In this document: positions 1 to 45,005 of the stretch, piece after piece
Layout of the letters: each line of letters begins with the position of its first letter
Position numbering within the stretch: position 1 is the stretch's first letter
Assembly: GCA_017883205.1 (NCBI GenBank)
Contig: JADGNZ010000049.1
Coordinates: forward strand, 1-45,005
DNA from: Thermoanaerobaculia bacterium
GTDB lineage: Bacteria; Acidobacteriota; Thermoanaerobaculia; Gp7-AA8
DNA: 45,005 nt
Direction: 5' to 3'
Notes under the pieces: model-generated
The model's input: only the letters and a program-made list of their open reading frames with translations
Told to the model about the DNA's origin: nothing
Databases searched by the model: none
Position numbers and translations under genes: made by a program

Positions 1-289
1 CATGACCCGTTCCTCCTTGTATGTGGCTCTGTTCCTCTCAAGGGTTCAACCCACGAAAAGGTACATTGAGCGCGCGGGTCACTCCATCTTCTCTACCGTC
101 CGTGACGCCTCCGGCGTCTTGCAGGCAAAAGATCCTGCTGACGGACTCCGGCGTCGGCGGAATCGACGCCAGCATCCCCACACTCCTTGTGGTGTGCTGC
201 GGTTCGTGAGAGTCGCCAGCGGGCCGCTGGCGGGTACAGCCGTCGAGCCGACGGCGCTACGAAAGCGCGAACTACTTCGGACGCATACC
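1..289. other. Intergenic left edge with two small palindromes
   Basis: I see no convincing gene here. Two adjacent hairpins lie downstream of the efflux adaptor gene: an odd palindrome at 214-232 (CGCCAGCGG, one base, CCGCTGGCG) and a second at about 239-255 (GCCGTCG, three bases, CGACGGC). They could end the efflux transcript, but no T-run follows, so that role is a guess. Long open frames across this stretch are GC-driven. Confidence 0.5.
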
Positions 290-1516
290 CTACTTCGTAT
301 ACACCGTCACTTCTGCCGAGGAGCCGACCGCCACTTGATCAGCCGGCGGGCCGTTCCAGGAGATTCGTACCGGGACGCGCTGGACCACCTTCACGAAGTT
401 GCCGGAGGCGTTGTCGGGGGGGAGCAGCGAGAACGATGCGCCGGTGCCGCCGGAGAGGCTCTCCACTTTGCCTTCGAAGTCGCGGCGGCCGAGGGCGTCG
501 ATACGGACGGTGGCGCGCTGGCCGGGGCGCATGTCGGCCATCTGCGTCTCTTTGAAGTTTGCCAGGATGTAGGTCGTTCGCGGAACGAGCTGCACGATCG
601 GCATGCCGGCGGTGACGTACGAACCGGCATGGACTGCGAGCTTTGAGGCGATGCCGTCCCGCGGGGCGATGATCTTCGTGTAGGAAAGGTTCAACTGCGC
701 GGCGTGAAGGGCGGCTTCGGCCGTGGCTATGCGTGCGTGGGCGAGACGCGCCTGAGCCTGCGCGGCGGTGATCTGCTCCTGCACGGGAGCACTTTGCTGC
801 ACACGTCCCTGCGCAGTCTGGACATTGGCTTGTGCAGCTTGACGTGAGTTCTCGGCCTCGCTCACGCGAGCCCGCGCCTGTGCGAGATCGGCGTCGGCGG
901 ATTCGTGCGCGGCACGCGCCGCATCCACCTGCGCCTTCGAGATATCTCCCTTACCACCCAGCTCCTCGGCGCGCTGGAAGTCGAGCCGCGCCTTCTGTGC
1001 GTTTGCGGTCGCACGCGTAACGGCGGCATGCGCTTCGTTGATCGACGCCGCGGAAGTGTCGACGTTTTCCTTCGAGCTTTGCAGCGCTCCCTGCGCGGAG
1101 GTGAGCGCGCCGCGCGCGCTTGCCGAGGTCACTGCGGTGCGCGCATCGGCATCGGCAGCCTGTGCCTGCGCAGTAGCCAGATCCCCCTCGGCCTGCGCGA
1201 CTTTCACCTGCGCGTCGGACGGATCGAGATCGGCGATCGGTTGACCGGCTTTGACCGGCTGATTCTCGATGATGTAGACCGCCGTCACCTGTCCGGCCAC
1301 GCGTGCCGCGACCGGCACGATGTCGGCGCTGACCTGGGCATCGTCGGTGTTCTCTTTACCGGCGGACACGAACGCGTAAATCAGGTAGCCGATCAGCAGC
1401 AGCGCGACGGCGCCGCCGAGAATGAGATAGAGGCGTTTTGCCTTCGACGGCGCGATGGCCGGCTCGTGCTCGGCGATTTCCGGCATCGCGCCGGCGGTGG
1501 TTCCGTTGGTCGTCAT
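290..1516 (-). CDS. HlyD/EmrA-type periplasmic adaptor of a tripartite efflux pump
   Basis: The 408-residue protein should be the membrane fusion subunit linking the MFS pump encoded just upstream to the TolC-like channel. A cytoplasmic N-terminus of about 25 residues is followed by one membrane helix (about 29-50, LYLILGGAVALLLIGYLIYA). Next comes the family motif NTDDAQVSADIVPVAARVAG, a half-lipoyl region, a long Ala/Gln-rich coiled coil (about 95-270), the returning lipoyl half (SYTKIIAPRDGIASKL) and a beta-barrel region (ANFKETQMADMRPGQ). This order matches EmrA. The ATG directly follows the stop of the MFS gene (TAGATG), so the two are probably translationally coupled. It is the last gene of the unit. 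The substrate cannot be read from sequence. Confidence 0.93.
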   Translation of the reverse strand: MTTNGTTAGAMPEIAEHEPAIAPSKAKRLYLILGGAVALLLIGYLIYAFVSAGKENTDDAQVSADIVPVAARVAGQVTAVYIIENQPVKAGQPIADLDPSDAQVKVAQAEGDLATAQAQAADADARTAVTSASARGALTSAQGALQSSKENVDTSAASINEAHAAVTRATANAQKARLDFQRAEELGGKGDISKAQVDAARAAHESADADLAQARARVSEAENSRQAAQANVQTAQGRVQQSAPVQEQITAAQAQARLAHARIATAEAALHAAQLNLSYTKIIAPRDGIASKLAVHAGSYVTAGMPIVQLVPRTTYILANFKETQMADMRPGQRATVRIDALGRRDFEGKVESLSGGTGASFSLLPPDNASGNFVKVVQRVPVRISWNGPPADQVAVGSSAEVTVYTK

Positions 1517-3145
1517 CTACATCTCCACATGGACATCGATCTTCTCCGCGCTCTTCGGCATCTTCAGGAAGAAGACGAGAGGCAGAACGCATAGAAACAG
1601 GATTCCTGACAGGTAGAACAGTTTCTCGAACGAGAGCATCATGGCCTGCTGCCGGAGTCCGCCGTCGATCATGCGCGCGGCGGCGTTTCGTGCAGCCATG
1701 GCATCGAGCCCGCGTGCTTGCAGCATTCGTTGGATGCCGGCCATGCGCGCGATCATCGACGGACTCGACATCGAGAAGTGAGGCAGCATTTCGCCGCGGG
1801 CGCGCGTCGCGAATTGGGCGAGCAGTGTCGCGAACACGGCCAGTCCAACCGAGCCTCCGGTCTGCCGCAGCAGCGAGTTCAGTCCGGTGGCGTCGGACAT
1901 TCGATGACGCGGGATCGTACTGAGGGCCATCGTCGTCAGCGGGATCCAAAGGCAACTGAATGCCACCCCCTGGATGATCAGAACCTTGACCACGTCAATG
2001 GTCGCGGTGGCCAGCGTGTAGTGTCCCATCAGCCAGGCCGTGTAGGCGAAGAGCACGATGCCGAAGGCGACGACGAGACGCGGAGAGACCTTGTTGTAGA
2101 GCCGTCCGACGATCGGCATCACCACGAGCATACAGAGGCTTCTTGGCATCATCGCCAGACCCGCCTGCGTTGCGGAGAAACCGAGCTCAAACTGCATGAA
2201 CAGCGGGAGGAGAAAGGTCACCGCCAGTAGCATGGCGAACATGACGGCGCCGATCAGCGTGCCGGACGCGAACACGACGTCCTTGAACAGTGAGAAGTCG
2301 ACTGCCGGTACGCGCGCGCTCAGCTCGCGAATGACCAGCGCGGCCAGCGACACGATGGCCACGAGCGCGATGATCTTGATCTCGCCCGACTGGAACCAGT
2401 CGTTGCGTCCTCCCTCCTCGAGGACGTACTGCATCGTCCCCAGGCCGAGGAAGAGGAGCGCGATGCCGCCCCAGTCCATGTTCTTCCGTTGACGTACTGC
2501 CATCTGCTGCATCGCCGCGCGGACGTCCTCGGGCTCGTGCACGAAGCGCGAGACCATGAGCAGCGAGATGATGCCGATGGGGACGTTGATGTAGAAGATC
2601 CACGGCCACGAATAGTTGTCGACGATGTAGCCGCCGAGTGTGGGGCCGAATGCCGGTCCGAGCACGACCGCCATACCGAAGAGCGCCATGGCCATGCCCT
2701 GCTCTTTCGGCGGAAAGGTCTGGCGAAGGATGGCCTGCTCAGTCGGCTGCAAGGCGCCCGCACCGAGGCCTTGAAGAATGCGAAAGGTGACGAGGAGCGG
2801 CAGCGTGCGCACCATGCCGCAGAGCGCCGATCCGATGACGAAGAGCGCCAGGCAGGCCATGTAGACGCGCTTCTGGCCGAAGAGCCGCGCCAGAAATCCC
2901 GTCAATGGCATGACCATGACCGTGGCGATCACGAAGCCGGTCGTGACCCATGTGATCTGTTCGATGGTGACGCCGAGGGAGCCGGTGAGGTGAGGGACGG
3001 CGACGTTGACGATAGAGGCGTCGATCGCGCCCATCAACGTGCCGAACGTGATCGAGACTGTGACCAGCCATTTGTTGACCGGCTTGCGCTCCTGCCGCGC
3101 GGGCAAACTTCCGGCAGCGTCAAATGTTGCCGCCGCAGAAGTCAC
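1517..3145 (-). CDS. MFS drug transporter, DHA2/EmrB type (14 TM)
   Basis: A 542-residue inner-membrane proton-drug antiporter. The N-terminal region carries the family signature TLMGAIDASIVNVAVPHL in TM1, followed by the loop 2-3 motif GFLARLFGQKRVY and motif C-like PAFGPTLGGYIVDNYSWPWI. Length and hydrophobic pattern fit the 14-helix EmrB group. I start it at the GTG whose last two bases overlap the tolC stop (GTGA, 3142-3145). The open frame continues upstream inside tolC, but that part has no transporter character. Together with the neighbouring adaptor and channel it makes a complete EmrAB-TolC-type pump. The exported compound is unknown. Confidence 0.93.
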   Translation of the reverse strand: MTSAAATFDAAGSLPARQERKPVNKWLVTVSITFGTLMGAIDASIVNVAVPHLTGSLGVTIEQITWVTTGFVIATVMVMPLTGFLARLFGQKRVYMACLALFVIGSALCGMVRTLPLLVTFRILQGLGAGALQPTEQAILRQTFPPKEQGMAMALFGMAVVLGPAFGPTLGGYIVDNYSWPWIFYINVPIGIISLLMVSRFVHEPEDVRAAMQQMAVRQRKNMDWGGIALLFLGLGTMQYVLEEGGRNDWFQSGEIKIIALVAIVSLAALVIRELSARVPAVDFSLFKDVVFASGTLIGAVMFAMLLAVTFLLPLFMQFELGFSATQAGLAMMPRSLCMLVVMPIVGRLYNKVSPRLVVAFGIVLFAYTAWLMGHYTLATATIDVVKVLIIQGVAFSCLWIPLTTMALSTIPRHRMSDATGLNSLLRQTGGSVGLAVFATLLAQFATRARGEMLPHFSMSSPSMIARMAGIQRMLQARGLDAMAARNAAARMIDGGLRQQAMMLSFEKLFYLSGILFLCVLPLVFFLKMPKSAEKIDVHVEM

Positions 3146-4479
3146 GGCTTCGCCTCGGGAGCGGCGGTGTTCGCGTTCGTGATGTAGCGCCGGATGCCGC
3201 CGGTGGCGTGCTCGTAGTCGAACTGCGCGGCAGCGGCATCGGCCTGCGCGGCGATGAGATCTTCGTGCGCCTGACGATAGGCGTCCTGCGCGCGGTCGAC
3301 TTCGACCGGAGAGCCGTAACCTGCCGAGCGGCGGTCGCCAGCAACCGTCAACGCTTCTTCCGCCACGGTCACGCTCTCCGTAGCAACGGCCACCCGCGAC
3401 TCGGCGTTCTGCAACGACATCACCGAGCGACGGACGTCCTGTTCGACGTCGCGCTGGCGTTGCGACAACAGCGTTTCGGCATCGTGCAGCATCACGCTCG
3501 CGCGGGCGATGTTCGCGTTGATGTCGGCGTGGAAGAGCGGGACGCCGAGGTTGGCGGCGATGCGGCGCGTCCAATGGAGATCGTTCGTTCTGTTGCCGTT
3601 GATGTCGCCTTCGAAGTCGAGCGAGAGACTGGGCAGTAGGCGCGCGCGGGCAGCTTCGACGGTCAGTTGCGCGGCCCGAACCTGCTCGATGGCCTGACGC
3701 AGCTCGGGGCGATGTTCTTTCGCGGTCGTCAGGGAGGGATCGAGATCAGGAACACTCGTCGGGGCGGAAGGGAGGGCGGTGAAGATAACGTCGCGCGATT
3801 CGTCCGCGCCGATCGCATTGAGGAGCGCCAGCGTCGCGTTCTGCCGGTCATTCTGTGCGATGAGCAGCGCCTGCCGGGCGCGCGCAAGCTGCACATTACC
3901 TTGTGCGACGTCGAGACGCGTGCCGGTGCCTGCTTTGAATTCATCCTGCGCGGTCTGGAGTAGCCGCGTGAAGAGCGCTACGTCGGCCTGACGCGCGTCG
4001 ATCTGCGACTGCGCGCGTTGTGCGATCAAGTAAAGCCGCGCCACCGCCGCCGCGACGTCGTTCTCCGCCTGCTCGTTCTGATAGTGACTCGCTTCCGCCG
4101 AGCCTTTCAGCGACTGGTAGTGACGCAGCGCCGCGAAGTTGAACACCTGCACGGCCGCGGAGAGCTGGGCATCGGTGACGTTGAAGGGACCGATGACCGG
4201 CGGCAGTCCGGGCAGCGAGAAGCCGAAGGTGGCCAGGTTGATCGACTGGCTGTATTGCATCAGCTTCGCATCCGCCTGCGGCATCAGCGCGCTCCACGCC
4301 TCGGAACGCGCAATGCGCGCCATCTGCTCGTTCGAGCGCGCCAGCTCCGCCTGTGTGCCGTTGCCGAGGGCCATGTGGATGGCGTCGTCGAGCGTAAGGC
4401 GGATAGGCTGCGCCGGCGTCTGCGCGGAAGCGCTGAGCGTCACTGCAAGAAAGAGGAGGGAGAGTCGTTTCGAACGCAT
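3142..4479 (-). CDS. TolC-family outer membrane efflux channel
   Basis: First gene of the efflux operon, about 445 residues. It begins with a Sec signal peptide (MRSKRLSLLFLAVTLSASAQ), so I prefer this ATG to one ten codons upstream. The mature part has two outer-membrane efflux repeats rich in long Ala/Gln helices, with typical TolC pieces such as IRLTLDDAIHMALGNG near the N-terminus and GTGTRLDVAQGNVQLARARQ, where the GT.LDV motif marks the first repeat; SAGYGSPVEVDRAQDAY marks the second. It would form the trimeric outer-membrane exit duct. The stop overlaps the MFS start by four bases. A perfect TetR-type palindrome lies 48 bp before the start, which suggests ligand-responsive repression. 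Confidence 0.92.
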   Translation of the reverse strand: MRSKRLSLLFLAVTLSASAQTPAQPIRLTLDDAIHMALGNGTQAELARSNEQMARIARSEAWSALMPQADAKLMQYSQSINLATFGFSLPGLPPVIGPFNVTDAQLSAAVQVFNFAALRHYQSLKGSAEASHYQNEQAENDVAAAVARLYLIAQRAQSQIDARQADVALFTRLLQTAQDEFKAGTGTRLDVAQGNVQLARARQALLIAQNDRQNATLALLNAIGADESRDVIFTALPSAPTSVPDLDPSLTTAKEHRPELRQAIEQVRAAQLTVEAARARLLPSLSLDFEGDINGNRTNDLHWTRRIAANLGVPLFHADINANIARASVMLHDAETLLSQRQRDVEQDVRRSVMSLQNAESRVAVATESVTVAEEALTVAGDRRSAGYGSPVEVDRAQDAYRQAHEDLIAAQADAAAAQFDYEHATGGIRRYITNANTAAPEAKP

Positions 4480-4526
4480 GGGTGTGAGGGCGTCGCTGCC
4501 AGGTTGCAATCCGTTCGCCAGCGCCG

Positions 4527-4544
4527 ACTGACCGTTTGGTCAGT
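4527..4544. promoter_or_regulatory. TetR-type operator palindrome upstream of the efflux operon
   Basis: ACTGACCGTTTGGTCAGT has two perfect 7-bp arms around a GTTT centre. TGACC...GGTCA with a 4-bp centre is the classic operator form of TetR/AcrR-family repressors that control efflux operons. The site is 48 bp upstream of the tolC start, where a repressor would block transcription. No TetR-like gene is in this window, so the regulator must be elsewhere. Confidence 0.7.
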
Positions 4545-4620
4545 TCGCGAGTTAAAGGAGAAGGGGGCGGCGTTTCTTCCCGAGGCGCGGCTTGTTTGCG
4601 ACAACGAGAGAACCCTTTGC

Positions 4621-4682
4621 ACCACAGAGACTCAGAGGTCGCGGAGAGGCTTTCGACTCTGTGTCCTCGGTGTCTCTGTGGT
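4621..4682. repeat. CACAGAG-type hairpin repeat, copy 1
   Basis: The left arm ACCACAGAGACTCAGAGG pairs with the right arm CCTCGGTGTCTCTGTGGT, two mismatches, across a 26-nt loop. The same arm sequence recurs at 18901-18967 and 24495-24550. This copy lies between the ketosynthase gene and the efflux operon, both on the minus strand. Confidence 0.85.
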
Positions 4683-4701
4683 TCATTCTCGTGGCCCGAA
4701 C

Positions 4702-6336
4702 TCAGTCCAACTTGCCGGCAAGCGCAGGAACGACATCCCCCTTCCGAAGGTTCTCCTCGATCACCCTTGCATCCCACGGCTTGCTGATGACGCATGAGTT
4801 GATGCCGCCGACGCCCATGCTCAGCTTGCCGCTGTAGCCCTGGCCGACGTTGTCGCAGCCGTCGCTGGAGACGAATTTCGCTTCCTGGATTTTCACGTCG
4901 GCGTGCAGCTCGCCCTCGGTCAGCGCCATCGGATAGAGACGGCCTTTGGCCATGCCCAGATGTTGGGCAGTGAGCTCCCAGCCGCCGCCGACCGACATGC
5001 CATGGCCGAACGTTCCTTTGCGTGCGGTGAAGAGCACGTCGGGATGCAGCATCTCCAGCGAGTTCTCGACTTCGAGCGCGTCGCCGGGCGTGGCGGTGGC
5101 GTGCATGTCCCAGGTCGTGACGTCGGCGGCCTGCACTTCCTCCATCGCTTTCTTCATCGCCAGCTGCGGACCGCCTTTCGACGGCGTGATGATGTGATGG
5201 GCGTCGGACGACGTGCCGATGCCGACGATCTCCATGCCGACGGGACGAAAGCCTTGCGCCATCAGCTCCATGGCATCGCCGACGATCCAGACGCACGATC
5301 CTCCGGCGACGTGCGTCCCTTTGAGCGCGGTCAGCGGGCGCGAGATGTCAGCGTCGGCCGAGAGGACGTTGGCGTTGTAGAACGCGGAGATGACGAGCGG
5401 GTGCGGCGGGGGATCGGTCATGCCGACGACGACCGCTTTTGCTTCGCCGAGCTGGATGGCGTCGGCGGCCAGTTTCAGGGCGACACCGAATGATGCGCAG
5501 GCGGCCACTGGCGCGAACGCTGGCCCAACGATGCGGCCGATCATCGACACCTGCGATGCCGGAATGTTGGCGATGTTCCAGAGCAGGTTGGGGGAGACGC
5601 TGGCCCACGGCTCGCTCGGGCATCCCCATTTCCGGTTCAGCGCGCGAATCTTGTTCAGCTTCTGACGGATCGAGCTGAGCTTCGCGGTGCCCGATGACGG
5701 CGGCACGGGCTCGGACTGGATGTCTGCCGCTTCGGCGAGATAGTGGAGAAGGGCCTCGCTCTTCGGCGCCCAGAACGCATCCCAAGCATGCTTCGCGTCG
5801 ATCCAATCCTCGGAGCCGATCGCGAATTCTGCGGGGTCAGGAGGCGAGGCCGGATCGCGCTCGCCCTCGATGTGCATGCGCACGGCGTCGCATCGCTCCG
5901 GCGCGGCCCAGAACTCGTTCCACTTCCGCTGCGCTCGGTCGTACTTCATGGTCTCGGCGGACGTGACCGTGATCTCGCCGATTCCGCTGCCGATGTAGAC
6001 GTGAGCCTGCGTCCCGAGCGACTGCAGATAATCTTCGATGCCCGGGTTCTGCGTCAGCGACTGGATGAACGCGCCGATGCAGCTCTGCACCATCGGTCCC
6101 ATCTTGTCTTTGAGCTGCGAAAACTTGGCGGGAGGAAAGCGCTGGTCGAACCAGTCGTGGTAGGTTTCGAAATCGAATTCAGGCTGGCCGACCAGAAAGT
6201 TCGATGGGCCAAAGCCGCGGAAAGGAGTGAGCCAGCTATCGGCACGTTCCAGATTTCGCTCGAAAGTATCGATGTTTGGAGACTTGGGGGCGACGACGCC
6301 CCAACCGAAAACACCGATCCGCTTCCGCTCTGCCAT
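4702..6336 (-). CDS. Beta-ketoacyl synthase (FabF-like) with long internal insertion
   Basis: A 544-residue thiolase-fold condensing enzyme. The catalytic triad is intact: Cys280 in VAACASFG, His412 in DMHATATPGDALE, and His445 with Lys440 in KGTFGHGMSVGGG. In FabF the active Cys lies near residue 163, so this protein carries about 115 extra residues before it. That part (roughly 130-265) is Trp- and acid-rich (WNEFWAAPER, WIDAKHAWDAFWAP) and not recognised. No acyl carrier protein, reductase or acyltransferase gene is nearby, so whether it serves fatty acid, polyketide or another Claisen condensation is open. A -10-like TACAAT lies 8 nt before the ATG with no ribosome binding site. Confidence 0.85.
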   Translation of the reverse strand: MAERKRIGVFGWGVVAPKSPNIDTFERNLERADSWLTPFRGFGPSNFLVGQPEFDFETYHDWFDQRFPPAKFSQLKDKMGPMVQSCIGAFIQSLTQNPGIEDYLQSLGTQAHVYIGSGIGEITVTSAETMKYDRAQRKWNEFWAAPERCDAVRMHIEGERDPASPPDPAEFAIGSEDWIDAKHAWDAFWAPKSEALLHYLAEAADIQSEPVPPSSGTAKLSSIRQKLNKIRALNRKWGCPSEPWASVSPNLLWNIANIPASQVSMIGRIVGPAFAPVAACASFGVALKLAADAIQLGEAKAVVVGMTDPPPHPLVISAFYNANVLSADADISRPLTALKGTHVAGGSCVWIVGDAMELMAQGFRPVGMEIVGIGTSSDAHHIITPSKGGPQLAMKKAMEEVQAADVTTWDMHATATPGDALEVENSLEMLHPDVLFTARKGTFGHGMSVGGGWELTAQHLGMAKGRLYPMALTEGELHADVKIQEAKFVSSDGCDNVGQGYSGKLSMGVGGINSCVISKPWDARVIEENLRKGDVVPALAGKLD

Positions 6337-6344
6337 TGGGGGGC

Positions 6345-6350
6345 ATTGTA
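6345..6350 (-). promoter_or_regulatory. -10-like box of the ketosynthase gene, probably leaderless
   Basis: TACAAT on the minus strand ends 8 nt before the ATG, and the spacer GCCCCCCA has no Shine-Dalgarno element. Transcription starting 6-8 nt after the box would begin at or next to the start codon. No good -35 is visible. Confidence 0.5.
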
Positions 6351-6403
6351 GCGAATCCTGTCAGGGAAATTGCATTGAGTCGGTAACCATCCATGAGGTG
6401 TCC

Positions 6404-6697
6404 GTGAGAAGAGCAATCAAGCCGTCGGTATTGATCGTGTTGACGTTCGTGCTTTGCACTGCCGGCTGCCGCTGGGGAAAGTCGGCAGCGGTCAGCTCCA
6501 CTGCGCCGACGACGCAGACGATTGCCCCCGCCGCCGCCCAGCCTGCAGTGAACGGCACCGATGCGGTAACGCAGACGGTCGATGTCGAAGATGGCCGCTC
6601 CGAGGATGAAGGGGGCGCGCTTACGAGCGCGCAGACGGAGAAAAAGCCGGCTTCCACGAAAACACCGGCGAAGACGCCGCCGAAAAAACATAGATAA
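6404..6697 (+). CDS. Small putative lipoprotein
   Basis: A 97-residue protein, start chosen at a GTG with GAGG five bases upstream; the frame is open further 5' but that part overlaps the divergent ketosynthase gene. The N-terminus (VRRAIKPSVLIVLTFVLCTAGC) is a signal peptide ending in a cysteine, a slightly imperfect lipobox with Thr at -3. The rest is low-complexity Ala/Thr/Pro, an acidic patch (DVEDGRSEDEGG) and a Lys/Pro-rich tail (KTPAKTPPKKHR). That tail could interact with the cell wall or nucleic acid, but nothing identifies a function. Confidence 0.6.
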   Translation: MRRAIKPSVLIVLTFVLCTAGCRWGKSAAVSSTAPTTQTIAPAAAQPAVNGTDAVTQTVDVEDGRSEDEGGALTSAQTEKKPASTKTPAKTPPKKHR

Positions 6698-6723
6698 TCG
6701 GAGTGCTGCGGCCGCACTCCAGA

Positions 6724-7698
6724 ATGCACCTCTACGAACCATTCATCGAGCGCGACCTTGCCGCGATCCCGGCGGCGGTGGCTGCATTTCGCGCGGCGCA
6801 CTCCGCCCATGAGACGTGGATCGAGATCACACGCTTCGCGGTGCTCGCGTTTGCGCCATCGCAGCATTCCAAACACGCATTGCTTACCTGCCTGTCCGCA
6901 TGGGATCTGCGCGAAGAGCTCAGTGCGCAATTCGATGAGGCCATCGTCGAATGCTCCATCTACGCGGCCGCCAGCCGTCAGCCGTGGAGCGAGCCGCCGA
7001 TGCTCGATCCTCCGAAGATCGACGATGACCAGCGCGGCGATCTCGATGAGCTGCGCGAAGCGATCGCCGCATCGGACCGCCTGCGCGCGGAGCGCTGGCT
7101 AGCCAAACGTTTCGACAGCGCGGACTTTCCCCGCGACTATCTCGCTGCCGCCTCCGGCGATTTCGAAGACCTCGGCCACGCGCTGATCGTCGCCAATGCC
7201 GCTCTCCGCCTCGCCACACTCCTCGGCGAGAAGGGGAGGTACGCGATGCTGCGGGTGGGGGTGTGGGAGATGGTTGGGGTGGGGGGTGGGGAGTGGGGAG
7301 TGGGGGGTGGGAGCGAGAAGCCCGATCTCAATTCGTTGTGCGGCGCACTAGTCGCAAACGTCATCGCCGAGGGTGGTGAGATCATCAGCGCACATGCGCT
7401 TTTCCTGTTCGATGTTGCCCTGCAGACCGAGGATGTGAACGTAATTCGTCGCGTCGCCAGTCATCTCTCCGACATCAGTGGCGCCCCTGCTTCTGCTCCC
7501 ACCCTCACTCCCACCCCCCACACCCCACAACCCACCCCCTACTCCTTCGCCCGCGACTACGGCGCCTGCCTCAAAGCGCATGCGGTGGCGAAGCGGTTGC
7601 GGCCGCGATTTCCGAATGTTGACTTCGACGGCATGCTGGCCGCGGTGCATCGCAACCTGGACGCTGCGCCGCCGTCCGAGGAGATGGCATTTGCGTAG
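6724..7698 (+). CDS. Unknown helical protein with in-frame G-rich and C-rich inserts
   Basis: About 324 residues. The second ATG (MHLYEPFIERDL) is chosen because seven residues upstream are uninformative. The protein looks all-helical and soluble, with no domain I recognise. Two odd blocks interrupt it: a Gly/Trp/Val stretch (VGVGGGEWGVGGGSE, DNA 7252-7318) encoded by an almost pure G/T tract, and a Pro/Thr stretch (TLTPTPHTPQPTPYS, DNA 7494-7546) encoded by a C-rich tract. The two tracts are roughly complementary and match intergenic tracts near 11130-11375, so they look like inserted repeat sequence tolerated in frame. The gene overlaps the dacB-like gene by 8 bp, so the pair is probably co-expressed. 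Confidence 0.7.
   Translation: MHLYEPFIERDLAAIPAAVAAFRAAHSAHETWIEITRFAVLAFAPSQHSKHALLTCLSAWDLREELSAQFDEAIVECSIYAAASRQPWSEPPMLDPPKIDDDQRGDLDELREAIAASDRLRAERWLAKRFDSADFPRDYLAAASGDFEDLGHALIVANAALRLATLLGEKGRYAMLRVGVWEMVGVGGGEWGVGGGSEKPDLNSLCGALVANVIAEGGEIISAHALFLFDVALQTEDVNVIRRVASHLSDISGAPASAPTLTPTPHTPQPTPYSFARDYGACLKAHAVAKRLRPRFPNVDFDGMLAAVHRNLDAAPPSEEMAFA
7252..7318 (+). repeat. G-rich tract inside a coding gene
   Basis: Runs of GGGG separated by T, A or GT (for example GGGGTGGGGGGTGGGGAGTG) in a coding frame. At least four runs of four or more G could form a G-quadruplex on the coding strand. It is partly complementary to the C-rich tract at 7494-7546. Confidence 0.75.
7494..7546 (+). repeat. 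C-rich tract inside the same coding gene
   Basis: Runs such as CACTCCCACCCCCCACACCC, in frame within the unknown gene at 6724-7698. It resembles the C-rich tract at 11336-11370 and can pair imperfectly with the G-rich tract about 200 bp upstream. Confidence 0.7.
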
Positions 7699-9070
7699 AG
7701 CGCTCGTGGTCTTCGCGCTCGTTCTCGCGTCGTGCGCGACCGCGCCTTCGCCGCAATCGCTACGGCAATCGCTTGGCCAATCAATCGGTCATCGGATCGA
7801 TGCGATCACGAGCAAGCCATCGCTGGCCGGTGCAATCTTGGGGATCGACGTCGTCGATGATCGCGGCAACACGATCTACGCGCGCAACGAGAGGACGCTT
7901 CTCATTCCGGCGTCGAACCGGAAGCTTTTCGCCGCCGCAACAGTGGCCTCATGCGAAGGACTCGATCGAAGGATCGCTACGGAGTTTTGGCTCGATGGGA
8001 GCGACATCATCATCCGCGGCGGCGGCGATCCGTCATTCGGTGGACGCTGGGCTTTCGATCGAGATGCGGTGTTTGCGGCGATCGTGAACGCGCTCCGAAG
8101 CCGGAACGTTGCCGGCGTGAACAACGTCATCGCCGACGTCTCACTTTTCGATCGCACCACCATCCCCGGCAGTTGGAAGGTCGGAAACCTCGGCAGCGAT
8201 TACGCGGCGCCGGTCGATGCACTCGCGTACAACGAGAACGTAATCGGTATCGTCGCCGATCACTGCGCGAGTCCCGTGATCACGACCGATCCGGCGTTTG
8301 TCCCCGCGTCTGCGAACGTCGTTTGCGGGCCGGACAATCTTGTTATTCGATCCGGCGGCGACAACGCCGTCAGCATCCTCGGAACGATGCCGGAACACAT
8401 TCAGTCGCTTGCCGGCATCGGCGATCCGGCGCTGTACGCGGCCCAGGCACTTCTGGACGCGCTGCGGCACGCCGGCATCAACGTTCGCGGGCATGCAGTC
8501 GTCAACACCGCGCCGCGCGCGTGGAATGAACGGCTGGCGGTGATCGAGTCGCCGCCGTTCTGGCAGCTTCTCTCGACCGTTTTAAAGCCGAGTCAGAACC
8601 TCTATGCGGAAATGCTGTTCAAGGGACTTTCGGCGAGCGCCGCACAACCGGCGTCGTACGAAGCCTCGGAAGATATCGAGCGCCGCTTCCTGACGACGGA
8701 GGTGGGGATCAACGCCGCGGACTTCCGTTTCGTCGACGGCTGCGGCCTCTCGCCCGATGATCTCGTCGCGCCGCGCGCGATCGTCACGCTCCTGCGCTGG
8801 ATGAACGATCCGAGCCGCCGTGGCGTCTGGTCGATGATGCTGGCCCGCCCGGGGGAGGAAGGAACGCTCCGGCGGCGACTGCTCCCGTTTGCGAGCCGGA
8901 TGCGCGGGAAGACTGGCAGTATCAACGGAGTCAACGCGCTGAGCGGGATTCTCGACGGCCCGCACGGCACGCACCGCTACTTCACGATCATCATCAATCA
9001 CCACACGGCGGAGTCGTCGGATGCATTACACGCGATTGACGCCATCGTGACAGAGATCGCGAACTGGTGA
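7691..9070 (+). CDS. dacB: D-alanyl-D-alanine carboxypeptidase / PBP4 type (peptidase S13)
   Basis: A 459-residue serine peptidase acting on peptidoglycan stem peptides in the periplasm. All three penicillin-binding motifs are present: SxxK as S75-N-R-K78 (PASNRKLF), SxN as SQN in KPSQNLYAEM, and KTG in RGKTGSINGV. The start is a TTG with GAGGAG seven bases upstream, overlapping the stop of the previous gene. It yields a short signal peptide with an excellent lipobox (LVLASC), so the enzyme is probably a lipoprotein. A large insert between SxxK and SxN is normal for class C PBPs. It may trim or hydrolyse crosslinks. Confidence 0.93.
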   Translation: MRRALVVFALVLASCATAPSPQSLRQSLGQSIGHRIDAITSKPSLAGAILGIDVVDDRGNTIYARNERTLLIPASNRKLFAAATVASCEGLDRRIATEFWLDGSDIIIRGGGDPSFGGRWAFDRDAVFAAIVNALRSRNVAGVNNVIADVSLFDRTTIPGSWKVGNLGSDYAAPVDALAYNENVIGIVADHCASPVITTDPAFVPASANVVCGPDNLVIRSGGDNAVSILGTMPEHIQSLAGIGDPALYAAQALLDALRHAGINVRGHAVVNTAPRAWNERLAVIESPPFWQLLSTVLKPSQNLYAEMLFKGLSASAAQPASYEASEDIERRFLTTEVGINAADFRFVDGCGLSPDDLVAPRAIVTLLRWMNDPSRRGVWSMMLARPGEEGTLRRRLLPFASRMRGKTGSINGVNALSGILDGPHGTHRYFTIIINHHTAESSDALHAIDAIVTEIANW

Positions 9071-9073
9071 GTT

Positions 9074-9334
9074 TCAGATCAGCTCGGAAAGCTCGCCGAC
9101 GACGCGCCGGAGTCTGCTGAGGTACTCCGGATCTTCGGTCATCCGGCGTCTAATCTCCTCGGCGAAGGGAAGATCGCGGCGCCGCTCTTCGGGCGTGCCA
9201 CACGATTCGAAGAACTCGATCCACTTGTCGGGCTCGCCGTCGAACATCGAAAGCAGCATGTGGACGCGCGCAAAATTTGCCACGAGTGCCGACAGATTGG
9301 TGGTGTCAATCAAGTCATAGGTCTCAACGGTCAT
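9074..9334 (-). CDS. Small hypothetical protein
   Basis: An 86-residue acidic, helical protein (MTVETYDLIDTTNLSALV at the start; RRRDLPFAEEIRRRMTEDPE in the second half). No signal peptide, membrane segment or known motif. It converges with the dacB-like gene, with only 3 bp between the stops. The coding frame looks real because its composition is protein-like and there is no competing frame. Function unknown. Confidence 0.6.
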   Translation of the reverse strand: MTVETYDLIDTTNLSALVANFARVHMLLSMFDGEPDKWIEFFESCGTPEERRRDLPFAEEIRRRMTEDPEYLSRLRRVVGELSELI

Positions 9335-9404
9335 CGGTGAACGAGAATCTCCCTACCTAGGAGTGACGGCGGGGTGGAGTTCCCTACCCACTCACCTGAT
9401 TTTT

Positions 9405-9806
9405 TTATCCATTGACGCCGGCGAGCTCAGCGTTCTGGCCGCTCCACGTTCCGTACGAGAAGCAGCGAACACATGTGAACGAGTACTCGGCCATGCCGGT
9501 GGTGGGGTTGGCCGACGATTCGACGTCCAGCACAGATTGGCATCGATAGCAGAGATTGGCATCACCGCGCTCGATGTTCTCCAGGAAACCTTCCACTTGC
9601 TGACGATGAAACTCCATCTGCCGCGGCCGCTGCGGAATGGTGATCGTTTCCCGTCCGCGAGGGCAGGTCAGGAAAAGGTGATCGGCGAATGTGGTCTGGA
9701 CGAAGCTGCCGGTCATGATGACGCCGGGATGCTTGGGACACGCGACCGGCTTGCCCGCCCAGTACGCCCGCGCCAGATCGCGAAGTTGTTGTACGTCGTT
9801 GGCCAT
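9405..9806 (-). CDS. Zinc-ribbon-like hypothetical protein
   Basis: A 133-residue protein with several paired cysteines: CPKHPG near residue 23, TCPRG near 48, CYRC near 86 and CVRC near 111. The last two pairs are spaced like a treble-clef or zinc-ribbon knuckle, and the first two could form another site with the histidine. A short helical N-terminus (VQQLRDLARAYWAGKP) precedes them. It probably binds zinc; nothing shows whether it binds nucleic acid or protein. A TAAACT box lies 7 nt before the ATG and no ribosome binding site is seen. Confidence 0.65.
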   Translation of the reverse strand: MANDVQQLRDLARAYWAGKPVACPKHPGVIMTGSFVQTTFADHLFLTCPRGRETITIPQRPRQMEFHRQQVEGFLENIERGDANLCYRCQSVLDVESSANPTTGMAEYSFTCVRCFSYGTWSGQNAELAGVNG

Positions 9807-9813
9807 GAGAGGG

Positions 9814-9819
9814 AGTTTA
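9814..9819 (-). promoter_or_regulatory. -10-like box of the zinc-ribbon gene, probably leaderless
   Basis: TAAACT on the minus strand ends 7 nt before the ATG. The spacer CCCTCTC has no Shine-Dalgarno element. Confidence 0.4.
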
Positions 9820-9882
9820 GCCGACTCTCACGCTCTCATGCGCAACGTCGTCCTGACACAGCGTCGCGTCGAGTCGGAGTAG

Positions 9883-9957
9883 AACCGTTTCACGCGGAGA
9901 CGCGGAGGCGCGGAGTTTTTTCCCTCCGCGATCCCCGCGTCTCCGCGTGAAACGGTT
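9883..9957. repeat. CGCGGAG-type hairpin repeat
   Basis: The left arm (9883-9915, AACCGTTTCACGCGGAGACG...) pairs with the right arm (9924-9957) over more than 30 bp with few mismatches and a very short loop. It lies 30 bp downstream of the M19 peptidase stop and could end or stabilise that transcript. It resembles the CACAGAG hairpins in layout but not in sequence. Confidence 0.85.
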
Positions 9958-9987
9958 TTGATCCTTGAGCAGTGCCGGGGCCGCCAC

Positions 9988-11130
9988 CTACTTCCTTCCC
10001 GCTTCGATCTGCTCGAACACGCGCATGAAGTTGCCGCCGAGGATCTTCTCGATGTCTCCTTCCGAAACGCCGCGCTCGAGCAGGCGTGCGGTGAGGAGCG
10101 GCAAGCCGGCCGCGGTTTGCAGGTCTTTCGGCAGCGCGGGGACGCCGTCGAAGTCGGAGCCGATGCCGACGTGATCGATGCCGGCCACCTCCGCCGCATG
10201 CAGGATGTGATCGACAGCGTCGTCGATCGTCGCCTGCGGACTTCCGAGGGTGTTGAACCACTCGAGGTAGAGATCCCAGTCGGTGGCGTCGTCGGGCATC
10301 TCCTCGGTGCCGCCCCCCGATTCACTCTTCACGCGCTTCTGCGAATTCATGATCACCTGCGCCACGGCGTCGTTCAGAAACGCGGAGAAGAAGTTGATCA
10401 TGCAGACGCCGCCGTTCTTCGCCAGATCGCGCAGCATGTCGTCGGTCATGTTGCGCGGATGGCGGCAGAGCGCGCGGCACGACGAATGCGTAGCCACGAG
10501 CGGAACGCGCGTCGTCTCAAGCGCCGCGTAGTAGGCCTTGTCGGAGACGTGGGAGATGTCGACGATCATGCCGAGGTCGTTCATGGTGCGGACGACGTCG
10601 CGGCCGAAATCGGTGAGACCGTTGTGGCGCCCGCCGTCACCCGAGGAATCGCACCAGTTGTTTGTGTTGACGTGCGTGAGCGTCATGTAGCGCGCGCCGA
10701 GGCGGTAGAAATCGCGCAGGATGGAGAGCGAGTCTTCGATGGCGTGTCCGCCTTCGACGCCGATCATGAGCGCGGTTTTGCCGCCGGCCTTGGCCTGGCG
10801 AATGCCGGCCGCATCGTCACAAAACGTCAGCACGTCGGGCCGCCTCCGGACCTCGGCGTGAATGAGCTCGATGAGCCGGTACGCGAACCGCGCTGCGCCG
10901 CGCCCGGCGTAGAACGGCGGCACGTACGCGGCAAAGAACGAGGCCGTGATGCCGCTGTCCCGCAACGATTTCAGATCAGCCTGCGCCTCGGGATCGTGCT
11001 CATCGATGTGAAGGTTGTGCCGGATCAGACGGTAGGGCGTGTCGCAATGACCATCGACGATGATGGCCCGGCGATGGACGGCCGGGACGACGATGGACGG
11101 GCTGGAATCAGTCGTTGTTGAAGTAGTCAT
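9988..11130 (-). CDS. Membrane dipeptidase (peptidase family M19)
   Basis: A 380-residue zinc dipeptidase of the renal dipeptidase family. The metal ligands are visible in order: H28-C-D30 in VDGHCDTP, the bridging Glu in MIGVEGGHAIED, His in VDISHVSDKAYY, His in VATHSSCRAL and Asp in GIGSDFDGV. There is no signal peptide, so it is probably cytoplasmic like many bacterial members. These cleave dipeptides, including D-amino-acid ones, which would suit peptidoglycan peptide recycling beside a D,D-carboxypeptidase, though that link is inference. It stands alone, with G-rich repeats upstream. Confidence 0.93.
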   Translation of the reverse strand: MTTSTTTDSSPSIVVPAVHRRAIIVDGHCDTPYRLIRHNLHIDEHDPEAQADLKSLRDSGITASFFAAYVPPFYAGRGAARFAYRLIELIHAEVRRRPDVLTFCDDAAGIRQAKAGGKTALMIGVEGGHAIEDSLSILRDFYRLGARYMTLTHVNTNNWCDSSGDGGRHNGLTDFGRDVVRTMNDLGMIVDISHVSDKAYYAALETTRVPLVATHSSCRALCRHPRNMTDDMLRDLAKNGGVCMINFFSAFLNDAVAQVIMNSQKRVKSESGGGTEEMPDDATDWDLYLEWFNTLGSPQATIDDAVDHILHAAEVAGIDHVGIGSDFDGVPALPKDLQTAAGLPLLTARLLERGVSEGDIEKILGGNFMRVFEQIEAGRK

Positions 11131-11376
11131 CGGGGAGTGGGTTTTGGGGGGTGGGGTGTGGGAGATGGATCTTTGAGATTCTATTACGAGAGAAGTTGAT
11201 CGCGTAGCACAAGGGTTGTGGGGGGGTGGGGTGTGGGGCGTAGGAGATGAATCCTCGAGATTCTGTTACGGGACTATCCTCTGATCCGAGAGACGATCCT
11301 CCGCGAGATGGCTCGTAGCTGTGACTCCGGGGTTTACTCCCACTCCCCACACCCAACCCCCCACACCCCGTACACT
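11128..11376. repeat. Intergenic G-rich and C-rich tract cluster
   Basis: Between the divergent M19 and LolC/E-type genes lie two G-rich tracts (about 11131-11164 and 11218-11246) and a C-rich tract (about 11336-11370). The stretch GTGGGGTGTGGG followed by a GAGATTCT.TTACG motif occurs twice, about 75 bp apart, so this is partly a direct duplication. The tracts match those inside the coding gene at 6724-7698. No gene is seen. Confidence 0.75.
11371..11376 (+). promoter_or_regulatory. -10-like box of the LolC/E-type gene, probably leaderless
   Basis: TACACT ends 9 nt before the ATG. The spacer ACCAACCCA lacks a Shine-Dalgarno element, and the box directly follows a C-rich repeat tract. Confidence 0.4.
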
Positions 11377-11385
11377 ACCAACCCA

Positions 11386-12609
11386 ATGAACCTTCCTTTG
11401 CAAATTGCCTGGCGGTATCTGCGGCGGCCGACGGATCGGTTGGTGTCGGCGGTTGGGTTCGTATCGGTGCTCGGGCTCGTGATCGGGGTGATGGCGCTGG
11501 TGATCTCGATGGCGCTGATGACCGGGTATCGCGGCGACTTGCAGAAGAAGCTGCTCGGCGGCAACGCGGAGATCTTTGTCTACTCCGTCGGCGGTCCGAT
11601 CGAGGATACGAAGCAGGTGGCGGCGAAGGTTCGCGGCACGCCGGGCGTGAGCGAGGCGGCGCCGGTGCTGTTTCAGCGCGCGCTCGTGACGACGGAGCGC
11701 AACTCCACCGGCACGGAGACGATGCTGAAGGGGATCGAGCCGGGGCGCGGGGCAGGCTCGCCGATGATTGCGAAGATCGTCGGTCCGCGCGGGAAGTTCG
11801 ATACGGCGGCAGGAGAGCGGGGCGTTGCGGTCGGGCGTTATCTGGCGACGAGGCTCGGCGTGGCGGCAGGCCAATCGATCAGCATCACGGTGCCGGCCGA
11901 GAATGGCGGCAGCTTCATGCCGCGCAGCGCGTCGTTCGTGGTGACGAACGTCTTCGATACCGGCTTCTACGAATTCGATGCCCGCTGGCTCTTCATCGAC
12001 CTCGGCGAAGCGGAAGCGCTGCTCAACGCTCCGGGCGCGGCGAATCTTCTGGAGGTGAAGCTCGCGCCGGGCGCAGATCTCGATCAGGTCACCCGCGCCA
12101 TCGAGACGCGCACCGAGCACCGTTACGCCGTCTCCGACTGGCGCGAAATGAATCACCAGCTTTTCTCGATGCTGAAGATCCAGCAACTGGTTCTCTTCAT
12201 CGTCATCGGCCTGATCGTTTTCGTTTCGACGTTCAACATCGTCTCGACGCTGATCATGACCGTTCACGAGAAGCGGAAGGAGATCGGCATCCTCTCGTCG
12301 ATGGGTGCGCAGTCAGGGATGGTGACGCGCATCTTCGTCTGGTACGGAACGATGGTCGGCTTTCTCGGCACGGCCACCGGGATTCTCATCGGCATCGTGA
12401 TCTGCTGGCTGATCACCCGCTTCCACCTGGTCTCATTTCCGCCCGAGATCGCGCAGGTCTACTTCGTCTCGTCGATTCCATTCATCACCAGGCCGGCCGA
12501 TCTGGCGATCATCGCCGCGTTCTCGATCGTCGTTTCGTTCGGAGCGACGATCCTGCCGTCGCTGCGCGCAGCGAGGCTGAATCCGGTGGAGGCGTTGCGG
12601 CACGAGTAG
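11386..12609 (+). CDS. LolC/LolE-type lipoprotein-release ABC permease
   Basis: A 407-residue inner-membrane protein with the LolC/E order: N-terminal IAWRYLRRPTDR, TM1 (about 22-45), a large periplasmic domain (about 50-265) and the C-terminal FtsX region with three helices (LVLFIVIGLIVFVSTFNIVS, the helix at GTMVGFLGTATGILIGIVIC, and one before ILPSLRAARLNPVEALRHE). The GYRG and RKEIGILSSMG motifs are typical. It should extract outer-membrane lipoproteins with a LolD ATPase, but no LolD gene is adjacent. The ATG follows a -10-like TACACT by 9 nt. Confidence 0.9.
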   Translation: MNLPLQIAWRYLRRPTDRLVSAVGFVSVLGLVIGVMALVISMALMTGYRGDLQKKLLGGNAEIFVYSVGGPIEDTKQVAAKVRGTPGVSEAAPVLFQRALVTTERNSTGTETMLKGIEPGRGAGSPMIAKIVGPRGKFDTAAGERGVAVGRYLATRLGVAAGQSISITVPAENGGSFMPRSASFVVTNVFDTGFYEFDARWLFIDLGEAEALLNAPGAANLLEVKLAPGADLDQVTRAIETRTEHRYAVSDWREMNHQLFSMLKIQQLVLFIVIGLIVFVSTFNIVSTLIMTVHEKRKEIGILSSMGAQSGMVTRIFVWYGTMVGFLGTATGILIGIVICWLITRFHLVSFPPEIAQVYFVSSIPFITRPADLAIIAAFSIVVSFGATILPSLRAARLNPVEALRHE

Positions 12610-12643
12610 CGAAACCGCGCGGCCACAGCGCAACACCCCACCG

Positions 12644-12649
12644 TATAAT
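12644..12649 (+). promoter_or_regulatory. -10 box of carA, probably leaderless
   Basis: A consensus TATAAT ends 8 nt before the carA ATG. TCGCCGCA contains no ribosome binding site, so the start codon would lie at or near the transcript 5' end. No clear -35. Confidence 0.6.
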
Positions 12650-12657
12650 TCGCCGCA

Positions 12658-13749
12658 ATGCCTACCCGCTTGATTCTTGAAGATGGAACTGTGTACGACG
12701 GAGAAGCTTTCGGCGCGACTGCGAACACGATCGGCGAAGTCGTTTTCAACACCTCGATGACCGGATATCAGGAGATCGCTACCGATCCTTCCTACCGGTT
12801 CCAGATCGTCGTCATGACCTATCCCCACATCGGAAACTACGGCATCGAAAAGGCCGTGGCGCAGAACGAAGTGCCCCAGGTTGCCGGCTTCGTCGTGCGC
12901 GACGCGGTGGCCGAGCCGTCGAATGCGCACTCCGAGATGCCGCTGGCCGACTACTTCGTGCAGCACGGCATCTCAGCGATCCAGGGAATTGACACGCGGT
13001 CGCTCACGCGGAAGATTCGCAACGAAGGGGCGATGCGCGGAATGATCACGAGCGAGAGCGAGCGTGACGTCGCCAGCATCGTCGACGAGATCCGGCAGGC
13101 GCCTTCGATGAGCGGACTCGATCTCGTGCAGCGCGTGACGGCGCTCCGTCCTTACACGTTCGATGAGCCGCCGGCCGAGGTGAAGAAACGGGTTGCGCTG
13201 TATGACTTTGGCGTCAAGCGCGACATTCTGCGGCATCTTTCGAGGCAGGGATGTGACGTGACGGTCTATCCGGCGACGACGCATGCGGATGAGATCCTGG
13301 CGCAGCGCTTCGACGGCGTGATGCTGTCGAACGGCCCGGGCGATCCTGAGCCGGTCACGTACGCGCAGGAGAACATCCGTCAACTCGTCGGCAAGATCCC
13401 GATCTTCGGTATCTGCCTCGGCCACCAACTTCTCGGCCTGGCGCTCGGCGGGAGAACCTACAAGCTGAAGTTCGGGCACCGAGGCGGCAACCATCCCGTC
13501 AAGGATTTGCGCACGGGGCGGGTGGAGATCACGGCGCAGAATCACGGCTTCGCGGTTGATCCCGACTCGCTCCCCGACAACGATGTCGAGCGTACGCACA
13601 TCAATCTCAACGATCAGACGCTGGAGGGTTTCCGGCATCGCCGCGAGCCGGTTCTTGCCGTGCAGTACCACCCCGAGGCCGCGCCCGGCCCGCACGACTC
13701 GTTCTATCTCTTCGGCGAGTTCATGCAGATGATCGATGGGTGGAAGTGA
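12658..13749 (+). CDS. carA: Carbamoyl-phosphate synthase small (glutaminase) subunit
   Basis: A 363-residue subunit that hydrolyses glutamine and passes ammonia to CarB for carbamoyl phosphate synthesis (pyrimidine and arginine routes). The N-terminal CPSase domain includes FNTSMTGYQEI, a family hallmark, and the class I glutamine amidotransferase follows: nucleophile Cys253 in GICLGHQLLG, and His337 and Glu339 in QYHPEA. Length matches the family. carB is not adjacent. The downstream TPM gene overlaps by one base (TGATG). Transcription probably starts right at the ATG from a consensus TATAAT. Confidence 0.97.
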   Translation: MPTRLILEDGTVYDGEAFGATANTIGEVVFNTSMTGYQEIATDPSYRFQIVVMTYPHIGNYGIEKAVAQNEVPQVAGFVVRDAVAEPSNAHSEMPLADYFVQHGISAIQGIDTRSLTRKIRNEGAMRGMITSESERDVASIVDEIRQAPSMSGLDLVQRVTALRPYTFDEPPAEVKKRVALYDFGVKRDILRHLSRQGCDVTVYPATTHADEILAQRFDGVMLSNGPGDPEPVTYAQENIRQLVGKIPIFGICLGHQLLGLALGGRTYKLKFGHRGGNHPVKDLRTGRVEITAQNHGFAVDPDSLPDNDVERTHINLNDQTLEGFRHRREPVLAVQYHPEAAPGPHDSFYLFGEFMQMIDGWK

Positions 13750-14528
13750 TGCTGGCGCTCCTCCTCGCGCTCGTAACTTCCATCAGCATTCCGCCCAAAC
13801 CTGCTGGTTACCTGACCGACAACGCACACGTGCTGGACGGGACGCGCGCGCACGCGCTGAACGAGAAGCTGGCGCAATTTGAACGAGAGACGTCGAACCA
13901 GATCCTTGTTTATGTCGACCGCAAACTGCCGCCGGATACGACGATCGAGCAATTCGCCAACGAGGCCATGCATCAATGGGGCGTCGGACAGAAGGGTAAG
14001 GACAACGGCGCCGTTCTTTTCCTCTTCATCGACGATCGAAAAATGCGGATCGAAGTCGGATATGGGCTGGAAGCGAGGCTCACCGACGCCCGTTCGCGAC
14101 AGATTACGAGCACGATCATCAAGCCCTATCTGCTGAAGCGCGATTACACCGGTGCGGTCGAGTCGGGTGCGAGCGCGATGATCGAGACCGTGCGTGCAGA
14201 GTACACGCAAGGTACCGGAAAGACCGTGCACGAGACGAAGGCGTCCAAACCGTGGCCTATCGCCTTCGGATTCATTCTGCTGGCGATCATCGCTGGTGCG
14301 GTGGCCGCTCCCATTTACTTTTTGATCCGTGTGTTTGCCCGCCAGGCACGGACGCCGGGCGCACCCGGTTCCTCGAACACAGGAATGTTCGATTCTTCGA
14401 ACACGGGGCCGTCCGATTCATCGTCGTCGAGTTGGTCTTCAGATTCGTCGTCTAGTTCGTCCGACAGTTCGAGCTTCGATGGCGGTGGAGGCGACTCGGG
14501 CGGCGGAGGGGCGAGCGATTCGTGGTGA
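13749..14528 (+). CDS. TPM-domain (YgcG-like) membrane protein with Ser-rich tail
   Basis: About 259 residues. I choose the ATG overlapping the carA stop (TGATG); GTG codons at 13740 and 13746 are alternatives. A signal peptide (MLALLLALVTSISIP) leads into a TPM domain (about 20-140) with GYLTDNAHVLDG, the DNGAVLFLFIDDRKMRIEVG core and GLEARLTDA. One membrane helix follows (about 175-200), then a low-complexity tail of Ser/Asp runs and Gly runs (GGGGDSGGGGASDSW), as is common in these proteins. TPM domains are tied to photosystem II repair in plants, and their bacterial role is poorly known. Confidence 0.85.
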   Translation: MLALLLALVTSISIPPKPAGYLTDNAHVLDGTRAHALNEKLAQFERETSNQILVYVDRKLPPDTTIEQFANEAMHQWGVGQKGKDNGAVLFLFIDDRKMRIEVGYGLEARLTDARSRQITSTIIKPYLLKRDYTGAVESGASAMIETVRAEYTQGTGKTVHETKASKPWPIAFGFILLAIIAGAVAAPIYFLIRVFARQARTPGAPGSSNTGMFDSSNTGPSDSSSSSWSSDSSSSSSDSSSFDGGGGDSGGGGASDSW

Positions 14529-14609
14529 GGCTGGCGTGAGACTCCGAGTTGTGTAGAATGCGCCGGTCCCCAAAATCTACGAGAATGAAGTGAAGCCGGA
14601 GGAAACGCC

Positions 14610-15176
14610 ATGACTGTAAACGATCCTGCCACCTCGACCTACACGCCACCACCGCCGGCCGCACCGCCAGCGAAGAAGAGCGGATGCCTGAAGTGGGGAT
14701 TGATCGGATGCGGATCCCTGCTCGTGCTGGGCGCGATCTTCTGTGTCGTCATCGTCGTCGTCGTATTCGGCGCGATGAAGAAGAGCGACGTCTACCAGGA
14801 AGCGCTGAAGCGCGCACAGAGCGATTCCGCGGTTCAGGCTGCTCTTGGAACTCCCATCGAAGCGGGTCTGATGGTGACCGGCAGCGTCAACGTTGACGCC
14901 AGCGGCGGACACGCCACTCTTGACTTCCCGATCTCCGGGCCGAAGGGCAAGGGCGCCGTTCATTGCGTGGCCACGAAGACCGGCGAGAAGTGGGAGTACA
15001 CGGAACTGACGGTGACGCCGGCGAACGGGGCGAAGATCAATCTGCTGCCGCCTCCGAGCACGTCTACGACTACCACCGACTCAACGACGACAACCACAGA
15101 TACCTCGGCGACAACAGACACGACGTCGACCACCGATACGGCCGCGACGAGCACGAGCTCGACGTCAACTCAGTAG
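14610..15176 (+). CDS. Coa1/Tim21-like domain membrane protein with Thr/Ser tail
   Basis: A 188-residue protein. A Pro-rich cytoplasmic start is followed by a Cys-containing, very hydrophobic helix (about 30-54), then a Coa1-type domain (about 58-140: SDVYQEALKRAQSDSAVQAA, GTPIEAGLMVTGSVNV, FPISGPKGKGAVH, KWEYTELTVTP). The tail is almost pure Thr/Ser/Asp (about 150-188). In mitochondria Coa1 helps cytochrome oxidase assembly; the bacterial homologues are uncharacterised, so an assembly role is only a hint. GGAGGAAA lies just before the ATG, and a possible TAGAAT -10 at 14554-14559 would give a leader of about 45 nt. Confidence 0.8.
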   Translation: MTVNDPATSTYTPPPPAAPPAKKSGCLKWGLIGCGSLLVLGAIFCVVIVVVVFGAMKKSDVYQEALKRAQSDSAVQAALGTPIEAGLMVTGSVNVDASGGHATLDFPISGPKGKGAVHCVATKTGEKWEYTELTVTPANGAKINLLPPPSTSTTTTDSTTTTTDTSATTDTTSTTDTAATSTSSTSTQ

Positions 15177-15203
15177 AGTCCGGCGGCGGCTTTCGCGCCT
15201 GAA

Positions 15204-15230
15204 GAGCTCTCAGCACCGAGCTGAGAGCTC
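15204..15230. terminator. Perfect hairpin after the Coa1-domain gene
   Basis: GAGCTCTCAGC, loop ACCGA, GCTGAGAGCTC gives an 11-bp perfect stem 28 bp after the stop. No T-run follows on either strand, so it may be a transcript-end hairpin or a factor-dependent site rather than a classical terminator. Confidence 0.5.
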
Positions 15231-15398
15231 GAGCGTCTTCACGTTCTGCGCGAGGACTCTGGATCGCCGGCGGAAACCGGCGATCCAGTTCATCACATCG
15301 GTGACGTCGCTGTTTTCGTGCCGGCGTGCCTCTTCCTGATGGTCGATCTCTGAGAGTGTGCTCTCGATCGCGCTGCTGACTGTGAGGAGGTCGCTCAT
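15210..15398 (-). CDS. Possible small protein (weak)
   Basis: A 62-residue frame (MSDLLTVSSAIESTLSEIDH at the start, VMNWIAGFRRRSRVLAQNVK later) with an amphipathic helical look. It ends inside the hairpin at 15204-15230 and no ribosome binding site is evident. It may be a remnant or chance frame; I include it because its composition is less arginine-skewed than typical shadow frames here. Confidence 0.25.
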   Translation of the reverse strand: MSDLLTVSSAIESTLSEIDHQEEARRHENSDVTDVMNWIAGFRRRSRVLAQNVKTLELSARC

Positions 15399-15456
15399 TG
15401 CCCGGAAGGCGAACGCAAACCTCGTGCCCGAGGCCGGCGTTCACCAGCTCGGTGCG

Positions 15457-15519
15457 GTGTTGCGCTGACGCGCAGCAGTGTTGCGCCGACGCGTAGCAGC
15501 GTTGCGCTGACGCGCAGCA
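15457..15519. repeat. Three tandem 21-bp repeats
   Basis: Three contiguous 21-bp units start GTGTTGCGC, GTGTTGCGC and GCGTTGCGC and share GACGCG.AGCA, differing at three positions. Each contains an imperfect TGCGC...GCGCA palindrome. It lies in the gene-free stretch between the Coa1-domain gene and the MITE. Confidence 0.8.
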
Positions 15520-15549
15520 ACGTCGATGTCCGGAATGACGGGCCCTCTC

Positions 15550-15608
15550 CCCGAAGAAGCACGGGGAGAAGGCGCTCGACGCGCAGGTGTCGCTGAAGGT
15601 GTGAGAAA
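15550..15608. repeat. Half copy of the MITE-like element
   Basis: A hairpin (CTCTCCCCG...CGGGGAGAAGG) followed by GCGCTCGA and then GTGTGAGAAATTCGGG reproduces one terminal half of the element found in full at 42109-42414: internal hairpin, spacer and near-perfect terminal repeat. The other half is absent. Confidence 0.6.
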
Positions 15609-15676
15609 TTCGGGAAGGCGAAACGCACGGTGCTCGCTCGGCGGCCAAGGAGGATGGCACTCGCGCAGCGCTTAAT

Positions 15677-15962
15677 CGCGCATCTCTGCCGCTTGTTGCT
15701 TGTTGTACCTAACGACGACGCATCTTCCTTTTCCTGGAGCACTTTCCAATCGAGCGCCTTCTCCCCCCGCGTTTTTTGCGGGGGGAGAAGGTGGCGAAGC
15801 CGGATGAGGGGGGAGAAAATACGCTGGGCGATCAACTATGCCTCGTCCGAACTTGCCTGAAAACGCGGCACATGCACCGATGTCGTAATCGTGCAACGCC
15901 CCCCTCATCCGCCTTCGGCGCTCGATTGGAAGGAGTTGCGATAGGAGTGTGAGAGAGTGCGT
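15677..15962 (-). mobile_element. MITE-like palindromic element, copy A (degraded)
   Basis: Contains the hairpin CTTCTCCCCCCGC, GTTTTTT, GCGGGGGGAGAAG (13-bp perfect stem, about 15759-15791), GGATGAGGGG, a core and CCCCTCATCC in inverted order. The second hairpin is deleted. The core (GGCGATCAAC...TCGTCCGAA, AACGCGGCACAT) matches the reverse complement of copy B, so the copy lies in the opposite orientation. Terminal repeats are degenerate (CGCATCTCTGCC; GTGTGAGAGAGTGCG). No transposase. Confidence 0.75.
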
Positions 15963-15998
15963 GAGCGTCGGCGGAAATACGGGCTGCTCGCGTTTGCC

Positions 15999-17138
15999 TC
16001 AGTCCAGCGCGATGATCCCGTCGCGCCAGAGTTTGTAGAAGATCAGCATCGCGTCCGGCTCCCGGATCGGCGAGATCTTGATCAGCGAGCCGAGGTCCCA
16101 CTGGCCGTTGATGCGGGAGAGCATGAAGCCTTCGTTCGGCGTGAAGTTCATCTGCGTGATCTCTTCCAGCGCCCGGGCCACGCGCGGCACTTTCGAGTCG
16201 TGCAGCCCCTGGCCGCGAAGGTCGGCCAGGATGGCCGACTCGGCGCCCTTGATTGCGTTGCGCACGCGCTGGTGGCTGGGATCGAGGTTCTCCGCCGCTT
16301 TGAGCAGGCGCTGCGCTTTCTCATACTCGCGATTCCGCAGCGATTGCTGCGCCCGGGCGATCAGGGAGAGGATCTCGTCGTCATCCGAGGAGTCTTCGAA
16401 CGGCGCAATCTCCTCGGGTGCCTTTGCCGCCACCACCGTCGGATCGTTGAGCTTCACGTAACCCTCGCGGGTGAAGTGATAGACGGTCGATGCGACATTG
16501 AACGATGACGAACGGCTCTCCAGCACCAGCTCGGCCAGCGAGCGGCGGCCGTCGATGGCATTGATCACCGTTCGCTGGGCATCGTCTTCGAGCTCCTCGG
16601 GGGGAATCTCTTTCACCATCGACGGCACGAGCGCCTCGTGGGCGATCAGCGTGTGAATGCGGTTCCATTCATCGACGCGGCGCGTTCCTTCCATGATCAG
16701 GCCGGTGACGTCGACGCGCAGCGGGATCATCTCCATCTGCGGCAGCTCATCGTCGAGAAACTGGAAGTCGCCTTCGTTCCAGAGAAAGATGTCGTAGATC
16801 TCTTCTTCGGCCTTGAGGCGCATGAGGCGCTGCAGATCCTCTTCGTTGATCACGTCGATCATGACGAGGATTTTTCCGAGGAGGATGCCGGACTGCTGCT
16901 GCACCTCCATCGCCTTCATGAGCTCTTCCTCGGTGATGTAACCATGGCTCATGAGGAACTGCCCGAGGTATTCGCGGGGATCGTTCGATGCGGAGGAGAT
17001 CACGCGCCCGTTGCCGAAGAAGATCTTCTTCTGGGTGCCTTTGTTCGAGACCATGAGCGTGCCGGTCTTCTGGCCGAGGCTCAGCCACTGGAGCAGATCG
17101 CCCGGAAGCATCGTTTTCAGGTTGCCGCTGACACTCAT
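15999..17138 (-). CDS. DUF4388 (PATAN-type) protein with helical-repeat C-terminus
   Basis: A 379-residue cytoplasmic protein. The N-terminus is a DUF4388 domain (about 1-105: LPGDLLQWLSLGQKTGTLMV, IFFGNGRVISSASNDPREYL, LGQFLMSHGYITEEELMKAM). A winged-helix-like middle part (EEEIYDIFLWNEGDFQFLDD; IDGRRSLAELVLESRSSSF) follows, then a TPR-like helical segment (about 258-315, IARAQQSLRNREYEKAQRLL). Such proteins occur with gliding, two-component and pilus systems, often as interaction modules for response regulators. A TATAAT lies 27 nt before the ATG. It is a single-gene unit, and its partner is unknown. Confidence 0.85.
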   Translation of the reverse strand: MSVSGNLKTMLPGDLLQWLSLGQKTGTLMVSNKGTQKKIFFGNGRVISSASNDPREYLGQFLMSHGYITEEELMKAMEVQQQSGILLGKILVMIDVINEEDLQRLMRLKAEEEIYDIFLWNEGDFQFLDDELPQMEMIPLRVDVTGLIMEGTRRVDEWNRIHTLIAHEALVPSMVKEIPPEELEDDAQRTVINAIDGRRSLAELVLESRSSSFNVASTVYHFTREGYVKLNDPTVVAAKAPEEIAPFEDSSDDDEILSLIARAQQSLRNREYEKAQRLLKAAENLDPSHQRVRNAIKGAESAILADLRGQGLHDSKVPRVARALEEITQMNFTPNEGFMLSRINGQWDLGSLIKISPIREPDAMLIFYKLWRDGIIALD

Positions 17139-17165
17139 GATCGGAAGGTGAGCAAAAGGGGATGG

Positions 17166-17171
17166 ATTATA
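17166..17171 (-). promoter_or_regulatory. -10 box of the DUF4388 gene
   Basis: Consensus TATAAT on the minus strand, 27 nt before the ATG. No good -35 hexamer is visible at the usual distance. Confidence 0.45.
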
Positions 17172-17220
17172 AGTCGTACGCGGAAGTGGCTTCCGGACAG
17201 AGATGGGGAGCGGAGATCAG

Positions 17221-17310
17221 AGAGCAGAGACCAGAGAGCAGAGACCAGAGAGCAGAGACCAGAGACGCCAGATCGCTGATCTCTCGTCTCCGATCTCTGA
17301 TCTCTGACTC
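17221..17310. repeat. Three tandem 14-bp repeats with inverted counterpart
   Basis: AGAGCAGAGACCAG occurs three times in tandem at 17221-17262, and a T/C-rich complement with ATCTCT motifs follows at about 17277-17310. The whole can fold as a long imperfect hairpin. It fills the divergent region between the DUF4388 and mutase genes. Confidence 0.8.
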
Positions 17311-17317
17311 ACGCCAC

Positions 17318-17323
17318 TATCAT
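17318..17323 (+). promoter_or_regulatory. -10-like box of the mutase gene, probably leaderless
   Basis: TATCAT ends 6 nt before the ATG. The spacer TCACCC has no ribosome binding site. Confidence 0.4.
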
Positions 17324-17329
17324 TCACCC

Positions 17330-18889
17330 ATGACCGATTCGAAACTCTTCTTCGATGCAGACGATCTCACCGCGCGCGGTTTTGATCCCGCCCACGACCT
17401 TGGCGCACCCGGAGCGTTCCCGTACACGCGTGGCCCGCAGGCCTCGATGTATCGCGGCAAGCTCTGGACGATGCGCCAGTACGCGGGCTTCTCCACGGCG
17501 GCGGAATCAAACAAACGCTATCGCTATCTGCTCGAACGGGGGACGACCGGCCTTTCCGTCGCCTTCGATCTTCCGACGCAGATCGGGATGGACTCCGACG
17601 ATCCGCGGGCGCGTGGCGAAGTGGGAAACGTCGGCGTGGCCATCGACTCCATCGACGACATGGAGATGTTGTTCGACGCCATCCCGCTCGACCGCGTCTC
17701 GATCTCGATGACGATCAATGCGCCGGCGTCGATTCTGCTGGCCCTGCTTCTCGTCGTTGCCGAGCGCCGCGGCATCGCGTGGAAAGCGCTCTCCGGCACG
17801 ATTCAGAACGACATCCTGAAGGAGTATGCGGCGCGCGGGACGTACATCTTCCCGCCGGCACCGTCGCTCCGGCTCGTCACCGACGTCTTCGAGTTCTGTG
17901 GAAAGGAAGTGCCGCGCTGGAACACGATCTCGGTCTCCGGCTATCACATCCGCGAGGCAGGTTCGACGGCCGTGCAGGAAGTGGCGTTCACGCTTGCGAA
18001 TGGACTGCAGTACGTGCAGGCGGCCGTTGATCGCGGGCTCGACATCGATTCGTTCGCGCCGCGCATTTCGTTCTTCTTCAACGCGCACAACGATTTTCTG
18101 GAAGAGGTGGCCAAGTTCCGTGCGGCGCGGAAACTGTGGGCGCAACTGATGCGCGAGCGTTATGCGCCGAAGGATCCGAAGTCGCTTGCTTTACGTTTTC
18201 ACGCTCAGACCGCGGGATCGACGTTGACCGCGCAGCAGCCTGAGAACAACGTGGTGCGCGTGGCCTACCAGGCCATGGCCGCAGTCCTCGGCGGCTGCCA
18301 GTCGTTGCACACGAACTCGCGCGATGAAGCGCTGGCGCTGCCGACCGAGGAGTCGGCGAAGATCGCGCTGCGCACCCAGCAGGTGCTGGCCTTCGAGAGC
18401 GGCGTGACCCAGTTCGCCGATCCTCTCGCTGGATCGTATGAGATCGAGTCGCGCACGCTCGACATCGAGCGCGGCGCGCGGGCCTTGATCGAGCGCATCG
18501 ACGCGATGGGTGGCGCGCGCGCAGCGATCGAGTCGGGCTTCGTGCAGCACGAGATCGGCGAGTCGGCTTATCTCGCGCAACGCGCTCTCGAAGAAAAGAA
18601 GGCCATCGTTGTCGGCGTCAACGAGTTCGTCGATGACGGATCAGCGACGCTGCCGATCATGTCCATTGATGAATCGGTCGAGCGCGATCAGGTGGCGCGG
18701 CTCGAAGCGTTTCGTTCTTCTCGAAAGGGAGACGTTCGCGCCGCGCTGTCAGTGCTCGATGCCGCTGCCCGGAATGACACGAACCTCATGCCCGCGATCG
18801 TCGAGTGTGTGCGGCAGGACTGCACTGTTGGCGAGATCGTGAATACCCTGAAGGAAACCTTCGGCGAGCACAAGGATCAGGGGTTCTGA
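17330..18889 (+). CDS. Methylmalonyl-CoA mutase large (catalytic) subunit, B12 domain absent
   Basis: A 519-residue TIM-barrel subunit of an adenosylcobalamin-dependent acyl-CoA mutase. Family signatures: [67 protein letters not shown] and [18 protein letters not shown]. The protein ends at about the point where the cobalamin-binding domain would begin, so it belongs to the split type that needs a separate B12-binding subunit, not found here. Substrate may be methylmalonyl-CoA or a related branched acyl-CoA such as isobutyryl- or ethylmalonyl-type; I cannot decide. The start is at MTDSKLFF, where homology begins; the frame extends upstream through repeats. Confidence 0.9.
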
Positions 18890-18900
18890 CGTAACTGCTT

Positions 18901-18967
18901 TTCACCACCGAGACACAGAGGACACAGAGAAAACCTCTGTGCCCTCTGTGTCTCTGTGGTGAAAAGC
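18901..18967. repeat. CACAGAG-type hairpin repeat, copy 2
   Basis: 31-nt arms (TTTTCACCACCGAGACACAG... and its complement ending GGTGAAAA) with two mismatches and a 5-nt loop. It sits between the convergent mutase and ybeY genes, 11 bp after the mutase stop. With A-run and T-run ends it could act as a bidirectional terminator. Confidence 0.85.
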
Positions 18968-19004
18968 TTTTGAAGTGACTGTTTGCGAGACAAACCGCGC
19001 GCAG

Positions 19005-19457
19005 TCACTCCAACCCCACCGCCGCCCGCATTTCCACTTCCAGCGCGTTCATCTCTCCGCTGTCCGTCTCGTGGTCATACCCGAGCCCGTGCAGGATTCC
19101 ATGGAGGATCAGATATCGAACCTCGGTGGCCTGCGAGTGTCGCTGTTCGGCTGCCTGGCGGCGGGCTTGGTCGATGGAGATGACGATGTCGCCGAGGGGG
19201 CGGCCGGCGGCTTGGGGGTCGGCGTCGGATTCGTCGGCGGGGAAGGTGAGGACGTCCGTGGTTCTGTTCTTCTTGCGGAACTTGCGGTTGAGATTGCGCA
19301 TGGCATCGTCATCGATGATGGCGATGGTGACGTCGCTGATCTCGGAGGCGATGCGGCCGAGGTGGTCGAGGGCGATGAGAGCTCGGCGCGCGAACTCGGC
19401 GATCTCACGGCGGCTGAAACGCGCCACCGCAGCGCCGGTGACTTCGACGTTCGTCAA
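19005..19457 (-). CDS. ybeY: Endoribonuclease YbeY (rRNA maturation)
   Basis: A 150-residue single-strand endoribonuclease for 16S rRNA 3' maturation and ribosome quality control. The zinc motif HGxLHxxGYDH is intact (LHGILHGLGYDHETDSGEM), preceded by the usual RNRTTDVLTFP and GDIVISIDQA. The start is a TTG whose bases overlap the phoH stop (TTGA), a tight coupling. The phoH-ybeY pairing is widespread. This is the last gene of the minus-strand cluster, facing the mutase gene across a hairpin repeat. Confidence 0.95.
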   Translation of the reverse strand: MTNVEVTGAAVARFSRREIAEFARRALIALDHLGRIASEISDVTIAIIDDDAMRNLNRKFRKKNRTTDVLTFPADESDADPQAAGRPLGDIVISIDQARRQAAEQRHSQATEVRYLILHGILHGLGYDHETDSGEMNALEVEMRAAVGLE

Positions 19458-20416
19458 ACTTTCTCCTGCTTTTCGCGCTCTTTGTCGACGCGGTCGTAGG
19501 CCATGACGATCTTCTGAACCACGGGATGGCGGACCACATCGCGGTCGGAGAAGTCGAAGAAGCGGATGCGGTCGATGCCTTCGAGGATCTGGCGAACGAC
19601 GCGCAGGCCGGACTTGGCGCCGGTGGGCAGATCGACCTGCGTGACGTCGCCGGTGACGACGGCCTTCGCGCCGAAGCCGAGCCGCGTGAGGAACATCTTC
19701 ATCTGCTCGGGCGTAGTGTTCTGAGCCTCGTCGAGAATGATGAAGGCGTCGTTGAGCGTGCGGCCGCGCATGAAGGCCAGCGGCGCGATCTCGATCACGC
19801 TTCGCTCGATGAGTTTCTCGACTTTCTCGAAGCCGACGATGTCGAAGAGCGAGTCGTAGAGAGGGCGAAGATACGGATTCACTTTCTCGGCGATGTCGCC
19901 GGGAAGGAAGCCGAGGCGCTCGCCGGCTTCGACGGCGGGGCGGCAGAGGACGATGCGCTTGACACTCTTGTCGGCGAGCGCGCCGGCAGCTGCCGCGACG
20001 GCGAGAAAGGTCTTGCCGGTGCCTGCGGGACCGATGCCGAACGTGATGTCGTTGTCCTGGATCGACTGCAGGTACATCTTCTGGGCGACGTTGCGCGGCG
20101 TGACGACGCGGCGGACTGATGCCTGCACGGCGTCGTCCGTGAAGAAGTCGACGAGGCTGGCGTCGGGGCGGTCGCGGAGCACGCGCATGCTGGTGTGGAT
20201 GTCGGAGCGCTTGAGCGGGTAGCCCTGCTCGATGAGCTCCTGCATCTGCGCCAGCAGCTTCTCCACCGGTGCGACGTTGTCCGGCGCGCCGGTGACGAAG
20301 ATCTCGCCGCCGCGCGAAGAGATCTTCACGCTGAACTCGTCTTCGAGCATGCGCAGGTTTTCGTCGTGATTCCCAAAGAGGGTGTGGGTGCCTTCGTCGT
20401 CGAGTATCAGTTCCAT
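19454..20416 (-). CDS. phoH: PhoH-family ATPase
   Basis: A 320-residue PhoH-like protein. An N-terminal KH-like part (about 5-65, DEFSVKISSRGGEIFVTG) precedes the ATPase core with Walker A GPAGTGKT (129-136), RPAVEAGERLGFLPGD and Walker B with DEAQN (FIILDEAQNTTPEQMKM), plus TGDVTQVDLP. PhoH proteins are linked to RNA metabolism and usually precede ybeY, as here. An AAAGG sits 5 nt before the ATG. A hairpin repeat separates it from the upstream rhodanese gene. Confidence 0.95.
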   Translation of the reverse strand: MELILDDEGTHTLFGNHDENLRMLEDEFSVKISSRGGEIFVTGAPDNVAPVEKLLAQMQELIEQGYPLKRSDIHTSMRVLRDRPDASLVDFFTDDAVQASVRRVVTPRNVAQKMYLQSIQDNDITFGIGPAGTGKTFLAVAAAAGALADKSVKRIVLCRPAVEAGERLGFLPGDIAEKVNPYLRPLYDSLFDIVGFEKVEKLIERSVIEIAPLAFMRGRTLNDAFIILDEAQNTTPEQMKMFLTRLGFGAKAVVTGDVTQVDLPTGAKSGLRVVRQILEGIDRIRFFDFSDRDVVRHPVVQKIVMAYDRVDKEREKQEKV

Positions 20417-20430
20417 TTGGCCTTTCGTTT

Positions 20431-20504
20431 TTATCCGCAGATGACGCAGATGTACGCAGATCTTCTCATCGCCAATCTGCGTTCATCTGCGTCATCTGCG
20501 GATC
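20431..20504. repeat. ATCTGCG-type hairpin repeat
   Basis: Arms TTATCCGCAGATGACGCAGA... and the matching ...TGCGTCATCTGCGGATCAA pair over about 30 bp around a 13-nt loop. It touches the rhodanese stop codon and ends before the phoH start, so it may uncouple those genes. Confidence 0.85.
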
Positions 20505-20829
20505 AATATCGGTTCATCTCCGGCTCGACCTCGATAGCCCAACGATCGATTCCACCAGCCAGCGACAACGCGTCATAGCCATTCCGTGCCATCCACTGTG
20601 CGGCCATCCAGGAGCGCATGCCGTGATGGCAATAGAGCGCGACCTGCCGGCCGGCGGGGATCTCCTCGAGTCGCTGAGGCAGAGTATTCATCGGAATCAA
20701 GGTCGATCCTTCGATCGAGCAGACAGCGGCTTCCCCTTCTTCGCGGACGTCGATCAGGAGCGGCGGCGCGGAGCCGGCGAGAAGCGCTTTCAAGTCGGTG
20801 GGTGTGATTTCAGCGATCGGCATGGTCAT
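20503..20829 (-). CDS. Rhodanese-like single-domain protein
   Basis: A 108-residue rhodanese domain. The active-site loop is CHHGMRS in VALYCHHGMRSWMAAQ, with the catalytic Cys and the CxxGxR form intact; LLIDVREEGEA and LAGGIDRWA are the usual flanking motifs. It is probably a cytoplasmic sulfurtransferase or GlpE/PspE-like persulfide carrier. It follows rsmD by 3 bp with AGG just before the ATG, so it is co-transcribed with it. The sulfur acceptor is unknown. Confidence 0.9.
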   Translation of the reverse strand: MTMPIAEITPTDLKALLAGSAPPLLIDVREEGEAAVCSIEGSTLIPMNTLPQRLEEIPAGRQVALYCHHGMRSWMAAQWMARNGYDALSLAGGIDRWAIEVEPEMNRY

Positions 20830-20832
20830 CCT

Positions 20833-21366
20833 TTAGGCGGTCTCGAATAGTGTGATCCAGATCTCGCCGTACTCGGCGCGGCGAGCCGCTTTCAGTCGTT
20901 TGCACTCGATGGTGAATGGATCGCTGCGCCGCTGGTGCTCGATGGCGACGAGCGCTCCGTCAGCGAGCGGCGCCAGCCGGTCGATCGTGTCGAGCAGCTC
21001 ATCGTAGCGGCCGAACGAGTATGGCGGATCGGCGTATACCACGTCGAACAGAGCGCCGTCCGCAACCTTCGCTGCGAGCCGCGGGATTCCAGCAAATACA
21101 TCGGCGGCGATCCCGGTCACGGGAACATGCCACTCGCCGGCCAGCCGGACGATCGTCTCGACGGCCTTGCGATCCTGCTCGATGGCAACCGCGGACGCAG
21201 CGCCGCGCGAGATCGCTTCGAACGAAAAGACGCCGCTGCCTGCGAAGAGATCGAGGAATCGCGCCCCCTCGATCCGCGCGCCGGCGATGTTGAAGAAGGC
21301 CATGCGGGCGCGCTCGGAGGTCGGCCGCGTCTCGCGCGGAGGAATGGGGACGCGGCGGCCGCGCAA
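20833..21366 (-). CDS. rsmD: 16S rRNA (guanine(966)-N2)-methyltransferase
   Basis: A 177-residue SAM-dependent methyltransferase. Motif I is LDLFAGSGVFSFEAISRGA and the catalytic motif is DVVYADPPYSFGRYDE. The N-terminal TRPTSERARMAFFNI is diagnostic for RsmD. I give the conservative TTG start. However, codons just upstream in frame read LNTLRVTSGT, which together with LRGRR matches the family N-terminus (RVxxGxxRGR). A CTG at 21396-21394 overlapping the previous gene's TGA may therefore be the true start, giving 187 residues. It methylates G966 of 16S rRNA in 30S assembly intermediates. Confidence 0.92.
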   Translation of the reverse strand: MRGRRVPIPPRETRPTSERARMAFFNIAGARIEGARFLDLFAGSGVFSFEAISRGAASAVAIEQDRKAVETIVRLAGEWHVPVTGIAADVFAGIPRLAAKVADGALFDVVYADPPYSFGRYDELLDTIDRLAPLADGALVAIEHQRRSDPFTIECKRLKAARRAEYGEIWITLFETA

Positions 21367-21392
21367 CGTGCCGGAAGTGACGCGGAGCGTGT

Positions 21393-22247
21393 TCAGCGGC
21401 TTGCCGCTCCCGGCGTTCCGATGAAGTAGTTGTAGAGGTCTTTCACATCGACGTAGATGATCGTCGGCTGACTCGTGCAGTGCAGCTCGACGATCTTGTC
21501 ATTCACGACGCGCGTCACCTTGTAGACCTTGCGGTCGTCGCCGACGAGCTGATCGCCCACCTTCGGCATGTAGCCGGCGACGCTATTCGTCACGGTTCGG
21601 TCCTGATAGATCGCGCGCAGCAGATCCTGCATCGGCACGATCTGATCGGCGAGCCCCTTCGGCAGGGTGCCAATCGGATCGAATTGTTTCTCCACGAACG
21701 ACTGCTGGGCGTCGTACGCGCGCAGGAGAGCGCGCTGCGTGTCCCGCGGTTTCGTCAGATCGCCATCGCGCACAGAGGCAAGAGCCTGTGGCGAAATGAC
21801 GTGTAGATAGTTCTGCAGGGCGTCGGGAGGAAGCACCACCTTCTTGCGGATCGTCCCTCCGGTGCCGCGGACCTCCACGACGACGAGACCCCCTTCGAAA
21901 ATCGATAGGCGCTGGTAGACGGCTGCCACGTTGATGTTGAAGTCGACCAGCGGCCTGGGAAGCCTGCCGTCGATCCGCTGCGTGCCGAGCGCCTGCCGGC
22001 AGCCGGCGAGCTCCGGGACGTCGAGTTTCGCCTGCTTTCTCCGCTCGCGCGCGGGAAGCGGGATGGCGATGGCGCCGCCGAGGGGCACGGCATCGACCAT
22101 GGTGATGTCGTGCATCGCATCCTGAGGCCGGTCCGGTTGGAGGTCACGGGTTTCCGGCAGCGTTTGCGGTGGCTGCGATTGCGCGGCGGCTGGCAGGGTC
22201 GCGACGAGCGCGATCATGAGCGCGAAGCAGAGGATGGAGCGCCGCAT
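21393..22247 (-). CDS. Secreted protein of unknown function
   Basis: A 284-residue protein with a clear Sec signal peptide (RRSILCFALMIALVATLPAAAQ). After a Pro-rich stretch there is a basic patch (PARERRKQAKLDVP) and a domain with beta-rich segments (VDFNINVAAVYQRLSIFEGG, RKKVVLPPDALQNYLHVI) and a C-terminal YKVTRVVNDKIVELHCTSQP. I recognise no family. It lies between the cca-like gene and rsmD and overlaps the possible CTG start of rsmD, so it is probably in the same transcript. It is likely periplasmic. Confidence 0.75.
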   Translation of the reverse strand: MRRSILCFALMIALVATLPAAAQSQPPQTLPETRDLQPDRPQDAMHDITMVDAVPLGGAIAIPLPARERRKQAKLDVPELAGCRQALGTQRIDGRLPRPLVDFNINVAAVYQRLSIFEGGLVVVEVRGTGGTIRKKVVLPPDALQNYLHVISPQALASVRDGDLTKPRDTQRALLRAYDAQQSFVEKQFDPIGTLPKGLADQIVPMQDLLRAIYQDRTVTNSVAGYMPKVGDQLVGDDRKVYKVTRVVNDKIVELHCTSQPTIIYVDVKDLYNYFIGTPGAASR

Positions 22248-22282
22248 ACGGTTGTGAGTCGCCAGAAGCCGGTCGTCAGCGG

Positions 22283-23551
22283 TCAGACGGGTTCCTGGCC
22301 GCTGCCCTCCGGCCGCTGCACACTGACGTTAAGGTACTTGATCGCCATCGCCCGCGCAAACGTGCGCGCGTCCGTCTGCTCGATCTCGCCGGTAAATACG
22401 GCCTCGCGCGTCCGCTCCAGAGCGCGCGCCACGTGCGGACCGAGGGGCACTTCGAGGTCATTGCCGCGCAGCGGAAGTTTGAATGAGCGGAACTCCAGGA
22501 AGCGCGCCACGTGGGGCTGCTCGTCGGGAGCGGAGGCGGCGACGATGCTGAGCATTTCGGGCGAGGCGTGCTTGAACAGCCGGAACCGCTGATGATCCGA
22601 CGTCGCCTCGCCCAGCGCATCCGTGAATCGCGGCAACTCGTTCGCGATCTGGATCAGATTGCGCGCCCGTTTCTGCGAAAAGCCCGAGCCCTCGAGGTCC
22701 ACCGGCGACGCGTTTCCGTAGAGGATCGCTCCCGTGTACATCACCTCGCGGTCCAGATCCGTCTGCGTGACCGCGGCCTCGATCGCCGCGCGGGCGCGCT
22801 GCAGGCGAGAAGGCAACGTCGGATCGGCGGGCCGCCGGCCGAAAAGCACGTCGAGCGCTCCGGCATCGTTCAATGCCGCAACGGTTGACGGCGCATCGGC
22901 CTCGTCGAACGCCAGAAAGAGCTCGCGCCACACTCGCTCCTTCGCAATCGTAGACATGGCGCCGTTCTCGAGCGCCGCCCGAAGCAGGAACGCCGAGTGT
23001 TCTTCGAGCGTGAAGCCGAGCCGGGTGCAGAGACGGATGGCGCGATAGATCCGCGTCGGATCGTCGGCGAAACTCTCGTCGTGCAGCACTCGAATGATGC
23101 GGGCTTCGAGGTCGTGCGCGCCGCCGGTCGGATCGAGCATCTCGCCGCTCATGACGTCGATGGCCAGGGCGTTGATGGAGAAGTCGCGCCGGATGAGATC
23201 GTCCTTCAGCTTGCCGGCGCTGACCGTCGGCAACGCACCGGGCGAGCGGTAACGCTCCTTGCGGGCGGTAGCGATGTCGATCTCCGGAAGCCCTTCGGCG
23301 GTGACTTTGTAGGTCAGGAACTGAGGAAAGGAGCGCAGCCGGCCGCCCACTCGTTTGGCCAGGGCGCGCGCCAGCGTCGATCCGCCTTCCTCGAGTGTGA
23401 GGTCGACGTCGACGACGTTCTCCCTGCCGAGGATCAGATCGCGGACCGGGCCCCCGACGAGGAACGGGCGGAGCTCCTTTTCGGCGGCCACTTCCCTTAC
23501 CAGATTGAGAGCGCGGCTTTGGAGGGGCGCCAGGTTTTCGAGACGGGTCAT
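22283..23551 (-). CDS. CCA-adding enzyme / poly(A) polymerase-family nucleotidyltransferase
   Basis: A 422-residue class II tRNA nucleotidyltransferase-type protein. The catalytic head has FLVGGPVRDLILGR and the DxD pair in VVDVDLTLEEGG. The neck shows LIRRDFSINALAIDVMSGEM, DPTGGAHDLEARIIRVLHD and DDPTRIYRAIRLCTRLGF, the standard series. The C-terminal helical body is divergent and there is no HD domain. It could be a full CCA-adding, A-adding or CC-adding enzyme, or poly(A) polymerase; sequence alone does not decide. It overlaps the upstream glycosyltransferase by 4 bp. Confidence 0.9.
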   Translation of the reverse strand: MTRLENLAPLQSRALNLVREVAAEKELRPFLVGGPVRDLILGRENVVDVDLTLEEGGSTLARALAKRVGGRLRSFPQFLTYKVTAEGLPEIDIATARKERYRSPGALPTVSAGKLKDDLIRRDFSINALAIDVMSGEMLDPTGGAHDLEARIIRVLHDESFADDPTRIYRAIRLCTRLGFTLEEHSAFLLRAALENGAMSTIAKERVWRELFLAFDEADAPSTVAALNDAGALDVLFGRRPADPTLPSRLQRARAAIEAAVTQTDLDREVMYTGAILYGNASPVDLEGSGFSQKRARNLIQIANELPRFTDALGEATSDHQRFRLFKHASPEMLSIVAASAPDEQPHVARFLEFRSFKLPLRGNDLEVPLGPHVARALERTREAVFTGEIEQTDARTFARAMAIKYLNVSVQRPEGSGQEPV

Positions 23552-24432
23552 TGGAGGATGGATTCGTAGAGTTGGACGAGCGCCCGGACGCGATGCCGGG
23601 CGCGAAACTTCGAGACCGTTTGTTGTGATGCCGTAACTATATCCCGTGCAAGCTCGGACTTGAAAAGGGCGGCAAGTATTGCATGAGTCAACTCGTTCGG
23701 ATCGTGCGTTGGGACAAGGATGCCTGTGCGCCCCTTCTCCAGCCGTTGTGTGTTGATTGCTGTTCGCGAGGCCACCACCGCCTTTCCCGCCGCCATCGCC
23801 TCGGCGACAAAGCCGTCGGCGTCCTCTTCCTCTACGGCGGGATCGACCCAGATGTCCACGCTGCGTAGATCTTCGAGCGACGGCTGCTCGTCGAAAAGAA
23901 GCCAGTCGACGTCGTCACGGAACCGGTGGATGCGCGTAGCGGTCTGTTCGACGATGTTGCGGATCGAGGGGCGGGAGAAGGTGCCGATGGTTGCCCGGAT
24001 GCCGGGTTCGTGGGTTGCCGGGTAGAAGTATTGGTCGTCGACTGCCTCGGGTATGAAGGTTTCGGGTAGTGCGGTCTTGCGCTTTCGCCGTCTCGCGGTC
24101 TCGTCGTCTGGCATGGCCGAGGTCTGTTGGTTTGGCGCGGCGTCACGAGGCCGTGGGGGCTCCTTGAGAGGGGTGATGACGCGCGCCGGCTGCCGAACCT
24201 TGCGCCAGGAGAAGCGCGCTGCCTTCGGTCGCGCGTTGCTGACGAAGGGGAGGTTAATGTCTCGCAGCGTGGCAGGATCGAGGACCCGCGGACCGTAGAT
24301 GTGAACGATATCCGCATCCCCGACGGCGCCAACGCGCACATCGTGCTCCGCCCCCAGCGAGGCCGCGTCGATTGCCTGCGATTTGCGCTCGTAGGCCGAG
24401 GCGCCGGGGAGGAGGAGTTGGGCGATGATCAC
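23548..24432 (-). CDS. Glycosyltransferase (GT4-like)
   Basis: A 294-residue short GT-B-type protein. The C-terminal half has the donor-binding EEEDADGFVAEAMAAGKAVV block with the ExxxxxxxE spacing, followed by SRTAINTQRLEKGRTGILVP and DPNELTHAILAALF, typical of group 1 glycosyltransferases. The N-terminal half is reduced (DADIVHIYGPRVLDPATLRD) and the middle has a charged low-complexity linker (DDETARRRKRKTALPE). The start is GTG with a TACGAT box 6 nt upstream and no ribosome binding site. Sugar and acceptor unknown. It is the first gene of the seven-gene minus cluster. Confidence 0.8.
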   Translation of the reverse strand: MIIAQLLLPGASAYERKSQAIDAASLGAEHDVRVGAVGDADIVHIYGPRVLDPATLRDINLPFVSNARPKAARFSWRKVRQPARVITPLKEPPRPRDAAPNQQTSAMPDDETARRRKRKTALPETFIPEAVDDQYFYPATHEPGIRATIGTFSRPSIRNIVEQTATRIHRFRDDVDWLLFDEQPSLEDLRSVDIWVDPAVEEEDADGFVAEAMAAGKAVVASRTAINTQRLEKGRTGILVPTHDPNELTHAILAALFKSELARDIVTASQQTVSKFRARHRVRALVQLYESILQ

Positions 24433-24438
24433 GTGGTC

Positions 24439-24444
24439 ATCGTA
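24439..24444 (-). promoter_or_regulatory. -10-like box of the glycosyltransferase cluster, probably leaderless
   Basis: TACGAT on the minus strand ends 6 nt before the GTG start; the spacer is GACCAC. Confidence 0.35.
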
Positions 24445-24494
24445 AACGCACTATTGCGAGCCAGGCACCGCGTTTCAACCTTGAAAAACCGGTC

Positions 24495-24550
24495 ACCACA
24501 GAGGCACAGAGGTCACAGAGCCCCCTCCGTGTTCTCTGTGTCTCTGTGGT
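24495..24550. repeat. CACAGAG-type hairpin repeat, copy 3
   Basis: Arms ACCACAGAGGCACAGAGGTC... and ...CTCTGTGTCTCTGTGGT with few mismatches and a 4-nt loop. It lies in the divergent region between the glycosyltransferase and YfhO-like genes. Confidence 0.85.
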
Positions 24551-24655
24551 TGCCGTTGTTTTGGCGAGCGACGCGTTCGCGGATCGATTGCTTCGGCAAG
24601 CTCATCCTTGTTGAAGGTGAGGCCCGGCACCGGCAACGTTGAGACGATCTCGATA

Positions 24656-24823
24656 AAGAATGCGAGATTCTCGAGGTTAACAGCGACTTTCTCGCTGTTG
24701 ATTGCGAGATTCTGGAGGTCAATTGCGAGATTCTGGACAAAGATCTCCAGATTCTGGACAAAGATCTCCAGATTCTCGATAAAGATCTCCAGATTCTCGA
24801 GAAGAATCTCCAGCTTCTCGATA
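24656..24823. repeat. Eight tandem 21-bp repeats with embedded palindrome
   Basis: Eight contiguous 21-bp units. The right-hand ones begin AAGATCTCCAGATTCTGGAC or close variants; the left ones are diverged (TTGATTGCGAGATTCTGGAG). Most contain a 13-nt odd palindrome such as TCCAGATTCTGGA. Because 21 is seven codons, frames on both strands stay open: the minus strand reads as heptads of the type LEIFVQN and the plus strand as ISRFWTK. The rest of the 24433-24924 gap holds the CACAGAG hairpin and no clear gene. Confidence 0.85.
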
Positions 24824-24924
24824 GCGACAGAGATGGGTGGGTGATGCTGATTACAAAATTGGTGTAAATGTCGCGTGATTAGAGGTACTCACTCAGTGCA
24901 GCCAAAAGAAGCGACGACGCCAAG

Positions 24925-27216
24925 ATGACAGTCGCTCTTTACCTTGCCACCGCTCTCGCGCTGCTCGTCCTCGCGCATGCGTACATCACCCGCCTCTCGC
25001 GCGGCGTGGCGCTCGTGCTCCTCTTGCTGCCACTGGTCTTCACCGGACGCGCACTGCTCACCGGGCGCGTTTACGCACCGGTCGAGCTGACGTACACGAG
25101 TGAGCCGTTGTACGCGCATCGCACCGAGCTCGCGGTGCCCGACCCGCAGAATCGGATGCTTTCCGACATCGCCTTTCAGATGATTCCGTGGCGGGAGGCG
25201 GTGCGTCACTCCATCGCCCACGGCGAGTGGCCGCTTCTCAATCGGTTCGAGGGCTGCGGCGACATTCTGGCGGGGGAGGCGCAGCCGGCACCGTTCAGTC
25301 CATTTACGCTCATCGCCCTGATTCTCCCGGTTGCGGCGAGCTTCGGCTTCACGGCCTCGATCGCCTTCTTCCTCGCCACCCTAGGTGCGTTTCTGCTCGC
25401 GCGCGAGCTGGAGTGCAGCGAGATGGCGTCGCTCGTCTCCGCGGCGGTGTTTGCGCTCGGTGCGCCGATCGCGCTGCAGATTCTCTGGCCGCTTGGTTTT
25501 GGCTGGGCGCTCTTCCCGCTCATCCTGATGGCCACGCGACGCGTCGTGAATGCGCCTTCGATCCGATCCGCAGCCGTCCTCGCCGTCACGCTCACGCTTG
25601 AAGCGCTGGCCGGTCATCCCGAGACCCTCCTCCACGTCACCGCAATCGGCGCCGCGTATGGTGTTTTCGAGTTGACGCGGCGCGATCGCAAACAGCGTGG
25701 ACGCGCACTCGCGTACGCCATCGGCGCCGGCATCGTCGCGCTGCTGCTCAGCGCCATCGCCATTCTGCCGATGCTCGACGCGAGCAGTCAAACGGTCGAG
25801 CATCGCATCCGCACCGAGTTCTTCGCGCCCGCCCCATTGCGCGTTGCCGCGGGACTTCCGCGCGCGGCGTTGCTGTCCGATCTGCTGCCGTTCGCGCGCA
25901 ATGGATTCCGCAATTTCCCGATGGCGCGAGCGGAAGCGGGGAGCATCGCACTGGCGCTGGCGATCTTCGCTCTGTGGCGAGCGCGCGGTAGGGAACGATG
26001 GTTCTTCGCGACACTTGGATTGCTGTGCCTTCTCGCCAGCGCCAACGCCTGGCCGGTCGCGCAGCTCCTGCACCGCCTGCCACTCTTCAATCTCGCACTG
26101 AACGACCGGCTTGCCTCGGCCGTGCCGCTTTGCCTTGCGATCCTGGCCGCCCTCGCTGTCGATGCTCTTTCCGATCGCGCCGGAATCGTGATGGCGGGAC
26201 TGCTCGTGACTCTCGCCGTACCAGCTTTGGCGATGCGCGCCGGGTCGATCGATACGCCGCGCTTTGTCGCCGAGGTGGTGCCGCTGGCGCTGGCGGCAAT
26301 CGTGGTGCTGCTCGTGGCGAACCGGAAGATCGCCATTCCGGTCCTCCTCGCTCTGATCCTCCTGCAACGGACGATCTCCGATGGCGCCCTCGTTCCTGCG
26401 AACGATTCGCGCATCGCCTATCCGCAACTCGCACTCTTTCAGCCATTGCAAAGCATTCGCGAGCCGTTTCGTATCGTCGCTACCGGACCGGGACTCTTCC
26501 CCAACACGGCGACGATGTACGGCCTCGAAGATGCGCGCGTCATGACGGCGATGACGCTCACGTCGTACGACGAGACATTTCCCGCGTGGTGCCGCCGCGG
26601 AGGGTTCGGATTCAATCAGATCGACGATTTGACGCGTCCGATGCTTTCGATGCTGAATGTTCGTTTCGCGGTCGTGCCGGACGGGGATCCCATAGCCGAT
26701 GGCTGGCGTAGCGTCGTCGCCGATCACGGCTCGCGCCTCGTCGAAAACACGCGTGTTCTGCCCCGCGCGTTTGTGCCGCTCAACATCCGAGCAGGAGTCG
26801 GCAACGACGTCGAGGACATGGTTGCCGCGACCGACTTCTCCGAACTGGCCTGGCTCGATCTTCCGGGCGCCGCGCGCGATGCGTCGAACGGACCCGGCAC
26901 CGTCGCCATCCACTCCCGCAAGCTCGGCTTCGATATCGATGCCGTGATGGCGCGCGATGGTTTCGTCGTCATCTCGGAGACAGGTTGGAGAGGCTGGCGC
27001 GCCTATGTCGACGGCCAGCCGAAGAAGATCGTCCGCGCCAATCACGCATTTCTCGGTGTCTTCGTGCCGGCCGGTCATCACAAGGTTCGCGTCGTCTATC
27101 TTCCGCAGGCGTTCGTGACCGGCAGGACGATCAGCCTGATCACGCTCGCGCTTCTGATAACCGCCGCGCTTGCGCTCCGTATAGGTGCGTATGCTTCATC
27201 TCGAAGGCGTCAGTAA
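24925..27216 (+). CDS. YfhO-like polytopic membrane protein
   Basis: A 763-residue protein with about 12 predicted helices in the N-terminal two thirds, including TVALYLATALALLVLAHAYI at the start, and a soluble C-terminal region (about 490-735). Features that fit YfhO-type GT-C-fold proteins are the early PLLNRFEGCGDILAGEAQPA, matching the family pattern of a polar loop naming a visited or nested site, and the C-terminal VVISETGWRGWRAYVDGQPK and GVFVPAGHHKVRVVYLPQAF. These are thought to transfer sugars from lipid carriers to surface polymers. It overlaps the downstream ABC ATPase gene by about 26-32 bp, so they form one operon. Confidence 0.85.
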   Translation: MTVALYLATALALLVLAHAYITRLSRGVALVLLLLPLVFTGRALLTGRVYAPVELTYTSEPLYAHRTELAVPDPQNRMLSDIAFQMIPWREAVRHSIAHGEWPLLNRFEGCGDILAGEAQPAPFSPFTLIALILPVAASFGFTASIAFFLATLGAFLLARELECSEMASLVSAAVFALGAPIALQILWPLGFGWALFPLILMATRRVVNAPSIRSAAVLAVTLTLEALAGHPETLLHVTAIGAAYGVFELTRRDRKQRGRALAYAIGAGIVALLLSAIAILPMLDASSQTVEHRIRTEFFAPAPLRVAAGLPRAALLSDLLPFARNGFRNFPMARAEAGSIALALAIFALWRARGRERWFFATLGLLCLLASANAWPVAQLLHRLPLFNLALNDRLASAVPLCLAILAALAVDALSDRAGIVMAGLLVTLAVPALAMRAGSIDTPRFVAEVVPLALAAIVVLLVANRKIAIPVLLALILLQRTISDGALVPANDSRIAYPQLALFQPLQSIREPFRIVATGPGLFPNTATMYGLEDARVMTAMTLTSYDETFPAWCRRGGFGFNQIDDLTRPMLSMLNVRFAVVPDGDPIADGWRSVVADHGSRLVENTRVLPRAFVPLNIRAGVGNDVEDMVAATDFSELAWLDLPGAARDASNGPGTVAIHSRKLGFDIDAVMARDGFVVISETGWRGWRAYVDGQPKKIVRANHAFLGVFVPAGHHKVRVVYLPQAFVTGRTISLITLALLITAALALRIGAYASSRRRQ

Positions 27217-28054
27217 ACGGTTCCGCGGCGGCAACTATGGCGTCCGCGATCTCTCCCTTTCGATCGGCAGCGGCGTGCTCGGACTCCTCGGACCCAACGG
27301 CGCGGGCAAGACGACGCTGATGCAGATGATCGCCACGATCACGCGCCCGACCGCGGGAACGATCCGGTTCGACGGCGTCGACGTCGCCCGCAACCCCAAC
27401 GAGATTCGCCGGCGGCTCGGCTACCTGCCACAGGACTTCGGCGTCTACGACAACCTCACCGCGCAAGAGTTTCTCAGCTACTTCGCCGCGCTGAAGGGCG
27501 TTCACAGCCGCGCGCGCATCAACGAGATGCTGGAAATGGTGAACCTGCACAACGTCGCCAAACGGCCCGTCGGCGGATTCTCCGGCGGTATGAAGCAACG
27601 GCTGGGCATCGCGCAGGCGCTGGTCAACGATCCCGACCTCGTCATCGTCGACGAGCCGACCGCGGGCCTCGATCCCGAAGAGCGCGTCCGCTTCCGGAAC
27701 GTTCTCGCCGATGCCGGCCTCGGCAAGCTCGTCATCCTCTCGACGCACATCGTCTCCGACGTCGAGTCAGTCGCCACGCACATCGCCATCATGAACGGCG
27801 GCTCGATCGTCGCTTGCGCCACGCCCGAAGAGTTGATGCGCGTCGCTGAGGGGAGTGTGTGGGAGCTGGTGGTACCGTCGGAGCGATTCGACGAGTTGCG
27901 CCGCACGGCACGCGTCTCCAGCGCCGTGCGTAAGTCGGACGGCGTTCACGTTCGCATCGTCAGCGGCGAGGAGCCGCGCGGTGGCGCGACTGCGGCCGAG
28001 CCAACGCTCGAGGACGCGTTCCTCTACACGATGCGGGAGAAGGCGGCAGCGTGA
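27185..28054 (+). CDS. ABC transporter ATP-binding protein
   Basis: A 289-residue cytoplasmic ATPase. Walker A GPNGAGKTT, Q-loop YLPQDFG, signature GFSGGMKQR, Walker B LVIVDEPTAGLDPEE and switch His in STHIVSD are all intact. The C-terminal extension (about 215-289) is typical of ABC-2 exporters. Start is GTG (27185) or the ATG two codons later; either overlaps the YfhO-like gene. The stop overlaps the permease start (GTGA). Substrate unknown. Confidence 0.93.
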   Translation: MRMLHLEGVSKRFRGGNYGVRDLSLSIGSGVLGLLGPNGAGKTTLMQMIATITRPTAGTIRFDGVDVARNPNEIRRRLGYLPQDFGVYDNLTAQEFLSYFAALKGVHSRARINEMLEMVNLHNVAKRPVGGFSGGMKQRLGIAQALVNDPDLVIVDEPTAGLDPEERVRFRNVLADAGLGKLVILSTHIVSDVESVATHIAIMNGGSIVACATPEELMRVAEGSVWELVVPSERFDELRRTARVSSAVRKSDGVHVRIVSGEEPRGGATAAEPTLEDAFLYTMREKAAA

Positions 28055-29586
28055 ACCGTCAGACCGGAAGTCGTGTCGCAGCAATCGTCCGCGCGGATTT
28101 CCTGATCCGCTTCCGGCGCGCTTCGACCGTGATCGTCTTCCTGCTGCTGAGCGGCTTTGCCTACGTCTGGGTTCCCGCGACCTCCACCGGAAGAACGCTG
28201 ATGCAGATCCACGGCGCGCGCGTGCTCTACAACTCCGCCGCCATCGGCATGGGCACGTCGATGCTGGCATCCATATTCATCGGCCTGTTCGGGTTTTACG
28301 TCGTCTCCAACGCCGTTCGCCGCGATGTCGACTCGCGCTGCGGGTACGTCATGGCATCGACGAACATGGGCACGAGTGAATACATCGTTGGCAAGTTTCT
28401 CGGCAACGTCGTCTTCCTCTCCACCTTCGTCTTCGGCTTCATGCTGGTGTCGATGGCCATGCAGGTCGTGCGCGGCGAAGCGCCCCTCGAGCCGCTGCTC
28501 TTCATGAAACAGTACGCGATCGCCACGCCATCGACGATCGTGTTCGTCTCCGTGGTCGCGATCGTCTTCGAGTCGATTCCGTTTCTCTCCGGCCGCATCG
28601 GCGACGTCCTCTACTTCTTTTTCTACTGCGCATCCCTCGGCATCGTGGCCAGTTCCATGGAGCACGGCGGCGGCGGCGTTCTCCGCTACTTCGACTTCAG
28701 CGGATTCGGTTACCTCTTCGAGCAGACGCGGCACAACTTTCACACGACATCGATGTCGATTGGCTCGTCGACTTTCAGTCGCGCGATGGCGCCGGTCACG
28801 ATCGCCGGACTCAACCTCGGCGGCGGTGCCTGGGCCACCCGTCTCGTCTCGACGATCGCGCCGCTTCCGCTGCTGCTGATCGGCTTGCTCTTCTTTCACC
28901 GCTTCGATCCAGCCCGCCTTCGCGCTGCCGGCGCCAAAGGCAAGCGTGGCTGGATGCGCAATTTCAATGCGCTGGCGCGTCCGTTCGGGCGTCCAATCGC
29001 CGCGATCCCGGTCCGCGGCGCGGCATTGAAGGACGCGATGATGACGTTCGCTTCGACCCCCTTCACCATCTTCGCGCTCGTCGGCATCAGCATCGCGTCG
29101 CTCGCGGCATCAGACTCGCTCCCGATCACTTTCGCCATCGTGGCCATCTTCATCGCCGACGTCGCCTCGCGCGACCGCCGCGCCGGAACCACAGGCCTCA
29201 TCTACGCCGCCCCCCGTCTGCGCGAGCGCTTTGTGACATGGAAGCTGTTGTCGTCCGCAATCGTGGCAATGCTGCTTCTCATCGCGCCAGTGCTGCAGAT
29301 CGCGTTCGCCCATCCCATCCGCCTTCCCGCGCTATTGATCGGAATCGCCTTCGTCGCCGCCTCCGCGACCGCCCTCGGCATCATCAGCGGCAATCCGAAA
29401 ACGTTCATCGTCGGATTCCTGACCTTCTGGTACGTCGTCGTGAACGACAAAGGCCAGACCCCGGCCTTCGACTTCGCCGGATTCTTCTCGACGCCAACGA
29501 TGCGTGTGACAGCGATGTACGCCGCGATCGCCATCGTGTTGCTCGCGACCGCCGAGGTGGTGCATCGGGCGCGGTTGAGAGCGTGA
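28051..29586 (+). CDS. ABC-2-type transporter permease (large, duplicated)
   Basis: A 511-residue membrane protein with about 12 hydrophobic segments in two sets, each preceded by a cytoplasmic stretch (AAIVRADFLIRFRRASTVIV; ALKDAMMTFASTPFTIFALV). This suggests two fused six-helix permease units. Motifs such as FYVVSNAVRRDVDSRCGYVM and DVASRDRRAGTTGLIYAAPR, where RD.R.G(T) recurs, show the internal repeat. It pairs with the ATPase upstream through a 4-bp overlap. Copy B of the MITE begins 8 bp after the stop. Confidence 0.88.
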   Translation: MNRQTGSRVAAIVRADFLIRFRRASTVIVFLLLSGFAYVWVPATSTGRTLMQIHGARVLYNSAAIGMGTSMLASIFIGLFGFYVVSNAVRRDVDSRCGYVMASTNMGTSEYIVGKFLGNVVFLSTFVFGFMLVSMAMQVVRGEAPLEPLLFMKQYAIATPSTIVFVSVVAIVFESIPFLSGRIGDVLYFFFYCASLGIVASSMEHGGGGVLRYFDFSGFGYLFEQTRHNFHTTSMSIGSSTFSRAMAPVTIAGLNLGGGAWATRLVSTIAPLPLLLIGLLFFHRFDPARLRAAGAKGKRGWMRNFNALARPFGRPIAAIPVRGAALKDAMMTFASTPFTIFALVGISIASLAASDSLPITFAIVAIFIADVASRDRRAGTTGLIYAAPRLRERFVTWKLLSSAIVAMLLLIAPVLQIAFAHPIRLPALLIGIAFVAASATALGIISGNPKTFIVGFLTFWYVVVNDKGQTPAFDFAGFFSTPTMRVTAMYAAIAIVLLATAEVVHRARLRA

Positions 29587-29593
29587 GGCCTGG

Positions 29594-29907
29594 CCGCTTT
29601 TCTCACACCCTTATCGCAACCTTCCAATCGAGCGCCTTCTCCCCCACGCTTTTCAGTGGGGGAGAAGGTGCCGAAGGCGGATGAGGGGGCGTTCCAACGA
29701 GTCCGACATCCGTGGATGTGCCGCGTTTTTAGGCAATTCGGACAAGGCGAGGTTGATCGCCCTGCGCAATTGCTCCCCCCTCATCCGGCTTCGCCACCTT
29801 CTCCCCCCGCAAAAAGCGCGGGGTGAGAAGGCGCTCGATGGGAAAGCACTCCAGAGAAGGAGGAAGGGGAATAGCAAAGTACTGTAGCAAGCGTGTGAGA
29901 AATGCGG
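29594..29907 (+). mobile_element. MITE-like palindromic element, copy B
   Basis: Terminal repeats CCGCTTTTCTCACAC and GTGTGAGAAATGCGG bound two inverted modules. Each is a hairpin of CTTCTCCCC with loop and GGGGAGAAGG, followed by GGATGAGGGG (or its complement). The core around 29710-29790 (GTGCCGCGTTTTTAGGCAAT, GGTTGATCGCC) matches copy A in reverse complement. Subterminal TTATCGCAACCTTCCAATCG also matches copy A. No transposase; flanking bases show no clear target duplication. Confidence 0.85.
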
Positions 29908-30214
29908 GGCCAGGTCTTGTTTCGGCTCGGGCTCGTTTCAAAACTTTTGGAGCTATCACGCCGGGTCCAACCACCGTGGCGGGACGCCCCGATGGCCGCG
30001 GGCGAGACGCCCACACTCCTCGGTGCCCCGTCGCAAGGAGTGCGGTCGTCTCGACCGCGGGCACTCGGGCGTCCTCGCCTGAGTGCTGTCGGGCGGCGGT
30101 CGAAATCCGTCAACCGTTGAGCCGATGCGTAGTTTCATGGAGCCGTGCAACATACTCTTGTCTTCCACGCTCGATAATCATAACGGCACGAAAGCAGCTG
30201 CGTCATCAGAGTCC
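29908..30214. other. Gene-free stretch with dispersed GGGCGAGACGCC motifs
   Basis: No credible gene. Around 29985-30080 there are inverted GCGGGCGAGACGCCC and CTCGGGCGTCCTCGCC-type motifs with GCACTCC or CACTCCT nearby. The same motif set occurs at 34405-34460 and appears to be another short dispersed repeat. Confidence 0.5.
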
Positions 30215-30316
30215 GGAATGGGGGTCAGGTCTGAAGTGTGAAGTGACGGAAGATGATCAGTCCTATTGGCCAGGGTATCTTCCGTCACTTCACACTTCAG
30301 ACCTGACCCCCATTCC
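30215..30316. repeat. Perfect 40-bp inverted repeat
   Basis: Arms 30215-30254 (beginning GGAATGGGGGTCAGGTCTGA) and 30277-30316 are exact reverse complements over 40 bp with a 22-nt loop. It lies 52 bp before the -10 box of the GAF-GGDEF gene. GGGGTCAGGTCT-type palindromes are seen in REP-like families mobilised in trans; no such transposase is in the window. Confidence 0.92.
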
Positions 30317-30367
30317 CACGTCGCGCAATTCACAAACGATGCGTTCGCCGCTGAAAGAGGCAACCCG

Positions 30368-30373
30368 TATAAT
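30368..30373 (+). promoter_or_regulatory. -10 box of the GAF-GGDEF gene
   Basis: Consensus TATAAT, 21 nt before the ATG. The short leader has no ribosome binding site. Confidence 0.5.
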
Positions 30374-30394
30374 CGCTCCATCACGACCACCCCG

Positions 30395-31543
30395 ATGATT
30401 CAATTTCACGCGCTCGAGATTCCGCAGTTGGAACGCTTCCTGGAGCGCCAGAAGGCGGGTCTTTCCCGCAAGTCCGACATCGATCTCGACCTCATCCTTC
30501 GCCAGATTCTGCAGAAGGCCAACGAGTTCGTCCCCTCGGAGTCGGGCTCGATTCTCCTCGATGATCCGTTCCGCAAGGTTGCGGTGCGCCGCGAGAACGA
30601 GCTCGTCTTCATCGCCACCTTCGGCGGGTCCAGCCGCGATCTCATCGGTCAGCGCCTCTCCGCAAAATTCGGCATCGTCGGGCAGGTCTACCAGACCGGC
30701 ACGCCCTACCTTTCCGCCGACGTCAAGGAAGACGACTTTTTCTATTCGGAGTTCGATCAGCAGCTCGGCCACAAAACGCACTCCGTCGTCTGCGTGCCGA
30801 TCTACATCGGCAAAACGGTCTGCGGCGTGCTGGAGTTGATCAACCGGTTGGAGGGGAGCATCTTCACGGAGCGCGACAAGACGCTGCTGGAGATCTTCGC
30901 CGGCTACACGTCGTTCACGTTGCAGAACGCGCTCGACGCCAAGCGCGCCCACGAGCTCGCCAAGAAAGACGATCTGACCGGCCTTTACAACGACCGCTGG
31001 TTCAACGTCCGCTTGCACGATGGCATCGCCGAGGCCCGGAAGAGCGGGCGCGAAGGAGTGCTGATCTTCATGGACCTCGACCGCTTCAAAGCCATCAACG
31101 ACTCGCACGGCCATCTGGCCGGTAGCCAGGTGCTGCGCGAGGTCGGGTTTCTCCTGAAGCGCCTCGTTCCACAGGAGGAAGCGACCGTCGCGCGCTACGG
31201 CGGAGACGAGTTCGTCATCCTTCTTCCGAACACTACGCTCGAAGAGGGGATGGCGGTCTGCGAGGAGATTCGGCAGACGATCGAGCACACCGTCTTTCTC
31301 GATCGGGAGTGGGGTTTCAGCATGCAGCCGCTGCGCCTGCGCGGGCTGCTCTCGGCGTCACTCGGGATTGCGCAACACATCCCCGACACCGATCCCAACC
31401 GGTCGCTGGAGCTGGAGCAGACCGACCTGCTCCGGCGCGCCGATTCCGCCATGTATCGAGCCAAATCGCTCGGAAAGAATCAGGTCGTGGTGAGCAGGGT
31501 GGGCCAGGAGTTGCAAAGCGCGTCCGAGGCGAGCCGCGTCTAG
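30395..31543 (+). CDS. GAF-GGDEF diguanylate cyclase
   Basis: A 382-residue cytoplasmic signalling protein. A GAF domain (about 20-185) includes SDIDLDLILRQILQKANEFV, PSESGSILLDDP and VVCVPIYIGKTVCGVLELIN. A GGDEF domain follows (about 195-360) with DDLTGLYNDRWF, FMDLDRFKAINDSHGHLAGS and the intact RYGGDEF active site. No RxxD inhibitory site is obvious five residues before the loop. It should make cyclic di-GMP in response to a small ligand or redox cue bound by GAF. The upstream part of the frame belongs to repeats, so I start at MIQFHALE. The neighbouring pilus locus is a plausible but unproven target. Confidence 0.9.
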   Translation: MIQFHALEIPQLERFLERQKAGLSRKSDIDLDLILRQILQKANEFVPSESGSILLDDPFRKVAVRRENELVFIATFGGSSRDLIGQRLSAKFGIVGQVYQTGTPYLSADVKEDDFFYSEFDQQLGHKTHSVVCVPIYIGKTVCGVLELINRLEGSIFTERDKTLLEIFAGYTSFTLQNALDAKRAHELAKKDDLTGLYNDRWFNVRLHDGIAEARKSGREGVLIFMDLDRFKAINDSHGHLAGSQVLREVGFLLKRLVPQEEATVARYGGDEFVILLPNTTLEEGMAVCEEIRQTIEHTVFLDREWGFSMQPLRLRGLLSASLGIAQHIPDTDPNRSLELEQTDLLRRADSAMYRAKSLGKNQVVVSRVGQELQSASEASRV

Positions 31544-31621
31544 CTAGCGCAGATCGCCTGATCGTTCCCTGGACAAAAGCCGGATCTGAACGGCAGCCTT
31601 ATTTGAGTGCGGGCCGTTCTG

Positions 31622-31648
31622 CTATCTTGTGACATCTCAACCAGGAGG
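31622..31648 (+). promoter_or_regulatory. Putative -10 and strong ribosome binding site of glutamine synthetase
   Basis: TATCTT at 31622-31627 is a possible -10. AGGAGG at 31643-31648 lies 8 nt before the TTG start and decides it, since no ATG is available. Confidence 0.5.
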
Positions 31649-31656
31649 TCAGTTCC

Positions 31657-32667
31657 TTGGCGAAAATCACGGCGGAATACATTTGGATCGATGGGCAAAA
31701 ACCGACGGCAAAGCTGCGCTCGAAAACGAAGATCATCGACTCGGTGAAGTCCCTCACCGACATCCCGGAATGGGGTTACGACGGATCGAGCACCGAGCAG
31801 GCTACCGGGCACTTTAGCGATCTGCTTCTGCGGCCGGTGAAGATGATGCCGGATCCGCTGCACCGCGACGGCGACGTGCTCGTTCTATGCGAGGTGTTGA
31901 ATCCGGACGGCACGGTTCATCCGAGCAACACGCGCGCGTTTCTGCGCGAAGTGGCCGAGCGCTACAAAGAGCACGACTGCTGGTTCGGGATCGAGCAGGA
32001 GTACACGCTGTTCGAAGGGAATCGTCCCCTCGGCTGGCCTGCCAGCGGTTTTCCAGCGCCGCAGGGCGGCTATTACTGCGGCGTCGGTGCGGACGAGGTC
32101 TTCGGCCGCGATCTCGTCGAAGCGCATGCGGACGCCTGCATCCGCGCCGGAATCCACATCGTCGGAACGAACGCCGAGGTCATGCCGGCGCAGTGGGAGT
32201 TTCAGGTGGGAGCGGTCCCGGCACCCGATATCGCCGACGAGCTATGGCTGGCGCGGTGGCTGCTGTACCGCATCGGCGAGGAGTTCGGTATCAGCGCCAC
32301 GCTTTATCCGAAGCCGGTCAAAGGCGACTGGAACGGCGCCGGCGCGCACACGAACTTCTCCACGAAAGCAACGCGTGCCGAGGGCGGTATCAAGGTCATC
32401 GAGGAAGCGATGAAGAAACTCGCTAAACGTCACGATGAGCACATCAAAGTCTACGGCGCACACAACGAAGAGCGGCTGACTGGCCTCCACGAGACCGCTC
32501 CGATTCATGAGTTCCGCTACGGCGTCAGCGACCGCGGCGCTTCCGTGCGCATCCCGATGGCGACCACAAATGCAGGCCGCGGCTACTTCGAAGACCGCCG
32601 GCCCGCCGCGAACATGGACCCGTATCAGGTTTGCGCGAAGTTGATCGAAACTGTCTGCGGAGCGTGA
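31657..32667 (+). CDS. Glutamine synthetase, type II (eukaryote-like)
   Basis: A 336-residue enzyme making glutamine from glutamate, ammonia and ATP. Length and motifs are GSII rather than the 470-residue GSI. Beta-grasp part: YIWIDG, PEWGYDGSSTEQATG. Catalytic part: WFGIEQEYTLFEG, metal Glu in VMPAQWEFQVG, GAHTNFSTKATR, HNEERLTGLHETAPIHEFRY, RGASVRIP and GYFEDRRPAANMDPY. All active-site residues I can place are present. The start is TTG with a strong AGGAGG. GSII is standard in eukaryotes and found in some bacteria, usually beside a GSI gene elsewhere. It has no adenylylation site of the GSI kind. Confidence 0.95.
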   Translation: MAKITAEYIWIDGQKPTAKLRSKTKIIDSVKSLTDIPEWGYDGSSTEQATGHFSDLLLRPVKMMPDPLHRDGDVLVLCEVLNPDGTVHPSNTRAFLREVAERYKEHDCWFGIEQEYTLFEGNRPLGWPASGFPAPQGGYYCGVGADEVFGRDLVEAHADACIRAGIHIVGTNAEVMPAQWEFQVGAVPAPDIADELWLARWLLYRIGEEFGISATLYPKPVKGDWNGAGAHTNFSTKATRAEGGIKVIEEAMKKLAKRHDEHIKVYGAHNEERLTGLHETAPIHEFRYGVSDRGASVRIPMATTNAGRGYFEDRRPAANMDPYQVCAKLIETVCGA

Positions 32668-32683
32668 GACTTAGCCTTACAAT

Positions 32684-32713
32684 GCGGCGGCCGGCCCAGA
32701 AGCCGGCTGCCGC
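32684..32713. terminator. GC-rich hairpin after glutamine synthetase
   Basis: GCGGCGGCCGGC, CCAGAA, GCCGGCTGCCGC: a 12-bp stem with one mismatch, 17 bp after the stop and just before the next ATG. No T-run follows. A TACAAT at 32678-32683 directly precedes it, so it might instead be a leader hairpin of the next gene. Confidence 0.45.
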
Positions 32714-32722
32714 GAAACGCTA

Positions 32723-33034
32723 ATGATCGAGATTCTCCTCAACGCTGTCTGGCTGGCTGTGGTCGTGGGCGCATTCATATTCGTGCCTCGGCGCTCCGGC
32801 AAAGCCCTGCTCGCCGTTGCCGCCATCCTCGTCCTGCTCTTCCCGATCATCTCCGTCTCGGATGATCTGGCGCTCAGCGGCAATTCCCTCGAAGAGGCGC
32901 TTGCCATCATCGTGGCGTTCCTCATTCTCGTAGTGGGGCTCGTCGCGTTCGCGCGCGTGGAGCCGCGGCTGCTTCAGCCGGCCCTGGTTCTTCTCGCCAC
33001 ACCCTCCGACCCGCGTTCCCCTCCTCGCGCGTAA
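32723..33034 (+). CDS. Small membrane protein
   Basis: 103 residues with three hydrophobic helices (about 4-22 AVWLAVVVGAFIFV, 27-45 ALLAVAAILVLLFPIISV, 58-80 ALAIIVAFLILVVGLVAF). The tail is Pro/Arg-rich and merges with local repeat DNA, so the original C-terminus may have been altered. No family recognised. It lies after glutamine synthetase but shows no ammonium-transporter feature. Confidence 0.55.
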   Translation: MIEILLNAVWLAVVVGAFIFVPRRSGKALLAVAAILVLLFPIISVSDDLALSGNSLEEALAIIVAFLILVVGLVAFARVEPRLLQPALVLLATPSDPRSPPRA

Positions 33035-33103
33035 CCGCATCGGTTTGCGCAGTGGCATTCACGCCACCAATCTCGTTTGGATTTGCCTGCGCATCCGGCT
33101 GCG

Positions 33104-33251
33104 AAGCGGCGGCATCTTCGCGTGCTGGCCTCCTGGCCCGCACACCGGGCTCGAGGGTGTCGCCATTTGACAGCCGGCCGTGAAGCGGCGGCATCCTCGC
33201 GCGTCGGCACCCCCTGGCCGACGTCGGGCTGCGAGGGTGCCGCCACTTGAC
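33104..33251. repeat. Two direct copies of a 68-69 bp hairpin unit
   Basis: Units 33104-33171 and 33183-33251 both begin AAGCGGCGGCATC and end GAGGGTG.CGCCA.TTGAC. Within the second unit the ends pair (AAGCGGCGGCATCCTCGC with GCGAGGGTGCCGCCACTT, two mismatches), so each unit is a hairpin. The surrounding 33035-33321 gap has no gene. Confidence 0.8.
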
Positions 33252-33307
33252 GGGTTCGGGGATTACGCTCGGGTAAGCGATCAGTTGCGGCGTCGTCGCG
33301 GGTACGC

Positions 33308-33313
33308 TACGGT
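33308..33313 (+). promoter_or_regulatory. -10-like box of the PIN toxin gene, probably leaderless
   Basis: TACGGT ends 8 nt before the ATG. The spacer ATCGCGGA lacks a ribosome binding site. Confidence 0.35.
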
Positions 33314-33321
33314 ATCGCGGA

Positions 33322-33795
33322 ATGCGCTCGAGACTGTACGTAGAGACGAGCGTCGTCAGCTATCTGACGTCTCGTCCGAGCCGGGACGTGATCGCCTTGG
33401 CCCATCAAGAGCTGACGCGCGATTGGTGGTCACGCGCTCAATTGGAATTCGACCTTTATGCATCGCGGCTTGTTGTTGCCGAGGCGCAACTTGGGAATCC
33501 CGAGGCCGCTGCTGCACGCTTGGCGATCCTTGAGCCAGTTACGCTTCTGAACGAGACGTCCGAGTGCCGGGCGCTCGCGTCAAAGTTGCTCGCCGCGGGC
33601 GGCCTCCCGAAGAAGGCATCCTCTGACGCGCTGCACATCGCTATCGCGACTGTGCACGGTATGGACTATCTGGTAACGTGGAACTGTAAGCACATTGCGA
33701 ACGCTCGCATGATGCGGTTCGTCACGGAGACTTGCCATGCAGAAGAGTTCGAGCCGCCTGTCATTTGCACGCCGGAAGAACTGATTGAGGAGTAA
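33322..33795 (+). CDS. PIN-domain protein (VapC-like toxin family)
   Basis: A 157-residue PIN-fold ribonuclease candidate. Acidic site residues appear as Glu in LYVETSVVSYLTS (Glu where many VapC have Asp, usual in this subgroup), Glu in LVVAEAQLGNPEAA, and Asp in SSDALHIAIATVHGMDYLVTWN, followed by CKHIANARMM. The downstream 59-residue gene begins 3 bp after the stop with its own strong ribosome binding site, so the two are an operon in toxin-first order. If active it would cleave tRNA or rRNA; the target is unknown. Confidence 0.85.
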   Translation: MRSRLYVETSVVSYLTSRPSRDVIALAHQELTRDWWSRAQLEFDLYASRLVVAEAQLGNPEAAAARLAILEPVTLLNETSECRALASKLLAAGGLPKKASSDALHIAIATVHGMDYLVTWNCKHIANARMMRFVTETCHAEEFEPPVICTPEELIEE

Positions 33796-33798
33796 ATC

Positions 33799-33978
33799 GT
33801 GTGGGAAGACCCAATCGTCCGAGAGACCCGCAACGCACGTGAAGAACTTCTGGAGCGGTTCGGCTATGACCTGGATGCGTTGTGCGAGTATCTCGAGCAG
33901 GTCGGCAAGCGTGTCGGGAAGGAAGCTGTAACCCTTCCGCCGCGCCGCCCGGCTGTGGCTACGCGCAAGGTTTCGTGA
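33799..33978 (+). CDS. Small partner protein of the PIN gene (putative antitoxin)
   Basis: A 59-residue protein: MWEDPIVRETRNAREELLER, then FGYDLDALCEYLEQ and a basic Pro-rich tail (VTLPPRRPAVATRK). The GTG start has GAGGAG six bases upstream. The MWEDPIVxExRxxREELxxxFGYD pattern is one I associate with short proteins encoded next to PIN-type genes. It lacks an obvious DNA-binding fold but could wrap the toxin with its C-terminal tail. The antitoxin role rests on position and size. Confidence 0.75.
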   Translation: MWEDPIVRETRNAREELLERFGYDLDALCEYLEQVGKRVGKEAVTLPPRRPAVATRKVS

Positions 33979-34108
33979 AGCGGACGCGGAGGCTCGGAGC
34001 GAGAACGCGCGAACCGAGCCGTCGACACTCGTCACCAATACGATGCCGATCCGCAGAGTGTCCTCATCGTCGATTCAGGCGTCGTAAACTGCTGCGAAGG
34101 AGATCGCT

Positions 34109-34396
34109 TTGACCGCCGATGACGCGCCGATCGAGCCGAATGCGCGGGGATGCTACTGCGGCCTCTGGGCAACGAAGCCCGAGGTCTTGCGATCGCAGGG
34201 AGTGGAACCGGGATTCTGCGGCGTCTGCGTGAAATGCGGCGCGCCCGGTCATCTCCGGCATGCTCCGAACGGACCGTACTCCGCCGCATGGTGTGATCGC
34301 TGTTTCCAGCGCGTGGCACGGCGCGGCATGCTGATCAAAATCGCGATCGGTGCCGCAATCGTCGCCGCGCTGATCTTGTGGCGTTACTTCGCCTGA
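34109..34396 (+). CDS. Small Cys-rich, C-terminally membrane-anchored protein
   Basis: 95 residues. Three cysteine clusters (GCYCG, FCGVCVKCGAPGH, WCDRC) suggest one or two zinc-ribbon sites in the first 70 residues. A single helix near the end (LIKIAIGAAIVAALILWRYF) would anchor it with the ribbon in the cytoplasm. The start is TTG with GGAG seven bases upstream, and a TAAACT at 34085-34090 is a possible -10. Function unknown. Confidence 0.65.
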   Translation: MTADDAPIEPNARGCYCGLWATKPEVLRSQGVEPGFCGVCVKCGAPGHLRHAPNGPYSAAWCDRCFQRVARRGMLIKIAIGAAIVAALILWRYFA

Positions 34397-34404
34397 ACTT
34401 TCGC

Positions 34405-34460
34405 TGCGCGATAGGAGTGCGGGCGTCTCGCCCGCGGCGGCGAGGCGTCTCGCCTCGGCG
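34405..34460. repeat. Dispersed GGGCGTCTCGCCC double hairpin
   Basis: GCGGGCGTCTCGCCCGC and GAGGCGTCTCGCCTC are two small adjacent palindromes. Similar motifs occur at about 29985-30080. The element lies between the convergent Cys-rich and secretin genes. Confidence 0.7.
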
Positions 34461-34527
34461 TGATGAAATCGCGCCTTCGCGCTGAACCGCCGCCGGAAGA
34501 TACGGATATCCGATCGCAAGCCTGCGA

Positions 34528-37500
34528 TCAGTGCCGACCGGACATCCGCTTCCAGTCAGCCTCCGCCGCGCTTCCTTTTGGAAGAAGCTTTTCGACGACT
34601 TCCTGTTGCAGCGAGGGCTTGAGCATGTCGAACGGAACGCGCACATGAGCCTCGGACGTCAGATTCTCGTCCGCCCCGTTGAGCCGCGCCAGCTCACGCC
34701 AGTGTCGTGCGTCCCCGGTCACGCGCAACGCAAGACGTGTCCACGCGTCGCCTTCGTGCGGCGAGACGAAGACCTCGATTTGGTAGTCCTTCGTGAGCCG
34801 CGCGCGAATCTCGTCGTTCACTTTGGCGGACGCAATCGCGGTTCCGGGTTTTGATGCCGTGGCCGGAGAAGGCGTTTCCGGCTCACGCGGTCTGTACGGA
34901 TAAGGCGTTCCAACCGGCGGAGAAGGCTTACTCTGCGCAGTTGGTACAGGCGCGCTCGTCGATGAAGGTGACGAAGCTTTTTCAGGCGTTCGCAACACAG
35001 TCGGCGGCGTTGTGGGACTCTGCGCCGAGGTTACCGAATGGACGACCGGCGCATTGGTGGAAGCAGGCTCGTTCTTTTTCTGGACAACTGTCGATGATGG
35101 GGCTGGCAACGGCTGACGCGAAACTTCCGGTTTCTCAGGCACCTTCGCCGCCGCCTGGGTCGTCGTGCTCGGAGCGGTTGTCGTCGCGTGCATCGCCTGC
35201 ACGCGTGCAGGAACGGGTTCGTTCTTCTTCGGTTGAACTACCGGCAAGACTGCTGCCGATTGCTCATGGGCGGCGGTGAGCGGTTGCTTCACCGGCTCAC
35301 TCGTTGCCGGCGAAGGATGGGCCGTCGCGGACGGGTTCGTCGATGCGAGCGTGCTCGCAGGGATCGGCGACGGCGTGCTTTTCACGATCAGCTGCGACGC
35401 TGCGTGGGAGCTGTTCGCCTTCGATGATGGCGCTGACGCGGGTTGCGCCGCCAGAGATCCATTTGCTCTTTTCTCCGGCTTGCTTTCGGCGATGACCGGC
35501 TTCGAATCGGCGATGTTCGTTGCAACAATCGTAGGCTCCGGCTGCAACGGTGCTGGAGCCACCGGTGCATTCTCAGCGTGTACAGTCGGTGCCGGAGAGG
35601 GTGTCGTCGCAGCAGTGCCGCTGGATGCAGGCTGCTGGTTCTCTACCGGGAGCGCCTTCACCGGTTCCGGTGTGCTGCTCGTCGCCGCGTTGCTGGCGTC
35701 TGCTGCATACCGCGGTGCGACTTCCGGCGCAGGCGACACCGCCGGAGCGACAACCATCGAGTGCGACGGGGGAGGTGGTGGCGGTGGCGCGTGGTCTTCG
35801 ATGATCGCCGGAGCCGGGCCTTTCTTGCGCGGGGCAGTCGACGACTTCGTGAACGACGGCGGCAGGCCGTCCCGGCCCAACGTTGCCGACTCGATGTTCG
35901 CGGTGGTATCCAAGTCGGCTGACGGCAACTCGACGACGGCGCCGGCAGTGATCGGCTCGACATCACGCCATTGGATCGCCTCGGCCACCTGATCGGGCCC
36001 CTCGGCCAGAATACGCGGCGTGATGACGAAGAGGATCTCCTGTTCCTGCAGCGTCCGTCCTTCCCAACTGAAGAGATGCTTCATCAGCGGAATCTCGGAG
36101 AGTCCCGGAACGCCGCGCTTCTGAATCTCGTCGTTGAAGGAAATGAGACCGCCCAGGACCAGCGTCTGGCCGGGAGCAACCTTCGCTGTCGTCTGGACCG
36201 ATTGCACCTGGAAGCCGGGCACGCCGGAGACCGCGAGATCCGAGCTCGGACGGATGATGCTCGGCGAGATCTCCAGCGCCACGAGGCCGCTCGGAGCGAG
36301 CGTCGGCCGGATGTCGAGACGGACGCCGAAATCCTGAAAGAGAAAGCCTTGCACCGAGGCCGTATTGCCGACCGTCGTCGTCGGAATCGGCACTTCGCCG
36401 CCGATCAACACGGAGGCAGACTCGCCCGATAACGTTGTGATGTTTGGCTCGGCGACGGAGCGGGCTACATCCTTCTGCTGCAGAAAGTCGATCGCCGCGG
36501 CGACCGCGAGCGATTTCGTGACGAAGGTTCCGACGACGTTTCCGCCGAGGATTCCAGCGATGGTCTGCTTGTCGGGAGGCACGGCGGGAGCGGGCAAGCT
36601 CGTGCGGCCCGGCTGATGAAAGCTGCCGGCGGAGAAGTCGGTGCCGTCGAGACGGTAGTCAATGCCGAGATGTTTTGCCCGTCCGCGGTCGACCTGCAGA
36701 ACGCGGATCGAGACCATGATTTGCGGGAGCTCATCGACCTCGAGGAACGAAAGCACGCGCCCTGATGCCGACTTCAGAATGAGACCTCGCGCGACGTAGG
36801 CCGCGAGTCCCGAAGCCGGAGCGTCGCCTCCTTGCAGACGTGACAATCCGCCGCTGCCGCTGAAGTTCCGGTTGCGTCCTGATTGCGCTGGCTCATTCGA
36901 GAGCGGCTCGATTTTTCCACCCACACCGCCCAACTGCAGTTCGGCGAGCGTGATGGCGCGGACGAGCGAGGGGATGTCCTTGACGCGCCCTTCAAGCACG
37001 ACGGCGTCGGCCGTGTTGCTGACTTTGTTGCCCACCTGCACGCGGCGGAGCCGGATGCGGGGATCGACCGCGGCAAGCGCCGACGTCAATCGCAGATCGG
37101 CATCGTTCGATCCGGGATACTGCATCAGGCTCACGACTCGCGAGGCGCCGTTCGCGCCAGTGCCGAGCATGTTTTCGGCGAGCTGTCGCGCCTGATTGGC
37201 GACATGCTCATCGTCGACCTTGCCGCTGAGGATGAGCGTCGAGCCGTCGGGACTGGCGTCGACCACAATCCGTGGATCGAGATCGTGGAGCGCGTTTTCG
37301 AGCACTTCCACGCGCGGCGAGACGATGAGGTCGTAGCGGAGGCGCCGCCCATCCTCGAGCCAGGCGAACACCGTCGAGTGGCCGGGCATCAGTCCCTGAA
37401 GAAGAACCTGGCGTGCTTCGACAACGTGAACCGCCACGATCTTCTCGTCGCCGACGGCGACGCGGATCACTTTCGACGGGAACGTCAGCACGTTGCCGCT

Positions 37501-37659
37501 GCCGACGCGAACACGAACGGTATCCGCCGTCTGGATCGGCGCCGCGGCTTGCGGCGGAACTTCGGTAATCGGAATCCGCTTCTTCGCAGCAGAGTCTTTT
37601 GCCGTCAACTGGCCGGCGATCAACAATCCCCCGAGCACACCCACCCATACCCGTTTCAT
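34528..37659 (-). CDS. Tad/Cpa-type secretin (CpaC/RcpA) with long linker and LysM-like C-terminus
   Basis: 1043 residues, about twice the usual CpaC length. Signal peptide 1-20; pilus-assembly N-terminal domain about 45-115; BON-like parts about 120-250; secretin core about 310-552 with VPGLSEIPLMKHLF (517-530) and ILFVITPRIL. After about 600 comes a roughly 350-residue Pro/Ala/Ser/Thr linker (PPPPPPPSHS and many SP/AP pairs). The last 85 residues (959-1043) look like a LysM-type domain plus helix: HEGDAWTRLALRVTGD, RELARLNGADENL, HVRVPFDMLKP, VEKLLP. This would let the outer-membrane pilus channel grip peptidoglycan. It follows cpaB by 1 bp and ends the Tad locus. Confidence 0.9.
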   Translation of the reverse strand: MKRVWVGVLGGLLIAGQLTAKDSAAKKRIPITEVPPQAAAPIQTADTVRVRVGSGNVLTFPSKVIRVAVGDEKIVAVHVVEARQVLLQGLMPGHSTVFAWLEDGRRLRYDLIVSPRVEVLENALHDLDPRIVVDASPDGSTLILSGKVDDEHVANQARQLAENMLGTGANGASRVVSLMQYPGSNDADLRLTSALAAVDPRIRLRRVQVGNKVSNTADAVVLEGRVKDIPSLVRAITLAELQLGGVGGKIEPLSNEPAQSGRNRNFSGSGGLSRLQGGDAPASGLAAYVARGLILKSASGRVLSFLEVDELPQIMVSIRVLQVDRGRAKHLGIDYRLDGTDFSAGSFHQPGRTSLPAPAVPPDKQTIAGILGGNVVGTFVTKSLAVAAAIDFLQQKDVARSVAEPNITTLSGESASVLIGGEVPIPTTTVGNTASVQGFLFQDFGVRLDIRPTLAPSGLVALEISPSIIRPSSDLAVSGVPGFQVQSVQTTAKVAPGQTLVLGGLISFNDEIQKRGVPGLSEIPLMKHLFSWEGRTLQEQEILFVITPRILAEGPDQVAEAIQWRDVEPITAGAVVELPSADLDTTANIESATLGRDGLPPSFTKSSTAPRKKGPAPAIIEDHAPPPPPPPSHSMVVAPAVSPAPEVAPRYAADASNAATSSTPEPVKALPVENQQPASSGTAATTPSPAPTVHAENAPVAPAPLQPEPTIVATNIADSKPVIAESKPEKRANGSLAAQPASAPSSKANSSHAASQLIVKSTPSPIPASTLASTNPSATAHPSPATSEPVKQPLTAAHEQSAAVLPVVQPKKNEPVPARVQAMHATTTAPSTTTQAAAKVPEKPEVSRQPLPAPSSTVVQKKNEPASTNAPVVHSVTSAQSPTTPPTVLRTPEKASSPSSTSAPVPTAQSKPSPPVGTPYPYRPREPETPSPATASKPGTAIASAKVNDEIRARLTKDYQIEVFVSPHEGDAWTRLALRVTGDARHWRELARLNGADENLTSEAHVRVPFDMLKPSLQQEVVEKLLPKGSAAEADWKRMSGRH

Positions 37660-37660
37660 A

Positions 37661-38464
37661 TCAATTGATGTTGACCTTCTCCCGGTGCGAACCGGAAATG
37701 AGCTCGACCTGCGCGGGAGCCTTCGCCACTTCGTGCGACGTCACCGCCGGGCCGGTTGGGATCTCCAATAGTTGACCGCTGAGGATCTCGCGCTTCCCGT
37801 GAAGGACGAACGAGATCTTGTCTCCGACACTCTGTGATTGAACGAGCGGGGATGCGTCTTGCGGCAGGACCGCGAGAACGAGCCCGACGACTGCCGTGAC
37901 GGCAGCCGGACGCTCGCGCGATGGCATCAGCGCGTCGGCGGAGTTCTTCGGCGGCTCGTGCTTGGCCATGATCGAGCCGAGCAGGTAAGCGTCACGCGCG
38001 ATGATGCGCGACTTTCCTTCTTTCGAGACCGCCAGGACCTCGAACTGATCGCCCAGCCGCAGTTGCCCGACGGGAAGAAGCGTTCCGGGAACCGCGACGG
38101 TGACGACCACGCGTCCGGGCGGAGGCGACTCGGCGAGCCAGACGGCCGGAGCCGACGGCGCAACGAAGTCGTTCGCGGTGATCGGCTTCCCCTCCGTGAC
38201 GGGGCGCTGAACGGTGCGGCCGATGATCGCTGCGGGATCGAGCACTGCGCCTGAGGGGACTGCGTTTTTCGCAACGCTGGCGAATCCCAGAATCGAGGAA
38301 TCGATCCGTTCGCCGGCACGAAGGGCGCGTTTCGCCATCACCACGCGCGCGGATCCCGCGCGCGTCACCTGCCGCGCCGCAAGCACGACCGTCAGCAGCA
38401 CCGCCACACCGATGGTGAGCAGGTACGGGATCGAGACCTGTCCGCGACCGCGATAATTTTGCAC
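37661..38464 (-). CDS. cpaB: Pilus assembly protein CpaB/RcpC (SAF domain)
   Basis: A 267-residue periplasmic/inner-membrane protein. One N-terminal helix (about 11-29, IPYLLTIGVAVLLTVVLAAR) is followed by a SAF-type beta-clip (about 38-95: VVMAKRALRAGERIDSSILG, GRTVQRPVTEGKPITANDF) and an RcpC domain (VVVTVAVPGTLLPVGQLRLGD). It works with the secretin in Tad pilus passage through the envelope. The start is 152 bp after the pilin gene; a terminator in between means transcription must come from its own promoter or readthrough. Confidence 0.9.
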   Translation of the reverse strand: MQNYRGRGQVSIPYLLTIGVAVLLTVVLAARQVTRAGSARVVMAKRALRAGERIDSSILGFASVAKNAVPSGAVLDPAAIIGRTVQRPVTEGKPITANDFVAPSAPAVWLAESPPPGRVVVTVAVPGTLLPVGQLRLGDQFEVLAVSKEGKSRIIARDAYLLGSIMAKHEPPKNSADALMPSRERPAAVTAVVGLVLAVLPQDASPLVQSQSVGDKISFVLHGKREILSGQLLEIPTGPAVTSHEVAKAPAQVELISGSHREKVNIN

Positions 38465-38567
38465 TTAGGACCTCTTCCGGATATCGACGGCGCAAGGTGG
38501 ACAGACAGATGCAACCCGGAGTTGCTGACCCTCAACCGCCGCTTCCACCCCAATCCGCAGACTCCGT

Positions 38568-38607
38568 GGAAAAACAACTGACGCCGGCGACCGGAATCGC
38601 CGGCGTC
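38568..38607 (-). terminator. Rho-independent terminator after the pilin-like gene
   Basis: On the minus strand, GACGCCGGCG, 8-nt loop, CGCCGGCGTC gives a perfect 10-bp stem followed by AGTTGTTTTTCC. It begins 10 bp after the stop, the clearest intrinsic terminator in the window. Confidence 0.85.
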
Positions 38608-38616
38608 AACAACAAA

Positions 38617-38988
38617 TTACGGATTGAGAATGGCAGGAACGTTTTCGCCGCCAAGCCCGTTTGGCGCCGCGAAGATCAAGTCCCCGTTGGCTGCGTTGCC
38701 CGATGCGGTGTCGATGCGGTGCGTGGCATCGATCTGGTCTTTGGCGTCGGTGAAGATGCTGCCCGCGGTGGCGGCCGTGCCGGCTTCGTTGGCCACAGCA
38801 GTGATGCTGTAGCTCTGATCCAGCGCGCCGATCGACTCCGAAACGTCGCTCAGCTCGGCGAGCACGGAATCGCGGACGTTGGTCATTCCGACGATCAGAC
38901 CGATGACCGTGATGGAGGCGAGGAGAAGGAGCTCGATACTGACGATGAACCCTGCTTGTTTTTTGCGGGACTGGGCTTTCCGAGGCAT
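38617..38988 (-). CDS. Pilin-like secreted protein (Tad locus)
   Basis: A 123-residue protein. A basic leader (PRKAQSRKKQ) precedes AGFIVSIELLLLASITVIGL, a prepilin-like helix with Gly-Phe and Glu at +6 if cut after Gly. The soluble part (VLAELSDVSESIGALDQSYS, FTDAKDQIDATHRIDTASGN) is Ala/Gly/Asp-rich. At 123 residues it is larger than Flp pilins (about 60). It is in the Tad locus between tadC and cpaB with its own strong promoter, ribosome binding site (GGAGAT) and terminator, so high expression is likely. The 249-residue protein at the locus start shares the same N-terminal motif. It could be the major pilin or a pseudopilin. Confidence 0.75.
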   Translation of the reverse strand: MPRKAQSRKKQAGFIVSIELLLLASITVIGLIVGMTNVRDSVLAELSDVSESIGALDQSYSITAVANEAGTAATAGSIFTDAKDQIDATHRIDTASGNAANGDLIFAAPNGLGGENVPAILNP

Positions 38989-39090
38989 GTCGGTAATCTC
39001 CCTGTTGCGCTGCGTTTCCGGGGACAGTTGACCCGCCGAAAGGACGATCCTGACGGCGCGAATTACGGATGATTTTGGAATCCAGTCTCG

Positions 39091-39119
39091 ACAGTAGCAC
39101 TGCCCAAAAAACTGGTCAA
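39091..39119 (-). promoter_or_regulatory. Strong sigma-70-type promoter of the pilin-like gene
   Basis: Minus strand: TTGACC (-35, 39114-39119), 17-bp spacer, TACTGT (-10, 39091-39096). This gives a leader of about 95 nt. It is the best -35/-10 pair in the window and starts right after the tadC stop. Confidence 0.7.
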
Positions 39120-39120
39120 G

Positions 39121-39897
39121 TCAGTGGAAGAGAAACTTTACAAGATCGACCGTTTTCAGAAGCTCCAGAATGACCGGTAAGACCACTACCATGAAGAAGA
39201 TAGGGAAACCGCAGAGGAGCACGGGAAAGAGCGCGACAATCATCGCCCGGTCAATCCTTCTGCGCCCTCGTTCCACCCTTTTTTCGCGTTGGATTTCTGC
39301 CTGGGTGGAGAGTATTTCTGACAGAGGAAAACCGAGACGGCTGCCGAGCTCGAGTGCCGCCGCCATTGCGTGCAAATCTGGAATCTTCGTACGGCTGGCC
39401 AGACCGGCAAATGCAGCGGAGCGCTCCTTCCCCGCAGCGATTTCGTCGGTCACGAGACGCACCTCATCGGCGAGGGGATGACCGGCCGGAAGGCCGCGCG
39501 CGCCCGCCCTGCGGAACGCTTCCTCGATGTCGAGACCGGACCGCAGCAGCGACACGAGTAGATCGAGGAAGAAGGAGAGCGCCTGCAGAATTCGATGACG
39601 CCGGTGGTTGCGCCTGTTGATCAGCCAGAGATCCGGCAGGAGAAACGCAGCCAGGGCGACGACCGCGATCGACAACCACCCCAGCGGCAGCACCTCGGCG
39701 ATCAGCAACGGAACAAGCACCGCCAGAATCACCTTCGCCGTCCAGTATCGCGGACGCAATCGCTGCGGGTCGTAGCCCGCCTGACGCGCCAGTGACGCGA
39801 ACCAACTCCGCTTCTCCTCGCCGCCGCGCCGCAAGAGGAGAAGCAACCCGATCGTGATCACGATCAGGACGCCGAGAGCGATGTCGATGGAAACCAT
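39121..39897 (-). CDS. tadC: Tad pilus inner-membrane platform protein TadC
   Basis: 258 residues with the T2SS-F fold. Helix 1 is at about 5-22 (IALGVLIVITIGLLLLLRRG), a second pair around 60-95, and a C-terminal pair ending IVALFPVLLCGFPIFFMVVV. The cytoplasmic domain holds FFLDLLVSLLRSGLDIEEAF, MAAALELGSRLGFPLSEILS and QREKRVERGRRRID, typical of TadC. The ATG overlaps the tadB stop (TGATG); a much longer upstream open frame runs antisense-like over tadB and is not coding. With TadB it should form the platform driven by the CpaF ATPase. Confidence 0.92.
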   Translation of the reverse strand: MVSIDIALGVLIVITIGLLLLLRRGGEEKRSWFASLARQAGYDPQRLRPRYWTAKVILAVLVPLLIAEVLPLGWLSIAVVALAAFLLPDLWLINRRNHRRHRILQALSFFLDLLVSLLRSGLDIEEAFRRAGARGLPAGHPLADEVRLVTDEIAAGKERSAAFAGLASRTKIPDLHAMAAALELGSRLGFPLSEILSTQAEIQREKRVERGRRRIDRAMIVALFPVLLCGFPIFFMVVVLPVILELLKTVDLVKFLFH

Positions 39898-40811
39898 CAC
39901 AGTTCGATCCTCAGAATGCGCCGCAGCCAGACGAAGCCGGCCAGCTGCAGAAAGATCGCGGCGACGAAAAGTTGTGGCCCCCACGGTAGCGCCCACACGA
40001 TCGCCAGCGCCTCGGGACGTTTCCACGCGAAGATCGCGATCAGGAGATAGGGGAGGATCGCAACCATGATCGCTCCGGTCTGCGCTCCGGCGATGTGCGT
40101 GTACAACTTGCCGCGCAGATTGATGCTGTGCCGCATCGTCCGCGTCACCGCCTGCAGCGCCGGAGCGAGCGGGCCTCCCACTTCCCATTTTGCGATGAGC
40201 AATTGCGTGAAGATGCGGACGCTCTCGGAGTCGTAACGAAGAACGATCGGCTGGACCGCCCGGTCGATCGGAACCGATGCCCGAAGTTGTGCCGCGAGCT
40301 CGGTCAACTCCCGCCTGACCGGTTCCATCGCGCCCTCCGCGCCACTGGCCAGCGCCTCGGCCGGACTCTGGCCGGCCGACAGCGCGCCGACCGTGAGATC
40401 GATCGCATCGACGAGCCGGCTCTCGAAGCGCCAGGCGCGTTGACGGGCCGCTTCGATGATCGTCGACCAGATCAGCCATGCCACTGCGATTCCGGCGAGC
40501 GGACCTGCCCAAAAGAGTCCCGGAGCGATCGTCACGACGGCCAGCGCGACAAGGATGCCGATGAGCACCAGAATCGCGATGGCCATCGCCGGCGATAACC
40601 GTAGCCCTGCGGCAAGGAGCCTTCGTTCGAGGAACCCCGGCGGTTTCTCTTCGACGGGATCTGCGCTTGTCGCTGCGTCCTTGCCGAGCAAGCGGCCCAA
40701 GTGCGCCTCGTCCTGCCGGACTTCGGAGCGAGTACGAAGCAGCCTCCAGGTCGCGAAGATCGCCATGATCACCGCAGCCGCAATCAGCAAGAGCGTGCTG
40801 TTCGGACTCAC
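39897..40811 (-). CDS. tadB: Tad pilus inner-membrane platform protein TadB
   Basis: 304 residues. One N-terminal helix (about 5-20), a pair at about 90-130 (MAIAILVLIGILVALAVVTI), a cytoplasmic T2SS-F domain (AWRFESRLVDAIDLTVGALS, AGQSPAEALASGA, AKWEVGGPLAPALQAVTRTM) and a C-terminal pair around 245-300. Overlaps cpaF by 4 bp and tadC by one base of the stop codon, so the three are tightly coupled. Confidence 0.92.
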   Translation of the reverse strand: MSPNSTLLLIAAAVIMAIFATWRLLRTRSEVRQDEAHLGRLLGKDAATSADPVEEKPPGFLERRLLAAGLRLSPAMAIAILVLIGILVALAVVTIAPGLFWAGPLAGIAVAWLIWSTIIEAARQRAWRFESRLVDAIDLTVGALSAGQSPAEALASGAEGAMEPVRRELTELAAQLRASVPIDRAVQPIVLRYDSESVRIFTQLLIAKWEVGGPLAPALQAVTRTMRHSINLRGKLYTHIAGAQTGAIMVAILPYLLIAIFAWKRPEALAIVWALPWGPQLFVAAIFLQLAGFVWLRRILRIEL

Positions 40812-42115
40812 GCTTGTCGCTCCGATCGGTCTGCGTTGAGCGTGGCCATGAACGGGCCGTACGCGGCAGTCGGTTGAAAACGTCCGTGCACCGCGTCGTA
40901 CGTGAAGAGGTCGCGCGCCCGCACTTCGCCGCCGCCGAACGTGATCTCGGCAAGGCTGGTCAGCCGCCGGCTTCCGTCGGCAAACCGCGCCAACTGCGCG
41001 ACGAGATGCACGGTCGACGAGATCAACTCGCTGAGCGTCGACGGTGCCAGCTCGCCGCCGCCCATCATCACCAGGCTCTCCAGCCGGCGGATGGCATCGC
41101 GCGGCGAATTCGCGTGAATCGTGGTGAGGCTGCCATCGTGGCCGACGTGCATCGCCTGCAGCATTTCGAACGCCTCGGCGCCGCGCACTTCGCCAACGAT
41201 GATGCGGTCCGCGCGCATGCGCAGGGCATTGCGCACGAGCGTTCGCAGGTCGACGCCTCCCGTGCCTTCCGCGTTCGGCGGACGCGCTTCGAGCGCCACG
41301 ACGTGCGGATGCTCCAGGCGCAACTCCGCCGTCTCTTCGATCGTCACGACGCGCTGGCCGTCGGGGATCGAACGCGAGAGGACGTTGAGCAACGTCGTCT
41401 TTCCCGCGCCCGCGCCGCCCGAGATCACAACGTTACGCCGCTGCCGCACCGCGGCCGTCAGCAGTTCGGCCATCTCCGCGGTGAGTGTGCCGAACGCGAC
41501 AAGCTCGTCGATCCGATAAACCGTCTCGCGCGCGCGGCGGATCGAGACCACCGTTCCTCGCAGGCTGACCGGCGAGAGAACGGCGTTTAACCGAGAGCCG
41601 TCGGGCAAGCGCAGATCGACCCACGGAATCGCCTCATCGAGCCGTCGTCCCTGCGTCGCCACCATGCGCCGCAGGATGCGTCGCACGTGCGCCTCGTCGT
41701 CGAAACGCACCGACGTCTTTTCGAGCTTGCCGAACCGGTCGATCCAGACTTCCGCCGGCCCGTTGATGAGGATGTCGGACACGGTCGGATCGCGCAGCAG
41801 TCGGGCGACCGGTCCGAGCCCCTCCGCCTCGTCAACGAGCTCCTGCTCGATCTCGTTCACACCCTCGGGCGACAGTTCCTCGACCTCGGGGCTCTCATCG
41901 AGAATCGCCCGAATGCGGCTGCGATTGAGCGCACCACCGCCCGTCGTCTCGAAGTTTCGCAGAATCCGCTGGAACAAACGTTTCCGCAGTCCCGTGCGCT
42001 CCGACGGCACCGCGGCATCGGACGGCACAGTACCGAGCGGAAGCTGTCTCCGATTCCACGACGCGCGGATCAAGGAGCGCAAATCGTCGCTGCCTGTCGC
42101 CGGGTTAACCCGCAT
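40808..42115 (-). CDS. cpaF: Tad pilus ATPase CpaF/TadA, start codon inside a MITE end
   Basis: A 435-residue secretion ATPase. The N-terminal helical part contains LRKRLFQRILRNFETTGG, then GLGPVARLLRDPTVSDILIN. Walker A is SGGAGAGKTT (about 232-241), Walker B-type and His-box regions RMRADRIIVGEVRGAEAFEM and HVGHDGSLTTIHANSPRDAI. All are intact. The first ATG (42113-42115) lies within the terminal repeat of a MITE that separates it from tadZ; removing the element restores an ATG overlapping the tadZ stop in the same phase. So residues 1-2 (MR) come from the element and replace an original MT. It powers pilus assembly. Confidence 0.93.
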   Translation of the reverse strand: MRVNPATGSDDLRSLIRASWNRRQLPLGTVPSDAAVPSERTGLRKRLFQRILRNFETTGGGALNRSRIRAILDESPEVEELSPEGVNEIEQELVDEAEGLGPVARLLRDPTVSDILINGPAEVWIDRFGKLEKTSVRFDDEAHVRRILRRMVATQGRRLDEAIPWVDLRLPDGSRLNAVLSPVSLRGTVVSIRRARETVYRIDELVAFGTLTAEMAELLTAAVRQRRNVVISGGAGAGKTTLLNVLSRSIPDGQRVVTIEETAELRLEHPHVVALEARPPNAEGTGGVDLRTLVRNALRMRADRIIVGEVRGAEAFEMLQAMHVGHDGSLTTIHANSPRDAIRRLESLVMMGGGELAPSTLSELISSTVHLVAQLARFADGSRRLTSLAEITFGGGEVRARDLFTYDAVHGRFQPTAAYGPFMATLNADRSERQA

Positions 42116-42414
42116 TTCTCACACCTTTGAAGAATTCGGCGCTCCCTTGCATCGAGCGCCTTCTCCCCCCGGGCTTCTTCGGGGGGAGAAGGTGCCGAAG
42201 GCGGATGAGGGGGGTGACGGCTCGACAAGCGATGTTCTCTCGCGAAAGGCTGATCGACAGGCCTGGGTTTCTCCCGTCATGCAAGCCTCGCCGCGCCAGG
42301 AAACACCCCCTCATCCGGCTTCGCCACCTTCTCCCCCACAAAAAGCGTGGGGGAGAAGGCGCTCGATCGAAAACGTAGTGTGCACAATTCCAGTGAGAGT
42401 GTGAGAAATGCGGG
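42109..42414 (-). mobile_element. MITE-like palindromic element, copy C, inserted at TTAA in cpaF
   Basis: 306 bp with perfect 16-bp terminal inverted repeats CCCGCATTTCTCACAC and a TTAA on each side (42105-42108 and 42415-42418) as target duplication. Two internal hairpins face each other: CTTCTCCCCCC/GGGGGGAGAAG (42160-42191) and CCTTCTCCCCCAC/GTGGGGGAGAAGG (42327-42359), each next to GGATGAGGGG or its complement. The core differs from copies A and B. No transposase. On the minus strand the whole element is open in the frame of the ancestral cpaF start (42425 to 42105). Confidence 0.92.
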
Positions 42415-42421
42415 TTAACCG

Positions 42422-43588
42422 TCATGACGTCTTCCCGTGAGCGGGTGCGTTGCGGACGACATCTTTGGCCAGCTTTCGCACGGCATCCGCAAACTGCGCC
42501 GCGCCACGTTCCATCAGTGCCGGCGCACCTCGATGCGTTCCGACTGCCACCGGCCAGATGAACGGCACGACGTGCTCCACAGGCCGGCCGAGTTGTCCGG
42601 CGATGATGTCGGGAGCCAGTACGTCGGCTTCGCGCCGGAACCGGTTCACCACCAGTCTCACGCGCTCTTCTCCGAATCCGAGCGAAGCGAGCATGCGCAG
42701 CAGCCGCGCAGTTCCCGCGATCGTCGGCGCGTTCCCCTCGGTGACGACGACGACCGTCTCGCTGAGGTCGAGGACGGAAAGCGTCATCAGATCGAGCACC
42801 GGAGCCGTGTCGACGACGACGATCTGGTACCTCCGCTGCAGTTCGATCAGCGCGCGGCTCAAGTCTTCCGGCGTGATCATTTGCGCGGCGCGCGGGTCGA
42901 GCGGACTTGCCAGAACGGCGATGCCAGGAGCGGGGCCGCCGGTCGGGAGCGGGAACATCATTCCGGCAGCGAGCTCCTGAAGACCGTCGCCGAGGTCGCG
43001 GTCAGGAACGAGGCCGAGGTGGGCGGCGGCGCAGCCGAATTGAACGTTGGCGTCGAGGAGCACGACGTTGCGGACGGGCTCACCGGTTCGGAGGGCCAGC
43101 GCAGTGTTGACCGCCAACGTCGTCGTTCCGACCCCACCCTGGTGACTGAAAAAAGCGATGCTGCGTCCCTCATGTGCGGCCGGTCCGGCCTCAGGCATCG
43201 CAGCGAGCGCCGCCGACACTTCGACATCCGAAAGCGGGAGAGGAACGAAATCGCCGATGCCGGCGCGCACCGCCTGCCGCAGAAACTCGGCCTCGGACGC
43301 GTTTCCCGAGTCGACGAATGGATTGAAGAGCCCGATGAGCAGACGGTCTGCGCGCCGGAGCTCGCGCGCCGCGCTGAGCGCCAACGCCCGCTCCTGAGCC
43401 AGATCGAGAAGAACGATGCGCGGATCGAACTCCCGTCCGATCTGGATCGCGGCGCCGGCTTGCGCGGCGTGCCGCACAGCGATCGAATTCTTGTGCGTCC
43501 GGCGCAGCACGCTCTCGACTTCACTGCGCACCACCGGGTCGGGGTGAACGATGAGCACGCGATCGGTACGTCCGGAGGTCACGGCCAT
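42422..43588 (-). CDS. tadZ: Tad localisation ATPase-like protein TadZ/CpaE
   Basis: 388 residues. A receiver-like N-terminal domain (about 9-128: RVLIVHPDPVVRSEVESVLR, DPRIVLLDLAQ) is followed by a ParA/MinD domain. The deviant Walker A at 149-157 reads HQGGVGTTT: the signature lysine before GG is Gln and the usual K of KT/KS is Thr, so ATP hydrolysis is doubtful. Other elements are present (LLDANVQFGCAAAHLGL, VVVDTAPVLDLMTLSVLDLS). TadZ proteins localise the pilus apparatus at the pole and need not hydrolyse ATP. It overlaps the upstream pilin-like gene by 10 bp. Before the MITE arrived its stop overlapped the cpaF start (ATGA). Confidence 0.9.
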   Translation of the reverse strand: MAVTSGRTDRVLIVHPDPVVRSEVESVLRRTHKNSIAVRHAAQAGAAIQIGREFDPRIVLLDLAQERALALSAARELRRADRLLIGLFNPFVDSGNASEAEFLRQAVRAGIGDFVPLPLSDVEVSAALAAMPEAGPAAHEGRSIAFFSHQGGVGTTTLAVNTALALRTGEPVRNVVLLDANVQFGCAAAHLGLVPDRDLGDGLQELAAGMMFPLPTGGPAPGIAVLASPLDPRAAQMITPEDLSRALIELQRRYQIVVVDTAPVLDLMTLSVLDLSETVVVVTEGNAPTIAGTARLLRMLASLGFGEERVRLVVNRFRREADVLAPDIIAGQLGRPVEHVVPFIWPVAVGTHRGAPALMERGAAQFADAVRKLAKDVVRNAPAHGKTS

Positions 43589-44328
43589 GGATCGCCTTCC
43601 TTTTTCGGCGCCGTCGCCGCGCTGAGGGGAGTGCCGGAGACTTTGTCGGGCGTCCAGTACGGCGGCTTGTAGATCGTGCTCATGTCGGAGACGAGCGTGG
43701 CAGGAATGAGAGCCGCCTGGAGCAGTGGATCGGCTGCGACCGGCTGACAGTTGACCGAGTAGCGCTCGGAAACCCAGCGCGATTGCGGCATGGCGCCGGG
43801 AGCCGCGCCGGGCGTGGATCGGTAGAGAACATTCTGGCTTCCGCCCGCGACGCCGATGGCGAACGCGGTTCCCTGGGTCGAGTAGAAATCAGACACTTCG
43901 CCGGAAGCTCCCGCCGCCGCGTTGGTGGGATCGAGCATCCAGGTTCCGCCCGTGCAGGCCGGGCTGTCGTAGAAAACGCTCGGCCGCGTCGTGAAGTTTG
44001 CGGGCCGCACTCCGAGCAGCGCAGCAACCGGCTCGGCAGGATCGGGGATGCGGTAAATCACCTGAGGCGCTTCGTACTGATTGAATCCGACCGCGCGGCC
44101 TATGAGAAGACTCTTTCCGACCGGTTGCGTCGAGTCGTAAATGAAGACCGTTCGCCCGAACGGATCACTCACGCTTTGAACGAAATGCTGCTGTACGAGG
44201 ACGAGCGCGAAGACGATGACCGTGCCAAAGATGGTCAGCAGAAGCAAGAACTCGAGCGTCAGGATGAAGCCGCCGTTCTTTCTCCGCCGGCGCGCGCGAC
44301 GCGAGTCATCGTTCCGTGTCTCAGGCAC
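43579..44328 (-). CDS. Secreted pilin-like protein (249 aa) at the head of the Tad operon
   Basis: The GTG start gives a very basic leader (DDSRRARRRRKNG) followed by GFILTLEFLLLLTIFGTVIV, the same Gly-Phe-Ile-x-[ST]-x-Glu helix as the 123-residue pilin-like protein. The soluble domain (about 45-249) includes FIYDSTQPVGKSLLIGRAVG, PSVFYDSPACTGGTWMLDPT and WVSERYSVNCQPVAADP, with two cysteines that could form a disulfide. It might be a minor pilin or TadE/F-like pseudopilin; I recognise no exact family. It overlaps tadZ and is the first gene of the transcription unit. Confidence 0.75.
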   Translation of the reverse strand: MPETRNDDSRRARRRRKNGGFILTLEFLLLLTIFGTVIVFALVLVQQHFVQSVSDPFGRTVFIYDSTQPVGKSLLIGRAVGFNQYEAPQVIYRIPDPAEPVAALLGVRPANFTTRPSVFYDSPACTGGTWMLDPTNAAAGASGEVSDFYSTQGTAFAIGVAGGSQNVLYRSTPGAAPGAMPQSRWVSERYSVNCQPVAADPLLQAALIPATLVSDMSTIYKPPYWTPDKVSGTPLSAATAPKKEGDPWP

Positions 44329-44391
44329 TCAGCGCTCGCTCCCTCGGTAACGGCTAAACCACCGTTTTCTCATCACCATGGCAGGACATAA

Positions 44392-44404
44392 CTATTCTGA
44401 ATAG
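44392..44404. promoter_or_regulatory. Palindrome upstream of the Tad operon
   Basis: CTATTCTGAATAG has two perfect 6-bp arms around one base, 63 bp before the first Tad gene. It is AT-rich in GC-rich surroundings, so a regulator site or part of the promoter is possible. I see no confident -35/-10 pair here. Confidence 0.35.
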
Positions 44405-44550
44405 AGGGGTTACCGGCAATCAACCGGGAAAGGACCGGAATGGAGAATACAACGGTTTTGGAAGAACCGCGAGAGTGCGAACGCGCGCAACGCGCGGCGC
44501 GTCGAACTCCGCGGAAACGACGGAAGCCGGCTTCGCCGGCATCGAGGGCC

Positions 44551-44584
44551 CTTCTCCCCAAGCGCTTTTCAGCGAGGGGAGAGG
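44551..44584. repeat. Single hairpin related to the MITE internal hairpins
   Basis: CTTCTCCCC, loop containing GCGCTTTTCAGC, GGGGAGAGG, preceded by GGCATCGAGGGCC (compare ATCGAGCGCC in the MITE). It looks like one module without the rest of the element. Downstream at 44627-44668 is a run of CGCGTCTTCGCGTCTCCGCG repeats, like one arm of the hairpin at 9883-9957. The 44329-44857 gap shows no gene. Confidence 0.6.
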
Positions 44585-44735
44585 GGCTCTCGAAAACCCC
44601 GTCTTGAAGCTGGGCGAACTGCGGGCTAACCCTTTCCTCGCGTCTTCGCGTCTCCGCGTCTTCGCGTGATCGGCTCTGGATCGATCCCGCTGACGTTCGC
44701 GCTCTGTAACACATCGCCTGACGCGCTCGCACCAT

Positions 44736-44776
44736 TCCGTAATAAAATCCGGCCCGCGGCTTGTGGCCGCGGGCCG
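44736..44776 (-). terminator. Probable terminator of the gene entering from the right
   Basis: On the minus strand a perfect 12-bp stem (CCGGCCCGCGGC with GCCGCGGGCCGG, 5-nt loop) is followed by ATTTTATTAC. It lies 82 bp after the stop of the truncated gene at the right edge. Confidence 0.7.
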
Positions 44777-44857
44777 GGCACTACTCGACCCGTAACTGCA
44801 GTCGTTTGAGGAGCCGGGGAGGTGAGCTGCCAAACACAGCCTCCTTCGGCCCCTCGC

Positions 44858-45005
44858 TTACTTCTGTTGCTTTGAATCAGACGGATTGGGCGTTGCCTCC
44901 GGCGTCGTTGCCGTCGGCTCTGCTGGCGCCGTCTTCTTCTTCGCGCGCGGCCGCTGCAATGCGCGCTTCATATCCTCGACATGGGGCGACACGACATACC
45001 CCAGG
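44858..45005 (-). CDS. C-terminal end of a truncated gene (window edge)
   Basis: 49 codons plus a TAA stop run in from the right edge. The readable end begins LGYVVSPHVEDMKRALQRPR, then KKKTAPAEPTATTPEATPNP and ends SDSKQQK. A short structured end followed by a basic, then Pro/Thr/Glu-rich tail gives no family. A good terminator follows. Its relation to the Tad locus cannot be judged from this fragment. Confidence 0.65.
   Translation of the reverse strand, partial: LGYVVSPHVEDMKRALQRPRAKKKTAPAEPTATTPEATPNPSDSKQQK

Follow-up and report, generated by a model that had tools for sequence, protein, structure and literature searches.

Within the 45,005-nucleotide stretch of Thermoanaerobaculia DNA analysed here (the window), a short transposable element interrupts the third codon of cpaF, and one of its terminal repeats places a new ATG in frame with the remainder of the gene. 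We consider it probable that CpaF is now translated from this ATG, by ribosomes that restart after reading a leader across the element. The original prediction, a MITE in the cpaF start whose terminal repeat gives a replacement in-frame ATG, is borne out by the following features.

40808–42115, minus strand: cpaF/tadA ATPase in its present reading frame, 435 aa (Pfam T2SSE, E 8.5e-59)
42103–42124, plus strand: inverted-repeat arm, 22 nt, including TTAA and two flanking bases (22/22 complementary to 42399–42420)
42105–42108, no strand: TTAA target-site duplication, cpaF side
42105–42425, minus strand: 106-codon leader, running from the old cpaF ATG across the full element and ending at the TAA within the distal TTAA
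42109–42414, no strand: MITE-like non-autonomous element, 306 bp, copy C of the original prediction (matches in its own genome, terminal repeats, flanking TTAA)
42113–42115, minus strand: repeat-supplied ATG, the present apparent cpaF start
42116–42130, minus strand: Shine–Dalgarno-like lead, ..AAAGGTGTGAGAA-ATG, with AGGTG 6 nt before the ATG
42399–42420, minus strand: second inverted-repeat arm, 22 nt (22/22 complementary to 42103–42124)
42415–42418, no strand: TTAA target-site duplication, tadZ side
42422–43588, minus strand: tadZ, 388 aa, open frame (AAA_31 and CbiA matches; name from the original prediction and gene order)

On the minus strand, the tadZ stop codon TGA (42424–42422) is overlapped by the ATGA (42425–42422) of the old cpaF start, and the element entered at GTTAAC, in codon 3 of cpaF, within this overlap. 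The coordinates uphold three further predicted details: TTAA flanks the element on both sides; the overlap is split by an insertion whose length is not a multiple of three (the old and new starts lie 310 nt apart, and 310 mod 3 = 1); and the protein changes in residue 2 alone, from T to R. Read outward, the terminal repeat of the element family is TGA-GAA-ATG-CGG-GYT-AR, a stop–start–stop cassette with a Shine–Dalgarno-like lead, in which the start codon has a same-frame stop 3 nt upstream and an other-frame stop beginning 8 nt after its first base. The anti-Shine–Dalgarno duplex reaches −8.2 kcal/mol at the new cpaF start versus −4.3 kcal/mol at the old one. Across the family, the 20 nt upstream of the repeat start codon pair with a median of −7.4 kcal/mol (256 ends, which share the repeat and are therefore non-independent) versus −3.5 kcal/mol for 3,000 random 20-mers. 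The neighbouring T2SSF-type gene, cpaF and tadZ are all open frames with Pfam matches, and dN/dS is low for cpaF (0.126/0.957), a value averaged, like that of the toxins below, over branches possibly mostly older than the insertions. The element holds only short frames in the list of open reading frames, the longest mainly inside it being 106 aa. Seven Rfam matches to the element (E up to 1), among them the microRNA families MIR1858, MIR1437 and mir-3154, Antizyme_FSE and MAT2A_A, all scored below their gathering scores and were set aside as chance products of the inverted repeat.

An element-free version of this junction is present in the nearest relative, a member of the same genus whose cpaF is 79–82% identical (L044/L121); the empty cpaF junction was found in this one near relative. 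There, the tadZ stop TGA is overlapped by GTGA at the cpaF start, and CpaF begins MTEDLRSL, with seven residues fewer, versus MTVNPATGSDDLRSL here. The expectation that an empty junction would show an overlap at the same start was thus realized, whereas the expected MTVNP-like N-terminus was not: because the relative reads MTEDLRSL, it corroborates the position of the start and not the letters VNP.

The old cpaF start opens a leader of 106 codons; its TAA stop begins 8 nt beyond the first base of the new ATG, an arrangement under which tadZ and cpaF could remain coupled despite the insertion. The junction RNA is predicted to fold at −204 kcal/mol, a structure that may lower cpaF output. With the whole junction RNA folded, the new start is buried (mean unpaired probability 0.08); when only the last 60 nt upstream are kept, it is freer (0.55). 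Across the family, the corresponding entry frame is open in 76/156 element readings compared with 30% of shuffles, and the other two entry frames likewise exceed shuffles (67 and 68 of 156), so that openness is not peculiar to the leader frame.

The arrangement recurs at four further insertions: one at apbE and three at a single antitoxin–toxin junction. Of the 30 ParE-like loci inspected, three (L357, L359 and L361) have an element immediately separating the antitoxin gene from the toxin gene, and the first available toxin codon, supplied by the repeat, is ATG, GTG and ATG, respectively; L358, L362 and L365 have an element-free junction with the target intact. Two of the three element-carrying toxin loci match Pfam ParE_toxin, and dN/dS is low for the toxin (0.055/0.47). 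The three toxin-junction elements have different nearest relatives, and from their sequences the insertions were apparently independent of one another. A single old insertion behind the G121 and G122 elements, which their alignment at ~66% identity would permit, was considered, but their best matches lie in other sub-families and we treat them as independent. At cpaF, the three toxin junctions and apbE alike (5/5), the frame of the old start stays open across the element and on into the cassette, its stop beginning at +8 relative to the new start in four cases and at −6 in one. The duplications are inexact at all four of the other insertions, and in apbE a TTG at codon 10 and a GTG at codon 12 of the present frame make alternative starts possible. 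Folds of two toxin junctions gave z scores of −1.1 and −3.0, from which we draw no conclusion. The predicted notion of a portable start thus gains four further insertions, but the phase match is not rare and no significant phase bias emerges family-wide, as set out below.

The account we favour for cpaF runs as follows. A non-autonomous element with a YTAR target duplication, presumably moved by a transposase, inserted at GTTAAC. Ribosomes finishing tadZ would restart at the old ATGA and translate the 106-codon leader, which would melt the long hairpin in which the new start is otherwise buried; leader translation would end at the TAA in the distal duplication, with restart at the adjacent ATG, to yield a CpaF differing in residue 2 alone. 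Initiation could instead occur independently at the repeat ATG on its own Shine–Dalgarno-like lead, with neither leader translation nor coupling to tadZ. The strength of the anti-Shine–Dalgarno pairing and the placing of AGGTG would suit such a start, but the 22-bp inverted repeat buries both the Shine–Dalgarno sequence and the ATG, and the old frame reaches the stop–start cassette unbroken in all five cases, where about half would be expected, which makes independent initiation doubtful. A CpaF that starts at an internal TTG, rendering the old and new ATG both irrelevant, is highly improbable: such codons stand at positions 12 and 15 of the present frame, but in the relative these codons are CTT and CTG, and the only start codon nearby is the GTG that overlaps the stop.

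It is also conceivable, if unlikely, that the insertion silenced cpaF or strongly reduced its expression, leaving the in-frame ATG a bystander in a lineage whose tad locus is decaying. The heavily folded junction RNA would fit such an outcome, the phase match had a roughly even chance of arising, and the insertion looks recent, with perfect 22-nt arms and an intact TTAA pair; because it looks recent, the absence of decay in cpaF proves little. Against silencing stand the open, Pfam-matching frames of cpaF, tadZ and their T2SSF-type neighbour, a lead better than that of the old start, and the reappearance of the arrangement at four other insertions.

A transposon that lands in an operon is usually assumed to break the gene it hits and to hinder those downstream. 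Here, the terminal repeat, presumably required for transposition, could have a second role as a signal for translational restart. If so, the survival of elements within tightly packed, overlapping operons would be explained, both gene callers and arguments from knock-outs could misjudge genes carrying such insertions, and the junctions would be natural ready-made constructs for measuring restart after a translated leader. More tentatively, the family ends may constitute a mobile restart cassette that leaves overlapped neighbours translatable, coupled via the open leader, and that was adopted on three occasions to attenuate translation of a toxin; the cassette would suit overlapped operons because the phases open to YTAR within genes include its own.

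Several known systems share parts of this arrangement. Bacterial MITEs, as described in excerpts of PMC10969869 and, for Coxiella QMITE1/2, PMC5896051, are likewise short, multicopy elements with terminal inverted repeats, target duplications, stem–loop RNA, overlaps with gene ends and no transposase frame; those accounts concern in-frame fusions, C-terminal overlaps and promoters, whereas here the terminal repeat offers a replacement start codon, and the term 'start codon' is absent from the main text of both papers. Rickettsia palindromic elements are also mobile elements tolerated in protein genes through reading-frame fit, but in the portion of PMC10969869 that treats them they are in frame and part of the host protein, whereas here the frame is shifted and the host protein would restart at the far end. 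Identity with those elements was rejected, as the insertion is not a multiple of three and the old frame stops at the TAA of the far end. In termination–reinitiation gene pairs, only a few bases separate stop from start and restart needs no long scanning; such restart is efficient when overlaps are short and drops steeply with distance (PMC6728339 and PMC10666635). The difference here is that a mobile element, together with its target duplication, carries the stop–start unit. In the open full-text literature, with subscription papers outside this scope, we found no bacterial element whose terminal repeat is described as supplying a replacement start codon.

The element is MITE-like, resembling a non-autonomous DNA transposon: it is short, multicopy, bounded by inverted repeats and a target duplication, matched by empty sites in relatives and has no apparent transposase frame. 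No IS5-type transposase lay between repeat pairs at 12 DDE_Tnp_1 (PF01609) loci in six genomes, where the repeat gave scattered single hits at ≤4 mismatches and assemblies break at the elements. The PF13701 transposase had no match in the element's own genome and matches in 4/18 family genomes, none of which has a pair of such ends. Inspection by eye of 19 ends without a nearby partner recognized no transposase frame. A possible two-copy longer element has ends (L036/L041 and L037/L039) that are cut off by contig ends 95 bp inward, and no transposase was seen; searched by its end sequences, it matched no plasmid record, and its matches, in 2 and 4 of 148 genomes, were partial or were fragments at contig ends.

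The 321-bp query has 116 matches in its own genome, and the terminal repeat behind YTAR occurs with zero mismatches in 19/148 genomes of the class, compared with none for a reversed control pattern. Complete members are most often 170–179 bp long (35/65). Exact four-base duplications flank 39/65 complete elements and 38 of these 39 are YTAR, the duplication typical of IS5-group insertion sequences (PMC10359306), both shares being biased upward because most loci were fetched with YTAR-containing patterns. By type, the 39 comprise CTAG (15), CTAA (9), TTAG (9), TTAA (5) and GTAG (1), and a one-mismatch TTAA pattern also retrieved CTAA, TTAG and others. The predicted TTAA target is therefore right for this copy and wrong as the sole target, and an IS1380/piggyBac origin, which implies strict TTAA, was rejected.

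In 318 gene-like frames, YTAR sites fell in phase YTA|R 82 times and in NYT|ARN, the phase of the cassette, 79 times, with the cassette-phase share differing by site (TTAA 18/25, CTAA 29/42, TTAG 18/40 and CTAG 14/54). A null of one-third was dropped, as an in-gene YTAR in the third phase would itself be a stop. Because genic YTAR sites sit in the cassette phase about half the time, the in-phase ATG at cpaF is unremarkable. Frames 0:1:2 stood at 21:24:4 among 49 junction-spanning frames and 12:7:1 in the subset of 20 whose coding margin was positive, where the codon-usage gene score is a rough filter only, having missed the real apbE frame; the ATG frame was not overrepresented across the family as a whole, and by our own reckoning 12/19 is not significant against a null of one-half. 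Ratios of 10:4, 7:0 and 5:0 (P = 0.09, 0.008 and 0.03) rest on cases chosen after the fact. The Pfam scan of outward frames stands at 20 of 234 (116 + 118). At least two frame-1 ends (L036 and L039, with no Pfam match) apparently cut genes without giving a start. Left uncounted, because their old starts are uncertain, were weaker candidates for start replacement: glycosyltransferase frames (L212, L084 and L280/L355), a Kdo-kinase-like frame (L277), a sigma-54 activator frame (L111) and an STT3-like frame (L317).

The window belongs to an Acidobacteriota genome. Its minus strand carries tadZ, then cpaF (Pfam T2SSE) and then a T2SSF gene, and the tadZ–cpaF junction is split by a MITE-like element whose arms, 22 nt each, are complementary throughout:

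42422-43588, minus strand, tadZ, upstream of cpaF
42109-42414, element of 306 bp between tadZ and cpaF, with TTAA at either side
42425-42423, minus strand, old cpaF ATG, sharing ATGA with the TGA of tadZ

Insertion occurred in codon 3 of cpaF, and the distal element end reads GAGAA-ATG-CGG-GTT-AAC-CCG, in the phase of cpaF. Re-reading of the window sequence showed the letters reported for this junction in the original prediction to be correct, bearing out its claim that a MITE-like element sits at the cpaF start and that its terminal repeat contains a new in-frame ATG. The best available reading, which is supported, is that cpaF takes a new in-frame start from this repeat, one that is probably used. 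Pairing with a generic anti-Shine-Dalgarno string, rather than one taken from the 16S of this organism, was −8.2 kcal/mol at the new start versus −4.3 kcal/mol at the old one.

A same-genus genome (L044/L121; cpaF identity 82% and 79%) lacks the element at this junction. Its tadZ ends in ..GKAS, with the TGA overlapped by GTGA, and cpaF from there reads MTEDLRSL. Relatives with an empty junction had been expected to show an ATGA overlap and an MTVNP-like N-terminus. The GTGA overlap with the tadZ TGA confirms the position of the cpaF start, but the VNP letters are unconfirmed because the relative's N-terminus is 7 residues shorter than that of the window (MTVNPATGSDDLRSL). Among 12 loci compared at this junction (L121–L132, out of 80 cpaF-relative loci), two have a 4-nt overlap (L121, GTGA; L125, TTGA) and one has a TAGTG junction (L123), all three from Acidobacteriota or Vicinamibacteria; no such overlap was seen in the remaining 9 of the 12, which are assigned to other phyla or groups.

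From the old cpaF ATG, a leader of 106 open codons runs across the entire element and stops within the distal TTAA, whose TAA lies 8 nt beyond the A of the new ATG. The junction RNA has a predicted fold of −204 kcal/mol (z −12 versus shuffles), in which the mean unpaired probability of the new start is 0.08, compared with 0.55 when only the last 60 nt upstream are included. Translation of the leader would unfold the stem and bring the ribosome to a stop beside the new cpaF start, which is possibly reached by restart after the translated leader.

In the outward direction, each element end has the sequence G-TGA-GAA-ATG-CGG-GYT-AR. An in-frame TGA lies 3 nt upstream of the ATG, and in a different frame the TAR of the target (YTAR, the 4-base target-site duplication of the family) serves as a stop that begins 8 nt past the first base of the ATG. 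Thus, of the three frames exiting the element, two terminate only a few bases from a fresh start codon. Efficient restart needs short stop–start overlaps and drops steeply with distance, according to two published reports (PMC10666635; PMC6728339). Among 281 distinct outward ends collected at ≤3 mismatches, the start position holds ATG in 236, GTG in 18 and TTG in 3, the rest having none of these. In the 20 nt before the repeat's start, median anti-Shine-Dalgarno pairing was −7.4 kcal/mol across 256 ends, all of which share the repeat, versus −3.5 kcal/mol for 3000 random 20-mers. That element ends in general act as mobile restart cassettes is a plausible idea, and one that reporters could test directly.

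The arrangement recurs at an antitoxin–toxin junction, where what we take to be Phd/YefM-like antitoxins, named by recognition of their sequence, precede ParE-family toxin genes (Pfam E 7e-12 in genome G021 and 3.7e-13 in G122; the G121 toxin was assigned by 92% identity to that of G122). An element lies directly between the two genes in 3 of 30 homologous loci examined (L357–L386, from a homologue listing that contained further places): L357 (G122, ATG), L359 (G121, GTG) and L361 (G021, ATG). In all three, the repeat's codon is the only nearby start for the toxin. At three other loci (L358, L362 and L365) the junction is free of the element, and its intact target contains the antitoxin stop; the other 24 have different junctions or are unreadable. 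G021, G121 and G122 belong to one family. These are apparently three independent insertions at one site, because the nearest relatives of the three elements differ (L229/L230, 86%, 132 nt; L276, 81%, 170 nt; L231/L356, 82%, 176 nt) and the G021 and G122 copies align in opposite orientations, although the elements are imperfect palindromes themselves. The duplications are inexact, with at least one change each, indicating that the insertions are not recent. At L359, the changed upstream duplication lets the antitoxin frame continue ~8 codons into the element. In G119, apbE (Pfam E 1.2e-85) makes up a fifth case; here too the duplication is inexact (CTAG/CTCG), and a TTG and a GTG at codons 10 and 12 are alternative possible starts.

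The old start's frame is open across the element in all five cases (106, 74, 65, 60 and 67 codons), and its stop begins at +8 relative to the new start in four and at −6 in one. By our own reckoning from family shares, five of five would arise by chance with a probability of ~0.013, which is unusual; openness played no part in choosing the cases, and the test was conceived after the fact. Across the family, 76 of 156 element readings (60/114 at 140–215 bp; 3/18 at 215–400 bp) keep the old-start entry frame open, versus 30% of shuffled interiors, and the other two entry frames are also raised (67/156 and 68/156). An in-phase ATG is itself no rarity, since in 318 gene-like frames YTAR occupies the cassette's phase 79 times versus 82 for the other allowed phase (TTAA, 18 to 7; CTAG, 14 to 40). 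The phases showed no significant excess among 49 junction-crossing frames (21:24:4) or among the 20 with positive coding margin (12:7:1), and several of those 12 retain a plausible internal start of their own. Substitution rates suggest purifying selection on the toxins (G121 versus G122: dN 0.055, dS 0.47) and on cpaF (window versus the same-genus G001: dN 0.126, dS 0.957) as an average over branches that may be largely older than the insertions.

Of the 148 genomes searched in the class, 19 contain the 14-nt repeat CCCGCATTTCTCAC behind YTAR without mismatches and none contains the reversed control pattern; at ≤1 mismatch, the repeat occurs in 6 of the family's 18 genomes. Interiors diverge widely from element to element. 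TTAA, the form that flanks the cpaF element, is one of four: a TTAA pattern with one mismatch also retrieved CTAA and TTAG forms, and YTAR accounts for 38 of the 39 exact 4-base duplications among 65 complete elements, a share biased by the presence of YTAR in the patterns used to fetch most loci. A piggyBac/IS1380 origin is unsupported, as CTAA, TTAG and other non-TTAA targets are in use. Searches by element ends and transposase profiles, with inspection of ends lacking a partner, found no transposase for the family. Four contigs of the window's own genome break 95 bp inside elements with this terminal repeat (99 bases from the duplication start) at L036:1501-1599 and L041 (one kind, CTAA) and at L037:1-99 and L039:1501-1599 (another, TTAG), a pattern that would fit an autonomous element of two copies missing from the contigs.

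Many of the 116 matches in this genome are confined to the inner inverted repeat (CTTCTCCCCC..GGGGGAGAAGG..GGATGAGGGGG) and lack the terminal repeats; this inner repeat may therefore be a separate one acquired by the element. At L034:1501-2303 and L073:1501-2270, YTAR and the terminal repeat enclose long minisatellite-like arrays of unrelated units with no hairpin interior, the L034 units being built around GAGGGTTTACCG. Copy B of the element family (29593-29908; ~71% identity over 277 columns; ends GCCGCTTTTCTCA..TGAGAAATGCGGG) has no YTAR duplication; its flanks, ..CCTG and GCCAGG.., seem instead to continue the inverted repeat. In copy A (15545-15926), fragments of the inner inverted repeat and one end of the element are rearranged.
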